Shown one piece after another: positions 1 through 64,000 of a DNA stretch of 64,000 bases. Position 1 is the stretch's first letter, and each line of letters opens with the position of its first letter. The stretch comes from Heliopora coerulea. Lineage: Eukaryota > Cnidaria > Anthozoa > Scleralcyonacea > Helioporidae. The position numbers were made by a program, and so were the translations under genes. The stretch lies in assembly GCA_030142905.1 (NCBI GenBank), contig JASJOG010000071.1, positions 574,001 through 638,000 on the forward strand. The letters are read 5' to 3'. A model generated the notes under the pieces. That model ran no database searches and was not told where the DNA came from. It saw only the letters and a list, made by a program, of their open reading frames with translations.

Positions 1-2820
1 CACTCAAGAAGTTAATATATAACTTGAAACTTTAAAGTTCCAATGCCTAATATTCTTCCACAATATAGACAGCTCTTATTTTTAAGAAACGACTACACAA
101 TCTTTTTACTTATGTTCCCCAGCTACTGTTTGCTACTGTTTATTGAAACAGTAGTATTTGAAACACTGACTTAAACATGCATTCAACCCCACCAAATTTG
201 TTGATCTTTTAGTGTCCCCAAACCATGCTTCGTGTGAGGGTGTAGCCCTCCCAACGTAAGGGTAGTAAACCAGGCCTAGGTAAAAACAGGTCCAGTCGAA
301 ATACGTATCCATTCTCGTTTGAAGCGGCATAGTTTTTCCGCGCGCTTTCGTATACTTAATAGTATGCGTAAATTAATCAACCATGGTGCAAGCTCAAAGA
401 AATTTGTATGTACATTATATGGACCTCCATCAAACTTAATTTAAATCTAATAAAAACTATTGCTGAGTTCCAGAAGCTGATGGACTCCGCAAACTTGTGA
501 TGACCGTTGAAACGGTCTAACCATTGTGATACGGAGGCTCAGATGCCCACCTCAGACGCGAGTTCGATGAACGTGCTGCAATTGCATTGGCTGGTTACTT
601 CCTTGTGCAATGTTTATACCATTATTGTCATCTGTTAAAGTTTTCAATTGCAATGAAAATTTGGCAATTCACTACTGGCTGAGCCATTCGGAAACTTAAG
701 GGCCTCTTTATAAAATGCGACAGAACTTGATTACTTTTTGAGCTTGGTCCATACTTCACTTAGTCCGTTCTGACGACGGTCCATACATGACTCCAATTTT
801 ATTTTATGTGTTTTTTATTTATTCTTTTATCTGTTGGTTTATTTATTTATATGCTCATTTTTGGCATATTTATTTATTTACGCTCCCATACCTTCGGAAA
901 TCACGGAAGCCTGCTTATGGGCAAAAATGATCAATGTCGTTTCATTAAAAGGTAAATATAATACAAAATAGAAGACATATAACAGTCACTTTGTCTACAA
1001 AGATATACATCACATTGTTCTTGCAGGGTAATACTTTCGAACGTTTCTTGAACATTTATGCGCATAATTTGGCCACGTAAGGCCACCGTTTGTTGCTCTT
1101 CACACTTATACCTAAGTCGATTGCAATGAGACAAAGTAAATGAAAGTAAAGTAAAGTGCCTTTATTTATGCTGGATAACCCTGTCTAAACTAAACCGTGC
1201 ACTGTAGAGCCTTTCTCCAGCAGTTGTAGTCTAAAATTAGTCGTTCAGCAAGCAGAAGGCAAAAATCCAAGTAACTTAAGCGGCTTTACCACCCCTTGAG
1301 TATATTTTGCCGAGAAAAACCTGTTCACAGTCGAAATATTTACGAAGACCCAAACTAAGTATTTCCATCACTTTCTTGGTGAAGTTCTTACTGAATCATT
1401 GCTACTATATCGTTCAATTCCATCAACCCCGATATTTTATAGTATTTATTATAAGAGGTGGTTTGACATGAATCTGTTCAGGTACAGCTTTTGTTCTCCC
1501 GGGTTGGATTATGAAATGAAACGAAGAAATAATAAGTGAATGAATGCAAGATAATAATCAACGTAGAAATGATGATAACAATTACAGCATGGTCTTCTCA
1601 AAGAGTCTGCTACATTGAAATCAACGTAAAAATGGTTATTGCTACGAACTTCTTCGCGAAGGGAAGGCTCAAAGCGCCAGACGAAGCAAGTTTCAGATTC
1701 CGAAATCATCCAAAGTATTACGCTAAATTTACCAGGGTTTTCTGGTATGTATGGTCTTAAAACATAAACGGCTAATAAATTTAACAAGTCTTTCGTCAAT
1801 CGAAATGCTTTTGCTAGAAATTATGTACGAACCGTATTTTCAAATCGTGGAAGATGACTTCAACGCACGCAGCTTGTACGAACCGTGTTGTAAGTAGCTC
1901 CCCGAAGTAGCATTTTGAAGGTCTTTTTCTGCTGTCTATGTACGTATAGTACCATGCGCCCATTCAGGGCGCACGAGGGCGCAATGTCCGTTAAGGGGTT
2001 ACCAAATCCAATATGCATGAGGATGAATTGCCGTTAATAGGTTAAAGTTATGATCAATTAACAAGGAAGATATATAGCGTAACATAAACAGCTCTCAGAA
2101 TATAAGATATTGTCTTAATGAATAGAAATTGGTAGAATTAGAAAAGCCAAAATATTTACTCATTTATTGAATTAATCATTTATTTATTTATTTTAGATTA
2201 TACAGCACTTCGTAAGAAACCAAGGGACCTAAATTGGTATGGACAGTTTTTAAATTACACATCTCGAAAGTTGGGGGCTTTAAAGCTTTCCCAGTTTCAA
2301 TAGGCCTGGTGGAGAAAGGCTGTTCCAAGTGGTGAACTCTCCTTCAAGTAATTTTTGAAACACCTTAACAATCATGACGAATGAAAAAGGGACCCAGTAG
2401 AAGTTTGGTGCTTATATCTGCTATTCCAGTGACAGCAAGCATCATCTCTCGTTTTTCACCGACGTTTGCGATCGCAAACAAGACAAGAAGCTCCACCATA
2501 GACGAAGGACATAAAGATCTTTTATTGGTTTGCAAAATCCATAATGTTTCATATTACTGCTGTTCTAAATTCTGGTACAAACCTTCGACACCTTGATAAA
2601 GTAAAGTGAACTTAGAAAATTTGTCATCCTCTACTCACTTTTATTTCAAAGGTAATCAGGAAGTTAAAATGTTACTTGGAACTTTAAACATAGGCTACGT
2701 GATATCATTAACGATACATGGGCTTTAATTGAGCTTATATCTAAGAATAGCGACTTTTGATACCTAGATGGAGAACGAACCACCACCAAGAATCACCGAG
2801 CAGTTATCGCCTGAGCTTTC
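1..2820. other. intergenic, no gene recognised
   Basis: Short open frames exist here but none shows a domain, a biased composition or continuity across frames that would support a real protein. The stretch holds A/T-rich simple sequence around 800-880 (repeated ttta/atttattt) and is otherwise unremarkable. I see no RNA gene or transposon ends that I can support. Confidence 0.5.
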
Positions 2821-2824
2821 CATC

Positions 2825-3060
2825 TGAGTCTCGGTAGCTTAACGGTTAAAGCTTCTAACTGCTCACCTGAAGTTTTGCGGAATCGATCCTCATTTGGGCT
2901 CATAAATAACTTTTCTGAGGTATGATCCTGACTAGGGTTGATATATCGTCTGCGCATGGGCAGACTGAGCGGCCGGGCAATCGGACGTGAACCGAGAGCT
3001 CAGATCCTCTGTGGACTCAAAAACACCCTGAGGGAAAAAGAATTGATTTTTTTTTTCAGC
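2825..3060 (+). repeat. tRNA-derived SINE-like repeat
   Basis: An A-box-like segment (TAGCTTAACGG, about 2834-2844) is followed about 35 bases later by a degenerate B box (GGAATCGATCC, about 2879-2889), the spacing of an internal RNA polymerase III promoter. The body ends in an A-rich then T-rich tract near 3040-3057. A partial copy in reverse orientation lies near 55.9 kb and shares the B box and the sequence just after it, so this is a dispersed family. Assignment as a SINE is inferred from the promoter boxes and the second copy. Confidence 0.5.
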
Positions 3061-3659
3061 AAAGAGTCTCTCGAATGGTAGAGAAGTCTCTGACAATCCC
3101 AGGTAGCCGCCGATTCACCGATATGGAAAGCGTAGAATCGAGAATTGGCTTTTGAAAATATCTGTTAGAATCTGCATCTAAAACTTTCCGTATCTATATC
3201 AAATTTCCTATTACAGAAGTCATGGAGAAAGCAATGAGTATCTTTATCATGTCCACCAACCTTCAGTGAACATCGCCAATTTGTCACGGTTCTAAAAGCA
3301 AATGTTCACAAAAATATACACTACTCAGGAAAACGTTTACCACTATTATTAAAGAACAAACTACTTGCCAATCTTTTAGTATGACTGAGCCCTGAGAATG
3401 ATTCCGCGGCTATTCATCACCATTTTATTAGGTTTATTTTTAAAAGCTTCTGACTCAATGCCGAAGTTTTTCAACGTTTTTGAGCGTGGTATACTGTAAA
3501 TCTCGTGGTGTTGTATGGATATTTAAAAAGGCGTACAGTACGCCAATTTTGTGTGAAATAGTAATTTACACCTTATAAGTGTAATTTAACGAACCTCAAA
3601 TATATGTATACACCAACATTGCGTTTGTACTTTATATAATGGGAGTAAAATAGAAAACT
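3061..3659. other. intergenic, nothing recognised
   Basis: A/T-rich sequence without a supported gene, RNA or transposon end. Confidence 0.5.
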
Positions 3660-3955
3660 AATCTTTTAACCCAATTGTAATGTAGGTGTGCCCCGAGATG
3701 GCGTACATCGACACCAATTCACTGTAATTCCACTTCAGAGAATGTGTGTTAATACACTGGTTCGGTGCGGTCGCCAAGGTTTAATATTAATGCTACTTCA
3801 GTGTAGTGTTAACATTATCCTCTCGCCCACCGCGAGAAGCGCAGTGCGAGGGTACTAATCTCCACGTCCGTGGAGTCCTGTTACACTCGTGGTGATTAGG
3901 GAGAAAAATTTTCGCCTGGTGTATGTTTATATATGTATATATATATATATATATA
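3660..3955. repeat. interspersed repeat, left part, ending in (TA)n
   Basis: The segment around 3830-3930 (gcgagaagcgcagtgcgag, then GGAGTCCTGTTACAC and AGGGAGAAAAATTTTCGC) recurs at 46210-46275 and, inverted, at 46398-46469 and 50810-50848. It runs into a TA microsatellite at about 3930-3955, directly before the hammerhead units. No protein is encoded. It is probably a non-autonomous element whose family I cannot name. Confidence 0.6.
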
Positions 3956-4001
3956 ACTACAGACGGAACCGTTTTGGCCTATTGGGCCTCATCAGTGTAG
4001 T
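3956..4001 (-). ncRNA. type I hammerhead ribozyme, copy 1 (core mutated)
   Basis: Read on the minus strand: stem I strand ACUACA (3996-4001), catalytic box CUGAUGA (3989-3995), stem II GGCC / GGCC with a 5-base loop (3976-3988), then AAAAC where the consensus is GAAAC (3971-3975), a minimal stem III (ACGG..CCGU) and the cleavage triplet GUC (3962-3964), followed by UGUAGU (3956-3961), which pairs exactly with the first stem I strand. The G-to-A change in the GAAA box hits the G12 position of the core, so this copy is probably inactive or strongly impaired. Confidence 0.8.
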
Positions 4002-4185
4002 GCTGATGAGCAGGATGGAGTAGCCTACATTATATAGGCAATTCAAATGTCCCACGCTTGTGGTACATCTAAACCATGCCTGAGCGCTCTACCTAGAGAC
4101 TAGTGAGCGTGCGCAAATGCACTGGCGGCATGACTCATCCTGTAGAGCGCTCAATATGAACCAAGAGGCCATAGAGCGATATCTA

Positions 4186-4231
4186 ACTACAGACGGAACC
4201 GTTTCGGCCTATTGGGCCTCATCAGTGTAGT
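4186..4231 (-). ncRNA. type I hammerhead ribozyme, copy 2 (core intact)
   Basis: Same architecture as copy 1, with every conserved core element present on the minus strand: ACUACA (4226-4231), CUGAUGA (4219-4225), a GGCC/GGCC stem II with loop CAAUA, GAAAC (4201-4205), a very short stem III closed by a UU loop, GUC (4192-4194) and UGUAGU (4186-4191). Self-cleavage is predicted between the complements of bases 4192 and 4191. Such a short stem III is typical of hammerheads thought to act as dimers (family knowledge), which suits the tandem arrangement. All core residues are directly visible; activity is inferred. Confidence 0.87.
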
Positions 4232-4385
4232 GCTGATGAGCAGGATGGAGTAGCCTACATTATGTAGGCAACTCAAATGTCCCACGCTTGTGGTACATCT
4301 AAGCCATGCCAGAGCGCTCTACCTAGAGACTAGTGAGCGTGCGCAAATGCACTGGCGGCATGACTCATCCTGTAGAGCGCTCGAT

Positions 4386-4490
4386 ATATATATATAGAGA
4401 GAGAGCGCTATATATATGGATATATATATATATCCATAGACTCCGGTCACTCAAAAATGCCGTGTGCAAGCTCGGAGACTGGTATGTTGT
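4386..4490. repeat. (TA)n and right part of the interspersed repeat
   Basis: TA-rich simple repeat with a gagagagcgct interruption, then tccatagactccggtcac and the bases after it to about 4480. The same unique segment occurs at 46310-46346 directly after the left part of the repeat, with no hammerhead units between. This segment therefore closes the repeat that the retrozyme-like dimer occupies. Confidence 0.6.
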
Positions 4491-7190
4491 TGACCAAACC
4501 ATACTTAGGCACCGTATCGAAGCAAATCGATTTGGTCTTGTTATTTTTTCCTTGTATGGATCAGTCTCGCAAGTTGTTTACATTCTTTGAACACTGAAGC
4601 CAGTAAATGTTTTAAGACCAGGAAACGAAATGGCTTTCTTGGTGCCTGCGGCTGGTTTAACTTTTGCAGGACATCTTGATTACTGGACAATTCATCAGTT
4701 GAAAGAACAGTTCTGAAACTCAGCTCTTTGGAATATGCATAGGCAAACTGTTCACATTATGGTGCAACGCTTTGACTTGGTTCTTTCTCATGAATATGAA
4801 CAAAGACGTTACGGGAACTCACTTGTTGCCGGGACATTTGCTAAGCGACTGAATGTAAACGATATTCTTCGCTGTAGTTGAATCGATGTTGATTTGTATG
4901 AATCGAGACTCTTCACGTTCTGGTAATCACTTACCTGAGCTACACAATCGCAGGTACGTCTGAATCGAATAGCTGAAGCACGCTGAAAAGCTACTTCTTT
5001 TTGGAGATCATACTAGCCTTCGGCGAAAATGTTGTCCGCTTCAGTCTTCCTTACTTCTCGGGTGGCTTGTGGATGATTACCTTTACCTTGTTCGACCAGT
5101 AATGCTTTCATCCGGATTTAACACCTCACAAGAAATTTTGAAAGTGTAAAGCCGTGTTCTTTCTGTAAATATACCGTTGAACTCTTTGTGTTGAGGTGAC
5201 GATGAACGCTTCGATGAAAAAACGTAAAAGTTGAATGTTAGTATGCTACGCCATTTTTCTGTTTTACGAAAGTTTTGCAGTGCGACAAAGTACGTCTTTT
5301 ACTTTCCTCTACTCCTTCTTTCGACAAAAATTGCAGAAGGTTTGCTTGTCGTATTTTGTTGTATGTTTTGTATTTTTCGATTTTTGATCAGCAATAAAAA
5401 TGCAAAACTCTCACGTTTTCTTTCTTTATTTCATCACTTTCGTAATTCGTTCCATCCTTGTTACCAAAGTCTTTTACCTCGGACGAATACTTAGCATAAA
5501 TGTTCATCATGACACTTCTACTAGAAATTTTTAATTAATTTTAAGACAATGTAGGATTTATCAATTTTTTAATACAAAGAAATATCAAAAAAAATTTTTT
5601 CAATCATAAGCTATCCGTAATGCTGGTATCCTACCGGTAACCTATGAGAATGCCCCGCTTTTAAGAAGAAAAGTGTTGCCATCAACTAAAATGTCTTTCT
5701 TCAAAGTGAAAAATAGTGATAAGTTTCATCCAAAAACGACACGAAATACATCAAGATCGCAACTAATACCGGGTCTTGATACGAACATCCATTGTTTAGC
5801 AGTAGAATTGTCAGGATGGATCCCATTATTTACAAAACCGTTAAAGGTTATTCTCCCCAAACCTTTTGTTATAATAAAACAGAGTCAAACTTTTAAACGT
5901 AAATATGACGACGAACAGTTTAAGGGGGATTTGTCTTCTTGACAATTTTGAAAAATTATCAATGTTACTTGGACTCTCGAGAGATATATTGGAAGGGCGG
6001 GCGAGGGGTTGTTACGTGCAAGTATTTCTAGATGCGCGCTAAACTTAGGTTAAAGTTTACAACAGAGAAACTATGTTAAAACATTTGTTTGCTGTAAACA
6101 ACCAAGTCAGCTTTTGAAACTGCTTCTTTGCAGGTCTATACTGGACTTTGCGTAATTACACAGCGAGAGAATAACAAAAACAAAATATATATAAATGAAC
6201 TCATCATGGCATATGTTTCATAAGCGCCAGTTTGGTAATGATCATGACTGATTCCTCTGTATTTATTGCAATGAACGTTAATAAATCCCAGACTGTCCAA
6301 CCGCCCCGATTTGGTCGGGACAGTCCCGATTTCACGCAATTTGTCCCGTGTCCCGACCGACATCAGGTCCGGACAACGAAAGTCCCTCTTTGGCGCTCCA
6401 CAAATTTCTAAATCAATATATAACAATTGCACTCTGATATAAGGAAATATTCTGAAACTTTTGTCAGCGACACATATATTTTATAATGCTACCCATGGAA
6501 TTATGCACTTGGTCGAGTTCACAACTGGTTCCCTTTGTAAAAAAAGTGATCTTGCATAACGTATTGGGACAAATGATAACGCTGGTCATAAATATCAGAT
6601 GCATGTAATATAATAATAGTAACACTTTAAAAGGTTGAATACTGAAGTCTTCTATATGGCATAGCGACACCCCAAAAGAAGAGGAAGTGTTCTTGCTCCT
6701 TTAATTCTAACTGTAAGAAGCAAGATTTCATTGTTGAAATTAAAGAATTGATTTTGGATTTTCGTCATTGATGCCCTAACGTGACACTGTCAGTGACTTG
6801 TAGATATAAGCACTAGCAATGCATACCAGGGATTTTTTACATTATTAATGTAAAATCCTAATGTTCAGTTCATTCTGTACCAATGTATATAATAAATGTT
6901 AAATGGTTTTTTGTCTGAACTTCTAGTTTTTTTTACCACAACATCTAGTCTTGTTTCCCGTAGACTTCCGTTGCTGTCCTTTTTTCTCCTGCTCAAATGT
7001 GCATAGAATTGCCGTCAAAACTGGTCTAAAAATGCCGGAATTTCCATTTCAGAGACCCAAGAATTTAAAAATTTTCCTGAGGAGCCTGACCCCTGTAACC
7101 CCTAGATGACTCGGGCTTTTCCCTCGCCGCTGACCGCTAAGTTATCAGAGATCAATGTCCCAAACAGGCACAGCTCAAAGATTGGACAGT
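4491..7190. other. intergenic, no gene recognised
   Basis: No open frame has a recognisable domain. A GC-rich hairpin-containing patch lies at about 6295-6375 (repeated CCCGATTT / TCGGGAC blocks), which may be the edge of an unidentified DNA transposon. The rest is A/T-rich and featureless to the eye. Confidence 0.45.
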
Positions 7191-7194
7191 GTGA

Positions 7195-7340
7195 AATCCA
7201 ATTTCAATCAAGAAAAGTATCTTGAATCAAGAACGAGATTTCATAGTAAGAAAAACATTGTCTTGAATCAAGAAATTTTTCTTAAATTAAGAAAGTCATT
7301 TTGGCTTATCAAAAGTAATATATCTTAAGATAAGAAAACT
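7195..7340. repeat. cluster of CTTGAATCAAGAA-type short palindromes
   Basis: Several imperfect copies of a near-palindrome of the form CTTGAATCAAGAA occur within about 140 bases: two close copies near 7220 and 7263, plus degenerate versions (CTTAAATTAAGAA, CTTAAGATAAGAA and CAATCAAGAA). They are irregularly spaced, so this is not a simple tandem array. Purpose unknown. Confidence 0.5.
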
Positions 7341-7995
7341 ATAATTTTAATATGCAAGAAAGTCTCGAGTTGAATAGAGATATTTCTTAAAATACAAATA
7401 AAACATTTCAAAGTTAATGGTAGTTGGCTGTCCACAGTTTTGCTAAAAACAAAGTATCGTGATTAAAGAAGTCCAATCAATGATATAAGAAGAGAATAGT
7501 GCGCAAGTTAGGAACACATTTTTGGCGTGCCTCTGCTGTCCCGCGTGTTTCACTCTATAGTTAGCCCACAGAGTAAATAATCCACCAGAGGTCCAACTCA
7601 CTGTCGGCAGCTCTGATGTTTGTGTCCTCGCGCATGTTGCATACGTCCGTCCGGGGCATGCTCCTCCGGAAAATTTTCAAAATTAGGCTCTCTGAAAAGC
7701 CATTTCTTGCATTTTGAGACTATTTTGAAACAAAGTAGAATGATTTTCTTTGACCTTGTTACCGCCTCACATAGATTCAAAAATGCACTCCTCTGCACTT
7801 CAATTTGTACTTTTTGGAAATTTAAGCTTAATCTGTACATCTACACTGATATGCAACACCACACATCTCAGTTGCAACAGATTCAACTGATTTTATTCTC
7901 TGGGTTTGGCGTATTATTATCATTGCCTAACTTACAGAAGTATTCTTTTGCAAATTGCGAAACTCGCACTGTTCAAAGTCCCTATGAATCTCCGC

Positions 7996-8880
7996 CACAG
8001 AGTAAATAATCAACCAGAGGTCCAACTCGCGGTAAAATTAGTCCCAAATTTTTTATCTGCATGCGCTGGCCGCCATGTTCCTGGCAAGTTCCCTCAGCAG
8101 TTTTGACCTCATACGAATTTTTGCCATTTATATGTACACAAAGTGAAGTTTGATTGTAGTTCTAAACTGATACATTGAAATTAGATTTTCAAACCTATTG
8201 AGGGGTATTTGTTCAGTAAGCTTACAAAATAAAATTTACTCGAAAATTTAAAAATATCGTACGAACGTGTTGACAACGCTCGATGGATTCAAACATGTGC
8301 TGAATTCTTGTTAATCCTACCACGATTTTAAACAAGTCAAAAACTGTTACAGTCAAACCGTATGTTCGTCTATAGCCAAGTTTTCGATGTTGCGTAGCAA
8401 CAATGCAATCTTCATTTAGCAAGTTCGTCAAGGAATTTGCAACTTGCAAGTCAACCGAGAAGCATATTACCCGAAGGGCGGACAACGCAACATCAGATAA
8501 AACATGATTCAAGTTATTTCATTTAAGTACCTCACAACATGAATCATGTTTTATCTGATCTTGCAATGAAGACTGCATTGTTGCTACGCAACATCAAAAA
8601 GTTGGCTATACACGAACATCCGGTTTGACTGTAAAAGGTCAACTGGTATACATGTGGTTATCAGCAATTTTGTTGCTTGCCTCTTCTGGCCTTGCGATCA
8701 TACTTAAGGTTGACGAAGACGGTAAAACCACTTCAATTATGCAAGAATTCAGTTCAGACGAGCACGAAAGTTATAGAACACATACCTACACTCGGCGAGC
8801 GCTAGACCACTGACTTAGAGGACAGTGGGCTAGACGCTTGCCAGGAACATGGCGGCGTTTGAATTAATGAGATTCAGGAG
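7996..8880 (+). repeat. left arm of a large inverted repeat
   Basis: From the motif CACAGAGTAAATAATC (about 7998) this arm is matched, nearly base for base in reverse complement, by 10815-11688. It starts with an end motif containing accagaggtccaac, holds GCCGCCATGTTCCTGGCAAG near 8068, an embedded 282-bp MITE at 8350-8631, and the inverted form of GCCGCCATG... near 8838. The open frames in it (such as 8222-8512, whose identical mirror is 11169-11459) cross the MITE and look non-coding. The end motif also occurs at about 7568 (same orientation) and 10411-10445 (inverted). Confidence 0.8.
8350..8631. mobile_element. 282-bp MITE, TA target duplication (copy 1)
   Basis: Terminal inverted repeats of about 65 bases begin CAGTCAAACCG and end CGGTTTGACTG, flanked on both sides by TA (8348-8349 and 8632-8633), the signature of Tc1/mariner insertion. 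An inner stem (CAGATAAAACATGATTCA and its complement) lies near 8491-8560. No coding capacity. It sits inside the left inverted-repeat arm, with its twin at 11050-11331. Confidence 0.85.
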
Positions 8881-10814
8881 GCAACATGCGCGAGGACACA
8901 AACATCAAAACTGGCGACAATGAGTTGGACCCATTGAACACTAAAAAGACTGGAACGATACCTGCAAATTGTTTTTTGAAGCCATCATGGAGGCTGACCA
9001 CTGATCTCTAAATAAGGCTGGATAGAGTTACTGGGCTCAAGAAGTGAAGCCGGCAGTTATGGAGCGGCGGTCATATTGGAAGGACCCAACCAGGCACCAA
9101 ACAATATGGCGTAAATAGGAGTTGTAGCGGTTAAAACGGCATTTTTCGCCAATTTCACAAAGGTTGAGATGACGTGACAACGAAATTAAGGTTTTTAATC
9201 TTATTTTAAGTAATAAATAAGAATTATGATTTTTTTTTTGTTTCGTAAATGCTATATTTTGCGAAATGCACCCGTCTGTATATTTGCTTCAAAATTCGTT
9301 TAAGGACTATCGAGTCTGTAAGAGACTCTTGTGTATTTGTTTCTTTGTGTGTTTTTTAAGTAACCCTTATTATTTGCCGATTTTCTGTGATGTGTTTTGC
9401 CAAAGACCTGATTCATTTGTTGCTGATAAAACTCCAGGATGTATTAAACTGCAAATTTCCCGCTGATGCTGTACATGTGTTTGAACACTTGAATCGAAAT
9501 ATGTAGAAATCGAACTTGGCCGTTTATTCGAAGAGTTCTAACATGAAACGTCATAGTGAGGTTTTCGTGGTCGTATTTCAGTGAGATATTCTTGTATATG
9601 ACTTGCCTTCACTGTCTTAAAGTTAACATGTTGATTTGGATCCTAGATTTTAGTGCTAATGCCAGGTCAGCGACACACTGATAAACACCTTTCCTTATCA
9701 ATCTTCATCTTTGTACTTCAGTAGTTTGAACATCTATTTCTCAGGTGATAGATGGGTTGACACATGTAACCTTTGCTTTACCACTTAGTTGCTGTTGCTT
9801 AGTGGTTAGAGATTCCCACTAGTAACCATGATGATAGGGTTCATTTGACTCAAGAAGTCATAAGCTTTCCAGTTTTACACAGGGCTTGTTTGCATGTCTG
9901 TTTTTCTGGGTATATATTTAGTTTTACACCGCAATTGAATCTTCCTGTAGTACATTGCTATGTACTTGATAAGGGCAAAAATATGACTTTAATCAACAGG
10001 AGAATCTACCACACAGCAGATTGAGCTCTGTGAACACTTTAAAGAAAAAACCTAACTAATTTTCGTTTGACTTGGACCCAAAAGTTCTCCCTGAACTCGA
10101 ACTCCCAATGCAGCTTCAAACATGTAGGTCAATTTGCAGGTCATCCCAGTCCCCTACGCAATAAAACAAGCAACCTATTGCGAAAAACATCGGCCAAATT
10201 TCGAATTTTTTAACAGTTTTCTTTTTTATCCATAGTAAGTACAGGAAACTGTCGGTAGTACTGCATATTTGTCAGAATTCACTCTCAATAAAAAGTAAAT
10301 TCAAGTTTTTCCCACGCGTGTTTTTGACTTACATGGCTGCTCCCATGTCGGCTTCATTCAATCGTGAAGCCTGGTACTACGAGGTAGCGTTCCAGTCGTT
10401 TTAGAGTTCAATGGTTGGACCTCTGGTAGATTATTTACTCTGTGTCTCCGCGGTCGCATGCACATGAGTTTCTTGGAAGCAACTGGGGACGAGTCAGCAA
10501 TATGATCTCAAGCAGTCTGTGTGAGCGATACCAATATGATTATATTTACAAAGAAATGAATTGTAAACATGTCTGGGATGTCACAGAATGCGTTAACAGG
10601 GTTTTGCAAGTCCCACTGTCAAATAGTAGCTTATATTTGTGTTCCAAAACACTTTTAAAAATAATTTCACAACACGGAAGACAGAAATACAGCAAATCAA
10701 TAACAATGTGGGTTTTTATGCTAGCCTGGTCGGCGGGCTTGGATGTTCAAATGCGGGTCTGACCCGCAAGATGCGGATCACTTGGGACCTATGATGTTGC
10801 CTCGCGCATTTCAT
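8881..10814. other. spacer of the inverted repeat, no gene recognised
   Basis: About 1.9 kb of largely unique sequence. Short matches to the arm ends occur near 8880-8965 and 10405-10445: both carry ttggacc, then ccattgaac and gactggaacg in matching order but opposite orientation. A tRNA-like A box (TTGCTTAGTGG, about 9795) and a weak B box (about 9837-9848) suggest a possible SINE at 9790-9920. No protein recognised. Confidence 0.5.
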
Positions 10815-11688
10815 TACTTCAAACGCCGCCATGTTCCTGGCAAGCGTCTAACCCACTGTCCTCTAAGTCAATGCTCTAGGGCTCGCCGAGTGTAGGTATG
10901 TGTTCTATAACTTTCGTGCTCGTCTGAACTGAATTCTTGCATATTTGAAGTGGTTTTACCGTCTTCGTCAACCTTAAGTATGATCGCAAGGCCAGAAGAG
11001 GCAAGCGACAAAATTACTGATAACCACATGTATACCAGTTGACCTTTTACAGTCAAACCGGATGTTCGTGTATAGCCAACTTTTCGATGTTGCGTAGCAA
11101 CAATGCAGCCTTCATTGCAAGATCAGATAAAACATGATTCATGTTGTGAGGTACTTAAATGAAATAACTTGAATCATGTTTTATCTGATGTTGCGTTGTC
11201 CGCCCTTCGGGTAATATGCTTCTCGGTTGACTTGCAAGTTGCAAATTCCTTGACGAACTTGCTAAATGAAGATTGCATTGTTGCTACGCAACATCGAAAA
11301 CTTGGCTATAGACGAACATACGGTTTGACTGTAACAGTTTTTGACTTGTTTAAAATCGTGGTAGGATTAACAAGAATTCAGCACATGTTTGAATCCATCG
11401 AGCGTTGTCAACACGTTCGTACGATATTTTTAAATTTTCGAGTAAATTTTATTTTGTAAGCTTACTGAACAAATACCCCTCAATAGGTTTGAAAATCTAA
11501 TTTCAATGTATCAGTTTAGAACTACAATCAAACTTCACTTTGTGTACATATAAATGGCAAAAATTCGTATGAGGTCAAAACTGCTGAGGGAACTTGCCAG
11601 GAACATGGCGGCCAGCGCATGCAGATAAAAAATTTGGGACTAATTTTACCGCGAGTTGGACCTCTGGTTGTTTATTAACTCTGTGAGT
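10815..11688 (-). repeat. right arm of the large inverted repeat
   Basis: Mirror image of 7996-8880, ending at the motif with ctctgtg (about 11686). The match includes the MITE, the GCCGCCATG... motifs and both mirrored open frames, with only scattered substitutions and small changes. The minus-strand LINE tail (TCAA)n begins immediately beyond it at 11691. Confidence 0.8.
11050..11331. mobile_element. 282-bp MITE, TA target duplication (copy 2)
   Basis: Same length and termini (CAGTCAAACCG...CGGTTTGACTG) as the MITE at 8350-8631, inverted with its arm, again flanked by TA. Since both arms carry it at the mirrored position, it was probably present before the arm was duplicated in inverted orientation. 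Confidence 0.85.
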
Positions 11689-11968
11689 TATCAATCAATC
11701 AATCAATCAAAGTAATTTATTTCTCCGTTATGGCTTTTCAGAAATAATTACAATTAATAATTATGTTCGTTACTAATCTATATTTACATTAACATCATTA
11801 ATTACGCAACCTACGTAAATTTCAACTATACATTACAACTAATAACAAGGTAAAAATTTAAGTATTCATGCTGACTATAATAACAGTCATTTCAACTTTA
11901 AGGAACTAAATATTGATTAATTAACGACTAGTAATTATTCCAACACTCTTTATATAATTTGTTCCTTA

Positions 11969-13543
11969 TTAAAATCTTAAAAGTTCCAATGTTAGAGATG
12001 TTCTTAATATCATCCTCAAGTTCGTTCCATAAGTTAGTCGCCCTATATAAGAATGAACGCTGCCCCGTGCAGTTCGATAAAGGGGTATCTGCAACTTGTA
12101 TTTACATCTTGTGTCTCGGTCATGTGTTTGCCACCTAGATGCAAATCTTTTGGCAAGATATGATGGAGCTAAGTCATTCAAACACTTAAATGTCATAACA
12201 GCATTTTTGTATCGCAACATATAATCAACAAGCAACCAATCTAATTGTTTCAGTGGAGGCGTGATATGATCATACTTCTTCATACCTGTAACGATTCTTG
12301 CAGCAAAATTTTGCCCGCTCTGTAGTTTAGCTATGTTCTTCGTAGAAGTATTTGCCCACACTGAGGAACAATAATATAGTTTACTAAAAACTAAGGCATT
12401 TATAATCACTGTTAAGGTCCGATTGTCCAAAATGTGTTTGACTCGATTAATTTGACAAAGGGACTTTGTACATTTGGAGACTACTTGGATAATATGTTCA
12501 TCATAACTCAGGCTTTTGTCAAACTCCATCCCTAAATCCTTCGCTGAAGAAATAGGCCGTAGTATCTTTCCAAGGATGGGTACTCGAAAGTCCTGAACTT
12601 GATTTAACATTTGTGGGGTACCAAATAAAACGAGTTTAGTTTTTCCAGGGTTGATGAGTAGGCTACTAGAGCAACACCATGCAGCAACTTTCTTTAAATC
12701 GTCCGCAAATTGGGTTCCCCCAGCACTGACGTTTTTCAATGAAAATGACAAATACATCTTTGAATCATCGACGTATGATTCCAAAGGACAAACTGTACGA
12801 ACATTGGGAAGGTCGTTAATATAGATGTTAAATAATGCGGGCCAAGTATAGAGCCTTGAGGCACTTCATGTGTGATCATGCCAGCTTCTGAAAGTATATG
12901 ACCAAGTCGCACTCACTGCCTCCTTTCTGATAGATAACTCTTAAACCAAGCAACGGCCTTCCTGGATACACATAAGGAACGCAGATTCTCAAACAGCAGT
13001 GAATGTTCAATACTGTCGAACGCCTTTGATAGATCCAACAACACCACCGCCGTTAACTCTTTCCTATCTATAGCCTCGAGAATCATATCTGATACAAATA
13101 TATTGAGCGTTTCTGTTGAATGTAACTTCTTGTTTCAACTTTGATGGTTCGTGAGACTCTTTTCCTGAGACATGTATTTCATTAATTGTTCAGTGCAACA
13201 CGTTCACATACCTTCTAGGCCACAGGCAGTAAGGATGCAAGGCGATTGTCATTCGGCGTTTCATGATCCCCTTCTTTGAGAATTGGAATTACTTCTGAAT
13301 GTTTCCAAGCTGCTGGAAATACCGAAGTAAATAAGGAGCAGTTCACAAGCGGGAAGGATAATAGATAGAGCGTCTTTACAGCAGCAAATGAAACTTTATC
13401 TATTCCAGGGGCCTTATTTGTTGGAAGAAAGTTTACAATTTTATGTATTTCATACGATATTACACGACGGAATTGAAATTCATCCGCTTCGTCTCTTAAT
13501 TCAGGAGTATTTTGTCGTAGTAGGGCGAGATTACTCTTAGCAC
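11969..13543 (-). pseudogene. LINE reverse transcriptase, frameshifted
   Basis: The 271-codon frame at 11969-12784 begins at the catalytic YVDD motif and covers the RT thumb and C-terminal region (motifs like LGMEFDKSLSYDEHI and LVFSKLYYCSSVW). The finger and palm part upstream (12785-13543) can be followed in shifting frames, for example PTNKAPGIDKVSF around 13390-13430. It would copy the element RNA at nicked target DNA. Frameshifts break it, so no active enzyme is expected. Confidence 0.8.
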
Positions 13544-14911
13544 TTAACGCTTTAGCCTCATCAGCAACTCTGGCCCAACAAAAGTATAGAATTTGATAAA
13601 TTCATCGGCCAGTTCCTTCATATCCTTGGTATACACAGGCTGTGACATCTCTTTATGCGGCACACAGCTTCGGATAACCTTCCACATTGCATTTGGTTCT
13701 TTATTCCTATAAATTTCATCATGAACATACCTCCTTTCTGTTTCCCTCAGCTGCTCTTTTACCACATCGCGAGCCCGACGAAAGCTTTCCCAGTCACAGG
13801 CATTCTTGGTCTGACATGCTATTTTGTGCAACTTATCCCTTTTCTTCATCAGATCCTTAATTTTACCGCCTACAAACGGAGATTTACAGTATCTGACTTT
13901 TATAGTTTTGACGGGCGCATGTCTGCCTAAAATCCGAAAAAAATTGTAATTAAAATAATCTAATTTTCCATTTACATCGCCTTTCAATGACACATTCTTC
14001 CATTGTACTTGTCCCAAGTCTTCTAAAAATTTATCCCGTTCGTAATAACTATAACTCCTGACGTTAATAACCTTGGGCTGAGGTTTTGGTGATTTTAATT
14101 TGAGCACAGTATAAATTAGAAAATGATCACTTATGCCATCCACAACTCCACTTTCAGCAACTAAGGTAGTGTTGGATGTGATAATGAGGTCTATCAAGAT
14201 TGATGAATGTGATGTTACTCTAGGTGGACTGGATATTAACTGTGTTAAGGTTAAACACGTATACAAATCCTTGTGCTCTTTTGACTCTTGATTGTGTTTT
14301 AGAACATCACAATTGAAGTCCCCAATAATGAACTGCTCTTTTCCATGCGTACGGGCAAGGGTGTACTTATTAAGGAACTCCTGTACAAGGCAGTTTATGG
14401 GGCAATCCGGAGGTCGATAAATTGCACACACTAGAATAGATTTTAACTTCCTGTATTGTATTTGTACCCATAGCTGATGAACGCCGGACGATGTTATTTC
14501 AGTATGTTCATTTAGGACTTTGGCTTTTAAGGAGGTGCGAGTATATATACGCACACCCCCTCCTGCTTTCCTTACTCTGTCCAACCTTGATAATTTGTAG
14601 CCTTCAATTTCTACCTCTGCATTTGACACGGAGGAATTTAGCCAAGTTTCCGACACTGCAAAGTCATCATAATTATTTTCCTTAACTAAGCAACGCAACT
14701 GTAATAGATGATCTCTTTTCCTTAACGAACGGATATTTAAGTGAGCAATTTTAACCTTTGATTTCTGGAAGGACTTTGACGACCGACCATTTGTTAGGAT
14801 GCTACTATGAATATCTCGTTCTTGGGTAATACCATCAGCAGGATTTCTCTGTCTAACTGGTATTAAATTGTTCCTATTCGGGTCGTTTTGCTTCCATCTG
14901 TATTTTGCCAT
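13544..14911 (-). CDS. LINE apurinic-type endonuclease domain ORF
   Basis: A 455-codon frame. Residues about 50-290 form an exonuclease-endonuclease-phosphatase fold as in CR1-group LINEs: KIAHLNIRSL near the start, SETWLN, AIYRPPDCP, IGDFNCDVL and the C-terminal SDHFLIY histidine motif are all visible. The last part leads into the RT linker (MWKVIR). Its role is target-site nicking for target-primed reverse transcription. The frame is open, but the RT half follows in another frame, so the polyprotein is cut. Confidence 0.85.
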   Translation of the reverse strand: MAKYRWKQNDPNRNNLIPVRQRNPADGITQERDIHSSILTNGRSSKSFQKSKVKIAHLNIRSLRKRDHLLQLRCLVKENNYDDFAVSETWLNSSVSNAEVEIEGYKLSRLDRVRKAGGGVRIYTRTSLKAKVLNEHTEITSSGVHQLWVQIQYRKLKSILVCAIYRPPDCPINCLVQEFLNKYTLARTHGKEQFIIGDFNCDVLKHNQESKEHKDLYTCLTLTQLISSPPRVTSHSSILIDLIITSNTTLVAESGVVDGISDHFLIYTVLKLKSPKPQPKVINVRSYSYYERDKFLEDLGQVQWKNVSLKGDVNGKLDYFNYNFFRILGRHAPVKTIKVRYCKSPFVGGKIKDLMKKRDKLHKIACQTKNACDWESFRRARDVVKEQLRETERRYVHDEIYRNKEPNAMWKVIRSCVPHKEMSQPVYTKDMKELADEFIKFYTFVGPELLMRLKR

Positions 14912-15005
14912 TACGGTAAGTGATTCGCACTGATATTTTGTGAGCCATTTTTAGTTGATGGTGTAGTTTCCATCACGGGTAATATTAAATTTCCACTGTA
15001 CGCCA

Positions 15006-15890
15006 TTATACGTAAGTTGAATAAGCTCCGCCCAAGGTTACATTGCCTTCTTGCAAGAAGGTCTTGCGCTTTTTTCCTTTTTGTTGCCAAGGTTTGCAGC
15101 AAATAAATTTCGGCCAAAAGTTTTCACTTAAAACCAACGAACTGAAAGCTGAAGAGATATGTATTTTGGCTGAAACTTTTCCTCTTCGCTTACTTTGAAA
15201 CATAGAAATCTAAGACAAGACAATATTCCTTTCCGCAAGATACGAACAAATCTGGCTTTCTTTGACATTTTCGTCGATTCCAGAAAGGAAGATTCTTTTG
15301 CTTCTTTTCCTTTTCCGTTCTACCCCAATAAACCCATCACCGATCAGACTGTCCGTCTTTTCGTGGTTATTGTCTGAGACCGTTATGGTATTGTCTGAGG
15401 CTTTAGATCTTGAAGGAGAATTAGGTCTTAAACTAGCAACTTCTGCATATGTTGCTTTATTGTTATTTCCAGTTGACTGATAATTAATACTAAGACTAGG
15501 GTCAGGTGCCTTAATTTGACTTATATCACCCAATATCTTTTCTTCCATCCTTAATTTATTCTGATTTAAATTACCGTCCTCTTAGAATTTGGGCAATTCT
15601 TCTATTACAATGCCTCTTTCAACATTGCCTAGTTGATTTGCATTTCCGATTTCAGCGGGCTGCGTTTCCAAGCTTACTCTATTCAACTCAGTATTATTTT
15701 CTAAACGTACTTGCAGTTGAAAAATTACTCTCGAGATGCGACCAACAGATTCTGCCAGTGATTTAATTGCTTCGCTGTTTACCAACTGGTCGTCCCTAAG
15801 GTTTTCAACCGTTGCTGCATAAAAGTTCAGCGGTGTACCCGATTGCTGTTGTGTTGGCGAAACAGGCCTTGTCAAGTCGTTCGCATACAT
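15006..15890 (-). pseudogene. LINE ORF1 remnant
   Basis: Two consecutive open pieces (15582-15890 and 15210-15548) upstream of the endonuclease, continued at 15006-15203 after a stop. The middle piece has a basic stretch (RKRKRSKRIFLSGIDENV) followed by an RRM-like pattern. Such ORF1 proteins bind element RNA. Identification rests on position and the RRM-like pattern, not on strong similarity. Confidence 0.5.
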
Positions 15891-15996
15891 CTGTTGACAT
15901 ATCTCTTTTTTATATCATTCGATTTTCCTCCAGTGAAGGATAACAAGTTTCTGTACTTCCTCCATACTATAGTCGAATCATTAGGCATAATCCCAG

Positions 15997-16200
15997 GATT
16001 GAATAATTATGCATGCGATTTGATTGGGTAAATGAAACACTATGTAATTTGATAATGATATATAGCACGGGGAACAATAATGCATAGAGGACAATCAGTA
16101 CACCGGGACAGTTACCGAGTATAGCACATGGGACATTGATCTATTATTCTACTTTCAATAAATATAAAAAAAATATATACAAAGCAGTAGCGGTATTATA
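15997..16200 (+). repeat. 5' LTR, truncated
   Basis: Matches the 3' LTR except that about the first 21 bases are missing: similarity starts at gattgaataattatg and the preceding bases belong to the adjoining LINE. It ends at cggtattata before the primer-binding site. Confidence 0.85.
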
Positions 16201-16212
16201 TTGGCGACGAGA

Positions 16213-17022
16213 ATGGAGGCTGATCAAGGTAACTCACCATCAAATATTAATGTAAATACACCATCCGTTTCAATTCAGCCTGTGCCTTAATTCAACTCAG
16301 ACGTAGAAATTGGCGCAAGTTTAGCAACTCGTTTGAACAACTGGTTTGGAGATTTTTAAATGTTCATCCTCACTAGTGGAATTACGGATGAGAAACGTCA
16401 ACGTGCGTTGCTACTCTATCAAGTTGGACAACGAGTAAGGGAAATCTTTCGCCAAATACCAAATACAAGAACAGAGTCGGATTACAAGCTCGCGAAAGAT
16501 AAACTCACCGAATATTTTGAACCGCAAAAGAACCGTAGCAATGAGGTATACAGATTTCGACAAGCCGCACAAGCTCCGAACGAGACCTTAGACCAATTCT
16601 ATACGCGCCTTCGTACCCTCGCGCAAACATGTTCCTTCACGGACGTTGATTTTCAAATTGAGCAACAGATTATTACATCAGGCAAGTCGTCGCGAATTCG
16701 AAAGAAAGCGTTGCGAGACCCAACGTACGACTTAAAAGCAATCTTACTCGACAGTAGACGTGACGAACAGAGTGCGTTTCAAGCCCGCTACAATGAATCT
16801 AAAGGAAAAGGGAGTGAAGATATAAATAAAATTAACCAGACCACAAAAACTTGTAATTGTGGCGTATCATATCCTCACGCAGGAAATTGTCCAGCTAAAA
16901 ACAAACAGTGTAAAAACTGCGGAAAATTCAACCATTTTGCTAAAGTTTGTGGTGAAAAGCCACAGCAGATAGAAAATGGACAAATAAATCAAGAAAAACA
17001 TCGGCAAAACAAGTCTAAATAA
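16213..17022 (+). pseudogene. gag of the Mag-like retrotransposon
   Basis: The frame starts 12 bases after the 5' LTR and is interrupted by two TAA codons (after about 26 and 48 codons), then stays open for 220 codons. The C-terminal part has paired CCHC-type zinc knuckles (CNCG...GNC and CKNCGKFNHFAKVC). Gag forms the particle and packages RNA. Confidence 0.82.
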
Positions 17023-17089
17023 ACGTATTCATCCCGTTACGCAAGTTGAACATGATTCGGACAATTCAGACGAAAATTATCTATACGCG

Positions 17090-17296
17090 ATGACAAGTGA
17101 TAAAGCACCTAAAGTAACTGTTAAAGTTTGTCAACGCTCGTTTAAAGCTATGGTGGATACGGGAGCCACAATTAACGTAATTGATCAAGATACGTTTGCC
17201 AAAATGAAAGGACGAGAACTAACACCAACAAACATTCAGGCGTTCGCGTATACCACGACAAAACCGGTTAAATTCAAGGGAAATTCGAACCGTTGA
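17090..17296 (+). pseudogene. retropepsin protease
   Basis: Contains the aspartic protease motif MVDTGATINVID (about residues 21-32). It processes the Gag-Pol precursor. The frame ends at a stop and the polyprotein resumes in the next segment. Confidence 0.8.
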
Positions 17297-17573
17297 TTGA
17301 AACCCGGAAAGACAACCGACAGCGGTAATTTAATATCATCAGAAACGGCTCAAGAGCTTGGCCTTATCAGTCTACACCTACATAAAGTATCAACCACGAA
17401 AGACAATAAACTTGACACAATACTACATAAACACGCGAAGGTATTCCATGGCCTTGGTAAACTGAAAGTCGACAAAGTGAAACTTAATATCGATAAAGAT
17501 CATACCCCGAAAGCCCAACCACAACGGCGCATTCCTTTCCACATTCGAGCAGATGTACAACACGCATTAGAAG
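17297..17573 (+). pseudogene. protease-RT linker of the Mag-like element
   Basis: Ends with KAQPQRRIPFHIRADVQHAL, the usual lead-in to the RT of gypsy elements, and is interrupted at about 17574 by the inserted LINE 3' end. The RT resumes after 18484 with the expected next residues (LQQQDIIERV). Confidence 0.75.
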
Positions 17574-18451
17574 TTTAACCCACAAAAGTGCGAAGTCCTG
17601 AGGATATCTCACAAGTGCGAAAAGAATAGAACGCAGTACCGCATTTCGAACTCTGCATTAAAGAACGTATACGACTACAGAGACCTAGGAGTTACAGTAT
17701 CGTGCGATCTGAGTTGGTCTAAACACGTAGAAGTAATTGCACATAAAGCAAATAAAGTTCTTGGCCTAGTTAAACGTACAGTGGGCAGTAGGAACAAAGA
17801 TATTTTCTCGACACTCTACAAAACATTGGTTCGTCCAATTTTGGAATAGGCATGCCTTGTATGGGCACCACATCTAGTCAAAGACATTCTCGCAATCGAA
17901 AATGTACAGAGAAGAGCGTCACGCATCGCACTAGGTCAAAGAAGACAGGAGATGGCATACGAAGACAGATGTGAAATACTTAAATGGAGCCCTTTGGAAC
18001 TTAGAAGGGAATACCTCTCTCTGGTTGAATGCTACAAAATCATATTTAAGATGAAGGGTTTAGACTTCAGCGATTACTTTGAACTTTGCAGAAATACCAA
18101 AACGAGAGCCAATCACCAATTTAAAATACAAACCAAATTAGCTAAGATAAATTTCTACAAGTATACATTTTTTGTAAGAATAGTTAAACCTTGGAACGAT
18201 CTACCTAACAACGTAGTAAATTGCCCTGATGGACCGAACGTAAGTAAATTCAAACGGAGGTTAAAGAAACACATGAATATTTATTGAACTTATATTAGCA
18301 GTTTGTAAATATTATTCTTATATCAATTAGTTTTTGATTATTCATTTTATTTATTTCATAGATATATATTCTTTTAATTATAGGGGACTTGTATATATAG
18401 GGATAACCTCGAAGTCCACCTTTTCGAATATCATCTAGGTGTATTTGAATA

Positions 18452-18483
<32 letters not shown>

Positions 18484-18484
18484 C
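17574..18484 (+). mobile_element. 5'-truncated LINE inserted in the gypsy element
   Basis: Encodes only the C-terminal end of a non-LTR RT (motifs DLGVTVSCDLSW and LYKTLVRPILE, with one stop at about 17847, then the 17952-18287 frame ending KRRLKKHMNIY) and ends in a (TTA)n microsatellite at about 18455-18484. The host reading frame continues across the insertion, so its edges are clear. Confidence 0.85.
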
Positions 18485-19299
18485 AAGAATTACAACAGCA
18501 GGACATTATTGAACGTGTTCCAGAAGATCAACCAACATCATGGGTATCACCTATTGTTGCGGTGCCCAAGAAAAAAGGTGGAGTGAGAATTTGTGTTGAC
18601 ATGCGCCTTGCCAACATGGCTATCAAACGAGTTCGACACCCCATACCGACCGTTGAAGATATCAGTTTTGAGCTAAATGGTGCCAAACATTTTTCCAAGC
18701 TAGATCTTTCGCAGGCATATCACCAGCTCGAACTTGACGCAGCAAGTACATACATCACAACATTCAGCACCCACGTTGGGTTGTTCCGATATAAACGGCT
18801 AAATTACGGAACAAATGCTCCAGCAGAAATATTCCAGTTCACTCTACAAACTCAACTTCAAGGTTTAAGAGGAGTAAAGAACATCGCTGATGACATTATT
18901 GTTTTCGGTAAAAGCTGTGAAGAACATGACTCGAATCTCGAACAGTGTTTAAAACGAATTTCTAGCAAAGGGTTACCTCTCGGCCAATCAAAATGCACCT
19001 TTCTCAGCACAACCCTATCATTTTTTGGACAAGTCTTCTTAGTCACAGACCATAAACCTTTGGAAGTGATCTATGACAATCGAAAATCTAAACTGTCAGC
19101 ACGAATAGAACGATGGGTTTTTCGTCTTCAACCCTATTCGTTTAAAATAGTATACAGACCTGGAAGCAACAATACAGCCGATTATTTGTCAAGACATCCA
19201 CACACGAACGAGTTTAATACAACAGAAGATGACGGAAGAATATGTGAACTACATTGCACACAACAGCATACCAAAGACTATGACTTTAGAAGAAATTAA
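18485..19299 (+). pseudogene. gypsy RT joined to RNase H by an internal deletion
   Basis: RT motifs are present: WVSPIVAVPKKKGGVRICVD, FSKLDLSQAYHQLEL and the catalytic IADDIIVFG. Soon after FFGQVF the frame passes directly to the late RNase H motif VTDHKPLEVIY, so the RT connection and the N-terminal half of RNase H are missing. The enzyme cannot be functional. Confidence 0.85.
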
Positions 19300-20605
19300 A
19301 ACAGCCACGGACGCTGATAGAACATTGAAAGGATTAAGAGCAGCAATAAAATTGGACAAATGGGACTATGACGTGGTCAAATCATTTAAAACTGTGAAAA
19401 ACGAATTGACGGTAACGACGAATGGCATCATCCTCTGTGGATCGAGAATAGTTATTCCAGAATCATTACAACAAAGAGCAATTGACATTGCCCATGAAAC
19501 ACATCCAGGCCTCTCGAAAATAAAAGCTCTAATACGAGAAAAAGTTTGGTTTCCAAACATTGAAAATATGGTAAAACAAACTGTTGATCGATGCATACCT
19601 TGTCAGGCTGTTGGAAAACAAACGTTGCACGCACCGTTGGGTATGACAGACATGCCTAAGGGACAGTGGGAAACTTTACACCTTGACTTCTATGGACCGC
19701 TATCTTCAGGCAAATACCTGTTGGTAGCAATCGATAGATACTCACGTTTTCCCGAAGTAGAAATCTTCAAGTGAACTAAAGTTTCTGTAGTCATACCGAA
19801 ACTGGACAAGATTTTTGCAACACATGGCATACCAACTATCGTGAAGACCGATAATGGACCACCGTTCAATGGAAAAGAGTATTCTGGCTATTTAAAAGCA
19901 TTAGGAATAAAACCACAATTTTCAACACCCTTTTGGCCTCAAATAAATGCCAAAGCAGAACTATTCATGCAACCACTTGGAAAAACACTACGAACAGCGA
20001 GAGTTCAAAATCGTCCATGGCAACAAGAACTAAACAGATTCCTGCTACAATACTGTACAACACCACATACGAGAACAAGTGTTCCACCTGCTGAGTTATT
20101 GTTCAAAAGAACTGTAAAAGGAAAACTGCCAATTTTACACAAGCGAAACATCGTCAACCGACATCAAGAAGCACGGAAAAATGAAATATCGAAGAAAGAA
20201 TATCACATACGATACGCTGACAGCAAACGAAATGTGAAAAAGTGTGATATCAAAGTTGGTGATTGTGTCCTTGTTAGACAACAAAAACGAGCCAAACTAA
20301 CATCTTATTTTAGTGAAATACCATACACAGTAACACAGAGACATTATTCACGTATAACAGCACAAAACAAGAACGGACACTCTATAACAAGAAACGTTTC
20401 ACATTTTAAACCTATACAAATTGATAACACAGGTGATAATGATGACGATTACGAATGCCCGACAGTTATTACAAACCACAACACCAACAACGACAGCCAG
20501 AATAACGACATCAATGTAGATGAACCAATTGTTCGTAGATCAAGTCGAAGCACAAGAAAATCCAGAAAGATATGGACATCCAATATCGTGGACTATAAGT
20601 TTTAA
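19229..20605 (+). pseudogene. integrase of the Mag-like element
   Basis: Overlaps the previous frame after a frameshift. An HHCC zinc finger (HETHPG...RCIPCQAVG) is followed by a DDE core: HLDFYG, DNGPPFN (second frame, from 19841) and an acidic E in NAKAELFMQ. A TGA at about 19772 splits the core. The C-terminal part has the basic-hydrophobic tail (IKVGDCVLVRQQKR). It would insert element cDNA. Confidence 0.85.
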
Positions 20606-20618
20606 AAAGGGGAAGTGA

Positions 20619-20840
20619 TGTAATAATGTGATCTAATGTGATTGAATAATTATGCATGCGATTTGATTGGGTAAATGAAACACTATGTAATTTGATAATG
20701 ATATATACCAAGGGGAACAATAATATATAGAGGACAGTCAGTACACCGGGACAGTTACCGAGTATAGCACATGGGGCATCGATCTACTATTCTACTTTCA
20801 ATAAATATAAAAAAATATACAAAGCAGTAGCGGTATTATA
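20619..20840 (+). repeat. 3' LTR
   Basis: Complete LTR of 222 bases beginning TGTAATAATG and ending TATTATA. It carries AATAAA near 20800 as a likely polyadenylation signal. Confidence 0.88.
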
Positions 20841-22827
20841 GTAACGTTGTCACGATAACCTATATATCACACGCAGTATATTCGAAGTTTTAATCACAGA
20901 ATACGAAGGCTTTGAAATACAAGTAATAGAATTATTTCGAATGGATTCGCTTAGAAAGATCTTTGTATCGAGTGATCATCACATACGTGAAAGAAGGTGA
21001 CGCCATTGTCGCAGGTAAGCAGATCGATTGCTCGATAGTTATTAGACAGCATTCTTATGATGTATAGCCTATAAGACAGTAATAACAGTGTAAAAATAAG
21101 AAGCCATTTAAGCATTCAACTGCATGGTTGACTTTTAAGTCACATATCTACGAAGTCATGCCTCTTTTATTGAACATAATAGTTGAGGAGGTTTGGAGGA
21201 ATCCTCAAATCCATGTGCGATGAGGGTGGCAAAGGAAATAGAAAGTCTTGTTAATTTCAGAATTGACCCCAAAGAAATAAATCGTCCATAAAGTCCAAAA
21301 CTTGGTAAATCGCTCATTTCTTGATTTCATATACTAATCCATTATTAATTGTATTGGTATTGATCAAGTTAAATAGTTTGAAATTTGGATTAATTCGTTT
21401 GAATAAAAGTTTTGGTGGTTAATATATAATACTGTGTATGTCACCTGATAGTATGGTGATGAAACTTTCTTTTTAGTTTTTGATTATGCAACTTTCATGA
21501 AGTATAAGTTCTTGATTTGTATTTGAACTAAAGAAGACAAGCCAACACAATATCATGGTATCTACTGTGAATTCTTGTGCTTATCTTGAATGTTCATTGC
21601 TTGCATGTTCATTGGGTTCAAGTACTTATTATTGTTTACTGTAGTGTCTTTTTTATGATTTTTTTTTTTCTTTGTATATATTTCAAGGGTTGATGTATCT
21701 GTTGCCAGAAGTAAGCTGAGAACCTGCCACTTTGTTTGGAGGGCAAAATAAACATCTTAGACTGCACTGTGTTTTTAATGGCTGCAATCATTCTTAACAA
21801 GTTGCTGCTGTATTTAATGGATATTTTATACACATACTATAAAAAATGGAAAAACAATCCAGATACATAAGATATGTGAACCTTGAATGCACTGTCTTTT
21901 CTTTAAAGCCATTTCTTGGCAATTATATTGACATCTTTAGCCTTAAAATCATAGTTATTATTAGGGAATGAGCTATATTGGTATTCTTTTGTCTATTTTA
22001 TGGCCTCGTATAGCATTGGTATTGTATTTTTTAAGTTATCAAAGCTTGAGGATCAAAGTTATTATTCCAGCTTTAATGTCTTGATAAAATATTGTATAGT
22101 CTTACATGAATGATATTTTTCATGAGAACTGGAATAAAATTACTTCAAATTAAAAATTTTGATGGTATAAAAAGTCTTGGAGTTAGAATCAAAACCAAAG
22201 TTATGCAAAGGGCTAAAATAGAATTAAAAAGTTATTTATAGGTGCATCCTCTTACAGTAAAAATAGTACACTTTTACTTTGAGCTGATGAAGGCTATCTT
22301 ATCCTATTATTGTATACTAACAAGACTTGAGAGTGTGCCAAATGAATTACCAGTATATTCAGTAAATTCTGGGCAACTGACTTAAACTGAATGAGAATTT
22401 AATTAGAGTTACATATTATTTCTATATTCAGAGATTTGGTGTTCATTCAAACACAATAAAGTTTTGTTACCATGTATTTGAGTTTTTTCCAAAAGTATTT
22501 ACCTGCATTTGATGAGCTGAAAAAATGATCTTGAGCAAAGGATTTAATAAATATTTATTTATTTAAGAAATTTTTTCTCAATTCAATTCTTATTTCAGGC
22601 ATAAAATCTTTTCTTAAGAAATTTTCTTATTTTCCCTGGAAAGTGATTCTAGGGTTTGAGGAAAAAAAAAAGTATATAAAATAAGTTTAATTTTTCTTTG
22701 TATTAGAAATACTAAATTTGAATTTTTTTTTCTCTGAGGAAAGACTGCTGTGCTGGCAGTGACTGAAAGCATAACCAAGGCATTGGAACTGCTGATTTTG
22801 TACTTTGCATACAATATGCAGTACCCA
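20841..22827. other. intergenic, no gene recognised
   Basis: A/T-rich unique-looking sequence with several homopolymer runs. No domain, RNA gene or transposon end supported. Confidence 0.5.
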
Positions 22828-23008
22828 ACAGGGATGGCGGAGCGGAATTACGAATGGAGGGGCTTGAGATAAAAATACAGCAATTTATATGCTTCTCTGG
22901 GAAATTGCACAACAAGTGTTTTAAAGCGTAGTTGTTTCAACATTACATTTGGAAAAAAGTGGGGGGCTACAGCCCCTGCAGCCCCCCGGCTCCGCCGTCA
23001 CTGCCCAA
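22828..23008. mobile_element. hAT-type MITE
   Basis: Inverted ends CAGGGATGGCGGAGC and GGCTCCGCCGTCACTG enclose about 150 bases, with a GC-rich stem (ggggggctacagcccc / gcagcccccc) next to the right end. Ends of the form CAGTGACGGCGGAGC are characteristic of hAT MITEs (family knowledge). No coding capacity. Confidence 0.65.
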
Positions 23009-23332
23009 AAGTGTTTCAATATCCAATTTTTTTTTTCCAGAAATAGGTTTTGAAAGCTCATGTTGTGCAAAAAGCTCCTACTAAAGTTCAGTTTCTACTG
23101 AGTTCAACTGCCAATAATATTTGGTGCTTTTTACATTACATGATTTCAGATTGTAGATTAGTCTACTTTGTTTTGTAAATTACTAAATTATTTGATCGCT
23201 TTCTCTTATTTGAAACATCTGTTCAACATGTGGTTCTATATTTGTGTAATACGGTGTTTCTCTTCGTATAAATTTGGTGTAAATGGAGCATTAAAGATGG
23301 GGTCTAACAGGATAGGCAGAGTCACCATAAAT

Positions 23333-24030
23333 TCATAGTAAATCCCTTGTAGGTGAGTAACTATAATATTCTAGGTTAGTCAGCAAACCAGATTCTGCCA
23401 GCATGCCACTGTCATGCTTTTTCTCTTCATAAGGGCCTGACAAGTTTGCAGTTAAACCATTTGAAATGACCACAGATTGGAACTTTATAGAGTGAATCCT
23501 TTTATGGCCATTGTACAAAATTGTCTGTTGCTGACTAGGTCGGCGCGTTGGTCTGACTATCCCATCCACAAAGCCCCAACAGTTTGGTAAAGGAGCACCA
23601 GCTTCATGGATTGCTTGAGTATACGTTGATAGATTGGCAGGAGAAAGCAGCAGTTACACGAAGCTTGTGAGACGATGACTATTTCCTTGATAAATAAGAT
23701 CCATCATGTGATTTGCAATTATACTGAGCTGAGATACTGCTCTGCCAAACTTTGGGATCATGTCACTATATCGGATACGGTATGCAAAACGCTTCAAATG
23801 AATACATACACAGGGCCTCTGTTCCATTCACGATCAGTCCGTTACAACATTTTACCTCATCTGGAATGCCCAGCAACTCTTGTAGTGTGCATATGTCACT
23901 CTTTTGAAAGCAAAACACTCTGCTTTGCATTCGGCCTCGCTAATCTCGTCCAAATCAAAAATGCTGTGCCTCCAGTAGGGAAAGTCTGGACAGGTTTAAA
24001 TCATACAGAAGAACAAAATCTTCGTCGTCA
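23333..24030 (-). pseudogene. PIF/Harbinger-like transposase relic
   Basis: The C-terminal piece (frame to about 23655) has the DDE_4-type signature: NCWGFVDGIVRPTRRP, then YNGHKRIHSIKFQS and HDSGMLAESGLL, covering the first catalytic Asp and the conserved Asp in the HDxGML block. The N-terminal part (about 23700-24030) can be followed in other frames (for example NGTEALCMY and RYSDMIPKFGRAV). Frameshifts and stops make it inactive. No flanking terminal repeats identified. Confidence 0.8.
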
Positions 24031-24433
24031 ATAATTTGCTAATCGTGACACAGAAGTAAACTATCTCTTATCGCTCTTAATTTCGGCATATCGATGGGAA
24101 GGCCTAATAAATCTCGAAGAGGAATGACTTACAGTACGTTGTACACTTGCTTAACAATCAATTTGTCGTCCCATGAAGTCGTGCTTGCGTAAGGCCCCTA
24201 TTATTGTTCTACGCCATCGAAAGTGAAATTTGAGATGCACGTCGTTACTATATCGACGGCTGTTTTGTAGACTATTTGCATGTCTCTCAAAACTTGAGAA
24301 ATCCTTGTAATATTTTCCATTTGAGAGTGAAATGACAAAACATTTCGCAATTGAAACTTGCTACGTATAGAACAGCAATCAATCTTTCTTTCTTTTTTGG
24401 CAAGTTGAGCTATACACTACATTTAGACCTTTA

Positions 24434-24510
24434 ATATTAACTTTTTCTTACGGGCCCAAATGTTCCTATGGCCCGAAGGCCAAAATGATGTCAGTCCGCC
24501 CCTGCGTCTA
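24434..24510. repeat. possible hAT terminus
   Basis: The minus strand reads GCAGGGGCGGACTGAC followed by a GGCC-rich hairpin (ggccttcgggcc), resembling hAT transposon ends. I cannot find the partner end, so this is a solo or degraded end. Confidence 0.35.
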
Positions 24511-24624
24511 TGATATCACCAGGCTTTCTCACGTGCACTTCGCATGCAACATTCAACTCAAGTAATAGATAATGATAACTTAGTTTTTCCAGTAAAAGTA
24601 AATTAGTTAAATTTTCGCGCAGCT

Positions 24625-24690
24625 CATTGTCAGTAATGAAGAGCTCTGACCCGAAACGTCCGGTTGTCTCTAATCTTCGCTATTTCATTT
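24625..24690 (+). repeat. possible Penelope-type terminus with degenerate hammerhead-like core
   Basis: AGAGCTCTGACCCGAAACGTC resembles the motif found near the ends of Penelope-like elements, which often carry minimal hammerheads. Here the CUGAUGA box is only approximated (CAGTAATGA), so a working ribozyme is unlikely. No Penelope RT or GIY-YIG domain is nearby. Confidence 0.35.
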
Positions 24691-24929
24691 CTGAATTCAC
24701 TCATTCTTCAGAATTTACATACTGCGGTAAAACACATGCAATCCATTTTTTCTTCCTTAATTCTTAAGTTAAATTCTAACTTTTATGTGAGGATAACAGA
24801 TATGTATATATTTAGATATCTTCTTCAAGAAACGTATAGTATCGAAGGCTCCAGGAAAACCAAAACAAAATCACCAATCACTATTTGATTTACAGTGCTT
24901 ATTGATCACCAAGTGTTAATATTGCATGT

Positions 24930-25303
24930 TAGGACAATAAATTCCTCTTTTTCATTTTGCTTGAGGTTCGGTGTATTCTTTCTATTCGTTGACGTCGTAG
25001 ATCTGATACGATCTATAACATCAACTTGAACGACGACCTCCTTTAAAATTTCTTCATTTAAACAAACCACGGCTTCTTCACCACCACGCTTGATACTTAT
25101 GGCTTGTTTATGGCTGCTAAAACGCTCCGATACTTCCAGAACGAATGCAGGCTTCGGTCGAGTTCAATCTTAACAGCTTTTTTTACTTTGCGAGTCGACG
25201 TCGTCTTTTTGACGTTAAAATCGTCTAAGTGACGTGAAATGTACAACGACGTAAGGTCCCATTGAGCTGCTGGAATAACACGAATGTAGTTCGAGCTTCT
25301 CAA
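24930..25303 (-). pseudogene. unidentified frame with one in-frame stop
   Basis: A 68-codon piece (25097-25303) continues after one TAA in the same frame for about 55 more codons of protein-like composition (for example RGGEEAVVCLNEEILKEVVV). Length and lack of repeats suggest a decayed coding exon, but I recognise no family. Confidence 0.35.
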
Positions 25304-27700
25304 AACAAGATATAGAAAAAGGTAACTGCTTAGATTGCCTTAGTATAATATCTTTTAAAGACAGAAGACTTTTCACTTTAGCAATAATCATGTGTCTATT
25401 TTCCTGTTATAATAGCGTGATGTATTTTCTTGACGTTTTTTTCCTGACCAGAGCAACGAAGGAAGAAGATCCATTGGAAAACTTTTCAGGAAAACATACT
25501 TTCCTGTGCGGAGAAAGTAAATGACGTTAGTAAGATACTTATTATAATGCCCTCAGTTAATATTCTTATCCATCTTGCAGCATTATTTTATTTTTTACAT
25601 GTTGTTTATATTGCCTCGTATCTTGTTCATTTTTGTCAATATTTCATCAGTTAAATATTCATTCCTCGTTCTTTTATACACGTTGCTCTTTATTAGAAGT
25701 TTTTAGAGCAAAAATCTACTCACAAGCTACTGGTCTAGAATATAAAGCGTATTACCAAGGTAGGGCAGTTATTGTGTGGAGACAATTAGGGCGATTATGT
25801 ATGGCTATGCTGATTATTAATCTGGACATTCGAGACACTGCAACCTATTTGGTTCATGAGTGGGCGGATATTTTTTGTATTCCCCGCTCAGACAGGGAAA
25901 ATTAGAAAGACCTATCAATGCCGGAAAATAATATTTTTGAAAAAGAATAAGACTTGAAAATACCCTTAACATTATTCAGGTGAAGAAAAGTACCTATGTA
26001 GAATAGATCTACTGAAGAAATTGTAAACTCAAATGAAATATCCGTCGTGAAAGGCTTTTTTTCAGCGTTCATTATACTTCATGAATGCAATATAACAAAC
26101 TACTTGTAGATCTCATTTGTCAGATCAGTTAAATTGAAATGTCGGAGCTCACGCTCAGTCAATCACAATTATATTATGACCTTCTAGGCAACCAAACATC
26201 TGGCATCATCTTCCTCACGGATTGCAAAACAAGCTCAGCTATGTTGTAAAGAATTATAACCGCAACAAGGATTGGTTCGGAATGAGCAGTATAAAAAATT
26301 GCCACAGGAAAACCCTGAGATACTGTATATGAATTCTTTGCATGCCGGTCCACCCACAAGGCTTGTTCTTCAGGATTTTATTAGAAACAGCTCGACAAAT
26401 CAAAATTGTAAGTTATAATATTGTTATAAAATTGCCAAACAAGCAAACCTTATTAATCCCGTTGCTTTAACCTCGTTCCGAAAACAGTGCGTTCACCGGC
26501 GTAGGGTCTGTGCAACGTCCCACCAAAACCAGTGTGCCCAAACCTAAGCTCTTAGTGTGTGGACGTTTTATTTTTTGCCATACGCTTGCAAAACAGTCCT
26601 GCGGCCTTTCATGTGGGAGTCGTCTCCCTGTCTTCAATGAAAATATAACCCAGAATCTCGTACTAAATGGACTGATTCGAAATTCTTCAAACATATTCAG
26701 TAGCTAATGGATTAAAAAGTTAAAGATTGACCGAAGGCCTTCTTTAACATATCCAGTGGCCCACGCAAGTAATACGTTTTCCAGACATTTTGTGTGTCGC
26801 TTGAATCCGCGACTCTGAAAATCTATGCCAATGCTCTACTTGCTGAAATATGAAACATCCTACCAGGGAACTTGGCCTAAGTTCTGCATTCAGTGTGAAA
26901 AGTTATTCTTGCTAATTAATTCAATATACTAAGTAATATTTGCATTAAAGCTCGAATCTCATTCAATTGTTTGCAATCGAAGTTTGTCACTTCGAATTTT
27001 GTTACAATGTTGTAGACTGGAAATGTTGTTGTTAATCTCAATATAAGCAATTCATTCTAGAACACCATTTCCCACCATTTATTCAGTATCCAGATATCAC
27101 AACCGGGCGTCTGTCAGCGATCTTCCAAGTTCGTTATGAGTGCAACATTTCATATGAAGCACCCTCGTAATTCAACGGCAGCTATTTTATCTGACTTAAA
27201 GCTTAAAGGCCACTTTCTCCTTTAAACCAATTTCTTCGTGCAAAGCGACTTTTTCCATTGTCTTGCGAGCTTTCGGCTGGACTTACTGATGGATCTATTC
27301 AATTAAATCGATGAAAAGTCGATTAGCGAGACAAAATTTGCTTAGTTAAAAAATGGCTTCAATTCCAATGTTTTCAGGATGTAAAATACTAGTGTGACTA
27401 GTACAATATACTAGTCAAAAATTCTCAATGCATAGAAATTAAATAAAACCTAAGATAAATATTGAAGAAGTAATTTTGTTTATATGGGCCAGCCTTTTCT
27501 CCCTAAATTGAGACATATGTATAATCAAGACTTTACCATGGCTTGAAAATATGGTAAAACGCAAAAAAATATTAGTTTATTTTCTCGACCAGGTGAAAAA
27601 TGAGTTCACCTAAATCTTTTATTGTCATCGAAAAACACCAACTACACCGATAGTAATATACTGATATTCTTTCATTTTATCACTTGAATGGTAAAAATCA
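25304..27700. other. intergenic, no gene recognised
   Basis: No supported protein. A minus-strand tRNA-like block at about 26790-26850 (AGTAGAGCATTGG, then GCGGATTCAAGCG) may be a SINE head. The last few hundred bases become very A/T-rich toward the virus-like element. I found no convincing terminal repeat at this edge. Confidence 0.45.
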
Positions 27701-27705
27701 TTTAA

Positions 27706-28024
27706 TTAAGGCTCTCTGTTAAATGTTTGTCCATTATGTTTTATTAATTGAACCTGTCTTAACTGAGCAAGAACTCTGTTTGTATCCTCGATGTCAATAT
27801 TAGCATCTGCTAACCGTTGTCTTAATTGCTGTATTCTGTCATTTTCTTTTACTTTATTCTGATAAAACGCGTGTTTTACCTTTGCTAATTCTTCTAGTGC
27901 TTTATTATGTCTCTTTATTTCAGCTTCAACCATTTTTATCAAAAGCTTTAAAAAGATAACCAGCTCCGGCAAAACTAACTGCATCAAATATTGTTTGTAA
28001 TAATGATCCTACTATACTTGCCAT
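27706..28024 (-). pseudogene. small membrane/coiled-coil protein, frameshifted
   Basis: From the ATG at 28024 about 32 codons give a hydrophobic N-terminus (FAGAGYLFKAF). After a frameshift near 27930-27950 the other frame gives a charged coiled-coil-like tail (EIKRHNKALEELAKVKHAF). A TATATA-rich motif lies just upstream of the ATG. No known function; probably a virion or membrane-associated accessory protein. Confidence 0.55.
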
Positions 28025-28039
28025 AATCTATATAATATA

Positions 28040-28273
28040 TTACATTTTAAATGGATCAACAGGTAGATACTTTTTATCCTGTGCCCATTTTACAATCATT
28101 GAGCTAGCTACAACTCCAACTGCCTACTTTGCTGTGTCTTTTAAAGATGATGCGTCTGTTAACTTTTCACCCAGGAGCTTCTTGGTTGCCATTGATAGAA
28201 CCACAACATCTCCTGCTACTAAAGCAGCGTCATAAACTTTGTTTATCAATTCTTTCTTGTTTACTGTTGTCAT
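28040..28273 (-). pseudogene. small hydrophobic protein, one in-frame stop
   Basis: A 77-codon frame with a TAG at codon 50. The N-terminal half is moderately hydrophobic (YDAALVAGDVVVLSMATKKLL), as is the part after the stop (AVGVVASSMIVKWA), suggesting a two-helix membrane protein. Position and spacing match the neighbouring genes. Function unknown. Confidence 0.5.
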
Positions 28274-28385
28274 AATGTGTATATACTATAGATTATATTT
28301 TATTCCATGGAAATACTTAACATGTCTAAATAATGCATTCTTGGATATGAATTTCCGTTTACAGTATTTACATCTGATGCGAATA

Positions 28386-29099
28386 TCAGGCATATAGTCG
28401 TTTAATTATTAGGTCATAGTCATTAGAAACTAAACATTTATAGCCATTTTCTTCATATCTCTCTATTAGCTGCTTCTGTTGGTCTATAATAATGCCATTA
28501 CACTGAGGGATTTTGAACTCTATACATAGACCATTATAATGCTTATGAAGATTTTGAATATACAGATCTGGTTGATCTTTCATATAACCCTTTTTAAACG
28601 ATTTGATGCGTTTGTCTTTCGTGTCTTGATTCTCTCCAAGTCCAGCTGTCATTAATATATCTGGATAAAATCGCCTACTGAACTGAACCACTTTAGTATG
28701 TAGGTCATATTCATCTTGTATTTTAAATGCCAATGTATTGGGGTTGTTGAACATCCTATAGTGTCCATACTTCCTTATAGATGGTAATACTTGATATAAT
28801 ACCCATTTTTGAAAATCTTTTGCACTCTCTTATTTAGAGGAGAATATCAATGCATAATGTCCGGGTTCTGATATAAATATTGCCTTCTGAACACCCCGCC
28901 GCGGTGGCGGGTATTCGAAAGTCCTCTTATATTCATCATCTACATGATTTCTAATAGCTTTGTCTGTATCTTTATAACCCAATGCCATTGCAACATCTTT
29001 TTCTTGAACCAAGAGTTGTTTAGCATCTATATGAGTATCAATTGAAACGTTTAGTTCCTTATTATCGAATTTCTTGAATGTGATTGACATATTATACAC
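28386..29099 (-). pseudogene. BRO-N protein fused to a VRR-NUC-like nuclease, one stop
   Basis: Residues 1-89 are a BRO-N domain (AMALGYKDTDKAIRNHVDDE and EPGHYALIFSSK). A TAA (28830-28832) follows, but the same frame continues with the usual BRO-N ending (FQKWVLYQVLPSIRKYG) and then a nuclease-like C-terminus with QPDLYI, CIEFK and DQQKQLIER, a PD-(D/E)XK/VRR-NUC pattern. One base change would account for the stop. BRO-N domains bind DNA in large DNA viruses; the nuclease fusion suggests DNA processing. Its paralogue lies next door. Confidence 0.78.
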
Positions 29100-29131
29100 T
29101 GTTATATAATATGACTTTATATAATTTTACT

Positions 29132-29773
29132 TTACTCTATGGAAATATTATTCTTAATGTGTTGAAAAATCTCATTTATTATATCAAATACATTAAATCC
29201 TTTCACATCTGGATTATACCTGATGAATTTACACTTAAGTTTTCTTTCGAAATATTTTTGCCTTCGTATCTTCTTTTTTAGATCTCTATGTTTATGACAA
29301 AATTCATCACATTCAACAGCTAATTTATGATCAAGAAAATACAAATCTATTCTATGTTTACTTATAGTATGCTGAAGTATCATATTTTCATCTCTGAATG
29401 CCTTCATAATATATTCTATGGTTTCTTGCTCCTTATAAAGTACTTTTTCACAAATATCTATGTCGAATGTTTTAGCAATATCAGCAGCTTTAGACATTCT
29501 ACTTTTCAATACTAATTGTTTTACTCCATTTTTATTTATTAGATTAGTATGGGGTTGGAAATTTTTAATGAACCCTTCTACATAATCCTTAAATTTTTCA
29601 TACTTTGTCTTATTATCATCATCTACATGGTCATTGATAGCTTTTCCTGGTCTTTTACGTCCTAGTGCTTTAGCCACATCATATGCTTTGAACCATACGT
29701 CTTCACCATCTGTATACGTTTCGATTGATACGTTGAAATCCTTATTCTCAAACGTATTGAATTTTAGTGACAT
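29132..29773 (-). CDS. BRO-N protein with C-terminal endonuclease-like domain
   Basis: An uninterrupted 213-residue frame. The N-terminal BRO-N domain (FKAYDVAKALGRKRPGKAI, about 29-46) is followed by a linker and, from about residue 120, a restriction-endonuclease-like domain: RIDLYF (Asp143), AVECDE (Glu154), then RQKYFERKLKCKFIRYNPD. This resembles the Vsr/DUF559-like domain paired with BRO-N or MSV199 domains in virus-derived genes. Upstream, TATATAACAG stands about 15-25 bases before the ATG, as it does in the neighbouring paralogue. Probable role: DNA binding and cleavage or repair. Intact while many neighbours are broken. Confidence 0.82.
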   Translation of the reverse strand: MSLKFNTFENKDFNVSIETYTDGEDVWFKAYDVAKALGRKRPGKAINDHVDDDNKTKYEKFKDYVEGFIKNFQPHTNLINKNGVKQLVLKSRMSKAADIAKTFDIDICEKVLYKEQETIEYIMKAFRDENMILQHTISKHRIDLYFLDHKLAVECDEFCHKHRDLKKKIRRQKYFERKLKCKFIRYNPDVKGFNVFDIINEIFQHIKNNISIE

Positions 29774-29838
29774 ATTAAATTCTGTTATATAATATATCTT
29801 TAAATGATGACTCCTTTAAGCCATCATATTCTATATTT

Positions 29839-30069
29839 TTAATCAATTGAATCGAGACTATTTTTGGGTGGCCTGTGATCAGTTCTTTCGATTTTGACTT
29901 TTTTAGGCTCCTCTTTAATAGTCTCTAGTTTTTTGGTCTCTCTTTCATAATCTTTTCTTGTGCAGTTCAGTGAACAAATTGCGACTGCTGTTCCTAAGAA
30001 TCCAAATACAAATCCATAATTGATTTCAAATCCAGAACTATCATTCTCTGACTCTATTTTATCACGCAT
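29839..30069 (-). CDS. small single-pass membrane protein
   Basis: 76 residues: an acidic N-terminus, one membrane segment (FVFGFLGTAVAICSL, about 20-35) and a long basic, lysine-rich tail. The start overlaps the region just after the stop of the upstream small gene (30078). Function unknown. Confidence 0.6.
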   Translation of the reverse strand: MRDKIESENDSSGFEINYGFVFGFLGTAVAICSLNCTRKDYERETKKLETIKEEPKKVKIERTDHRPPKNSLDSID

Positions 30070-30077
30070 TTTTCTCT

Positions 30078-30221
30078 CTATTTTGCAGTCTTGGAAGTAG
30101 CAGCTAAACGTTTACCAGCTTCTACTCTTTTAGGGTCTTTTTCATTTTTTAATTTTGTTATTTTAGGTGCCACTGATTCTTCATTTTTCTCTTTAGATAT
30201 TTTAGGTGTTTCTTGACTCAT
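30078..30221 (-). CDS. small basic protein (47 aa)
   Basis: An ATG at 30221, preceded by TACTATATAG, opens 47 codons, very lysine-rich, ending in NEKDPKRVEAGKRLAATSK. It is placed between two other small genes on the same strand with 8 bases before the next start, so it is likely a real gene although short. Possibly a nucleic-acid-binding or core peptide (inference). Confidence 0.5.
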   Translation of the reverse strand: MSQETPKISKEKNEESVAPKITKLKNEKDPKRVEAGKRLAATSKTAK

Positions 30222-30307
30222 CTATATAGTAATGCATATTTTATTTACAGATTATCTATAAGACATCTATGAGATCATATTTGAGACATCTGTGAGATAG
30301 TCTGCAA

Positions 30308-30450
30308 GTCAACCACCACCTCTTTTATCACTTGGCTTATGTGGTTTTGGTTGATTCTCTAAATGTTGTCTATTGAGATCATGTAGCACACACTGTCTAT
30401 CTCTATTGTCGTCTTTTACAACAACGTACAAAATCTCTGATTCTTTTGAA
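30308..30450 (-). pseudogene. short hydrophilic frame without start
   Basis: About 47 codons of coding-like, polar sequence (VVVKDDNRDRQCVLHDL, ending KPSDKRGGG) without an ATG in frame. An ATG at about 30466 lies in another frame. Probably a frameshifted small gene of the element. Confidence 0.35.
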
Positions 30451-30598
30451 AATATTCCTTAATTTAGGATTCATTATATATTACATTATATATCATTTCT
30501 TGTTTTTCCTACTGTATAAATATATCAATGAACCACCAATTATTTAATATAAATGATCACCAATGAAAATTAAACCTTTACTGGAGGCTTCTTCTATA

Positions 30599-31282
30599 TC
30601 AGTCCACGGTATGACATCTCTTTTTTTCTGCAGGAGTTAATTTTTCTGCTTTTCTTTGTTTATGTTTGTCATCGCGTACAGCACCTGATCCACTGCGTTT
30701 TAGACCGAGAGATAAACCAGTTACTAGAATAATTATTGTTAATCCAATTGCTGTTGCTATTCCTGATCTTTTTGATATTTTATCTCTCAGTATTTTTTGC
30801 CAATTATCATAATGGTATCGTATATCGCCAACTATTTGATATGATTCGTTTTGATCGGCTATATCACCATTAGTTGTCTTAAATCTTCTGACTGGTCGGA
30901 CTTTTACATCATTTTCATTATAAAAAGGCTCACCATAATATTCGATTTCGTAATTTGTTACACCTTCACTCAATGTTTTTTTCAATTGTGAAATCTTGTT
31001 TTTCCATCGAATATTTAATTAATCCCGTACTGTAGATACTCTCTCTATAGTTAGAATGTCTTCAATGAATAAAGCTATATTTTTGCCATCATGTGAGCGA
31101 TCTCCAAAAATCTTATTTAATAGTTCATTTTTATCTTCCGCTTTGTTTAATGGTAAACTTGAAAATTCTAATAATCCAGTCTCTTCTGTTTTACCACCAC
31201 CGAAATTTCTCTCTTCTTCTTCCAGCTCCTGTTCTTCTTGTATCCAGCTATTATCACGATCTCGTAACTCATATTTTTCCAT
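30599..31282 (-). pseudogene. single-pass membrane protein, interrupted by one stop
   Basis: Two open pieces (31019-31282 and 30599-30985) lie in the same frame, separated by one TAA and a stretch that stays open, so they were probably one gene of about 228 codons. The N-terminal part is acidic; the C-terminal part has one membrane helix (GIATAIGLTIIILVTGLSLGL in two steps) and a basic tail. The start ATG overlaps the stop of the upstream gene as TAATG (31280-31284). Possible virion membrane or maturation factor; function unknown. Confidence 0.55.
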
Positions 31283-31755
31283 TATATTTTAGAGTATAAT
31301 TCATCATATTTTTTACTCACTCCATTGATAGAGTGGCATAAATCAGTAACAATATCATCGATTATTTTTAGATTACTCAGTAATAGCGATTAATCTTATG
31401 GTATACCAGGCAAATATGATTTCAACTGTGTTAGAATTTCTTGATATGATGTGCAAGCGAATCTACATATATCTGTCTTAGTTTTGATATTACTTTTTGA
31501 TAAACTTTTGTGGGTTAATATACCTTGACCGCTAATACATCCTAAAATAATAGGATTCAAAGTGATAGTACCAGTTACTCTTAACCCTAGACTTACCATA
31601 TTCACAGACAGATTTACTTTCTTCAGTTTCTTGTACTTCCATTTATAACACGTGTATAGCTTGTGGTAGTACACCTACCATTGCTTAAGTTTCATAATCT
31701 CTTCATCTGATAAATCCTCGCTGACGTAATTAAAATTGATACAGTTTTTCTTCAT
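31282..31755 (-). pseudogene. conserved-looking helical protein, three in-frame stops
   Basis: A single frame of about 157 codons carrying TAG at about 31676 and two TAA near 31390-31398. Pieces before, between and after the stops read as one continuous protein: DLSDEEIMKLKQW, then a basic YKWKYKKLKK region, a hydrophobic TITLNPIILGCISGQGILTH segment, and NLKIIDDIVTDLC at the end. A membrane-associated or adaptor role is possible; family function unknown to me. Confidence 0.6.
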
Positions 31756-31772
31756 ATATTTTTGGACTATAT

Positions 31773-32811
31773 TTAATAGTCAAAATCATCATGGTCAATA
31801 TCAAACCAATTGCTAAGTACGTGATGATGTAGTAGAATGTCTTTTTGAGCTATCTATTTATCTTCGTATAAAGCAAAAAATGCTATATCACCTAACAGAG
31901 GGGCGACACCATTTCAATTTAGGCCACCTAATGTCATCTGTTTTGAACCAGTTGTACGTTTACTCTCAAAATTAGCAAGCTTCTTACCATTACAATACAC
32001 TGAACTGTTATTACCAGCTGGTGTTGTATAGTTATCCCAATGTACTGATAAGCATATCCATTTGTTTATCTCTCGAGGATTTGCCTTCGTCTTATAAGCA
32101 CCTATAGGATATTTACGTGAAACAGGATTGCTACCAATAACATTGAAATTATTTTTATCACCCGACACGATTAATTCACTATTTGGACTGAAAGATCTAA
32201 ATTTATCATATCCTCAATTATAATCTCCGAAGAGACCATTCCTCACCCAATACGTATTCGCAAAAAATGATTTTAATCCATATACGATGAAGATATTAAC
32301 AATGCTCTTTGATCCACTAACTGTATTTAAATTCATATCACTAACCATACGTTTTTGATCCGTCAAACTTTAGAAGACATCTATAATTGATTCTTTCAGA
32401 TTACGTACTAAATGTAGGTTCTAAATTTGTGGTGTTTTAAGCAGCATCATTACCTTGAATTGTCTGATCTATTACCTAACATACTTTCTCTGTTGTGGCA
32501 TCATAAATCAACACACAATTATTTATCCCTTTATCAAACCTATATACACAAGAACTATAATTTTTTAAAATACTCCCATAGAAGAGTTTCAGATAGCTGT
32601 TTTCTGAAGTCAGTTATTGTTACAAACTTATCGTCTGTATATTTCTTTCCAATAAGCTGATCATCAAAAATAGGATCAGGATTTCCTCTAATGGCCAATA
32701 GATTCATATGTATATCACCCTTCATAGTTCCTTCATTTATAGATAGCTTATCAGCGTTAAGCTTTCGATTTCTTCTTGTGTTTTATCAGTATAACCATAA
32801 AATAAAGACAT
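31773..32811 (-). pseudogene. fibre/attachment candidate with LamG-like C-terminus, broken
   Basis: The start (ATG at 32811, after ATATAATATAGAAA) and about 18 codons are in one frame; later parts shift frames several times. The C-terminal 31914-32168 frame and its continuation to 31773 have a concanavalin/LamG-like pattern (KWICLSVHWDNY, SVYCNGKKLANF, DIAFFALYED). In virus-like elements such sandwich domains sit on surface proteins, so a fibre or attachment role is an inference. Multiple frameshifts and stops: not functional. Confidence 0.55.
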
Positions 32812-32819
32812 TTTCTATA

Positions 32820-33201
32820 TTATATGATATATTTTGTTATAAAATACATTGTTATTCCTGACACAGCAAATAATAGTATTAAATCATTTTCATCATCGGT
32901 CTTTTTTTCTTTTTCTTCTTTTTTTTTTTTCTGTGCTGAATGGGTTTTCTTTGAGTACTGTCACTTGGTGTTCCTTATTTGGTTTTTCATCCCTTAAAAT
33001 TTCCATTTGTGGCTGTTTAATAGGCGCCCTATTTATATCCTTATTTAAACCAAATTTCATATTCTCATTAGATACTTTCAGTTTATTGTTATACCCTGGA
33101 ACTGGTTTGTTTAATAAGATTAGATTGCTTTGCAACAACCATAGAGAGGGACTAATAGCGACATTAAGAACCACACTGGTGTCAGTCACTGCTTGATTCA
33201 T
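32820..33201 (-). pseudogene. basic protein with C-terminal membrane anchor, frameshifted
   Basis: A 102-codon frame (32893-33201) ends in a run of lysine/arginine codons at a poly-T tract. Just after the tract another frame gives DDENDLILLFAVSGITMYFI and a stop, a C-terminal anchor. Slippage in the homopolymer is the likely break. Function unknown. Confidence 0.45.
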
Positions 33202-33214
33202 ATTGTTTATTCAA

Positions 33215-34248
33215 GTTGATGTATTATAGTTGATTATCGAGTCTTCCACAATAGATCGAAACTATTCTTGTGTTTCTAATGCACTTGCTCTATTACTATA
33301 AATTGATTGTTTTGTCCTTGCTTGACTTCCTAATGTGGAATAAATAAAGGCTTCAATATTCTCATTTGTATATTGAATACCTATTTTTGTTAACCCATTG
33401 CTCGTAACAGGTATATATCTTTTTTAATCACTCTGTAATGAACTGGGAAATAGCTGATAGACAACTCCACCTCTTGTTCTATATATTATATTGCTTCTTA
33501 TGTGTTCAATAGTTCTATAACACTTTCCAGCTGAAAACTCTCTTGATATAGCTGACATCTTTTCTTGTCCTTGCATTCTTCTTATCAACCTTCTAACAGT
33601 GAAATATAAATGGAATCGCATTAGTGATGTTATAATCGGATGGTGTTAGATGCTGTATGGAAACTCCACAGCAATATGATGCACAATATACTGCAAAACG
33701 TACTTGATAATAACTTTCATTATCATCCCATTCAGCTTTATTATAGTCTGTGGTAATATTCAATTTTGGACGTTTTGACAGGAAATACTCTTGGTTGTTG
33801 ATATATATTCTGAAATTCTCAATATGGAAAATTCAATATGTAGTGATCTGGATATTTATCAGTGAGACGATATCCTTCAACATATTGTATATTTGACTCA
33901 GGAATTTTCAGTATTGTACCATTTGATTGTCATATTTTTGGGAATCTTTCTGCATTACTTATTGGGTTTCTTTTTATTGTCGTTAGATTATCTGTAACAG
34001 GTTTTTCAGGTTTGTTGACTGTTCTTCCATAAAGATCTTTTTTAAATTCTGAATTATTTTTAAATCTTGGATTCTTTTATTAATATCCAATCTAAGTATT
34101 TTGGTGTGACTTTCTAATAAATATCAATAGATTTCAATTTACCATTACTATCTAAGTTACATCCAAATTCGAATTTATCAAGTTTTGCATTAGGATATTC
34201 CTTTTTAAATATCTTTTCTGCTTGTTTTCTTAACTTTTTAGTCACCAT
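33215..34248 (-). pseudogene. structural-type protein candidate, heavily frameshifted
   Basis: The ATG at 34248 opens 44 codons with a charged N-terminus (KLRKQAEKIFKKEYPNAKL). Later segments in other frames include DDNESYYQVRFAVYCASYC (about 33680-33735) and the 33424-33621 frame (RFHLYFTVRRLIRRMQ). The mix of beta-rich segments and size (about 340 codons) suggests a virion or scaffold protein, but I cannot assign it. Broken in several places. Confidence 0.45.
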
Positions 34249-34275
34249 ACATAATATATCATATATTATATACAT
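34249..34275. promoter_or_regulatory. 27-bp bidirectional A/T promoter region
   Basis: The start codons of the two central divergent genes are only 27 bases apart (34248 on minus, 34276 on plus). The spacer is nearly palindromic and made of TATA-like blocks (ATAATATATCATATATTATA). Both transcripts must start inside or immediately next to it, with very short leaders. TATA-like sequences at a similar distance precede most other genes of this element. Confidence 0.6.
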
Positions 34276-34946
34276 ATGAAGGAACTAAGTGATTTGATTG
34301 ATGGCTCCTCAAAAGAATTGTACCTGGATGAGTCATTTTTAATAAATAATGATAATCCGTTACTCAAAAGGCTACTTTATTCTGGAATTATACTAATATC
34401 ATTGATGAGAACAATGAATTAACATATAACAGCAACAAAAAGACGATACAGAAAGGTCATTGGACATTTAATATGATCAAGAAGGAGATTGAGAGTTATG
34501 GTAGCGTTACTTTGGTGTCTAATGAATATGATGGAACGTGCTCTATTACTAGTTACAATGTAATAAATATAAAAAGTATAGGACCCATATTAGGATTTAA
34601 CAATGACCAAGCAATAAACGCTAATACAAAAACAAAAAGCGGTAACTCAGTCAATATAAACAATGGGTTGCAACACATAAATGTCACTTGTACTTTGGTC
34701 AAAATGATTGATAATATAAATACAAATGGCAAGAGAAGGAACGTTATAGCAGTATTACCGATAACAACTACACAGTCATTGAAAGGTAGAGTCCAGCATT
34801 ATTTCGACATTGAATCCAGAGTAACAGTTGATAAGGGTGTTACTAATAAGATCAATTCCAAAGTTAAGGACCAAGATGGAAACACAATAAGTATCGGTAA
34901 AGTACTATTAGACTTATATATAATTTTGTGCAACGTATATGAATAA
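34276..34946 (+). pseudogene. beta-rich conserved element protein, frameshifted
   Basis: The first 48 codons end at a TAA; after a frame change the 157-codon piece from 34473 continues in protein-like sequence (GSVTLVSNEYDGTCSIT, VLPITTTQSLKGRVQHYF). A regular beta-strand pattern suggests a virion protein, but no enzyme motif is visible. The downstream integrase ATG lies inside its last codons. Confidence 0.55.
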
Positions 34947-35902
34947 AGATATAGAGACAGAACAAGGGTTGAGAGATATCTATTATAATCCTAAAACTGG
35001 CTACTAGTCTGTGGAAAGATTATATTGGTGAGCAGATACAAATGGATCTCATTGACATGGGTTTATATAAAAACAAAAATAAAGGTTATTACTGGATATT
35101 AACATCTATTGAAATTCTTAGTAGGTATGCATTTGCTATTCCTGTTTACAGAAAAGATACAAATAATATGACAAAAGCAGTCACAGAGCTATTGAGGCAA
35201 TTTAAAGACAGATTGGATCATTACCCTAAATTAGCTCGATTTGATGATGGAAAGGAGTTTTACAATGTTGGTGTAAAATCGTTGTTAGAAAAACATGATA
35301 TTAAGTATTTCTCCACAAACTCTGATAAAAAGGCAGATGTTGTAGAAAGATTTAACAGAACATTTAAAAGTTCTATGTGGAAATACTTCTATAATAAAGT
35401 AATTTATAAATGGATTGACATATTGGACCAATTGGTGAATAATTATAATAATACTAAGCACAGCATCATATAAATGAAACCAAAGGATGTTAGCAAAAAG
35501 ACTGAAGATGAAGCTTGGACCACTCTATATGGTCATCTCTATGCTGAGCCACCATTACCTAAATTTAAGGTAGGAGACACGGTCCGAATATAAAAATATA
35601 AAAGCACTTTTACTAAAGGTTATGAAGCCAATTTCACTGAAGAACTGTTCAAAGGGGTCAAGGTTACACGTGGTGACACAACTGTTTATGAAATAGAGGA
35701 TCTAGAAGGTGAGCCAATTACTGGTAAGTTTTATGAAGAGGAGTGGTCAGGTGTTCATAAAAAGGATGATGTCTATAAAGATGAAAAAATACTAAAATGA
35801 AAAAACGTAAAAGGTAAAAGGATGGTTCTTGTCGAATAGTTAGGTTGTGATAGTAAACATAATAGCTGGATCCCTGAGAGTGATATAGAAAATATAGAGT
35901 AA
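34939..35902 (+). pseudogene. Polinton-type integrase with chromo-like tail
   Basis: The intact core frame (35042-35473, 143 codons) has the DDE triad: MDLIDMG (Asp2), FDDGKEFYN (Asp68) and VVERFNRT (Glu102), a D,D35E-like spacing. The N-terminal zinc-binding region is largely deleted between the NKDIETEQG start (34939) and 35041, with stops. Downstream, after a stop at 35473, an SH3-like segment (FKVGDTVRI) and a chromodomain-like end (near 35800-35900, NSWIPESDI) follow with further stops. The enzyme would insert the linear element DNA; this copy is inactive. Confidence 0.85.
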
Positions 35903-35914
35903 TATATCCATATC

Positions 35915-36522
35915 ATGGCTGAAGGAGGATATGATTTTGACATGCATAGCTTGGATTAAAATTACCCTGGATTTAATTCTGGATTTCAATGAACTTCATG
36001 AAGAAAATGATTTACTCAATTAACGTATTTATGAAATAGATAACCATATTTTCAATGATAATTTTTCTCATAAAAATGATTATAAAGACTTAACCAATAG
36101 ACGACAATACGTAAATAATGTCATATTGGGTAAATATAAAAAAGATGAATCATCATTCACAGATAATCCCGATGGTACAGTAACTTTCACTAGTAAAGAT
36201 CCATTTGAAGAGACTAGTTGGATAGATGAAGACTTAGATTACAACGAAAAAGACAGTGCAATTGTAAAAAAAAAAAGGCACTAAAGATAATATCAGAAGC
36301 TTCATTGGCAATATATTTCGAAATGATGGCGAATTTGGAGACAATAAAAGAAAAAGATGGATTCAGAATGATTTTGTCAAATTAACATGGTCTGCACTTG
36401 CATTAATGAAAAATGGTGATAGACCTTTATTAAATAATGAAGAGGGTCATATTATCCTCAGAAACATATCATATTCTCGAGGAGGAGGAATAGGACCTGG
36501 TAAGGATTGTTTACAACTATAA
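35915..36522 (+). pseudogene. acidic unidentified protein, broken
   Basis: Starts with ATG GCT GAA after TAATATATCCATATC. Pieces in changing frames: an aspartate-rich central part (EETSWIDEDLDYNEKD) before a poly-A tract near 36267, then a C-terminal part ending ILRNISYSRGGGIGPGKDCL. Its stop overlaps the next start as TAATG (36520-36524). No family recognised. Confidence 0.45.
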
Positions 36523-37575
36523 TGAGCTATAAGGGAACTGATATAGTCGAATTAAATACAACCACAAACAAATTCAAATTAAAAAATGAAGAAACAAAGG
36601 AAGGCAAATAGTTCGAAAATTTACTCAAAGAACTTTTTTAAAAAAATAATATACTAGTCAATAAAAGAACTGAAGAAAATAACATTCCAGAAGAACAAGT
36701 CAGAAATATCATCAGTAATATCGCTATGAAGATAACCCCAACCCAACCTCTGAACAGATCAGTGAGTTAGTCAAGCAAAATCCCTCAAAATTTGTATATT
36801 CAGGGAGGAAATTAGAAAATCTAAGGAATGATTTAAATCTCATACCAAAAAAATTTTATGCTGGAGAGCAACGTAATGGTGTAGATGATAGTCTTTTTCC
36901 GAAAATACCAGAAGATATAATAGATCAAATTGAATCAGACTCCATAGAAAAAATACATACTAGATTAGAACAAAAAGCAACCAACATTGCAAACCACTTT
37001 ATTAGTGATCAGGAGTTAAGAGAATTCTCTGGATTTTTAAATCCCGTTGGTGATACCAATATCAAAAATGAAATTCTAGATCAAGCTGGAAATGAATACA
37101 GATTAAAGGCTCTAAGGGAGACGGAACAAAAGATAGAAACTCAATATAAAAACATAACTAAAACTGCATTTTCAAAATCTGATTACATACGCACAACAGA
37201 AAAGGGTGAAAAACCTGAACATGAAAAAGGTGAGAGTATAATCATAGAAATTGCTAATGATAATGAGTCCATCAAGCCCTTTCGAGTTTAGTGGAATTCA
37301 AAAAATGGGCTAAAGAAAATCTAATAGGAATATCCCCTCTGGCAATCTCTGTTGCTGGAATAATCACTACTATTGTCATTGGTGCTAGAAAAGTATTAAT
37401 AAAAGGTGCACAAGCGACTGGTAAATTTGCTAAGGCTGTCTATAACCTGGGAAAGAAAATTGGAGTATTATTAGCACCAATATTAATTGTCATCGCTCAA
37501 GCATTGTCATGGGGTGCTAAAGGTCTTGCATGGTTGGCTTCTAATTTATGGGTTCTAGCACTTGCTTTTGCATGA
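36522..37575 (+). pseudogene. large polar protein with C-terminal membrane region, frameshifted
   Basis: After the ATG at 36522 about 29 codons are open; a long frame without ATG is open from about 36735 to 37290 (polar, ending in ESIKPFRV), then a shift leads to 37291-37575 with two membrane segments (ISPLAISVAGIITTIVIGA and VLLAPILIVIAQAL) and a third at the end (GLAWLASNLWVLALAFA). Overall about 340 codons, probably a membrane or internal virion protein. Function unknown. Confidence 0.55.
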
Positions 37576-37694
37576 TTTGTATATGACCAATAGAAAGAGC
37601 GGAGGAAGAAATAAAATGTACCTCTATATACACACAAATGAACATAACATATTAAGATAAAGTTTAAAAAAATTCATATTCATTTTTTATATAA

Positions 37695-37860
37695 ATGAAC
37701 TTTGAATGTGATATTTGTTTGACCAGTGAACTGAAAAGTTTATCGCAATTAAACTGTAATCATTTATTCCACTCTGATTGTATCAATAAATGGTTACAAC
37801 AAAAAAAATAAGTGTCCATTATGTAGAGCAGAATTCAATTATCGAAATAGAAATCGATAA
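37695..37860 (+). pseudogene. RING-H2 finger protein, frameshift in poly-A
   Basis: Short gene of about 55 codons with CDIC near the start, CNHLFHSDC in the middle and CPLCRAEF at the end, i.e. a RING-H2 pattern with all eight ligands visible. The last pair is out of frame after a run of eight A residues at about 37801-37808, so one inserted or lost A breaks it. RING proteins are E3 ubiquitin ligases; virus-borne versions target host proteins (family knowledge). Confidence 0.75.
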
Positions 37861-37924
37861 AATAGAAAAAGAATGCATCATAAAAAGAGAAGGAAAAAAT
37901 AGAATAAATAATGAAATCTAAAAA

Positions 37925-39216
37925 TTGAAAATTAAAGTAGATGATTTACAATCAAAAGAGAAATCAATAAAATCTACATTAATATATACACAAGTGAACA
38001 GAACTGAGAATAAGTTGGAACCTGGCTTTAGACGAAGTAATGTGAGCTGTATCAAAGCTGATAGAACTAGACATGTGACCACAATGAACCCTTATAAAGC
38101 ATCACCTGGTGAAGAGCTATATATTGAAATTCAAAAACTTAAACCAGACAGTTGTTTGGTTCCCGGGTTATTACACTTATTTTTCGATTGGAAAATCAGC
38201 AACACTAAAACTCGTTTCCCAAACAATCTTTCCAAACTTCTACAAAAATGACTCCAGATCAGGCTGGTTGGTGAAACAGTTTACGATAATAATGATGAAA
38301 GTTTATACAGCGTTCATAAAGACCTTTACAAAACGAAAACTCAAAGGGATAATATAATTCAATATAGTATTGCATCTGTGAATCTTAGAAAGCTAATAAG
38401 TAAAGACCACTCTGGAGCAACAAGTGGAGATACAACAAAAGTATCTGAAAAACCTGTTTGATATTTATGGTACAAAGCAGAAGATATGTTTGGATAGGAT
38501 TATATCAGACCATGGTTTGACTCTGATAGTTTGATATTCTGATATAGTTTGATTGTCTGATAATTTCTCAAAATAGTGCCACAAACAGGTCAGACTGCTG
38601 GAACTTATTTTTTGGAAAACCTTGAGTTGGAATATGAAACTATTGAAACCAATCTATTGCCAGAAGTGTTTCATCACTTTATGGCTCTGGTCGTTCTCTA
38701 TCACATGAGCATGTAACTCTTATGAACACTGTAGTATGGGCTGCTGCATCAACTTTAATTAATGAAAATATTAATATTCGTCCAAAGTCTGCGAAGGCAG
38801 TAGCTCCTTTGTTTGCCAAAACATCTAGAACGGATAGTGAGGAGTTCATATATCCGAATATCAACAGTGTAAAGGTAACAACTGAAGGAGTACCAAATCA
38901 AGTATATTCACAAGGAATTCCAAAATCTCGTTTCTATGATCAGGCTAAAAGACTATTAGGAAACAAGATGGAAAAAGATGAATTCATGACACCACAGAAG
39001 TTCTACAAGGATAAGTTTGCTCTTGTTATTTATCTGAGGTCAAATGAAGAGTTGGATAATACAGGACGTGGTAAAAAGATTGTATACGCCCAAAACGGTA
39101 TCCTACTGGAGATCAAAAAGACTGCCCACACAGGAAACATCTACTGTAACATGTTTGTAGTATCTGATGGTCTAGTTAATTTCTCAAACAATGATCTCCA
39201 AAGTATCCAATACTAA
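37925..39216 (+). pseudogene. large structural-protein candidate upstream of the ATPase
   Basis: An N-terminal piece (37925-38251) and the 164-codon C-terminal piece (38722-39216) frame a region that can be followed through several stops, frameshifts and probable deletions (38250-38720). The end (FVVSDGLVNFSNNDLQSIQY) is intact and stops 20 bases before the ATPase start. Size and its place directly before the packaging ATPase make it a capsid-type candidate, but I see no decisive motif, and it could be another virion protein. Confidence 0.5.
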
Positions 39217-39236
39217 TTATAATGTAATATATACAG

Positions 39237-39839
39237 ATGGAAACACCTTTTAACATGATCATTTGTGGCATGACAAACTGTGGGAAAACGTCCTATTTGT
39301 TAAATATGCTGGAAAAACAATTAAATAAACATTTAGATTATATCATTTTAATATGTCCAACATTCTCATGGAATAAAACTTATCAAGAATGGAAATATAT
39401 CAAAAATTCTGATTTGTTTGCCATAAAGTGTTATCAGGACAAAGTAGACAAAGCAATACATATTGTGCAGGAAATCTTTAAAGGGACCAATAGTTTGACT
39501 ATATTGGATGATTGTGCATGCAGTTACGATGTCAAAAATAGAACAAGTGAGTTAGTTGAATTACCTTTTTTCAGCAAGGCATTATAGTTTATCAACAATT
39601 GCTATAACCCAGCATTTAACAAGTATATCTAAACCTTATAGAGACAATGTAGCTAGAGTAATCACTTTTATAATCCTGATGAAGATGATATGAATGTAAT
39701 GTTTCGTAGATACTTAGGTCATAGTGCGAAAAGTGATAGGAAAACAATAATTAAAAAAGTAAAGGATACCAAATACTCTACACTAGTAGTCAATTTACAC
39801 TACTCATACGACTATAAAATCAATACACCGCAAAAATAA
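39237..39839 (+). pseudogene. A32/FtsK-type packaging ATPase, frameshifted
   Basis: Walker A GMTNCGKTS (residues 11-19) and a Walker B-like NSLTILDD (85-92) are clear. The first frame ends at 39587; the next frame continues with sensor-type residues (AITQHLTSI) and an end at 39839. Family members pump DNA into capsids of Polinton-like and NCLDV-type viruses. The start is preceded by AATATATACAG. One shift near 39585 and another near 39670 break it. Confidence 0.82.
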
Positions 39840-39859
39840 AATGTGTCAATATATAGAAA

Positions 39860-40387
39860 ATGCCAAGACTCAAGAATACAAAACCTGAAACCATTGATGA
39901 GTTATTCGAAGAAGTTACAACTGCAGAAAATATTGTAGATGAGGAAATCAATAATTTATTCAGTGATACTCAAAAACCTGAAAACGCAAAACCAGAGAAG
40001 GTTGAATTGAAATCTGATAACACTGATTATGAAAAAAAGAGAGATGAACTTTTAAAACTGGCTGAAAATGGAGATTTAGATGAATCTGTTGTTTATATAA
40101 AGAAGGCCAGTCAGAAGGTCATCAGTAAACTATACACTGAATATGAACGAAAACATATGGAAAAGGCTAATGATTTCTTAACTGATCTATTAATAAGTAA
40201 ATTTGCTAATGCTTTGGGAGGTTTCAATGCAATCGAGTCACCAGATGTTTGGTCAAAAGAATTACAAAAAGATGAATTGTTAAAAAGAGATGTTTACTCG
40301 TTAATCGAGAAAATGACACCATTTGTTCCATTCTTTAGGAATTTGTCAAGAGGGATTACAACAGCAAAGCATGTATACGACCATTAA
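39860..40387 (+). CDS. intact 175-aa acidic helical protein
   Basis: Complete frame starting 20 bases after the ATPase stop, with ATATATAG just upstream. The acidic N-terminal half is predicted helical and low in complexity (KNTKPETIDELFEEVTTAEN), and the C-terminal half is more globular (DLLISKFANALGGFNAI). Conserved gene order next to the ATPase suggests a morphogenesis role, but no family is recognised. It is one of the few undamaged genes in the element. Confidence 0.65.
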   Translation: MPRLKNTKPETIDELFEEVTTAENIVDEEINNLFSDTQKPENAKPEKVELKSDNTDYEKKRDELLKLAENGDLDESVVYIKKASQKVISKLYTEYERKHMEKANDFLTDLLISKFANALGGFNAIESPDVWSKELQKDELLKRDVYSLIEKMTPFVPFFRNLSRGITTAKHVYDH

Positions 40388-41639
40388 AGCAAAAAACAGG
40401 AAGAAGAGCCTAAAGAATAGGTATTTTGTATTCATAAGAAGGAACAAAGGGGTAGCACGAAACGAATGTCAACTACCACTCTCGTTTTTCACACTTTTAT
40501 TTTTTTTTATTCACCATTAGGCTTTCCGCTTCATGGTTCTCCATAAATAGGATTTTTTAATTGGTAGCTGAAAATTCGCACTCGACTACGGTTTTCCCAG
40601 ATGTCAAAAGTTTCCCAGGTCCTCCAAAACCCCACTAACTCGATTTTAAGCCTCCAAAAAAGTGAGTCAACTTTTGGTCGGTTCCCATCAGTAGTTAGGA
40701 GATGAAACAACAAAAACAATGAATATAATGATCTCGCCCAAACTAGAAATGCTGTTTCTGACAGTTTTCATAGTCACAGTGTCACATTGACAGAAGATTC
40801 ATGCATCAATACCTGCCCAGAAGTGTCTAATCAATCGTTCTCTTCCTCGTTTACCGTGCCAGCTTGGCCGAACCCTAATGTAGTAGAACTTGGTTCACCA
40901 TTTCAGGCCAAGAAATTGGTATTCTCAGAAAGAAATTTGGTTGTCAGTTTTGTTCTTTTCAGTCGACGTAGTTTACTTCATTCCCTTCGCTTCATTACAA
41001 TGAAGAAAGTGATTCTGTTTTATGTTTTATTTGCGCAATAAGTGAGATCATCACATTATGTAAGCTCCTCCATGTGAATCCTGAAACCAGTGCAAACGGG
41101 AAAAGACCATTTTCATTGGCAAGAAGAGTAAAAACGTGATTAAGATCAAACATGAGTCAAAAGAGATTTGATACCATTGCCATCCTAAACAGTTGTATAG
41201 AAACAACCGAAAATTTGCAGATCATTGTTGCAGCTAATAAATTAATCGAAGTGAGCGATAATCGGAAGCGCAACTTCGGAACCTGTACGGTGCAAGACCT
41301 ATCAGCTGCTTGCACTTCAAAAGTGAACTTGAAAGCAAGTTCTTAGGTCGTATAGTCTTTACAATTTTTGTTTTTGGTTGCGTTTTCTTCTATATTCGAG
41401 AAGAAAACTATAAAGCAACATACATAAGTATTTTCATTTATTGATATCTTATTTAATTATAAGAATAAACCATTTATTGCTTTTCTTATTGCCGACCATT
41501 TGCCAATTTTTGCTAGATAGTAAAATAGATATTTCCTTAAGGGAATTTGATTGTATTTACAGAATCTGTGATTGCCAGATTCTTCACGATGTAACAAAGC
41601 AAAACTGCAGGAAGCAGAATCCTAATAGAGAGAGCATTT
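40388..41639. other. right flank of the element, no gene recognised
   Basis: Base composition becomes less A/T-biased after about 40430. No clear terminal repeat and no protein family recognised. Short frames here do not look coding. Confidence 0.45.
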
Positions 41640-42145
41640 ACGGTTCGTTAGCCCCCACCCCCAATACAAAAAGGGCTCCGCGGTCCCTGTTCTCGCAGAT
41701 ATCGTCCAGTTTAAATGGGAAGATCTTGTGGACAAAGATGAAATTGGCCGTGGTGGTTTCGGTACGGTGTTCCGCACAACGTTTTCCAATATGCCAGTGG
41801 TAGTTAAGATTGCATGGAAGAGATGAGGAGTCCACCAACGAATTTTTGAAAGACGCAAAATCAATGGTATCGCTCAAACACGAGAACATTGTAAAGTTAA
41901 ATGCAATCTGTACGAAGCCAAACGCAATGATACTGAAGTTCGTGAACTTTGACTTTACACTTTCAGGGGATGAGACGCAAGTCAACAACCTTTCAGATTC
42001 CTGACGTACATAGACTAGACAAACGACTGCGAAGGATTCACCCACCTAATGCCTGTTATTGCTAAAGAGCCAAGGGTTTGGTGTACCTTTATGGTAAATA
42101 CATCATTCACAGGGATATTATCTTAAGATATCGTAGTTAATTATT
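41640..42145 (+). pseudogene. protein kinase fragment 1
   Basis: A glycine-rich loop (DEIGRGGFGTVF), a VVVK lysine segment, an alpha-C-like helix (EFLKDAKSMVSLKHENIVKL, in another frame) and a late IIHRD catalytic loop can be followed in order with several shifts and a stop. This is the N-lobe and start of the C-lobe of a Ser/Thr/Tyr-type kinase without visible introns, so it may be a retrocopy or a decayed duplicate. The activation loop is missing. Confidence 0.7.
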
Positions 42146-42632
42146 AAGAAGAACAACATCTGATGAAGCAACATTCCCAAATGTTATGTTTGTTTACAAA
42201 GTCAAGTGTTTTTGACAAAAAGACCTCTTGTAATTATTAACATTACAGTATGATATAGTTTTTATATTAAACCATGATATAAACATGCGGGATGTCTAGA
42301 CAAGATTATGAGTTGGTGGAGAGTGTTTTTAACTTTAGGAAATGTTCACAAAAATATCAACTGTTTGTAAAACAATTTATTTACGTGGGGACCATTTTAT
42401 ATTTATTTTATCAAATAATCAACACGCATCAAATGGGTATGAATATTTTGTGCTTATATGTTATAATTTAAACATGCCCATGGACCAACTAAAAGTTGTA
42501 TAACAAGCAATTTATTTCAACATACAGATTTCTTATATATTGTGCTACACCACCAGCTATAAATAACGACGAGTCCCTAAGTTGAGATTCAAGGTAACTC
42601 TTCTCCAAATGTTTATTGGTGAGATTCAGATA
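42146..42632. other. intergenic, nothing recognised
   Basis: A/T-rich stretch between the kinase fragment and the Tc1 end. No supported feature. Confidence 0.5.
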
Positions 42633-44624
42633 CAGTGGCAGTCAAAAGTAGTCAATAGTTTTTTTGAGGACACATTTTTTGACATAAATTTTTATCCAAT
42701 CGGCAGTTTTGGTTCATTCTTTTTTTGAATGACACGCCATTACCCTTGCTACAAGGTTACTGCAGTGTATTAATATGAAAACGACATAACTAAGAACTAT
42801 AATCAAAAATCTAAAAATGCGAAATGTCACCCCCTCTTCCTGCAAAAAGTGCGTGTTCTATGTCATTTAAGTTTTGCTCTTATAATACTCGATGACCTGT
42901 TACAACATGAAAACACAATATTATTTGCAGTGAATAACTTTTTTAAAATTCAAATGGTTTGCTGCCTTTTCCGGGCCACACACCATTTAAAATACTTGGT
43001 GTGACCACCCTTTGCCTTGATAACTGCTTCAATACGTATATGCATTGAATGGGCCAAGCTTCTCAGCATCTTTTGAGGAAGAGCTTCCCATTCAAGTTTC
43101 AGAAGCGCAAAGAGCTCGTCTTTGTTTGAGGGCTGGGGTCGGGAATAATAAATTGTGGTTTTCAACTCCTGCCACACACGGTCAGGCGACTGTGATGGCC
43201 AACCTGCGAGGACTAAGTACCTAGCACGTTTGAGATACTTTTTCACTGACTTTACGGTATGTTTCGGATCATTGTCTTCTTGAAGTATTACGTGATCTTT
43301 GCCTCCAAATTGCATTAGCGATGGCCGCATGTGATGCACTAAAAATTTGCTTTTATACATTCTGATCCATGATGCCTTCAATATGGTGAATATGCCCGAC
43401 ATCGTTGGCAGTGAAATAGGCCCAAACCTGAATCTTTCCTCCACCGTGCTTTACAGTAGGTGTCAGACATTCCGCATTGAATTCCTCACCAGGACTCTGC
43501 GAACATATGTTACTCCTCATTGTCTGAGGATGCTAAATGTGGATTAGTCTGTCCAAAGAACCCATTCCCACTCCTTTTCAGTCCAGTGCTTGTATTTTCT
43601 TGCGAATGCTAGTCGGCGGCGTCTGTGAACAGGTGTGAGCATTGGCAATTTTCCAGCAACACGCCCCATCAGGTTAGCACCACAAAGGCGACGGCGAATA
43701 GTCTTTACACTAGCGTGAACGCCTACTTCTTCCCAGTCCTCTCGTAGCTTTGAGTAGGCTTAAAGCGATCTTTAAGAGATCGCCGTTTGAGGAAACGATC
43801 ATCGCGTGGGGTGGAAAGTCTCTGCCGCCCTGAGCACTAACGGTTAAGATCACTACCAATGTCCTCAAACCTTCTTTTCGCATTACATACAGAAGCTTGA
43901 GACATATTGGTTCTTGATGCCACTTTAGTTTGGCTGTATCCTTCCGCAAGAAGAGCCCTGGCAACAGCTCTCTGTGCTTCAGTTGTCCCCGGTTTCTTTG
44001 CCCTTTTCTTCTCTTTCCCCTCCAAGAGGCGGACGACATTTATTTGCTGAGGACTACAAACACTGATCTTAAATTGTGAGGCGATGTCTTTATTCTTGCA
44101 CCCATTTAGTTTCATCTGGCGAATTTCCTCTTTTTCGTTATCTCGAAGATGTCTGCCAGCACGCAGATCATCGTGGTGAACCAGTTGAGATGGCATGTCT
44201 TGAATTTTGTTGTCCAGAAGCCAAACCAGGATTGTATAATCTTCCCCAAAATATCGAATTCAGTCGTCTGGTGTAGAGGATTTCTCTTGTATTTCTAAGG
44301 CTGTTATATATTGCACTGAATTCGTCAGAATTGTCGGACAAGATATTTTTGGTGACCTCACCAATTCTCAGCCATTATTTGTAGTTTACACTAAAGTGAT
44401 AGTTATTTTTAATTTGCAAGAACGGGGTAACAGTTCGCATTTTTAGATTTTTGATTATAGTTCTTAATTATGTCGTTTTTATATTCATACACAGCAGTAG
44501 CCGTGTAGCAAGGGTAAAGGCGTGTCATTCAAAAGAAGAATGAACCAAAACGGCCCATTGGATAAAAAGTTATGTCAAAAAATGTGTCCTCAAGAAAACT
44601 ATTAACTTTTTTTGACTGCCACTG
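42633..44624 (-). mobile_element. Tc1/mariner transposon with ~195-bp inverted ends
   Basis: Both ends start CAGTGGCAGTCAAA and the inverted match continues for roughly 195 bases on each side (42633-42830 and 44430-44624) with scattered differences. A TA precedes the left end (42631-42632); the right flank reads TC, presumably a mutated TA. The interior codes for a broken Tc1 transposase on the minus strand. Confidence 0.88.
42950..44196 (-). pseudogene. Tc1-type transposase, broken
   Basis: The N-terminal 119-codon frame (43837-44196) has paired helix-turn-helix motifs (NEKEEIRQMKLNGCKNKDIA and a second near ALLAEGYSQTKVASRTNMS). The C-terminal frame (42950-43444) has the second catalytic block EDNDPKHT, but the third block reads SPDRVWQELK where the family has a few more residues including the catalytic acidic one. 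The enzyme is therefore dead both by frame and by active site. Confidence 0.85.
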
Positions 44625-44859
44625 TCTATCATAAAACACTTTCTGTTTCCACCAAGACTAAAATTAAAAACTAAATGTGTTTCCAATTTTATTGATACTT
44701 GTGGTCCTATACCCCTTTTCTGCTGGCTATCCTGTCTTTGCTATATTTATACTATACATGTACACATTTATATGGATGTAATTATTAAATATTCATATTC
44801 AATATGTGTTGCCTGTTTATTCAATGCTTTAAATGTTATGTCATGCAATATAGCTGGCC

Positions 44860-45115
44860 CCAATTACAAGTTCGAAAAATAGTTCAAAAAACGATACCAT
44901 TAATTTTGCTTCTTTCAATAATTCTTCGGTGGACTCCTCATCTCTTGCATGCAATCTTTTAACTACCACTGGCATATTGGAAAACGTTATGCGTTCACTG
45001 CACCAAAACCACCACGGCCAATTTCATCTTCGTCCACAAGACCTTCCCATTTAAACTGGACTATATCTGAGGGCAAGTTTATTTTCTTTTTCACATTAAT
45101 CTTCGGAACAGAAAA
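44860..45115 (-). pseudogene. protein kinase fragment 2, inverted relative to fragment 1
   Basis: Shares the segment DIVQFKWE.LVD.DEIGRGGFG with the 41.6-kb fragment and remains similar at DNA level through an alpha-C-like helix before ending abruptly near 44890. It lies on the opposite strand, 3 kb away, beyond the Tc1 element. The upstream part includes a lysine-rich stretch (NVKKKINLPS). A frameshift follows the glycine loop. Confidence 0.7.
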
Positions 45116-45139
45116 CATGTTTGACGCAGAAACGATCTG

Positions 45140-45570
45140 TACGTCAGACTCCTTGTTTTCCATATTCCACACTGTCGCTGACAATTATATAGGTGAGACT
45201 GCGTGTCAAACCACGGCCGAAGAAAGTCGCCGTAAATCACTTTAAATCTGCTCAACAATAAACACGACATGAGAAAAGACATCACTTATACAAGATAAGT
45301 TGATCTTATTAAAAAAATATTGATATTTAAAATAAATAACCATAAATTCATTCGTTTATTTACGCTGGTATGTTAAACTCTGTATATATTCAAATATTGA
45401 AAATGGCCGTCAACAATATATATCACACTCCGTGTTTTCCATATTCCAGGATGACAATATATATATACATGGCTGACAATATACGTCAGACTCCATTTTT
45501 TTCGATACTCTGCGTTTTCCATACTCCGTGTTTTCCATACTCGGGGACTCCCACTCCGTGTTGTCGATGT
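45140..45570. repeat. degenerate minisatellite with CCGTGTTTTCCATA units
   Basis: Five or more imperfect copies of a roughly 17-20-base unit of the type tccgtgttttccatactc occur at about 45148-45170, 45427-45450 and 45505-45560, the last group nearly in tandem. Interspersed tgacaatatata segments also recur. No coding function. Confidence 0.6.
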
Positions 45571-46204
45571 TACGATTTCCATTATGCGTTTTTACCAGCA
45601 CTGATTGTTGTTACGTTTTCGAGGGTAAAATCTGATTCCGGTTTTTCAAGAGCATAAATATCTCAATCAAATTCCTAACGCCTCGAGAATAAGCTTTAAT
45701 TTCAATTGACACAGTAGAGATGTAACAGTGCGCACAGGTCTTGTAGCAAGGGATTCTTTAACTCCTTCCTTTTTCGAGATGTTTCTTCTTGACCAGTGAA
45801 ATTGTCAAGTGCTCGAGTAAAATAATGTGGGCATTTGAAAGTCGTAATGACTAAAATAATCGGAAAAAATTCTTGGGCTTCTGAATGGCCAAAATAATGG
45901 CATCCATAAGAACGACATCTCCAGGACGGACAATGTGCTGTAACCTTTGCAAGCTCACAACTTCTGCATAGTTTGGACAATCAGGCCAGCTAAGACGTAA
46001 ATCCAACTGCTAACGCCGGACCAGTCACGACTGAAGACATACACGGTATGGTTCCAGGGTTTGCAGTTAGTAGAATTAAAGCATGATTTTTCTTTATGGA
46101 CTCTTTACAACTATTGTCCTGTTGAAAGAAAAGTGTTGCCCAAATAGAGATTAACCATAAATTATTCTGTCGTTCGACCGTGAGAATTTTTAAGTTGTCT
46201 TCCA
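45571..46204. other. intergenic, nothing recognised
   Basis: No domain, RNA or transposon end supported. Confidence 0.5.
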
Positions 46205-46345
46205 CATTGATCATAGAGTCGTGCGTGGAGTCCTGTTACACTAGTGGTGACTAGGGAGAAAAATTTTCGCTTGGTGTATGTATGTTTATACACATGTATA
46301 TAGGTATATCCATGGATTCCGGTCACTCAAAAATGTCGTGTGCAA

Positions 46346-46385
<40 letters not shown>

Positions 46386-46469
46386 ACATACATACACAAA
46401 ACGAAAATTTTTCTCCTTAGTCACCACGCGTGTAACAGGACTCCACGCACGTCGAGATTTGTACCCTCG
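46205..46469. repeat. interspersed repeat, copy without hammerhead units
   Basis: Starts with CGTGCGTGGAGTCCTGTTACAC (written here as 20-base-scale motif; core GGAGTCCTGTTACAC) and ends with its complement GTGTAACAGGACTCC near 46430-46448, giving inverted ends of about 60 bases around a (TA)n core at 46347-46385. It contains the tccggtcactcaaaaatg segment also found at 4443. It is interrupted at CCTCG by the LTR element and resumes at 50810-50848. Confidence 0.65.
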
Positions 46470-46594
46470 TGTAAGAAGTCACGCTCTTGTCACAATCCAA
46501 GTTGAACTAAACTTTACTGAAATATGAACCCGTTCTTGTTAGGTTGGTTAGTTATTAATTAACCCAATGTTGAAATGACGTAACACTCATTACA
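46470..46594 (-). repeat. 3' LTR of the minus-strand gypsy element
   Basis: 125 bases, differing from the partner LTR at only a handful of positions, which indicates a comparatively recent insertion. Confidence 0.92.
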
Positions 46595-46754
46595 TCTTCC
46601 CCTTTTTGTTCTTATTAGTTTGTTATAGCAACTCATGAATATTTTAAAGTTATCTTATTATGTTGTTCTTTAATACGTATCAATCTGCTCAATCAGAGCA
46701 TTGCTGTCGGAGTCAATTTTTTTTCCCCATTGTTCACTCTGTCTACAAGTCTAT

Positions 46755-47209
46755 TTAATAATAGTATGATGGTGGCTTCACCTCCCTTCCATAACTGGTT
46801 GTGCATGTTTCAGCGGTGACAGGTTGGTCCGTCTCTTGTGTGTAGTTCTTTGGGTTTTCACGTGAGTTCGGTGCTTCGTCGCTGCCCATTGTGGCTTCTT
46901 CCACCGTTGATCGCTGTTCGGTGAATGGTTCCATTGTTTGCATTAGGTCACGTAGGTTATGTCTTAGAGTTTGGCCTTCTTCGGTTTTGACGATGTAGGA
47001 GCGAGGTGTGTGGTGGTTTCTTATTACAGTTGCTTTTGTTGATCAGTTTGCTTTGGTGGATGGGTTGAATGCTGGTATACGCGTACTGTGGATCCGTTAT
47101 CTAAAGTGGGCAATTCTTTGGTATGTTGATTATGATAAAAGGCTTGCTTCTGCTTCTTCAAGTTTCGTAATTCGATGCGGCTGTGCTGCCTTTGTTGTGG
47201 TCTGACCAC
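46755..47209 (-). pseudogene. integrase C-terminal region, interrupted
   Basis: Continuation of the integrase after its stop: a basic segment (LRNLKKQKQAFYHNQHTKEL, 47024-47209) and a polar tail frame (46755-46943). Such tails bind nucleic acid. Stops and a frame change separate the parts. Confidence 0.6.
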
Positions 47210-47210
47210 G

Positions 47211-48140
47211 TTAAGGTCGTAGTTTTCTGGCCATTAATTTCTCTGCTGGTGATGGATCTCCGCTTGGATCTGGGCATGACTTATGCGCTAGGATGGCAAG
47301 GTATGGGTCTTCGTTCTTCTTGTCCGCTTTTGTTAAAAGCTTCTTGATTGTTTGTACTGATGGCTCTGCCATTCCATTGGCTTTCGGGTATCTCGGGCTG
47401 GACGTCACGTGCAAGAACTCCAATTTGGATGCAAATTCGGCAAATGCTACGCTGGAAAGTTGTGGTCCATTATCCGATACCACGATTTCAAGTATCCCAT
47501 GTCTGGAGAAAATAGACTTCATGTGTGTGATGATTGATGAGCTTGTTGAACTTCTAAGCAAAGCAATTTCTGGAAAGTTGGTAAAGTAGTCAACGACGAC
47601 TAGATAATCATTGTTCTTAAACTTAAATAAGTCACTTCCAACTTTCGGCCACGGTTTTGTTGGAATTTCGTTAGGGATCATTGGTTCTTTCTGTTGGTAG
47701 GCTCTTTTTTTCAAGCAGGCGCTGCATCGTTGGGTCATCTCGGTAATTTCATTGATTATTCCTGGCCAATACATTGAATCTCGAGCTCTTGCTTTGCACT
47801 TCTCAATCCTGAGGTGTCCCTCGTGAATTCTTGCTTTCATCTCTTTTCTGAGGCTTGTTGGGATTATGAGTCGTTCTCCTTTCATTAATAGGCCGTTGAT
47901 CTGTGTGATTTCATCTCGAATATTAAAGAATGGTTTGATGTGATTCGGAAGGTTTTCTATTCATTTGGGCCATCTTGCTCTTATGATTTCTTTTAGGCTT
48001 TGTAGGGTTTTGTCTTGGACAGTTTCTTGTCGGAATTTGTTTATCTGTTGATTTGAAATGGGAAGAGTTGACATGACCAGATGGACCTGGTACTCAGCTT
48101 CGTCTTCAGCATCACATTCTTTTGCTGGGATGAATGCTCT
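47211..48140 (-). pseudogene. gypsy integrase core
   Basis: The 224-codon frame has an HHCC finger (HEGH...CSACLKK), DDE residues at GSDLFKF, VSDNGPQL and the Glu in NGMAEPSVQ. The linker upstream (47886-48140) carries one stop. Position after RNase H is normal for Ty3/gypsy. Confidence 0.85.
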
Positions 48141-49271
48141 CTACAGAGTGTCTGCAACTAGTAGTTCTTTTCCAGGTTTGAACTGTATTTCCATGTCGTA
48201 TTTTTGCAACTTCAAAAGGAATCTTTGAATCCTTGGTGGTGCTTGGCAGATTGGATTAGTGAATATGGGCTGCAGTGGCTTGTGATCTGATTCAACGATG
48301 AAGGGTTTTCCGTAGAGGTAGACATGCAAGCGTTCACAACCGAACAGGATTGCAAGTTTCTCCTCTATTTGTGCGTAGTTTTGTTCTGACTTGCTTAGTG
48401 CTCTGCTTACATACGCGACTGGTGCCCATGCGTCTTCATGCTTCTGCATTATAACTGCTCCCAATCCTGATTTAGAGGCGTCTACGGATATTTTTGTTTA
48501 TAACTTGGGGTCGTAGTATTTTAACGTCGGACTTTCGGTTAGAGATTTCTTCATTTGTTCGAGAATGGCGTCGTGATGATTTGACCAATGCCATTGTACG
48601 TCTGACTCAAGCAGTTGACGTAAAGGATTTGTTGTTTCGGAAAGATTTGAGATGAATTTTCCTAGGTATGTCACCATCCCAAGTAGGCGCTGCAGGTCTT
48701 GTTTGGAGTTTGGTCTTGGCATGTCTCGAATAGCTTCAATCTTATTTGGGTCAGGTTTCACACCCTGGTCTGAGGATACGTGTCCGAGAAAAACTAATTC
48801 TGTTGATTCAAATATGCATTTCTTTTCGTTAAGTTTGAGTCCCGCCTGATGTATTTTGTTCAAGACTGCGTTCACTCTTGCGTCGTGTTGTTTTTTGTCA
48901 CTGCCCCATATAAGGATGTCGTCTTGCACATTAGTACAACCTTCCAGACCTTCGATGATTTCTGCAACTTTCTTTTCAAACACTTCACTTGCGCTGAGTA
49001 TACCGAATGGGAGACGTTTAAATCTGTATCGTCCAAACGGTGTGTTGAAGGTGAAGAGTTTAGAACTTTGCTCGTCAACTTTAATTTGCCAGTAGCCGTT
49101 GGATGCATCGAGTTTCGTGAAATATTTTGCTCCAGACATTTCTGACGTTACTGTTTCTGCTGTTGGTCTTGGGTAATGTTCTCTTTTGATTACTTTGTTA
49201 AGGTCATATGGGTCTAAGCACAGACGTAGTTTTCCATTTGGCTTTTCAACAAATCCAGCAAGCTTACCCAT
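48141..49271 (-). pseudogene. gypsy reverse transcriptase and RNase H
   Basis: RT motifs in order: KLRLCLDPYDLNKVIKREHY, FTKLDASNGYWQIK, the catalytic VQDDILIW and LGHVSSDQG. One TAA at 48498 separates it from RNase H (48141-48464, SRALSKSEQNYAQIEEK and ESDHKPL) in the same frame. A frameshift near 49260 separates RT from gag-protease. Confidence 0.88.
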
Positions 49272-50626
49272 TCAGTTGGTTCATCGACTTCTTTAATTAT
49301 ATCCAGTTGTTGCATCCGGTCTAGTTCTGATTTGAGTTTGTTCCTTAGCGCGTACGGAACGCGTCTCGGAAGGTGAACTACAGGAACTGCATTTTCGTCA
49401 ATTTGTATATGATGTTCGCCAAGTAAACATCCAATTTCTCCGAATACGTCGTGATTTGGAATAATGTCGGAGTCGAAGTGCTTTAGGTTCTCTACTCGTT
49501 TTATCAAATTTAGACGTTGACAGGTCTCCAAACCTATTATTGGCGATGAGTTCTTCGGTACGACAAACATCTGCGCAGGGCTGCTTTGTTTACGTTTTCT
49601 CTGCAAGTGAACGACACATTTTCCGATCACAGGTATTTCGCTTCCATCGTAGGCAATCAGCTTTTCTTTGGTTTTATGTAGTTGTTGTTTTTTTGGGAGA
49701 GTGTGATATATCTTTTGAGGGAGCATGTTCACTTGACCGCCAGTGTCAAGCTTGTAGGTGATATTCATACCGGATGTGAAAATTGGCATTGTCCATGTTG
49801 CGTGTTCGTCAATACGCCCTTCGATTGTACCAACAAAAAACTCATTTCTTTCTTCGTCTTGTTCGTTGTTTGTTTCAATGTTGTTAACTGCTTTCGATTG
49901 ACAGACTGTGGAGAAGTGGTTCCATTTTCTACAGTTGTTACATACCTTTCCATACGCTGGGCATTTTCCTTTTTGATGTGTGTATCCGCAGTATTTACAA
50001 ATTTTCGATTGCTCGATGCCTCTTAACATTCTAGGACCATTTGCTCTTGGTCTTTGTGAGCTCGGATCGTGTGTTTCTCGGCGATTACGTTTTATAGCGT
50101 CTAAGTGATCAATAAGAGGACTTGTTTGCATTTCTTCTACATGTTTCTTAGTTGCTTCGGCAGCGCGACAGATTGTTATCGCTTTGTCTAGAGTTAGATC
50201 GGTTTCTCGTAGCAACCTTTCTCTTACTTTTGCGTCTTGAATACCAGCGACAATCCTGTCTCTAATTAGGCTGTCTCTTAAAGTGCCAAATTCACAATGA
50301 CGACTTCGTGACTTAAGCTCCGTGACAAATTCATCGATATTTTGCTCGTTGGTTTGATTGTATGTGAAGTATATTAAGCGAGTATAAGGCAGGTTCTTCT
50401 TCGTGGTAAAGTAATCGTCAAATTTGGCCATTACAGGTGCTAGCTTCATTTCATTCCCGTCCTCAAACGTGAAAGTGTAGTATATGTCTCGAGCTTTCTC
50501 CCCTATCGTCGTCAGAAGTCGAGATGTCTTTACGTCCACGCCTTTGTCATTTGATTCGGTAGCCGTTAAGTAGTATTTAAATTCTTTCTTCCATCTTTCC
50601 CAGTTTTCACTCAGGTTTTTCTTCAA
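49214..50626 (-). CDS. gypsy Gag and protease
   Basis: 470 codons: retrotransposon-type Gag (FDDYFTTKKNLPYTRLIYF region at about 69-87), two zinc knuckles at residues 210-242 (CKYCGYTHQKGKC and CNNCRKWNHFSTVC), protease with the active-site LDTGGQVNML (Asp294), then the linker to RT (DIIKEVDEPTEWVS). The frame is open throughout and ends in a short out-of-frame tail. Confidence 0.88.
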   Translation of the reverse strand: MKKNLSENWERWKKEFKYYLTATESNDKGVDVKTSRLLTTIGEKARDIYYTFTFEDGNEMKLAPVMAKFDDYFTTKKNLPYTRLIYFTYNQTNEQNIDEFVTELKSRSRHCEFGTLRDSLIRDRIVAGIQDAKVRERLLRETDLTLDKAITICRAAEATKKHVEEMQTSPLIDHLDAIKRNRRETHDPSSQRPRANGPRMLRGIEQSKICKYCGYTHQKGKCPAYGKVCNNCRKWNHFSTVCQSKAVNNIETNNEQDEERNEFFVGTIEGRIDEHATWTMPIFTSGMNITYKLDTGGQVNMLPQKIYHTLPKKQQLHKTKEKLIAYDGSEIPVIGKCVVHLQRKRKQSSPAQMFVVPKNSSPIIGLETCQRLNLIKRVENLKHFDSDIIPNHDVFGEIGCLLGEHHIQIDENAVPVVHLPRRVPYALRNKLKSELDRMQQLDIIKEVDEPTEWVSLLDLLKSQMENYVCA

Positions 50627-50684
50627 AGCTTAGCTCCTTTGGTGGGCTGAATTTAATCATTTTGCTATCCCACTCTTGACACAA

Positions 50685-50809
50685 TGTAAGAAGTCACGCT
50701 CTTGCCACAATCCAAGTTGAACTAAACTTTAGTGAAATATGAACCCGTTCTTGTTAGGTTGGTTAATGATTAATTAATCCAATGTTGAAATGACGTAACA
50801 ATCATTACA
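50685..50809 (-). repeat. 5' LTR of the minus-strand gypsy element
   Basis: Partner of 46470-46594. The sequence next to it on the minus strand (TTGTGTCAAGAGTGGGATAG) holds the primer-binding site; I cannot name the tRNA with certainty. Confidence 0.9.
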
Positions 50810-51161
50810 CCTCGCACTGCACTTCGCGCGGTGGCCAAGTTGGCAACTACAGTACTTCCTCGATTAACGGTACACGATTAACCGAACTTCGACTATCCGA
50901 ACCGAAGGTAGAACCAAAAAAAAAAAAAATGATTCAAATTCTCATCGATTTCCAACCACCTAAACTTGGATTTGCAATAAAATTAAGTAGTTCAGAGGCG
51001 GCATTTAGAGGTGTCAAGCTTCACAGAGTTGTCACGTTTCACCTAAGAACAAAAGCACATGGAGATCGCATCATATGAGATGAATTGGCGAACATTTTCT
51101 GAATCAAATTTTAATTTCAACGTTTGAGAGCCAAGTGTGCTGTTTTGCATTTTGTGTTGAC

Positions 51162-51293
51162 ATGGCTTCGTCATCTACTTCCACTGCAAAGAGAAAGAGA
51201 GTTGTTCTTACAGTTGAAGACAAGTTGACAGTTTGCGATCTGGTGAAGAAGGTTCCTTACACCGAAATTATGAATCAATTCAACATTGATTAA
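51162..51293 (+). pseudogene. pogo/Tigger transposase N-terminal HTH
   Basis: 43 codons: basic start (AKRKRVVLTVEDKLTVCDLV) followed by a CENP-B/pogo-type helix-turn-helix (VPYTEIMNQFNI) and then a stop. The DDE domain is absent. The rest of the element is too short to hold one. Confidence 0.75.
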
Positions 51294-51500
51294 AGAACAT
51301 TATACGTGACTGATCAATGATTGCACAGTAATAAATAAAGAATTTGATTATCCGGTATTTTGGATTATGTTTGTTTGTTTGTTTGTTTGTTGATCGTTTA
51401 ATAATAATACATTATCGCATAAAAATGATTTACAATGTGTTTACAACAATGGATGTAAAAAGATATGCTAGAAATTACATAAAAATTACATAAGGTTACT

Positions 51501-53267
51501 TCATTGATTACATAAGGACCTATTAAATTTCGCTATCAAACTGGGACAAAAACTGTTTTTAAAACCCTCAGTCCTACATATACAAAAAGATAAATTGTTA
51601 AAATTCCGGATAAAATATCGATGAGTTAAAGCCCTGGTCAGCGTAACATGTTCGATAAGAGGGCCACCATCCTCTTCAACAATCTTCTTTAAAGTTCTCA
51701 TGCAGATTTCGTTTAGTCTTTCGGTCAATCTTTTACAATTAGCTAGTTGCAAAGGTTTATCATACAACTGATCTGGGTAGATAATGCGCATAGCTCTCTT
51801 TTGGACCCTTTCTAATTCATCAGATAAACATGTAGGAATCGAATTACTCCACACCGGACAACAATATTCTAAGACTGGCCGTATGAGCGCATAATAAATT
51901 TTGGTAAGATTAGATGCTGGTACGCCCCCACGGCACAGCACTCGCAATATGTGCAAGCGTTTGGACTCTTTAGCAACAAATGAAGAAATTTGCTCGTCCC
52001 ATTTTAGATTGTCTTGAATAACTTATCCTAAAACTTTGTGAGATCGAACCGTTTCAATCATATGATTGCCAATTGTCAAGGGTGATAACTGGGGAGCTTC
52101 CTTAAGACAACAGACTCTGAGTTCTTTACACTTCGTAACATTTAGCTTCATCTAGTTATTTGAAGTCCATAAGTCGATAGAACTAAGAGACGATTGGATA
52201 GTGGAGGTCGAATTTAAAGTAAGATTTTCGGAAATAGAAACATCATCAACAAATTTCCACATTCTTGTGTCGGGCGTATTATTTATCAGGTCGTTTACCA
52301 TAACCAAGAACAATATCGGTCCTAATTTTGTCCCCTGAGGGACACCTGCTGTAATAGGGAGCCAACTAGAGATTGAATTACCAATCATAACACGTTGTCT
52401 TCGATTAGACAGGAAATTTATAATCCAAGGAATCAAAGACCGTCTAACCCCCAGGTTAATAAGTTTTTCAATCAGGACATTATAACCAATACGGTCGAAA
52501 GCCTTTGAAAAGTCTAGAAAACAAATCCGAATGTAACTACGACGAGTGTCCAGATGGGATTACCAGGTATGAAGCATGTCCATTAGACTAAAAGAAGTCG
52601 ATCAACCCCTCAAGCAGCCAAATTGGAATGGGTCAATCATTTGTTTAACATCATCAATCAACCATTCTACCACAAAATGTTCAAGCTCTTTAGACAAACA
52701 GGAAGTCAGAGATATTGGTCTGGTATCACCCTCGCTTTCAGGTTGCCGCACTTTCGGAATTGAAATAATAGATTCTTTCCATATTTGTGGCACTACACTG
52801 GAACGGAGCGATGCATTAAAAATGGTAGTAACTGGATCTGCTATAACATAAGCAAATTGCTTTAAAATCCGACTGGGTACATTGTCAGGACCCGTTGCTT
52901 TGTGGGATTGAAGTGCTTGCAGTTTTCTACAGATGTCTTGAGGTTGTACACTAAGAACATCATCATTAGATAGTAAATAAGCAGTTAATAAATTAACATC
53001 CAGTGCAGGAATATCAGCATTGACGGACACGTAGAACTCGTTAAGGGCGGTAGGTAATTGGTCATTATTTAAAATTTCACCATCACGTTCCAGCGAAAAG
53101 GATGCTGTTTTCTCTGGTTTGCCAGACATTTTGTTGACCATTTTCCACCATTTGCGACAATCAGTGGTCTTTAAGTGCTGAACATTATTTTCATAAAAAG
53201 ATTTTTTTCTTCTCTCTATTTCTTGATGGACTTTACGTCTCAATGACTGCCATAGGGGGTATTCCAC
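51501..53267 (-). pseudogene. LINE reverse transcriptase
   Basis: Three main pieces: 52602-53267 (motifs ATGPDNVPSRIL and DTRPISLTSCLSKELE), 52152-52436 (TAGVPQGTKLGPILF and catalytic FVDDVSISE) and 51501-51956 (C-terminal, LIRPVLEYCCPVWS). Frameshifts and a stop between them. Confidence 0.85.
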
Positions 53268-54378
53268 TGTGAAATGCTTTCTGTCGGTCGCGTATTAGAC
53301 TTTTAATGGTAGGTGTAATCCAAGGTTTATCCGTATGGTGCCGTTTCACCAATTTTGAAAGAAATATACGATCGATCGCTTGCACTATAGATGATGAAAA
53401 ATAAATTGCTAGATCGTCTACATTGGCATTAGGACCAAGCTCGTTGAACCAATCGTTCCTTGAAGCCCACCTTCCAAATGCGTCGATGCTGGAAAGAGGA
53501 TTACGACGAACCAAGTGCTTCACGGACTTTGATGTTGGTTTGAAATTATGATTCACAGGGCAATGAACCCATGTTACTATATTATGATCAGACGCTCCAA
53601 GAGGGGCAAAAACTTGTGGAGTAGCGTAAAAGTTAGATAGATTAGTGATAATTAAATCGAGGGTAGAAGGGCCTCTTGTGGGTACTTGAACTACTTGCTT
53701 TAGATTGTGTCTTGATAGTAACTTTGATATTTCAAAATCGTTAAAATCGCCAAGGAAAATTAGCCCACAGTTAGGGTAAAGATTGCACAGAGTATCAGTG
53801 GTATTTGTCAAATATTCATTCAGGAGTGAATGTTCATGTTCTGGCAAACCAGGAGGATGGTAAACAACACATATTACAATACCAGAGAGAAGTCTAGGAA
53901 GGCGAGTAGGGCGTAACCATAACCACATGCACTCAAAGTTGTCATCTTCAAGGTCAGAACGACATTTGACAAGAATATCTTCTGATAAACAAGCACAAAC
54001 TCCACCGCCACGAAGACAGGGGCGATCTTTTCGAAATAAGTTATATCAACTAACAGAGACGAGGTTATCTTCCATTTCCTCACTCAACCATGTTTCCGTC
54101 TTTGCGACCAAGTTAACGGAATTCGCGTTTAATGTTACAGTTAATTCATCGACTTTTGACAAAAGTGATCGAGCATTAATCAAATAGATATTCGGGAGCG
54201 CAAATTTTGTGACTTCTTTTAATCCGGTAAGGTTAGATTGGGCAGATTTATAAATCTTTACCGATATCAAATTTAAGTGATTACGCATATTGAGGTGGTA
54301 AGAATTAGCCGTAACAGTGAAATTATTTGTTTTCAGCTTACCATCCAAGCGGCTTGAAATTATAACAGGATGCGACAC
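53233..54378 (-). pseudogene. LINE apurinic-type endonuclease
   Basis: N-terminal piece 54046-54378 (IYLINARSLLSKVDEL and AKTETWL) and, after a stop and frame change, 53233-53928 (CVVYHPPGLPEHEH, FLGDFNDFE, LGASDHNIVTW). All main endonuclease motifs are visible across the two pieces. Confidence 0.83.
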
Positions 54379-54379
54379 T

Positions 54380-55759
54380 TTAATTCGTTGTCATTTGATG
54401 ACCAATCTTTAGGTAACTTTGCCAATCCGAAAACCGGTCTTTTTCCAAGAGTGAGAGCCAATGTTTCGATTGTTTTGACCGAGGGTGGCAAGGAAAATAT
54501 CGTAGGCGTCTCCGAAAATTTTGTGTAGGAGTCGGATTAAGTAGGAGTTTTTTTGAATTAGTTCGCTTAGGTGACTCAATCAAAGGCAAACGGCCAAGCC
54601 ATTGCAAGAATTCACTTGTATCGTTGTGAAATAATGAATTTTCAGCACTAACCTTGCTCGGGGCTTGCAGCTTATCGGTCATTATGTTGTCTTTCGGAGC
54701 CCTCCTTCTCGATTGCTTTGTGGTTTGGCTTCGGACGTGTTGATTGTCAGCCTAAAAATCTGAATTTGATTCGCAAACTGAATTCAATTGTTCATGAGTA
54801 TTGACCGTTGACTTTACAGCATTAGCATACGATGTGCACTCTCCCGATCTAATGTTTGTTTGTTGCGCTCTGGGATATCAATTATCTTTGATTACTATTA
54901 ACTCTTTGTTATTTTTTAAACTATTATTACTTTGCCGGTCAACATCTTTTCCTAAATTAACATATTTCTGCTCTGCTTTCATTTGATTTTCCTTTAGCAA
55001 TTCAATTTCTAGTTTGCAATCTTCATATTTCCCCCATAGAAGCTGATAATCCGTTTTGTACCTCCTTTTGACAACAGCCAGCTACTCTTCCAAATGCTCA
55101 GTCTTCAAATCCTTTTCGGGGAGACGTGCTTTCAAGTCGTCAATTTTATTATTCATATCAGCCATGGACTCTAAATAATTCTCCTTTGCCTCGCATAATT
55201 TCAAGTCGTTTTCATCTAAAATCAAAGAGACATTTTTAGTCAATTCCCTTCTTGAGCCTTGACTGCCTTCATTCGATGCTAAATCTGAGACGTAAGTCAG
55301 GTTGTTTTCTGCAGTTCTTGGCTTCTGAAAGATGTCTACCATTTCATGGGATCGCTCTCCTGAGCTCCAAAATTTCGCCAAGATGGTAATGTCCGTTGCA
55401 AGCTTCTCAACCACTGTTCGTCCTCCTGTGTGTGGAATTCTTCGACTTAGATTTTCTTTTGGGCATTCTGGCCACTGTGACAAGCAGTACGAATGCAGTC
55501 TATCACGTATGTGGTTCAATTTTTGGGAAGTGTCTTCGGCCAATTTCTGAATCACTGCATCACTAGATGTCTTTGCAATCTCAGAATTTAGGTCTTCTAC
55601 GTATTTTGAAATATCCTCAGTGCAAAAATCCAGGATGTTAACTCCAGAATCATTTATTAGTAAATTTGACATTGATTCCGCTAATACGTGGCTATTTCCT
55701 CCACCTTTTGCAGAGCCATTATTTCCATGACCGTCCGCCATTTTTCCCCACTCTCTCAC
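54380..55759 (-). pseudogene. LINE ORF1 region
   Basis: A 225-codon frame (55082-55759) with an acidic, helical, probably coiled-coil C-terminus (CEAKENYLESMADMNNKIDD) and a second 100-codon frame (54380-54682) rich in serine/arginine. Position before the endonuclease implies ORF1, an RNA-binding or oligomerising protein; no RRM or zinc knuckle seen. Confidence 0.5.
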
Positions 55760-55869
55760 TCCATACTCTTTCTCAACTTCGAACGGTTTTCCGAATTGTA
55801 ATGTACCAGTTATTCGGATAATCGAGGAAGTACGGTAAAATGATTTCTGCGGTTTAATGTTTGAGAAAC

Positions 55870-55990
55870 ATGAGAGCTTGGATATATTAAGGCAGATGAA
55901 CGATGTTCAAACTCGATACTCAGAAAATGATTTCTTAGCCCCAGACGAGGATCGAACCCAGGTTCGATATTCGACTTAAAAATATGGTGA
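55870..55990 (-). repeat. partial tRNA-derived SINE, same family as 2825-3060
   Basis: On the minus strand a perfect B box (GGTTCGATCC, about 55949-55958) is followed by a tail that aligns with the copy near 2.88 kb (CGATCCTC then TGGG, then TTTTCTGAG). The A box half is missing or diverged. Confidence 0.5.
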
Positions 55991-56808
55991 AACTTAAAAA
56001 TATGGCTTAAAAATATCGCTTAAAATATGGTGAAACTGAAATACAAGCTTAGTTTATTTTAGCTACTAAATGGTCATGAAAAGATTCTCGTCAGGCGAGT
56101 CAGCAAATTTTCGGAAATAAGCAGACTAATTATAAGAACTATAAAAATACGTTCATATGAGTGCCTGATCAGAATAATTAGGTTATTTAATCTCGTCTGT
56201 TTTGATGTGTACTAATGTGAAAACCGTTGGATTTCGTATACAGGCTGGTGAATTCATAATCAAAACATTATTGGTCTTTTTTCATTAAGCAATTAATGTG
56301 GTCTAGTCACCGAATTTGTGCCTCTTGGCTTGTTGATTCAATTATCTTTCTTTTCCCACGCCCTACTTCTTAATGTCATCAGTTCGAGATTACAAACCAT
56401 GCAGGCTACAACAACAAAAACGGTGGGAATTCAATTCTGTGATGTAGGTTCAAATGCTTGTTGTAACTCGGCACACCCAGGATCTTTTTAAGTGGGAGGT
56501 AAAATGTCAAGTAAAGCTATACTAGGAGGTACTGGAGGCATGCTCCCCAGATTTTTAACATTTAAAAGTCTTAAGAAGGCCTATTCCGGCATTATTATAA
56601 TGATATCATAGCTAGCTCTACATTCTTTGTTTCATGAGGTGCAATTAATGACTAATTTACCTCATTATTAAAACATTAGGTACGATTAGTTTCTTATCGT
56701 ACCACGGGACGATTAGTTACTAATCGTACCTCATGTATATGCATAACCTTATATGATTTAAACTGATTTAGACCGTTTTATTTTCTCGGCAGCTATGATA
56801 TTACAAAG
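55991..56808. other. intergenic, no gene recognised
   Basis: No supported feature except short inverted copies of GGTACGATTAG / CTAATCGTACC at 56689-56735, a small hairpin. Confidence 0.45.
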
Positions 56809-56809
56809 A

Positions 56810-56967
56810 AATAGCATGGCATTCAGGTGCATAAGTGATTAAATGTCCCTCAAGCCTTGAGAGGTTTAGTAAAAGTCCGGAGGCGCGCAGCACCTCGGGA
56901 CTTTTACTAAACGTCTCAAGGCTTTCGGGTACATTTAATTACTAATCGACCTGAATGCCATGCTATT
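56810..56967. repeat. 158-bp near-perfect hairpin (foldback/MITE)
   Basis: Arms of about 72 bases: AATAGCATGGCATTCAGGT at the left is mirrored by ACCTGAATGCCATGCTATT-type sequence at the right (differences near 56830-56850), and the centre TTTAGTAAAAGTCC / GGACTTTTACTAAA pairs around a GC-rich loop. No TA or other target duplication is certain. Confidence 0.75.
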
Positions 56968-57253
56968 ACTTATAATACAAAAACATAAACTGTTCTTTAG
57001 TTTGAGATGCAAAGAAAAAATAGTTTATTCCAATGGTTTTTTAAGTTATAATAAAGAAATAGTTTGCAATTTTTAGACATTCTACTAGTCGGAAGATCTT
57101 ATTTTTTGTGATTTCATGAATGACAACTTTCAACTCTTGATATATCTTAGTATACACAAACCATATAATCATACTGTAATTGTTGTTTTTAAAAGTTTAT
57201 TACAATAAGGAAAATCACAAAAACGAGGGGAATTTTTTTGCACAACAGTTTTG

Positions 57254-58115
57254 TTAGCTGGTCAGCAAGCGTCGTCGTATTCTCCTGAGGTAGTGGTCGA
57301 TAATCATTTTGGGGTTCAGACGAATCGTTGTATGAATGTGAATCACTACAAGACATTCGAGTCCGTCTTCTTCCATTTTTGAGCGAAAATCATCGTTGAC
57401 CCGTCGCATCGCTGAGAACGCTCTCTCAGCAGAACAAGCAGTGTTGGGCATCCTACACAACAGTTTGGGGGTTGCCGATTTGCTGCATCGAAGAACTACC
57501 AAAACGTTTTTGGGAGGGTCATCTCTGAAAGTATTCAACCACTTTGTTCACTATCCGTTCAGTTCACCTTACAACGCAGTTTGGGAAAATTTATCTTCCT
57601 CATATGGGCGAGCCTCACTTAAGATATCCTCGACGTTCATCGTTTCGATCTTAGAAAGGAGGGCGGCTTGAAGGGACAGTGCTGGGTGGGACTCGCGAAA
57701 CCAGTCTTTGAAATCTGTAATCATCGAGTCAATGAACGGGAGAAACATATTTACCCTGCAGTGCTCCTCCTGCTCTAACATTGGTACATTTGATCGATGA
57801 ATCTGTTATCCAACAGTTCGCGGAACGGTGACCTCAACGTTGATGTTGATGGCAACATTGACTGCATCGTGATAGACCTAGGCCTTATATTAATCTCGTA
57901 TTCCAAGGTTGGTTTCTATTGTGGATCTAATTATGCCGCAGGCTTCAGGGAGACTTAAGTTGATGCTCTGTAACATCACGGACAGTGGCAACGTTATCCC
58001 AAACATAGGACGCATGTTCCTGCAGATGAATATATCAAATCTGCTGACTGCCAGCAGTAGCAAATTGGCATTGGAGGACGTTTTGGCATCAACTGATTTG
58101 TCATGGATGTTCTAA
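57254..58115 (-). pseudogene. hAT transposase, C-terminal part
   Basis: The hAT dimerisation region is clear at 57254-57538 (CSAERAFSAMRRVNDDFRSK), preceded by 57569-57781 (NMFLPFIDSMITDF) and by frames up to about 58115 with hAT helical-insert-like sequence (LPLSVMLQSINLSLPEA). Stops and frameshifts interrupt it. Its N-terminal half lies at 60540-61975, beyond an inserted LINE. Confidence 0.83.
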
Positions 58116-58226
58116 AGTACGGAAATGATTGCTGGATAGATATCGAAAAAGATTACTTCGTTATCTCGTTCTACCCAACAAGTTTAGCACATTGGTTTAG
58201 GGTGAATCACTTCACTGTATGCACGT

Positions 58227-58415
58227 GTGCAGCGATTGATTATCAAGATGATTCATGAAATAAGTCATAAAGGAACTAGAAATTCTCTTATCATAACTTA
58301 TAAAGGTAAATTTAAATGGCAAGGCGAATTTGAAGCATTAAAACGGTTCGTTGAAGAAGTACTGGAAAGTACTGGAAAGTACAAGAAGGCAAAAATCGTT
58401 ACAACAGACACATAA
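58227..58415 (+). CDS. small unidentified ORF at the LINE 5' side
   Basis: 62 codons of basic, protein-like composition (SLIITYKGKFKWQGEFEALK) just before the RT region. It may be a fragment of the LINE first ORF or of sequence carried along; I do not recognise it. Confidence 0.3.
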   Translation: MQRLIIKMIHEISHKGTRNSLIITYKGKFKWQGEFEALKRFVEEVLESTGKYKKAKIVTTDT

Positions 58416-58501
58416 AAAATTCTAAACGTTATTATTATTAAAAAAGATTACGTAGCCATTTAGGTAATATAAAGCAGACCTGGAAAACGATCAATGAAAT
58501 T

Positions 58502-60244
58502 TTGAATAAATCTTCAAGTAGGAACAAAATTAATGAAATAAAAGATGAAAATGGAGAGATACTTGATGAAACATCTATTTCAAATGCGTTTAATAAGTAC
58601 TTTGTTGAATTGGACGAAAAGTTAGCTAGTGAAATTCCTCAATCTAATGTTTCCCCTATGAGTTTTTTGAATGAAATTAATCTTCAAAAACATGAATTTC
58701 CCTATTTTTATGAAATTGCACCTAACAACGTTCAATTACTTCTTCAAAATTTAAATACCAATAAAGTATCGGGAATAGACGCTATATCTGCAACAATTTT
58801 AAAAATAGCGGCACCATGTATTTTGCCATTTCTCACATTAATATTTAATCAGGCTATTTCAACAGGAGTTTTCCCAAATGATTGGAAAATTTCCAGAGTC
58901 ATGCCTATTTATAAATCGGAGGCCAAGGATGAAATGACAAATTACAGGCCAATTTATATAATATCGGTTGTTGCAAGAATTTTTGAAAAGCTAATCTACA
59001 ACCAGATCTATGAATATTTAAACAACTATAACTTACTAACAAATTCCCAACATGGGTTTCGACGTTTTCATTCAACTGTTACTGCGTTGTTAGACATTAC
59101 TAATAAATGGTATCAAAGTATTGATATCGGCAAAATTAATGGGGTCGTATTTTTGGACCTCAAAAAAGCATTTGATACTGTTGATCATGATATTTTGTTA
59201 GATAAAATTGGATATTATGGAATTAAGGGGTCTGCGTATTCCTGGCTAAAGTCTTATCTGTCAAACAGGACCCAGTATTGTTATGTGAATGACAACCAAT
59301 CTAGCCCGCTATTAATGAAAACAGGTATACCACAAGGTCCAGGTTTAGGACCATTGTTATTTCTTATATACATCAATGATTTACCAAATTGCTTAGAAAA
59401 GTCAGGAATGCATTTGTTTGCTGACGATACTCAAATTGCAACAGCAAGCCATGATATAAATGAAATTGTTGAAACATTGAGCGATGATTTAAATAATGTT
59501 GCAAATTGGTTGTCTGCAAACAAATTAACTCTTAATAAAAGCAAAACGGAATATATGTTCATTGGTTCTAAGAAACGATTGAGACAATTAACATTTAACC
59601 TAACTATATATTTAAGAAATTTCAATATTAAAAAGGTAGAAAAGACAAAATCCTTGGGTCTGAATATAGATGAGTCGTTGAGCTGGAATGCGCTCATTGA
59701 TTACATTATAAGTAAAGTCACTTCAGGTCTTGGTATTCTTCGACAGTTACGAGATATGGTTGATTTCTCTACCTTACTAGTTATATACAATTCATTAATC
59801 CAACCGTATTTCGATTATTTTGCACAAATATGGGGTTGTCTCAGTAGTACATTATCAAATAAACTACAGAAACTCCAAAATAGAGCATTTCGTATAATTA
59901 CTAGAGAGAGTTATTCAACAAGATCAACTGACATTCTAGGTAGACTAAATATTCCAAATCTTGAGCAAAGAAGAAATCAACAACTTTCCATTCTTATGTA
60001 CAAAATAAATAAGAAATTGGTCCCCGACTACTTCGGAGATATGTTTACAAATACCTGTGATATACATAATCATAATACTAGGCAGTCAGATGTCAATTTG
60101 GCTTTGCCAAAGCCAAGAACAAATTATACGAAATGCTCATTTAGCTATAGAGGCGCAGAAAATTGGAATAAATTACACAATAGCCTTAAAAAATCAGAAA
60201 GCCTTACCATTTTCAGATCATTGCTAAGACGTAACATGAAATAA
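58502..60244 (+). CDS. LINE reverse transcriptase, 580 codons, uninterrupted
   Basis: All RT blocks are in one open frame: NTNKVSGIDAISATIL, NYRPIYIISVVARIFEKL, FLDLKKAFDTVDHDIL (first catalytic Asp), TGIPQGPGLGPLLFLIYIND and LFADDTQIA (catalytic DD), then a C-terminal LIQPYFDYFAQIWG domain. The endonuclease is missing, so the copy could not move by itself, but the RT itself is undamaged. CR1/L2/Rex-type group by motif style. The intact frame suggests a recent insertion. Confidence 0.87.
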   Translation: MNKSSSRNKINEIKDENGEILDETSISNAFNKYFVELDEKLASEIPQSNVSPMSFLNEINLQKHEFPYFYEIAPNNVQLLLQNLNTNKVSGIDAISATILKIAAPCILPFLTLIFNQAISTGVFPNDWKISRVMPIYKSEAKDEMTNYRPIYIISVVARIFEKLIYNQIYEYLNNYNLLTNSQHGFRRFHSTVTALLDITNKWYQSIDIGKINGVVFLDLKKAFDTVDHDILLDKIGYYGIKGSAYSWLKSYLSNRTQYCYVNDNQSSPLLMKTGIPQGPGLGPLLFLIYINDLPNCLEKSGMHLFADDTQIATASHDINEIVETLSDDLNNVANWLSANKLTLNKSKTEYMFIGSKKRLRQLTFNLTIYLRNFNIKKVEKTKSLGLNIDESLSWNALIDYIISKVTSGLGILRQLRDMVDFSTLLVIYNSLIQPYFDYFAQIWGCLSSTLSNKLQKLQNRAFRIITRESYSTRSTDILGRLNIPNLEQRRNQQLSILMYKINKKLVPDYFGDMFTNTCDIHNHNTRQSDVNLALPKPRTNYTKCSFSYRGAENWNKLHNSLKKSESLTIFRSLLRRNMK

Positions 60245-60539
60245 TAAAATATATATGCACACATTTATCTACATGCACCGATGCACGCGTATATATATAA
60301 CTGTATTTCAATATGATTTATATTTGTTTTTATTGTAATTTGTTTATCGATGAATTTAGTTTTATTATTGTAAATAGCAGTTAAGAATAGTTTGTTAATT
60401 CTTGTAAATAAGCACGGCCAGTTGGAAGATCACTCTTTTTTCTTTTTCCCTTTTATAACAAGTGAAATTGTACCGTGTAAAAATATAGTAAATAATAATA
60501 ATAATAATAATAATAATAGTTGCATCACTGCAATCCTCG

Positions 60540-61975
60540 GCGATGAAATGTTCGATGCTCATAGAGCAGATCGGCGAAATATTTTGCAGATATTTTGCAC
60601 ACCTATCATGAAGTTCCGTACTTGATGAACTCTGCAGGCATTCATCAACGCTAGGTTAAGGCGGTGTGACAGGCAATATACATAATGTGCAATGGGCTGA
60701 AGCTTCTTGATTTCTGTCTGTGCACCAGTGATGTGTTCACTCTTGTTTGAACCACCGTCATAAGCTTGACCACGTAGTGTCGACAACTCGACCTTAATAT
60801 TACTCAGCCTATTGACATTCACTTCTGCCAAGAGACTGCCTGTAGTCTTTTCCCGGATTCACCTCTGCCAGGAAATCTTCTCGAACCAAAGGGACATCCA
60901 TACCACCTTCACCCATGTCCACACATCGCATGCAGATAGCCAGGTGTTACTTGCTAGATACCTCTGTCGTGTCGTCGGCAATTACCGTGTATGTTCCAGA
61001 GTTACAAGCTTTAGACACAATGTCAGGAATTATGTATTCTACGCAGGTATTGATAAGCTCATTTTGATTTTCAGGCTTGTCTGTAAAGCATTAGCTGGAA
61101 TCATTCGAATGTAGGTAACTAAACCATCGTCACCACCACGAACTTTGAAATGCAGAAGGCTCTTCATGTTTCCCTCTTGACGTTCGTAGTCTACATCGAG
61201 ATTCACGTGACCAGTATCGCAATGTCCCCATAATACAATTTTTTGACAACCGCAGAGTATGACTGTCTTCACAATTAACAGCAGGCCACTGCATTCAACT
61301 TCATCTTGTTTTCGTCGTTTCAGTCTCGACCACGTTCTGACGCTCCAGTTGTTCGTCAATAGTAGCCACACCTTGTGCTTGAAATATGATAACTGAATCA
61401 GTCTTAGCAGCCCACAAAGCGTGGTAACCTCGCATGTGGTTGCTCTCTAGGACATTTTATTTCTTTTTTGAAGCGATTCAATGATTTCGTACCAGCACAC
61501 CTAAGTTCTGACACTCACATTCCCTGCATTTTCTAGTAGATAGCACGCATATATTGCAAAAGTCTCCTTCTTTTCTCGGAACACGACTGTAGCAAAGCCA
61601 AGGATATTTCTGCAGGAAGAAACACTGGAATCTGCGATTCTGATTCCCCTCAGTGACAAATGGAAAAATGAAGCTTGTAGGAAGAGTCCATAGATTTGTT
61701 AGGAGGCGAACGAGAGTGTCTTGGTCTTCAGGAAGATTGTCAACATCTAGACCGATGTCATTTGGATGAACTATGGCAAGAATAAAAAATAGTAGCACCG
61801 AGTTTTTGTTTTATTTTTCTTAACATATTTCTTTGTTAAAAAATAAAGACTTTTTAGAGAAATTTACTGAACTAACTTGATGCAGATGATGTCGATTCAG
61901 TGACAGTGAAGTCAGAAAGACCACTTCTACTCGAATTACCCGAAGAGAGTTCTACATTGTCTTCGGGAGGTTGTT
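60540..61975 (-). pseudogene. hAT transposase, N-terminal part with intron
   Basis: An acidic N-terminal exon (about 61877-61975) is followed by an intron 61771-61876 with GTTAGT donor and CATAG acceptor, then a TTF-type zinc-finger region (FQCFFLQKYPWLCYSRVPRK, CNICVL; 61478-61770), and downstream frames with the RNase H fold (GQAYDGGSN and YVYCLSHRLNLAL, 60559-60831). Several shifts between pieces. It belongs with 57254-58115. Such TTF-hAT proteins are annotated as ZMYM1-like. Confidence 0.78.
61771..61876 (-). other. predicted spliceosomal intron in the hAT gene
   Basis: 106 bases, donor GTTAGT at 61876-61871, T-rich 3' part and acceptor CATAG at 61775-61771. Joining the flanks keeps an acidic leader in frame before the zinc-finger region. 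Supports a eukaryotic nuclear origin. Confidence 0.55.
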
Positions 61976-64000
61976 CACGGGGTCAGATATTCAGGACCAT
62001 GTCACTCTATTGTGTAGATCACGAAAAAGCAATAAATTGAATGATAATACATATAAAAATATATTAAATATTAAAATCAGACATGCAACACGTATAAGCT
62101 TTCCTACTGAGCTCTCATCTTTTTACAGAGGAAAAACTGAATCCTGGACCGCCTGCAATTTCAGAAACAGGGCTTGATGTTTCCGGTTTTGGCACTGGAG
62201 ATAGCTAGAAGACGTACGATGATACTTTGATTATGTCTGCAAATCACTTGCAACTGAATATTCAGTAGTGTACTGAATTGCATCCCGTTGAACAAAAATA
62301 TTGTACCTTACGCGCGATCTCACCTTCAACAAAACTTTGGATTTTCATATCAAAAAATTTCAAGTGAAGCTCAAGGCGAATCAACTGAATGAATTCAACT
62401 TCAGTGAAGATTGGAGATTCGAAGGAGCGAATCACATTCCAACAAGATGACGTGGAAATGGGCTAGTTTTACCCTTCGTGATTTGAAGATAAGCTTCACT
62501 GTCATTGGTTGATTTGCGTTTTAGGATAAAACTAAACCACAACAGTGTATCAGGAAAAAGAAATGTAATCGACGAAAAGTTATAAATAATTCTGCTATTG
62601 CTTTTTGCACAAATCACAATAAACCTCGTTCGTGTATATTCATTTTTATAGTTTGCTTCTTAGTAAGCCACGATTGTTGAAGAAATGGCTTGGTCGATTT
62701 TGTTGCGAAAGCATATTGGTCAACAAATACACCCTTGTTTGTAGTGCACATTTCAGTGGGAATCCGAAAAGGCTCGACTAATTTGAGTTAACGCTGTTAT
62801 CAAGCGCATGTTCATGATGTCTTTGAATTCCTGATGAAGATTCCTTGAGAGCTGTGTCCGCAAGCAAATGCAAATGATAAGCAGGTAGCGAATTTATATC
62901 TTCCGCCGCGCAGTCTTCTGAAAGTAGGTTGGTCAAGTGCGCAACTAGAGGGAGAAGGGTTAAAAGGTTGCCACCCCTGCTCTTTTTGTGGTAGGTCTTA
63001 TATGTGCCCTGTTGTTGACTGCTATTTCCCCTCATTCTCCAAAGCCACGTAGATCTACTTAACACGAAATGATCTAATTCGTCGGAGGGGCCCTTGATCC
63101 TTCCCTCCTACCCCTGCACTTCGAAACTCCTTGTTGCACCATTGTTGGTACTGGAGCAATTCCCAACTTTCTCGGTAGTATCGTTGTTAATGGATCGAAA
63201 AAAATAATGCTGGTCGTCCTTTTTTAGGTCTTGCAGTACTCGGTCTAGACCATGCAAAGATGCAAGGGATATTATTAGGATCTGTCCTCTTTGGATTCCC
63301 ACTGAAATGCGCACTACCCACACGGGTGTGCTTGATGAGCAGTATGGTTTCGCAACGAATTCAACAAAGCCATTCCTTCAATGATCGCGGTTTATCAAAC
63401 GGCAAACTACAAATACAAATACCAAAACCAGGCTTACGGTGATTTGTTCAAAAAAGAAAATCGCAACTCTTTACCATAACTTTTCTTCGATTACACTGCT
63501 TATCCCTGATACAGTGTTGTGCTTTAGTTTTCTCCTAAAACGCTAATCAACTAATCACAACGAAGCTTAACTTCACACCGCGTGGAGTGAAACTAGTCCA
63601 TTTATGTGATGACGCACATCTGATAATCTGAGTGCGAAATTTGACACGTCGAGGTTAAGGTGTGGCTTTATTGGAGTATCATTAGTTAATCCACTCGTTC
63701 ATGTTTTTTGTTGTTTTGACTCGCTGGTAATCGCACACACGAACGTATTTTATTCATTTTTAGGTCAATCACTTTACACAAAATATATAAATCAATAATT
63801 TTGGTTGTTACAAGTCTCAGATTTAGAATTTAGAAAGAACTTTTACGAGACAAAGGTACGGACATTACCTCAACCGGGCACAACTACCTCATTCAACTTC
63901 CGTTTAGTTCTTTACTCGCAAGGGAGGGTGTCACGATTGAGTGACTTCACTGCCGAACATAAAACCAATCGGCAAGCAAAATGCACCATAGTAATGGGGC
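61976..64000. other. intergenic, no gene recognised
   Basis: No supported coding domain. Short frames (for example 62778-63065 and 63108-63323, minus) have no recognisable motif. No transposon ends found. Confidence 0.45.

Follow-up and report, generated by a model that had tools for sequence, protein, structure and literature searches.

The closest described systems in anatomy are the non-LTR retrozymes of metazoans, whose units measure 220-245 bp in Acropora millepora, a coral, and in two jellyfish 233 and 227 nt (PMC7229834). According to the same source, most invertebrate retrozymes self-cleave efficiently whereas vertebrate ones need dimers, and their GC content is put below 45% in one place and below 50% in another. 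Within the hammerhead core, the role of general base is assigned to G12 (PMC6155905). Core mutants can show modest activity but are as a rule taken to have no biological function, and core changes are occasionally tolerated, as reported in PMC3088659.

Here we analyse a 64-kb window (the whole stretch of DNA under study) containing a tandem array with two type I hammerhead motifs on its minus strand (Table 1). Because the hammerhead type, the tandem units, the unit size, the lack of a long open reading frame (ORF), the predicted self-pairing of the RNA and an empty site all agree, we consider it very probable that the array is a retrozyme-like insertion, non-autonomous and without coding capacity, in the genome of an animal. 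The preliminary description had likened the locus to metazoan retrozymes, and this reading is upheld in part: the type I hammerhead, the tandem 230-bp unit, the missing long ORF, the self-pairing and the empty site agree with it, but one core is changed (G12 to A). The insertion is unusually readable: at a distance of 42 kb the window holds a related repeat free of the array, and one core has changed at a catalytic base.

Table 1. Features of the retrozyme-like locus and its surroundings (window coordinates; a dot marks features given without strand)
Feature	Position	Strand	Details
Retrozyme-like tandem array	3956..4382	-	427 bp; head-to-tail units of 230 bp (1.86 copies)
Complete contiguous unit of 230 nt, circularly permuted	4153..4382	-	Contains the intact hammerhead
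Type I hammerhead, intact core	4186..4231	-	Predicted cleavage between 4192 and 4191; RF00163 32.8 bits; core read directly
Second type I hammerhead, core G12 to A at 3975	3956..4001	-	Predicted site between 3962 and 3961; RF00163 26.3 bits
Candidate lock hairpin CUCAUCAG-CACUACA-CUGAUGAG	4218..4240	-	Perfect 8-nt complement of the catalytic box
Corresponding hairpin of the second unit	3988..4010	-	Sequence identical to the first-unit hairpin
Left flank: arm of a dispersed inverted-repeat element	3865..3955	.	Ends in a (TA)n tract; from repeat matches
Right flank: same dispersed element continued	4409..4470	.	Matches 46287-46346, 53/62 columns identical
Paralogous empty site: array-free related element	46220..46346	.	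From flank matches

A 230-bp tandem array

The array has a repeat period of 230 with 1.9 copies and 96% matches (TRF), and is also recovered as a direct repeat of 209 nt (97%). The copies show 7 differences over 209 aligned positions, two of which (4383 and 4183) lie at the array edges, leaving 5 without them; if one circle templated both units, these 7 differences would postdate insertion. The unit size of 230 bp falls inside the tandem-unit range of metazoan non-LTR retrozymes (~150-450 bp), and no ORF of at least 90 aa, counted from stop to stop, was found over 3956-4382. Searching the 64-kb window with the unit by blastn and nhmmer recovered the array itself and chance-level pieces only, with no further arrays.

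Anatomy of the hammerhead motifs

The preliminary description had reported two 46-base blocks folding as type I hammerheads when read on the minus strand, and most of this anatomy was recovered as described. The blocks (3956-4001 and 4186-4231) lie 230 bases apart from start to start, and each contains a 6-bp stem I (ACUACA/UGUAGU), the CUGAUGA box, a GGCC/GGCC stem II with the loop CAAUA and the cleavage triplet GUC preceding the second strand of stem I. The GAAAC box, claimed for both, is in place only in the block read from 4231 to 4186 (GAAA); the block read from 4001 to 3956 has AAAA instead (3956-4001, GGCCAAAAC), its core G12 being A. This difference between the copies (G at 4205, A at 3975) stands in a CpG context and is a CpG transition. 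Given that core changes are occasionally tolerated (PMC3088659), the G12A copy may not be fully inactive.

Stem III had been drawn as ACGG and CCGU around UU, a form that would require a 2-nt hairpin loop and had to be replaced by a feasible one of 3 bp closing a GUUC loop. As an isolated hairpin, this 3-bp stem has a predicted energy of 0.0 kcal/mol, compared with a predicted -11.2 kcal/mol, including two U-U mismatches, when the stem III segment is paired between two copies. This gap makes dimer action reasonable, and we regard dimeric action of the hammerheads as plausible, although the stem between copies contains the mismatches and most invertebrate retrozymes are reported to self-cleave efficiently (PMC7229834).

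Statistical support for the hammerheads

The preliminary description had named the lack of an above-threshold match to the Rfam type I model as a refutation. The covariance search gave no matches at the gathering score of RF00163 (34 bits), so that taken literally this test fails, the two sites falling short by 1.2 and 7.7 bits. The intact-core match on 4186-4231 has an E value of 5.2e-6 in 1.2 kb and 2.8e-4 in the whole window; the match on 3956-4001 reaches 7.4e-4 in 1.2 kb and does not appear window-wide even with E values up to 1 admitted. Further Rfam entries (MIR4208, mir-297, Alfamo_CPB and others) were set aside, being far below their gathering scores and mostly in TA-rich stretches.

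A relaxed descriptor (minimum 4 bp for stem I and 3 bp for each of stems II and III, second box GAA or AAAA) recovered exactly the two hammerhead sites when both strands of the window were searched, the AAAA option having been added in order to admit the second copy. The same descriptor matched once in 40 single-strand mononucleotide shuffles. The two hammerheads do not constitute independent evidence, because the copies are 97% alike. A looser two-box pattern (CTGANGA, a gap of 10-30 and GAAAC) matched twice in the window against 0.78 expected, so that the boxes alone would prove nothing.

Probable insertion into a dispersed repeat

Sequence related to both sides of the array recurs about 42 kb away. 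On the left, 3865-3948 matches 46220-46309 (77 of 90 columns identical) and 3847-3955 matches 46469-46357 in inverted orientation (87%). The left and right flank matches overlap at the TA-rich segment 46287-46309, with no array sequence between them. Within the 46-kb copy, 46220-46451 forms an inverted repeat (78%); 46220-46469 as a whole is a dispersed inverted-repeat element, foldback or MITE-like, with a TA-rich centre and related to both array flanks.

Because the related repeat at 46220-46346, a paralogous and not an orthologous empty site, lacks the array, we conclude from these alignments that the array most likely arrived as a block, placed into the TA-rich middle of a repeat. Both sides of the array are TA-rich and the longest word that they share is a 14-nt TA run, so no target duplication, which in metazoan non-LTR retrozymes is long when present, is readable. 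The idea that TA-rich targets point to the enzymes of Penelope-like elements (PLEs) gained no support from a literature search and was dropped.

The window holds several other repeat structures and mobile-element-like regions. An 892-bp inverted repeat (7996-8887 and 10794-11685), 98% identical with ~1.9 kb between its arms, carries the same 98-aa ORF twice, in opposite directions. Direct repeats at 15997-16200 and 20640-20840, 95% alike, surround reverse-transcriptase and integrase-like ORFs, probably as an LTR element. At ~28386-40387 lies a cluster that we call Polinton- or virus-like from its content, with two BRO-N ORFs, a Pox_A32-type ATPase match above the Pfam cut-off, an integrase core match just under it (32.1 versus 32.6 bits) and two halves of opposite base skew. 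Between 41696 and 45069, nested inverted repeats (42632-42846/44413-44625 and 41696-41872/44892-45069, each 90%) surround ORFs (42950-44259) judged by eye to be transposase-like; the one scanned among them (42950-43450) has no Pfam match. In two protein searches with retroelement ORFs of the window, considering the best 120 of 7,939 and the best 120 of 254 matches, the few entries with a species name belong to octocorals (Paramuricea, Xenia), a sea cucumber, several molluscs, a bryozoan, a fish and a beetle, none above 48% identity, whereas entries lacking a name go up to 80%. These matches suggest a host resembling marine invertebrates.

Predicted fold of the unit RNA

Folded as a circle, the unit between the two predicted cleavage sites has an energy of -82.7 kcal/mol, compared with a dinucleotide-shuffle mean of -61.1 (sd 4.5), corresponding to a z of -4.8; no shuffle among the 300 reached this energy. 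Folding is likewise good for the opposite strand (z -3.7, again reached by 0 of 300). Folded as a circle, the intact-core unit 4153-4382 has an MFE of -88.5 kcal/mol and 164 of its 230 bases paired; for such RNAs, self-pairing is given as 'above 70%' in PMC4918200. The GC content of the unit is 49.1% or 50.9% depending on phase, at or above the limits published for metazoan retrozymes. The hammerhead is missing from the predicted best fold of the circle.

A candidate lock hairpin

In the intact-core unit, CTCATCAG (4240-4233) and CTGATGAG (4225-4218) are perfectly complementary, and the hairpin that these segments would form was spotted post hoc. It suggests a lock, which we think unlikely: CUCAUCAG, located 7 nt 5′ of the catalytic box CUGAUGAG, would fold onto the box once both are transcribed and would hold the circle uncut. 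Under this same unlikely reading, cleavage would need a switch, by stem I pairing, dimerization or a protein.

Seven of the eight lock pairs are present in the MFE structures of both the intact-core circle and the precursor, and the hairpin is predicted in 12 of 14 growing transcripts of a series started at 4280, the 12 being those of at least 64 nt. The hammerhead-containing fold lies 7.7 kcal/mol above the best fold, a gap equalled in 44 of 200 circles with shuffled surroundings, which makes the energy argument for a lock weak. A perfect 8-nt complement within 40 nt upstream arose in 63 of 20,000 dinucleotide shuffles, or 443 with G-U pairs permitted. With such chance complements in shuffles and an unremarkable energy gap, we rejected the lock hairpin as a proven feature.

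The pattern was also compared with hammerhead-like matches on both strands of 126 viral records, using matches with at least 40 nt upstream. Locks of at least 8 nt occur at none of the 138 hammerhead-like viral matches listed, which are partly redundant and not all confirmed hammerheads (some appear by eye to be without stem III), compared with 22 of 690 random upstream stretches. Upstream complements of at least 6 nt to the catalytic box were seen at 32 of the 138 viral matches listed and in 247 of 690 random stretches, as if locks were avoided. Six viral stretches combining the lock pattern with GAAAC were dropped, since by eye neither stem II nor stem III was properly formed. In the viral loci, ten pairs of hammerheads separated by under 700 nt did not represent tandem repeats (ungapped identity 0.27-0.48).

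In PMC7229834, the hammerhead is predicted to be free in most metazoan circles, with exceptions among those of mussels, and protection is inferred there to come from something other than self-pairing. Under the lock reading, in contrast to the metazoan retrozyme circles of that source, protection at this locus would come from self-pairing, through a short hairpin dedicated to it. If conserved, such a hairpin would simply explain why circular RNAs that carry active hammerheads are not reopened in animals.

Alternative explanations

Plain satellite DNA would imply a local tandem duplication that carried a passenger hammerhead and spread by unequal crossing over, not via RNA. The head-to-tail tandem units speak for it, as does the history of such repeats, which were first described as satellite DNA (PMC6155905). 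The array, however, comprises just 1.86 units, and a paralogous repeat (46220-46346) without any array makes arrival as a block most likely; we regard the satellite explanation as quite improbable. Tandem minimal type I hammerheads also occur in PLEs (PMC7761336), and the array could be a fragment of such an element, derived from pseudo-LTRs with tandem type I hammerheads. Helix III is usually absent there, as described in PMC7761336 and PMC6155905, whereas here 3 bp are possible, at about zero predicted energy alone; as helix III is absent from PLEs usually and not always, the distinction is not a strict test. Nor was a Pfam GIY-YIG match present in the 20 of 83 listed ORFs that were scanned, all 20 of them more than 7 kb from the array. 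RVT_1 matches are found among the same 20 of 83 ORFs, with no PLE type assigned to them. A PLE origin is in our judgement very improbable.

A DNA copy of a viroid-like RNA replicon would be consistent with the size and self-pairing of the unit and with an opposite strand that also folds well. Against it, the hammerhead lies on one polarity only and the array is an insertion within a retroelement-rich, eukaryote-like region, and we consider a replicon origin extremely improbable. Both matches lie below the gathering score, as would suit a chance resemblance to the hammerhead, but all three stems occur here along with the core and the cleavage triplet, and one match in 40 shuffles compares with two, albeit non-independent, copies in this window. 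Chance is, on this evidence, a vanishingly improbable explanation. A retrozyme-like insertion remains the best reading of the locus.

Proposed life cycle and probable decay

The anatomy of the retrozyme-like array, as read from its sequence, fits the DNA-visible parts of the published model, namely hammerhead motifs, tandem units, predicted self-pairing and block insertion. Following that model (PMC7229834), the tandem units would be transcribed, here as the minus strand, and type I hammerheads would cleave the transcript 3′ of GUC to yield 230-nt monomers. A host RNA ligase would circularize the monomers, and the reverse transcriptase of another element would copy the circle more than once round and insert the cDNA.

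Because one of its two cores carries the G12 to A change, the locus is probably a decaying copy. With one intact core, a dimeric transcript would be cut once, in cis at 4192/4191 or at the other site if the hammerheads act as a dimer. Release of 230-nt monomers from the locus is probably poor, since one cut is expected per dimeric transcript and two would be needed.

Comparison with known systems

Plant LTR retrozymes, as described in PMC4918200, resemble the locus in having a hammerhead, no coding capacity, a circular RNA model and pairing that hides the hammerhead in the predicted RNA; they differ in their type III hammerhead, LTRs, length of 600-1000 nt and 4-bp target duplication. PLEs and Terminons, with their minimal type I hammerheads, share the type I topology and the tandem occurrence, whereas here a short stem III is possible and the 20 of 83 ORFs scanned include no recognised PLE gene. 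The retrozymes of newt and axolotl (330-350 bp, formerly satellite DNA) are alike in the type I hammerhead, the weak stem III and the possible dimer action. Their unit size differs, and the stem III loop here is non-palindromic, with two U-U mismatches in the dimer. No relatives turned up when viral and prokaryote contigs were searched by exact pattern and plasmids by blastn, these being collections that would rarely hold an animal element, and the literature search returned nothing tied to this particular element.

The metazoan non-LTR retrozymes described by Cervera and de la Pena (2020, PMC7229834) share with the locus the type I hammerhead, tandem units of ~230 bp from dimers up and a highly self-paired predicted RNA, which here has no long ORF. 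Compared by description, the present locus differs from them in a GC content near 50% and in the change to one of its two cores. Its predicted circle fold hides the hammerhead, whereas in the circles of that account the hammerhead is mostly free, some mussel ones excepted. The element is probably a further member of the published metazoan retrozymes, with one core altered.
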